A stretch of 9,592 nt of DNA from an uncultured Prevotellaceae bacterium (GTDB taxonomy: Bacteria; Bacteroidota; Bacteroidia; Bacteroidales; Bacteroidaceae), in contig CALAVF010000249.1 in NCBI GenBank assembly GCA_937892315.1, positions 1-9,592 on the forward strand. Direction: 5' to 3'. This document shows positions 1 through 9,592 of the stretch, in pieces. The notes beneath the pieces were generated by a model. It searched no databases. It was not told where the DNA came from and saw nothing but the letters and a program-made list of their open reading frames with translations. A program made the position numbers and the translations under genes. Positions within the stretch are counted from its first letter, which is position 1. Every line of letters starts with the position of its first letter.

Positions 1-4
1 CTTG

Positions 5-1546
5 CTACAGTTCTGTTTGTTCTTCTTTCCAGTTGACGAAGAAGACGCGGCGGGTGGCTCGGGTGATGGCGGTGTAGAGCCAGCGGAAGTAGTCGGGGGT
101 GAGGAGGTCGTCGGTCATGTAGCCTTGGTCGATGAAGACGTTTGTCCACTGCCCGCCCTGGGCTTTGTGGCAGGTGACGGCGTAGGCGTACTTGACTTGC
201 AGGGCGTTGTAGTAGGGGTCTTGACGGAGGGCTTTGAGGCGGTCTTGCTTGGAGCGGAGGGTGGGGTCGCCAAGGTAGTCTTCCATTATATTATTAAATA
301 ATGTGTCCTGCTGCTCGCGTGTGAGGGCGGGGGCTTCGGCTTGGAGGGTGTCGGTGAGGAGGGTGAGTTCCATCTGGAAGCCGTCGTAGTCGGGAAACTC
401 CAGGGTGGCATCGGCGAAGGTGAAGCCGTAGAACTGGCGTTCGTTGCGGATGCGGCGGACGATGGCGGTGTCACCGTTGGCGATGAAGGAAAAGACCCTC
501 TCCTCCGTCCCCTCCCCCGTAATGGGGAGGGAGGAGCCATTCGGCTTGTTTTCTGACGACAAAGACCCCGCATGGTCTCCCTCCCCATTATGGGGGAGGG
601 TCGGGGAGAGGGTCTTCTCTGTCCAGAAGTAGTTGTTCTTCGCCACCATCAGCATGTCGCCGCCTTCGAGGGGCTCTTCTCGCCAGAGGATTTGGGCGCG
701 GATGCCGTTGTTGTAGATGTTGGCTCGCTTGTTGCTGCGGGTGACGACGATGGTTTCGTCCTCGCCGTCGCGATGGTAGCACTCTTCGAGGGCTTCGATG
801 AGTTCGTTTCCGGGGATGTTACGCACGTCGGGGAAGCCGTGGAAGCGGATTTTGGGGAACACAAAGATGTCCTCATTTTCGAGCAGGGTGCGCAGGTGGG
901 TGGCGTTCCAGAGGATGCCTGACGACTCGGCTTGCCTGACCACCTCGGTGAGGGTGTGGCTGACGACACGGAGCCCGTAGCCAGCCATGTAGTCATCGCT
1001 GAGGGCAGGGCTTTCGTCGTCGCCTACGGGAGGAAGTTGGGCGGTGTCGCCGAGGATGATGAGTCGGCACCCTCTGCCTCCATAGACGAAGTGTACCATG
1101 TCATCGAGCAGGCGTCCCGTGCCGTAGAGGCTGCCCGACAGGTACTCGTCGTTGGCTATCATCGATGCCTCGTCGCAGATGAAGAGGAGGTCGGTACGCA
1201 TGTTGTAGTTGAGCGTGAAGATACTGTCCTTGTCGATGGACTTCTGGCGGTAGATGCGTTTGTGGATGGTGAAGGCAGGGTGGTCGGCATAGAGGGAGAG
1301 CACCTTGGCGGCTCGTCCCGTGGGTGCCATGAGCACACACTCGCGCTCCAGTTGCTCCATCGTCTTGACAAGGGCGCTGACGAGGGATGTTTTTCCTGTT
1401 CCGGCAAAGCCTCGGAGGATGAAAATCTCATCGGCGTCGGGCGAGAGGATGAAATCGCACAACGAGTCGATGGCTTTTGCTTGTTGAGTGGTCGGTTTTA
1501 GACCGAAATGATGCAAAATCTGCTCTTTTAAGTAGTCTTTTATCAT
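5..1546 (-). CDS. RecD/Dda-like ATP-dependent SF1 DNA helicase carrying an in-frame repeat insertion
   Basis: Predicted 513-residue cytoplasmic DNA helicase of superfamily 1B (RecD2/Dda/Pif1 group), often annotated as exodeoxyribonuclease V subunit alpha although no recB or recC is seen nearby. Visible motifs in order: TTQQAKAID (19-27, Q-like motif), Walker A GFAGTGKTS (46-54), motif Ia APTGRAAK (74-81), TIHKRIY (93-99), Walker B DEAS (125-128), motif III GDTAQLPPVG (166-175), and the UvrD_C_2-type C-terminus with VTCHKAQGGQW (457-467) and YTAITRATRRV (491-501, arginine finger region). The start is the ATG at 1546 and the stop is TAG at 5-7, so the gene is complete. Residues about 311-352 come from a palindromic repeat (491-616) inserted between NNYFW and IANGD, a stretch that joins directly or by a short linker in the homologues I remember. 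This makes the protein longer than the roughly 460-475 residues I expect. All helicase motifs flank the insert intact, so the protein is probably functional. The family assignment is firm; the exact role in repair or recombination is not shown. Confidence 0.92.
   Translation of the reverse strand: MIKDYLKEQILHHFGLKPTTQQAKAIDSLCDFILSPDADEIFILRGFAGTGKTSLVSALVKTMEQLERECVLMAPTGRAAKVLSLYADHPAFTIHKRIYRQKSIDKDSIFTLNYNMRTDLLFICDEASMIANDEYLSGSLYGTGRLLDDMVHFVYGGRGCRLIILGDTAQLPPVGDDESPALSDDYMAGYGLRVVSHTLTEVVRQAESSGILWNATHLRTLLENEDIFVFPKIRFHGFPDVRNIPGNELIEALEECYHRDGEDETIVVTRSNKRANIYNNGIRAQILWREEPLEGGDMLMVAKNNYFWTEKTLSPTLPHNGEGDHAGSLSSENKPNGSSLPITGEGTEERVFSFIANGDTAIVRRIRNERQFYGFTFADATLEFPDYDGFQMELTLLTDTLQAEAPALTREQQDTLFNNIMEDYLGDPTLRSKQDRLKALRQDPYYNALQVKYAYAVTCHKAQGGQWTNVFIDQGYMTDDLLTPDYFRWLYTAITRATRRVFFVNWKEEQTEL
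491..616 (+). repeat. Palindromic G/C-rich repeat, copy A, inside the helicase gene
   Basis: Element of about 126 bp with terminal inverted repeats: AAGACCCTCTCC (492-503) is the exact reverse complement of 605-616. Inside these, 511-533 pairs with 577-599 at 22 of 23 positions, leaving a 43-bp centre (534-576). Each arm also holds its own small hairpin, for example CCCTCCCC (579-586) against GGGGAGGG (593-600) around ATTAT. It shares with copy B at 7844-7970: the first 12 bases, the block CTCCCCCGTAATGGGGAG (512-529), GAGCCATTCGG (534-544), and 38 of 39 bases of the right arm (576-614). It lies wholly inside the helicase frame on the minus strand and has no stop in that frame. No clear target-site duplication is visible. 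It has no transposase and no room for one, so it would be a non-autonomous or otherwise mobilised element. Confidence 0.85.
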
Positions 1547-1597
1547 CTTTTTTCAAAAAAAAACCTCAAGTAGTAGGCTCAATTCAAAATTTATCCT

Positions 1598-1605
1598 TAT
1601 TTTTG
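1598..1605 (+). promoter_or_regulatory. Possible -7 box (TAnnTTTG type) for the 1714 gene cluster
   Basis: TATTTTTG matches the Bacteroidetes primary sigma-factor -7 consensus TAnnTTTG. It lies in the 167-bp gap between the divergent helicase and the 1714 gene, and it would start a transcript near 1612 with a leader of about 100 nt. No TTTG -33 element is evident about 20 bp upstream, so the call rests on one box in an A/T-rich gap. A match on the other strand (CAAACATA at 1704-1711, reading TATGTTTG on minus) could serve the helicase but may be chance. The rest of the gap is A/T-rich with no other structure I can support. Confidence 0.4.
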
Positions 1606-1713
1606 CGACACGAATATAGTAAATATTCATGAACTGGACGAAAGAAAGTGCAAAAACTCGCGTTTCGGACGGTCATTTAATGTGAAAAAGATAAAAAATT
1701 AAACAAACATATC

Positions 1714-2463
1714 ATGAAAAAAAGTATTGTAAACGGCCTTTTGGTTTTGTGTACACTGGGCCTCCTCGTAGCATGCTTCTACAGCATCTACAATGACATT
1801 GCCTTCGACGAAGAGAAGGCAGCACGTGAACAACAGGTTATTGCTCGTCTCATGCAGATTCGCGATGCAGAGGAGCAGTATAAGATGACTTTCGGTGAGT
1901 ACTGCGGTACCATCGACTCCATCATCGATTTCGTGAAGAACGGAAAAACTGTTGACAAGATTATCAAGGAAGGCGAATTGACTGATGACCAGTTGGAAGC
2001 CGGCATGACAGAGCGTGAGGCTGTGGCAAAGGGCATCATCAAGCGTGACACCGTGTGGATTACGGCTGCCGAGAAACTGGGCATCAAGAACCCCGACTCG
2101 CTGAAGTATGTGCCTGTAGGACGACCAGCCAATGGCGAGTTCAAGGTGGTGCAATCCACTTTCGACCCTTCTGTGTATGACACGATTTATCAGGGCATCA
2201 TCGAACTGCGTAAGAAGGCTACCTTCAACATGAAGAGCAACGAGTTCGACATGCTCGTCGAGTTCCGTGCTCGTCTGGAAGACTACATGGACGGCATGAG
2301 CGAGAAGAAAATCAAGAACCTCAAGGCTGACCTGAGGAAGCGTAACCGCAACCGCGCTGAGTTGATGCTCGACAACGAGGACCAGACGGAAGGTGGATGG
2401 TACGGTCTCCGCATCGGCGACCTCGAGGATGCCAACAACAAGATGGCAGGTAACTGGGAATAA
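1714..2463 (+). CDS. Membrane-anchored protein of unknown function, conserved beside DUF3822
   Basis: 249 residues. I cannot name a family. Residues about 5-25 form one hydrophobic segment after MKKS, followed by an acidic and basic helical stretch (26-50). LVAC at 18-21 resembles a lipobox, but the hydrophobic run continues past the cysteine and the distal part is soluble, so a single N-terminal membrane anchor seems at least as likely as lipidation. After the anchor, IRDAEEQYKMTFGEYCGTID (residues about 49-68) resembles the part of type IV pilins and pseudopilins where the long helix ends in an A..Y...G.Y pattern. No prepilin peptidase site is present. The C-terminal part is rich in charged residues (KKIKNLKADLRKRNRNRAEL). 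It is followed after 24 bp by the DUF3822 gene and then rsmD on the same strand, so it probably heads an operon. From memory, similar proteins occupy this position in other Bacteroidales. The reading frame is secure; any function is inference. Confidence 0.8.
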   Translation: MKKSIVNGLLVLCTLGLLVACFYSIYNDIAFDEEKAAREQQVIARLMQIRDAEEQYKMTFGEYCGTIDSIIDFVKNGKTVDKIIKEGELTDDQLEAGMTEREAVAKGIIKRDTVWITAAEKLGIKNPDSLKYVPVGRPANGEFKVVQSTFDPSVYDTIYQGIIELRKKATFNMKSNEFDMLVEFRARLEDYMDGMSEKKIKNLKADLRKRNRNRAELMLDNEDQTEGGWYGLRIGDLEDANNKMAGNWE

Positions 2464-2487
2464 ATGGGTTAATGCATTGAAAAATTA

Positions 2488-3300
2488 GTGGCAGACAATC
2501 AGATTAACAATAAAAGTTTGTCCATTCGGGTCTGCTCGAATGGACTTTCTTTTTGTACGTATGCTCCGGGGCAGGAGGTGCCATTCGAGTATAAGGCGTG
2601 GGATGTGAACCACACCATCTCGCTGGCAGCCAACCTGAAGGACGCCCTGATGAACGAGCCGATGCTGACGCAGGTGTATCAGCGAGTGAACGTGCTCATC
2701 ACCACGCCCCACTTCACGACCGTGCCCGTGGCGGCATTCCAGAAGGAGGACATCGGGGCGGTGTATCAGTTCGTGTTCCCCAAAGACAAGGCGCAGCACA
2801 TCAGTTATAATGTCTTGCGGCGTTCGGGCATCGCCATCGTCTTCGGGCTTGACCGCAACATCCATCAGTTGCTGCTGGATGATTTTCCCCGTGCCCGTTT
2901 CTACGCGTCGGCAAGCACGCTGATAGAGTTCTTTGGCGAGAACAGCCTCTTTGGCAAGGGCAGGAAGATGTATGTCTATCTGCACGAGAAGGAGATGACC
3001 GTCTATGCCTTCGAGCAGGGGCGGATGCTCTTCGTCAACACCTTCCCCGTGATGAGCGTCGCCGATATGCAGTATTATGTGCTGAACGTGTGGAAAGAGC
3101 AGGCGTTCGACCAGGTGGACGATTCTCTCCTCATCGTGGGCGACAAGGAGTCGCTGTGTGTGGAATTGTCGGAGAAAATCAAGTATTTCTTGCAGCAGGT
3201 GTCTGTCTTCGACCGCAGCGAGGACTTCAAGGACAAACTGACGCAGGGCAACACCTTGATTCCATACGATTTACAAACCCTGCTCATTTGCGGATTCTGA
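2488..3300 (+). CDS. DUF3822 family protein, predicted actin-like fold
   Basis: 270 residues with a GTG start at 2488. The frame is closed by TAA at 2470-2472 and no ATG lies before the conserved N-terminal segment (SLSIRVCSNGLSFCTY, residues about 9-24), so GTG is the only start that keeps it. Recognisable family features are the central KMYVYLHEKEMTVYAFEQGR stretch near residues 162-181, the preceding ARFYASASTLIEFFG, and the length, which fits DUF3822 (PF12864). From memory, a Bacteroides member of this family has a solved structure with an actin-like ATPase fold and no assigned function; I have not checked this. It has no signal peptide or membrane helix, so it is probably cytoplasmic. 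It sits 24 bp after a single-pass membrane protein and 48 bp before rsmD, suggesting co-transcription. A pairing of actin-like protein and membrane protein would recall PilM or GspL with their partners, but that is inference. Confidence 0.8.
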   Translation: MADNQINNKSLSIRVCSNGLSFCTYAPGQEVPFEYKAWDVNHTISLAANLKDALMNEPMLTQVYQRVNVLITTPHFTTVPVAAFQKEDIGAVYQFVFPKDKAQHISYNVLRRSGIAIVFGLDRNIHQLLLDDFPRARFYASASTLIEFFGENSLFGKGRKMYVYLHEKEMTVYAFEQGRMLFVNTFPVMSVADMQYYVLNVWKEQAFDQVDDSLLIVGDKESLCVELSEKIKYFLQQVSVFDRSEDFKDKLTQGNTLIPYDLQTLLICGF

Positions 3301-3348
3301 CCAGCCCATGCGGCTGGGCGATTCCCATTTCTCAACGGTGTAACCTTT

Positions 3349-3879
3349 ATGCGAATCATCCGAGGAAAATACAAGGGGCGTCACATCCCGACACCCACAG
3401 GCTTCAAGGCTCGTCCCACGACCGACTTCGCCAAGGAAGGGCTGTTCAACATCCTGGAGAATGTCTATGTTGATTTCGACGAGGCTCCTGCGGCGCTCGA
3501 CCTCTTTGCCGGCACCGGCTCCATTGGCTTGGAGTTGGCTTCGCGAGGATGCGGCAAGGTGGTGTCGGTGGAGAAAGATTTCAGGCATTGGCAGTACCTC
3601 TCGCGTGTGCAGAAGGAGTTGCAGGCGAAGGAGTGGCTGCCGCTGAAGGGGGATGTATTTAAATATGTACGTGCGTGCAAGGAGCGTTACGACATCATCT
3701 TTGCCGACCCTCCCTACGCCCTTGAAAACCTGAAGGAGATTCCCGACGCCGCTCTCCCCTTGCTTGCCGATGGCGGCATCTTCATTCTGGAGCATGGCGG
3801 CAACGATGACTTCTCGGCACACCCCCGTTTCATCGACCATCGCAACTATGGCAGCGTGAATTTCTCATTCTTCCAGTAA
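3349..3879 (+). CDS. rsmD: 16S rRNA (guanine(966)-N(2))-methyltransferase RsmD
   Basis: 176 residues, the usual length for RsmD. The enzyme transfers a methyl group from S-adenosylmethionine to N2 of G966 in 16S rRNA during 30S assembly. The N-terminus MRIIRGKYKGR, followed by RPTTDFAKEGLFNIL (22-36), is the family signature. The SAM-binding glycine loop is DLFAGTGSIG (51-60), the acidic residue after strand 2 lies in VEKD (74-77), and the catalytic DPPY motif is at 120-123 within IIFADPPYAL. The ATG at 3349 gives the standard family N-terminus, and no strong Shine-Dalgarno site precedes it. The 48-bp gap from the DUF3822 gene holds a small hairpin (CCAGCC 3301-3306 with GGCTGG 3312-3317) that lacks a T tract, so read-through is expected. 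The gene is complete and undamaged. Confidence 0.95.
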   Translation: MRIIRGKYKGRHIPTPTGFKARPTTDFAKEGLFNILENVYVDFDEAPAALDLFAGTGSIGLELASRGCGKVVSVEKDFRHWQYLSRVQKELQAKEWLPLKGDVFKYVRACKERYDIIFADPPYALENLKEIPDAALPLLADGGIFILEHGGNDDFSAHPRFIDHRNYGSVNFSFFQ

Positions 3880-3910
3880 CACATTACAACTTTCGCAAGT
3901 AAGATATAAA

Positions 3911-4070
3911 ACCACAGATTCCTCAGATTACACGGATTCTCTTGACAAATTAGAGGCTGAATTTCACAGATTTTTTGGAAGCCCCGCAGGGCTTTCATCT
4001 GTGTAATTTTTGATAAATCTGTGTAATAGCCCTAAGCAGCCGACAAAAAAAATCTGTGTAATCTGTGGTG
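3911..4070. repeat. Intergenic inverted-repeat element built on the word ATCTGTGTAAT
   Basis: This fills most of the 209-bp gap between the convergent rsmD and receptor genes. The left end reads ACCACAGATT (3911-3920), then CAGATTACACGGATT (3924-3938). The right end AATCTGTGTAATCTGTGGT (4051-4069) is nearly its reverse complement. ATCTGTGTAAT occurs three times in the same direction (3997-4007, 4017-4027, 4052-4062), and a related CACAGATT is at 3965-3972. In the centre, AAGCCC (3979-3984) pairs with GGGCTT (3989-3994) around a 4-base loop. From memory, the same word is a common intergenic repeat in Bacteroidetes and some other phyla. No coding sequence is seen. It may also end transcription for either convergent gene, helped by the central hairpin and, on the minus strand, an eight-T run (4044-4051), but that is inference. 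Confidence 0.7.
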
Positions 4071-4088
4071 AAAAAGAACTTGAGAGGT

Positions 4089-7031
4089 TTATCTTCTGCG
4101 ACCACCGCCGCCGCCAGGACCACCACGCCAGAAGTCGCTCATGCTGCGTGCATTCTCGGTGCCGTTGGAGTTTTTGCCGCCGAAGATGTTGAGTTTGTAG
4201 ATGACGTGCAACATGCCGTAGGAGTAGATGGCGTTGTAGCGAGAGTCGCTGCTGCGATAGGCATCGATGGTGCGGCTGATGTTGCTGCGGTTCTGCAGGA
4301 TGTCGTTCCACTGGAGGCTGACGGTCAGTGCGTTGCCCTTCAGGAAGGATTTGCTCACCTGTGCGTTCCACAAGAGTTCGTTGGTGTTCATGCTGGCAGA
4401 GGAGTAACCGCGGCGGCTGCTCTCGCTCAGGTCGGTAGAGAAGGAAATGCCGTTGTTGAAGTTGAAGTTGAACTCGGTGCCATAACTGAACGACCACGTG
4501 TCGAGGTTGCCTGTGGTGATGACGGAGTTGCGTGAACTGTTGTAATTCACGCTACCGTTGATGCTCACCTCAAACCAATCCTTGCGGAAACCGAAACCGA
4601 GGTTCTCGTTCACACCGATGGTGTTTGTGTTCGATTTGTCATCCTCATACTTGGTGGGGTCGAGGTAACTGACGGAATGGTTGTAGTTGAGCGAGGTGAA
4701 ACTTCTCACGGTGAAGTAGTTGTTCTTGTCGAGCGACATGTTGAAGCCTCCGCCGCCGTAGGCGTTCCAGTTGCCGTTGATGTTCTCAGGACGCGTGGTG
4801 CTCACACCCGTTGTCTCGTCGTAGTAGGTACGTTTGCTGATGCTGTTTTGTGTCAGGCTTGCACCTGCCCACGAGAAGATGCCACGCTGGTGCTCCATCT
4901 GGAAGGTGTTGAAGTTGAATCGCAGGTTGTGGCTGAACGATGGCTTCAACCCGGGGTTGCCCTTCGTGATGTAGAGCGGGTTGGAGTCGTCCGTGATGTC
5001 GAGCAGGTTGGTCATGCTGGGTTGCGAAGTACGTCCGCGATAGAACATACGCAGGTTCGTCTGCTTGTCGAAGTTGTAGCGGAAGTCGAGATTCGGAGCG
5101 AAGTTGAACACGTTGCGTGTGATGGTCGGATATTCCGTGCCCATGTACTTGTAGTCGAGCACACTATGCTGTGGCAGCAGGTCAACGCCGGCGCTGAAGT
5201 TGTAGGCGTCGGTCACCTTGCGGAAACTCACGCTGATGGTGTGGTCGTAGTTCTTATAGACGGAATACTGGCTCAGTTTGTTGGCTGCAGAATCCACGTC
5301 TGCCCCCAGCAGGTCGTGCCCGTGAGAGAGCATGTAATCGATGGCACCGTCGATGTTGTATCTGTAGGTGTTCAGGGCATTCGCCAAGTCGGTGTAAGAT
5401 GCCGCATCCATCGTGAAGGCTTGGCGGTCAGACTTGTTGTAACTGTAGTTGAATCGGTAGGAGAACTGCAAGTAAGTCTTCTTGGCAATCGGCTCAGAAT
5501 AGGTCAGTTGCACGCTGTAGGCGCTGCTGCGGCCAGGAGTGGTGTAGTAGCGGTTGTTGATGGTTTCCGTGCCCATGTTGCGGTAGCGGATTTGAGCCGC
5601 CGAGAGTTGCTTGCTGTCTGAGCCTGATGCGTTGCCCGTGGCACGAAGGGTGATGTTGCGACCCTCGTTGTTCAGGCGGCGGTTGGCTTGCAGTTCGCCT
5701 GCGATGCGTCGGCTGTCGCTGTAGGTCTGCTGACGGTTCACGTTGGTGTTGACGATGATGTTGAGGATGGAGTCGGCATCATACTGCTCGATGCCATACG
5801 CCAGCGGGTCGTCGCTGTAGTCGTTGGGGTCTTGATTGAAACTTGCCGATTGGCTGTTGCTGTAGCCCTTGCTGCGAGAGAGGCTTCCCGACGGACGGAA
5901 GATGATGTTTGTCATGGAGTCAGGCTTCCATTCCATGCGGAAGTCGGCATTCCAGTTGTGTTGGCTGGAGCGACTCAGGCTTTCGCTGTTGTTGAAGGCA
6001 CCCGTCGAGGTGACGAAGTTCTGGGTGGATGACTCATTTCGCACATCGCTGCCGTCGTAACGATAACGCACGTTACCGCCCAGTTCCAGTTTCGTTGTTT
6101 CTGTGGCAAAGTTGAAGCCGAGGTTCTTCGTGTTTCTCAATCCTTGATCGCCCCAACCCCAGCCACGGCCGCCGCCACCACCGAAACCACGGTCGCCCGT
6201 GTTGTTGGCACCGCCGATGAGGGTGAACTGGTTGCTGTCGATGAAGCGGTTCAGCATCAGGCTCTCAGCATATCTTTCCTTCGTGCCGATACCTGCGTCG
6301 ATGTTTCCAAACCATCCGTTGTTCATGCCCTTCTTCACCGTCAGGTCGAGCACGGTTTCTTCCTCGCCGTCATCAATACCTGTCACACGGCTGAAATCGC
6401 TCTTGCGGTCGTAAGTCTTCAGCGTCTCAATCATGTTGGTAGGAATGTTCTTCATAGCCACTTTCGTGTCGCTGAGGAAGAACTCCTTGCCGTTGAGCAT
6501 GATTTTGCTCACGGTCTTTCCGTTGATGGTGATGGTGCCATCTTCGTCCACTTTCGCACCAGGCAGTTTCTTCACCAGTTCTTCCAGCGCCGAGCCTTCT
6601 GCCACGCGGAATGCCGAGGCGTTGTAAACAAGGGAGTCGCCGCTCACCTGCACCTGTGCGGCATTGGCGGTCACTTCTGCCTCTTTCAGCAACTTGGAGT
6701 CGGGGGTGATGGTGAGATAGCCAATGTTCACGTTCTTCTCCTTCTTGTTGGTCAGGTCGAGCGGCATCACACGATCCTTGTAGCCGATGTAGGTGATTTT
6801 CACTGCGTACTTACCCTTCTTCACGTCTTTAATGGTGAAGGAGCCGTCTAATCCTGTGGCTGCTCCGCCCACCATGCTGCTGTCAGGCAAAGAAAGTACA
6901 CGTACTGTTGCCGAGACGATGGCTTCACTGGTCTCCTCTTCGAGGATTGTTCCCGACACGTTGAATTTTGACTGACCCATCATGTTCAACCCCACAAACG
7001 TGAGGAGCAATGTGAGGAAAGACTTTTTCAT
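4089..7031 (-). CDS. Outer-membrane beta-barrel receptor of the TonB-dependent type with carboxypeptidase-regulatory-like N-terminal domain
   Basis: 980 residues from the ATG at 7031. An upstream TTG at 7037 would add only two residues and is less likely. Residues 1-19 are a signal peptide (KK then a leucine-rich core, ending MMGQ). Residues about 22-105 form a carboxypeptidase-D-regulatory-like beta-sandwich (VSGTILEEE, then GLDGSFTIKDVKKGKYAVKI, then YIGYKDRV). Residues about 125-235 are plug-like (LEELVKKLPGAKVDEDGTI, then MLNGKEFFL, then IPTNMIETLKTYDRKSDF). The rest alternates in the manner of a large beta barrel, as in the outer-membrane beta-barrel family PF14905. It is not SusC: the SusC plug signature and a SusD neighbour are missing. 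Its substrate is unknown. Two glycine-rich segments stand out: GFGGGGGRGWGWG near residues 278-292, and the very C-terminus GGPGGGGGRRR, where many barrels end in an aromatic residue. It is transcribed alone, divergent from the MORN gene, with a candidate promoter box at 7101-7108. Confidence 0.9.
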   Translation of the reverse strand: MKKSFLTLLLTFVGLNMMGQSKFNVSGTILEEETSEAIVSATVRVLSLPDSSMVGGAATGLDGSFTIKDVKKGKYAVKITYIGYKDRVMPLDLTNKKEKNVNIGYLTITPDSKLLKEAEVTANAAQVQVSGDSLVYNASAFRVAEGSALEELVKKLPGAKVDEDGTITINGKTVSKIMLNGKEFFLSDTKVAMKNIPTNMIETLKTYDRKSDFSRVTGIDDGEEETVLDLTVKKGMNNGWFGNIDAGIGTKERYAESLMLNRFIDSNQFTLIGGANNTGDRGFGGGGGRGWGWGDQGLRNTKNLGFNFATETTKLELGGNVRYRYDGSDVRNESSTQNFVTSTGAFNNSESLSRSSQHNWNADFRMEWKPDSMTNIIFRPSGSLSRSKGYSNSQSASFNQDPNDYSDDPLAYGIEQYDADSILNIIVNTNVNRQQTYSDSRRIAGELQANRRLNNEGRNITLRATGNASGSDSKQLSAAQIRYRNMGTETINNRYYTTPGRSSAYSVQLTYSEPIAKKTYLQFSYRFNYSYNKSDRQAFTMDAASYTDLANALNTYRYNIDGAIDYMLSHGHDLLGADVDSAANKLSQYSVYKNYDHTISVSFRKVTDAYNFSAGVDLLPQHSVLDYKYMGTEYPTITRNVFNFAPNLDFRYNFDKQTNLRMFYRGRTSQPSMTNLLDITDDSNPLYITKGNPGLKPSFSHNLRFNFNTFQMEHQRGIFSWAGASLTQNSISKRTYYDETTGVSTTRPENINGNWNAYGGGGFNMSLDKNNYFTVRSFTSLNYNHSVSYLDPTKYEDDKSNTNTIGVNENLGFGFRKDWFEVSINGSVNYNSSRNSVITTGNLDTWSFSYGTEFNFNFNNGISFSTDLSESSRRGYSSASMNTNELLWNAQVSKSFLKGNALTVSLQWNDILQNRSNISRTIDAYRSSDSRYNAIYSYGMLHVIYKLNIFGGKNSNGTENARSMSDFWRGGPGGGGGRRR

Positions 7032-7100
7032 ACTCAAAAAAACTAAAAAACTTGTGAACTAAAAAATCAAAATGAATAACTAATATAGCCAAATTGACTG

Positions 7101-7108
7101 CAAAGTTA
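7101..7108 (-). promoter_or_regulatory. Probable -7 box for the outer-membrane receptor gene
   Basis: On the minus strand this reads TAACTTTG, a perfect match to the Bacteroidetes -7 consensus TAnnTTTG. A start a few bases downstream, near 7094, gives a leader of about 60 nt to the ATG at 7031. The plus-strand context TGCAAAGTTACGAAAA is typical of what I recall from Bacteroidales promoters. No clear -33 TTTG is seen about 20 bp upstream. Confidence 0.5.
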
Positions 7109-7150
7109 CGAAAAGGTTTAATTTTATGACGGAAATTTATTTATTATGTG

Positions 7151-7158
7151 TAATTTTG
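7151..7158 (+). promoter_or_regulatory. Possible -7 box for the MORN gene and menA
   Basis: TAATTTTG matches TAnnTTTG and lies about 55 bp before the MORN gene ATG at 7213, in the gap it shares with the divergent receptor gene. Since menA overlaps the MORN gene, this promoter would probably serve both. There is no convincing -33 element, and the gap is A/T-rich, so chance matches are possible. Confidence 0.4.
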
Positions 7159-7212
7159 CAACGTTTTTTAAGGTTTCATGCTGAAGTGCATCACATTTCG
7201 CTTTAACGATTT

Positions 7213-7842
7213 ATGAAAAAATATCTATTGCTCGTCTTCATTTTCAGTTCATTTTGTTCCGTGACGCTCCATGCTCAGTTTGGACGGCTCGACAAGTACC
7301 CTCAGATACCGTCGCAGTATGACGCCACGTTTGTCGATTACGTGAAAGACTTTGCCAGCGGTGTGGCAAAATCCTCCTTCGGTCAGTATTTCGGTCAGAT
7401 AACGAAGGAAAGGAACGTGTATGGCTTTGGTGCTTACTACACCGACAATGACGGCGTGATATACGGGCAGTACCGTCTGGGCAACTTCCTGTTCGGCATC
7501 AAGATGGGTGTGCAGATTGCCAAAGTGGGCAGCAACGACCATTACATCTGCTACGACCTCACCACGGGCGACCCGCTCTACATCATGAAGGATGGCGACA
7601 AGTATGCCCTTCCTGCCGACTATGGCAAAGTGTATCGTTTTGAGTCGTTGACCTATCAGAACGGTGACAAGTATGTGGGTGAGACCGTCAACGGAAAGCG
7701 TGATGGGGTAGGGCTGTATTATTATAGCAATGGCAACTACTACTATGGCAAGTATAAGAACAACGACCGCCAAGGCTTTGGTGCCATGTTCTACACCAAC
7801 AACACGATAACCATTCAGTATTGGAAAGGTGAAGATGAATAG
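7213..7842 (+). CDS. Secreted MORN-repeat protein
   Basis: 209 residues. Residues 1-21 look like a signal peptide (MKKYLLL, a hydrophobic core, then LHAQ), so the protein is probably exported to the periplasm or cell surface. Repeats of the MORN type (YxG.....G.G.) are visible: YGFGAYYTDNDGVIYGQYR near residues 70-88, then YQNGDKYVGETVNGKRDGVG near 153-172 and YYSNGNYYYGKYKNNDRQG near 174-192, followed by a partial unit FGAMFYTNN. MORN repeats form an open beta structure; in bacteria their ligands are mostly unknown. The stop at 7840-7842 lies beyond the menA ATG at 7835, so the two genes overlap by 8 bp and are likely translated in a coupled way. I see no functional link between a MORN protein and menaquinone synthesis, so the pairing may be positional only. 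Confidence 0.85.
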   Translation: MKKYLLLVFIFSSFCSVTLHAQFGRLDKYPQIPSQYDATFVDYVKDFASGVAKSSFGQYFGQITKERNVYGFGAYYTDNDGVIYGQYRLGNFLFGIKMGVQIAKVGSNDHYICYDLTTGDPLYIMKDGDKYALPADYGKVYRFESLTYQNGDKYVGETVNGKRDGVGLYYYSNGNYYYGKYKNNDRQGFGAMFYTNNTITIQYWKGEDE

Positions 7843-9031
7843 TAAAGACCCTCTCTGTCCTGACGGACATCTCCCCCGTAATGGGGAGAGCCATTCGGAT
7901 AGTAAGCCAACAGAGAACTCGTCGCAGGGTTCTCCCTCCCCATTATGGGGGAGGGTAGGGGAGAGGGTCCGTGTTTGGCTACTTGCCGCCCGTCCGAAGA
8001 CGCTGACAGGTGCCATCGCCCCCGTGTTGGTGGGTGGAGCAATGGCATTTGTGTTGACTTGTTCGCGAGTCATCAAAAAGAACATCGATATGTATGAAGG
8101 GCTCAATCTGAGCGACACCATCTTGCAGGGGCGGCTGGTCAGCGTCCTTGTTCCCTTTGTGCTCTGTCTGCTGTTCGCCCTGCTGATGCAGGTGGATGCC
8201 AACTTCATCAACGACTATTTTGACTTCAAGAAAGGTACCGACCGCGAAGACCGTCTGGGTCCCGAACGTGCGTGTGCTCAGGGGTGGATTACCCCTCGTG
8301 CCATGCAGATAGGCATCGTGGTCACCACGTTCCTTTCCTGCTGTGTCGGCATCCTGATTCTGCTGTGGCACATGCAGTTCGAACTCATCATTGTCGGCAT
8401 CCTTTGTGTCGTGTTCTGCTTCCTCTACACCACACGCCTCTCCTACCTGGGGTGGGGCGACGTGCTCGTTCTTGTTTTCTTCGGCATCGTTCCTGTTGTC
8501 TTCACATACTATGTGATGACCAATGGCGATTTCTCCTCGCCACTTGGAGAGGGCAGGGTGGAGGCTTCTGTCATCCTTGCCAGTTTGGCTATGGGCTTGG
8601 CAACCGACAACCTCCTGATGGTCAACAACTACCGTGACCGCAATCAAGACCGCATCAGCGGCAAGCGTACCCTTGTGGTGCGTACCATCGACCGCCAGAT
8701 AAAGAAACATGGAACCCAACAAGGGCAACTGAGAGGTGAACGCATCTGCCGTGCCTACTATCTCTGGATTGGCATCCTCGCCACGCTTCTTGCCTTCATC
8801 TCCCTCTTCCTGTTCCCCTTTTCCAACTGGCAGCATCAAGCGGAAGATGCTTCATCCTTCACGTTCCACGCTTCATTTTTCCTCCTCCTCATCTATCTCC
8901 TCCTCCATCTTCTTGCCTACAGCAAACTCAAGAAACTGGACGGCAAAGCCCTCAATCAAGTCCTCGGCACCACCGCCCGCAACATCTTCCTGTTCGGCCT
9001 CCTCTTGGCTGCCAGCGTGCTTCTGTCGTGA
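7835..9031 (+). CDS. menA: 1,4-dihydroxy-2-naphthoate polyprenyltransferase MenA with a repeat-derived N-terminus
   Basis: Integral membrane UbiA-family prenyltransferase that joins a polyprenyl chain to 1,4-dihydroxy-2-naphthoate in menaquinone synthesis. The ATG at 7835 gives 398 residues; GGAAAGG at 7823-7829 is a well-placed ribosome site. A GTG at 7829 is an alternative. The conserved protein begins at WLLAARPKTL (residue 48 on). The first aspartate motif is NDYFDFKKGTDREDR (126-140), followed by LGPERACAQGW, and the second is DNLLMVNNYRDRNQD (258-272). About eight hydrophobic helices are visible. Residues about 4-45 come from the palindromic repeat at 7844-7970. No ATG, GTG or TTG occurs in frame within that repeat, and the next in-frame starts would remove WLLAARPKTL, so the repeat must be translated. 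The protein is long for MenA (about 290-310 expected). Other extra stretches are SSPLGEGRVEA (234-244), a possible degenerate repeat, and a loop near 283-296. The family call is firm; activity is inferred from intact motifs. Confidence 0.92.
   Translation: MNSKDPLCPDGHLPRNGESHSDSKPTENSSQGSPSPLWGRVGERVRVWLLAARPKTLTGAIAPVLVGGAMAFVLTCSRVIKKNIDMYEGLNLSDTILQGRLVSVLVPFVLCLLFALLMQVDANFINDYFDFKKGTDREDRLGPERACAQGWITPRAMQIGIVVTTFLSCCVGILILLWHMQFELIIVGILCVVFCFLYTTRLSYLGWGDVLVLVFFGIVPVVFTYYVMTNGDFSSPLGEGRVEASVILASLAMGLATDNLLMVNNYRDRNQDRISGKRTLVVRTIDRQIKKHGTQQGQLRGERICRAYYLWIGILATLLAFISLFLFPFSNWQHQAEDASSFTFHASFFLLLIYLLLHLLAYSKLKKLDGKALNQVLGTTARNIFLFGLLLAASVLLS
7844..7970 (+). repeat. Palindromic G/C-rich repeat, copy B, forming the start of menA
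   Basis: Second copy of the element at 491-616, in the same orientation on the plus strand. GACCCTCTC (7847-7855) pairs with 7961-7969, and CTCCCCCGTAATGGGGAG (7871-7888) pairs with 7936-7953 at 17 of 18 positions. The right arm 7931-7969 matches copy A at 38 of 39 positions, while the centre (7899-7930) has diverged almost fully. The left arm carries an extra small hairpin not found in copy A: TGTCC (7856-7860) with GGACA (7865-7869). The element begins two to three codons after the menA ATG and is read in frame from the plus strand, whereas copy A is read from the minus strand. In this copy both strands have long stop-free frames. Confidence 0.85.
8531..8563 (+). repeat. Possible degenerate relative of the palindromic repeat inside menA
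   Basis: The codons here give FSSPLGEGRVE, which resembles the SPSPLWGRVGERV peptide encoded by the right arm of the palindromic repeat. The DNA has CTCC (8533-8536) and GGAG (8545-8548) placed to form a weak stem, followed by a G-rich tail like that of the right arm. It lies in the loop between TYYVMTNGD and VILASLAMG, where the MenA proteins I remember are shorter. The match is short and could reflect convergence in a G/C-rich loop. Confidence 0.35.
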
Positions 9032-9054
9032 CATAATCAACCGAATAAACGCTG

Positions 9055-9592
9055 ATGAAACGACTCTGCAAACTCATCTCCGACTATATGGGCGTGCTGG
9101 TGCTCGTGGCGGCAGTTGTGGCGCTCGTCATGCCCGGTGCGTTCAGCGGCGTCAAGCCGACGGTCATCAACTATATGCTGGGCGTGGTGATGTTCGGCAT
9201 GGGACTGACGCTGAACTTGCACGACTTCAAAATCGTGTTCAGCCGACCGAAGGATGTCGTCATAGGCTGCGTGGCGCAGTTCACCATCATGCCGCTGCTG
9301 GCATGGGGGCTGTCGCGGATGTTCGCCCTCGACGAGGCACTGGCACTGGGCGTGGTGCTCGTGGGCTGCTGTCCCGGTGGCACGGCATCGAACGTAATCA
9401 CCTATCTGGCAAAGGGAGACCTGGCACTTAGCGTGGGCATGACGGGCGTCTCCACTCTGCTGGCCCCGCTGCTGACACCCCTGCTGACATGGGCATTGGC
9501 AGGGAAAAGTGTGGAGGTCGATGTAGTCAGCATGTTCCTCAGCATCCTATGGGTGGTTATTCTACCTATCGTTATTGGCTTGTTGGTGAAAT
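9055..9592 (+). CDS. Bile acid:sodium symporter family transporter, 3' end cut by the window
   Basis: The ATG at 9055 opens a frame of 179 codons that continues past the end of the window. The family (SBF/BASS, PF01758) comprises inner-membrane sodium-coupled carriers of bile acids and other organic anions, usually about 300-330 residues with nine or ten helices, so a little over half is present. The diagnostic stretch is GCCPGGTASNVITYLAKGD (104-122), the crossover-helix region of the fold; before it are VMFGMGLTLNLHDF (45-58) and the hydrophobic VVIGCVAQFTIMPLLAWGL (68-86). The helices at about 13-27, 38-55, 68-90, 95-106 and 125-148 fit the expected pattern. It starts 23 bp after the menA stop on the same strand and may be co-transcribed. 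The actual substrate cannot be told from the sequence; bacterial members often carry compounds other than bile acids. Confidence 0.9.
   Translation, partial: MKRLCKLISDYMGVLVLVAAVVALVMPGAFSGVKPTVINYMLGVVMFGMGLTLNLHDFKIVFSRPKDVVIGCVAQFTIMPLLAWGLSRMFALDEALALGVVLVGCCPGGTASNVITYLAKGDLALSVGMTGVSTLLAPLLTPLLTWALAGKSVEVDVVSMFLSILWVVILPIVIGLLVK

Follow-up and report, generated by a model that had tools for sequence, protein, structure and literature searches.

The window analysed here, a stretch of 9,592 nucleotides from an uncultured Prevotellaceae bacterium, carries a palindromic element that is read in frame within a helicase gene. This copy very probably belongs to a family of non-autonomous palindromic mobile elements tolerated in frame in protein loops, with several such families reusing the same loops. 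The features of the window are as follows:

5-1546, minus strand: RecD2/Dda-like SF1 helicase, the first host gene, 513 aa, with the Pfam domains AAA_30 and UvrD_C_2
493-615, minus strand: element copy 1 (AGACCC...GGGTCT), about 123 bp, encoding helicase residues about 311-352, K-TLSPTLPHNGEGDHAGSLSSENKPNGSSLPITGEGTEERV-F
510-533 and 577-600: inner inverted-repeat arms, 24 nt, 96% complementary
489-516 and 592-619: outer arms, 28 nt, 75% complementary
7835-9031, plus strand: MenA (UbiA family), the second host gene, start ATG at 7835
7846-7969: element copy 2, B-end first on the plus strand, translated near the MenA N-terminus

The element in its two host genes of the window

The earlier note on this DNA had described an inverted repeat at about 491-616 that is read in frame, and this was borne out by the arms and by the predicted fold, with the borders now set at 493-615. 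The minus strand of 491-616 folded with -49.1 kcal/mol as compared to -22.2 ± 2.8 kcal/mol for 200 dinucleotide shuffles, none of which reached the same value (z -9.74). Each inner arm is itself a near-palindrome (CCCTCCCC..AT..GGGGAGGG). The element ends in two unlike hairpins placed in inverted orientation around a spacer, the A-end being AGACCCTCTCCCC-x-CCCTCCCCCATAATGGGGAGGG and the B-end AGACCCTCTCTGTCC-TTCG-GGACATCTCCCC..GGGGAG. Among 76 ends from 38 full-length copies (window and the genomes G001 and G013, see below) the commonest form of the inner hairpin was a stem of 7-8 bp with a loop of 6 nt; one long hairpin is an alternative fold of the whole element. The terminal inverted repeats comprise at least 10 bp (AGACCCTCTC...GAGAGGGTCT), the sizes range from 94 to 180 bp and the encoded peptide is of the type TLSPTLPHNGEG. 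No Rfam covariance model matched the window at gathering score. Another palindromic repeat, with a sequence different from that of the element, was observed at 3911-4069 (ACCACAGATT...AATCTGTGGT) between RsmD and a TonB-receptor-like gene. The exact 22-nt core of the arm was also seen in one IMG/VR contig (L253, 6106-6127), which may be a host fragment.

The helicase matched the RecD2 family with an E-value of 1e-35 and 123 bits, under the RecD2 cut-off of 500, and its Foldseek neighbours were DSH9, Dda and RecD2. The open reading frame runs uninterrupted across the element, with AAA_30 and UvrD_C_2 recognised one on each side, in agreement with the earlier claim that the helicase motifs are kept on both sides of the repeat. 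In an AlphaFold2 model (mean pLDDT 69.9, 39 sequences) residues 304-354 had a pLDDT below 50, and this stretch joins the strands 298-303 and 360-372. As modelled, the element encodes a disordered loop between two helicase strands.

For comparison with orthologues we used 120 listed homologous proteins, of which all but P0051 and P0073 (118) fitted the loop pattern, together with the best 80 of 166 confirmed genome loci. The site was found to be a variable linker, mostly of 8 residues in Bacteroides and Phocaeicola and of about 28 in the closest relatives (TEKLALEYLANAKAEGKTPEEAETVPFD). From NNYYW to FIANGD the window has 45 residues as compared to about 28 different residues in the closest orthologues, and the whole protein has 513 aa as compared to mostly 495-496 aa. 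A clean insertion opposite a clean gap was ruled out, as another linker occupies the site in the helicase orthologues. Because the closest orthologues hold this other linker of about 28 residues, we concluded that the element replaces a variable loop rather than plainly adding 42 residues. The earlier statement that some 42 residues are added was therefore right in that residues about 311-352 are encoded by the element, and wrong as to the gain, which is about 17 aa net; the clean gap expected at 311-352 in the aligned orthologues was absent. The element residues were found only in the nearest relative (L001) among the best 80 of the 166 confirmed loci; as far as these 80 loci show, they are not conserved protein sequence shared by unrelated genera.

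The encoded residues resemble a linker, and loop length is variable within the helicase family, as would be the case for an ordinary protein linker whose DNA is palindromic by chance. We give this reading practically no credence, since the same DNA was found in tens of other genes as well as between genes, and the fold has a z-score of -9.7.

Copy 2, which the finding in the earlier note leaves out, shares 97% identity with copy 1 over the 39-nt arm. The start codon of MenA lies upstream of this copy, the same start is kept in the element-free locus L002, and in both window and L002 it overlaps the end of the preceding gene. After ATG AAT AGT there are about 15 bp in L002 and about 126 bp in the window, followed by matching MenA codons; by hand count the net difference between empty and filled site is 111 bp. 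As read from the sequence, no ATG, GTG or TTG occurs in frame within the element or from the element to the conserved RPKTL motif. Since the start is upstream and no later in-frame start precedes RPKTL, the element would have to be translated for full-length MenA to be made. MenA is the one case in which the loss of the old loop was compared closely at the DNA level.

The helicase copy was compared with that of the genome G001, a metagenome-assembled genome (MAG) from roe deer rumen whose helicase is 94% identical to that of the window, and which served as proxy for the genome of the window. The copies were identical at 121 of 123 nt, the flanks at 844 of 933 and 453 of 480. At unchanged residues the third positions agreed in 39 of 39 cases in the element and in 244 of 288 and 140 of 154 cases in the flanks (Fisher p 0.009). 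Between window 493-615 and L131 13122-13248 the element was observed to be more conserved between species than the gene around it, third positions included. The MenA copies of window and G001 were identical at 118 of 127 positions, the stretch that follows at 414 of 550 aligned positions (100 gap columns) and the preceding gene at 434 of 533 (19 gap columns). Any one of three processes would account for the excess conservation of the element: conversion between copies, a constraint acting on the hairpin, or recent exchange.

Homologous recombination or gene conversion between repeats could in principle also have spread the copies into tolerant loops in place of transposition. The helicase copy, more alike than its flanks, fits such a process, and so do the hybrid-looking inserts in MurF-Alr (proteins P0251 and P0252; DNA of G030, G044 and G027). 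However, conversion needs an earlier copy at the target site, and the copies lie in tens of unrelated genes with flanks unlike one another, and we therefore regard it as an unlikely alternative to a mobile family.

Copies within and between genes

The earlier note had suggested a count of the copies inside and outside genes, and in G001, the nearest relative, copies of both kinds were found. There, 87 raw matches were obtained, many places matching on both strands, and 34 copies or half-copies were scored. The scoring left out a copy truncated at the beginning of contig C36 as well as weak, chance-like matches, and it included the weak half-copies L113:1690 (E 1e-4) and L117:1944 (E 0.2). Twenty-four of the 34 lie in frame inside 21 open reading frames. 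The other 10 comprise seven located between genes or immediately before a start, one at a contig edge (in frame, before CbiC), one at the MenA N-terminus and one undecided. In a stricter test by codon preference on the same 34 copies, 16 were in frame, 15 had one side below threshold, two were in another frame and one contained a stop; L124:4514 is among these 16, yet was classed as intergenic in the main scoring.

A Pfam family was recognised in 16 of the 21 host frames of G001: UvrA, LeuRS, HlyD-like, GH43, glycosyltransferase 2, TopB, MutS2, GSCFA, MurF-Alr, DUF3108, HI0933-like, PcRGLX, CbiJ-CbiD, a sigma-54 regulator, shikimate dehydrogenase and the helicase. The remaining five had no Pfam match (L112, L129 and the small frames L084, L113 and L116); by eye L112 is VirE/primase-like and L129 TonB-receptor-like.

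In a second genome, G013, 69 matches in 29 loci were resolved into 21 distinct places, of which 14 lie in frame in open reading frames, three are intergenic, one is at the 5' end of an EtfA-like frame and three are undecided. All 14 in-frame hosts matched a Pfam family: GH88, MatE, aminotransferase, HhH-GPD with NUDIX_4 (MutY), UvrB_inter with CarD and DEAD (Mfd), TPR, CTP_transf_like, TopB, TP_methylase-CbiC, Competence, PFL-like, MutS2, CobD/CbiB and ArsP_1. Beyond the 21 places, this genome has two more copies in comEA-like genes. In UvrA, LeuRS, TopB, MutS2, MurF-Alr, CbiJ/CbiD, MutY, Mfd, PFL, GH88, CbiB and the ArsP-like protein the recognised domains flank or span the insert. The insert site of UvrA comprises only 7 residues in a solved UvrA structure (9gxk); the predicted UvrA structure had a pLDDT of 40, too low to be used. 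We observed that hosts of DNA repair, recombination and topology recur in the two genomes (UvrA, MutS2 twice, TopB twice, MutY, Mfd and the RecD2-like helicase), as do cobalamin genes (CbiJ-D, CbiB and also the stretch before CbiC in both).

Within the genus 30 of 45 genomes, MAGs among them, contained a match to the element (E ≤ 1e-3). In a sample of the family 13 of 301 genomes matched (E ≤ 1e-10, best two candidates per genome), 10 already known from the genus and three outside it.

The element was found in two forms. Most full-length copies in genes measure 94-130 bp. Between genes most measure 143-170 bp and have an AT-rich spacer, and five of ten of these intergenic copies have no open frame at all. 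Some copies in genes are longer: L112 (181 bp), L124:11160 (142 bp) and two of G013, L236 and L240, measured by pattern at 148 and 190 bp and resembling two half-copies. With copy orientation taken from the translations, the TLSPTLP.NGEG frame is used by 18 of 24 full-length in-frame copies (p 4e-5 against one third, p 0.02 against one half), and by 20 of 26 when L084 and L225 are added. The exceptions are L112, L124:11160, L242, MenA and two comEA copies; half-copies were not counted here, and other frames are used by at least two, L115 and L119. In hydropathy the frame in use differs little from the other open frames, being slightly more hydrophilic (-0.92, n=18, as compared to -0.72, n=40). 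The short, stop-poor genic form, the long AT-rich intergenic form and the one favoured frame make it possible that the element is adapted to being read by its host, and filtering by selection in the host explains the same observations equally well.

The inserted peptide might moreover be selected in the host, for instance by altering DNA repair, a speculation made by Di Nocera et al. for REPs inside genes. The preference for one frame would fit, and so would the hosts RecD2-like helicase, UvrA, TopB and MutS2 in G001 and MutY, Mfd, TopB and MutS2 in G013, these names being partly domain readings. We nevertheless find such a benefit rather doubtful: GH43, GH88, AroE, LeuRS, CbiB and PFL are hosts too, the disordered insert differs from family to family, the hydropathy of the used frame differs little, and the recurrence of repair genes is a raw count over the hosts of two genomes.

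Loops shared by unrelated palindromes

Several unrelated palindromic families share the same loops of the helicase, UvrA and MurF-Alr in sister species, a use of loops that the earlier note had not foreseen. Families were labelled by peptide motif, some of them on short remnants, A being the element of the window. In the UvrA loop (QVMV to HYSKRLMCP, 120 homologues) we found A in 3, B in 5, D in 8, E in 11 and F in 2 proteins, and 91 were unlabelled. The helicase loop (121 rows including the window) contained A in 3, B in 9, C in 3 and D in 2, with 104 unlabelled, and the MurF-Alr loop (120 rows) A in 10 including hybrids, B in 1 and D in 3, with 106 unlabelled, some of which look like remnants. 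On FastTree trees made without the loop, the minimum number of label changes was 13 for UvrA, 8 for the helicase and 8 for MurF-Alr, gains and losses being merged and branch support unused; helicase family C may account for two changes instead of three, P0006 having been labelled by a guessed motif without repeat support.

The DNA of the loops within the genus gave a similar picture. Among 30 UvrA loci A, B and E were present; among 30 MurF-Alr loci (7 without a pattern match) we found A, hybrids of A with others, a further hairpin (G013, G011) and D-like remnants. Most loci of both genes had short loops. With mononucleotide shuffles the fold z-scores were -11.3 and -7.9 for A, -11.7 and -4.1 for B, -6.8 for C, -6.1 for E and -6.9 for the G013 hairpin, as compared to -1.2 for an empty loop and +1.2 for neighbouring coding DNA. 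B and C are multicopy, with matches in 20 and 21 of the 45 genomes, and D has one clear non-coding copy in the DNA examined. The reading of E and F as mobile repeats rests on their palindromic look and their recurrence, because no clear non-coding copy of either was seen in the DNA examined.

The presence of unrelated repeats in identical loops of sister species suggests that mobile DNA reshapes bacterial proteins. According to the explanation we favour, a non-autonomous palindromic family, mostly about 95-130 bp long in genes, would have spread through the chromosomes of an uncultured genus of gut Bacteroidaceae. Its copies in coding DNA would persist only where the host tolerates a disordered in-frame stretch of about 40 residues, that is, in surface loops, at domain joints and at termini, where the old loop would be displaced. 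Unrelated palindromic families would reuse the same tolerant loops, and decayed remnants would stay as new loop sequence. We infer that purifying selection acts as the filter on coding insertions, and that the element moves via a single-stranded hairpin with a RAYT-like HUH transposase acting in trans. A bolder version, which we put forward tentatively and hold to be somewhat improbable, is that a guild of unrelated palindromes, some of them selected to be stop-free, repeatedly colonises, replaces and decays in the same surface loops of proteins for housekeeping and DNA repair, that mobile DNA is a main source of new loop sequence, and that one RAYT-like family serves several of the palindromes.

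Movement and known systems

At the exact outer borders no direct repeat of at least 3 bp was found in any of 41 copies, and allowing the borders to shift by as much as 3 bp yielded one in 41; these rows exclude those with a border set inside the element, and a version with 51 rows gave the same outcome. HUH enzymes insert single strands, and the lack of a target-site duplication is consistent with them and speaks against a DDE transposase. The terminal inverted repeats and the size of 94-180 bp would also suit a MITE moved by a DDE transposase whose parent transposon is absent or elsewhere. We consider this improbable in view of the borders, and because no transposon with these ends was found in the loci examined: three end pairs lay 1.5-2.4 kb apart, and their longest open reading frames were not transposase-like by eye. 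An autonomous element with the same ends was likewise not recognised among the loci examined.

Movement by an HUH enzyme, which we favour, was followed up among the transposases of the genus. Pfam Y1_Tnp had matches in 20 of 45 genomes and exceeded the cut-off in 14. A canonical Y1 transposase, the obvious partner, was rejected, as it is missing from several element-rich genomes (G008, G013, G036 and G037). A scan of 25 Y1 loci, allowing one mismatch to the hairpin core or to the 10-nt ends, found no hairpin; isolated 10-mers were present in L181, L183, L186 and L195. A RAYT-like family, in which a conserved stretch beyond the Y1 core was observed, had profile matches in 37 of 45 genomes, often several in each and sometimes partial. 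Its full-length frames are mostly about 320-440 aa (L316, L332, L333 and others), and both members scanned matched NCBIfam REP_Tyr_transpos below cut-off (E 5e-14 and 4e-9). Mere presence of this family does not explain the element counts, because the 37 genomes include G008, G013, G036 and G037.

We examined 40 RAYT-like loci, 20 returned by the search and 20 picked by hand, some of them ending at contig ends. In six, an element lay no more than 1.3 kb away; all six belong to a single comEA-RAYT neighbourhood, with the element 654-732 bp from the RAYT gene. In the other 34 the available flanks contained none. In these six genomes (L332, L333-L337) the element lies in frame right after the hydrophobic N-terminal stretch of a comEA-like gene beside the RAYT-like gene, and in G013 the comEA-like gene occurs twice, both times with the element (L332, 132-247 and 3220-3334). 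When 12 loci were grouped with this neighbourhood by score, not by tree, the element was present in 6 of 12 as compared to 0 of 28 others (p 2e-4). The six copies are probably one inherited insertion, and the RAYT-like partner is for this reason put forward as a hypothesis: a candidate family exists, and its link to the element is weak.

Several known systems share traits with the element. GTAG/CGTC REPs are, in the available part of Di Nocera et al. 2013 (PMC3733652), short hairpins in inverted pairs, some in open reading frames and many of these in repair genes; recB is a target in two Xanthomonas species, at roughly the same position, and CGTC repeats were reported in Bacteroidetes and as having no dedicated transposase. 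REPs inside genes, hosts with repair functions and a site shared between two Xanthomonas (recB) are already in print (PMC3733652). The element resembles these REPs in its short inverted hairpins and in having some copies in frames of repair genes. According to the same extract most REPs are intergenic, whereas most scored copies of the element lie in open reading frames (PMC3733652). Identity with these REPs was rejected, since GTAG was found at 0 and CGTC at 3 of the 76 ends of 38 full-length copies from the window, G001 and G013.

The element has in common with REPIN/BIME two inverted hairpins around a spacer, the lack of a target-site duplication and a RAYT-like family in 37 of 45 genomes. 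It appears to differ in that, at the 40 loci examined, some of them cut by contig ends, the RAYT-like genes are not closely flanked by it, the one linked neighbourhood having it 654-732 bp away inside comEA. Like MITEs it is small and non-autonomous with terminal inverted repeats of at least 10 bp; a classical MITE was rejected, as there was no target-site duplication (0 of 41) and no parent transposon was found in the loci examined.

Rickettsia, with its reduced genomes under presumably weak selection, is the best-known home of in-frame palindromic elements. In the available portion of a 2024 review, in-frame elements in other prokaryotes are called merely conceivable (PMC10969869). The retrieved parts of the literature searched contained no description of the element family of the window, of in-frame palindromic elements in Bacteroidales, of a palindromic family in Bacteroidota located mainly inside open reading frames, or of loops shared by several unrelated families. 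The gut Bacteroidota described here are a dense case, and the 45 genomes of the genus form a natural experiment in which occupied, empty and decayed versions of a loop can be compared, so that mobile DNA as supplier of protein loops becomes a directly testable question. Some caution is called for, as gene calls in these bacteria include repeat-encoded residues in core proteins.

Rickettsia palindromic elements are, in the accessible sections of the review, repeats of about 150 bp in ten families with 44 insertions in R. conorii, nearly half of them in open reading frames, fused in frame to unrelated genes (PMC10969869). The resemblance in principle that the earlier note had drawn stood up as an analogy, the element likewise being a palindromic repeat family in frame inside unrelated open reading frames. 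The lineage is Bacteroidota, and the likeness drawn here is one of behaviour. To be set beside the Rickettsia elements are the short stop-poor genic and long AT-rich intergenic forms, the displaced loop residues and the sharing of loops by unrelated families. By analogy, the element works like the Rickettsia palindromic elements in another phylum.
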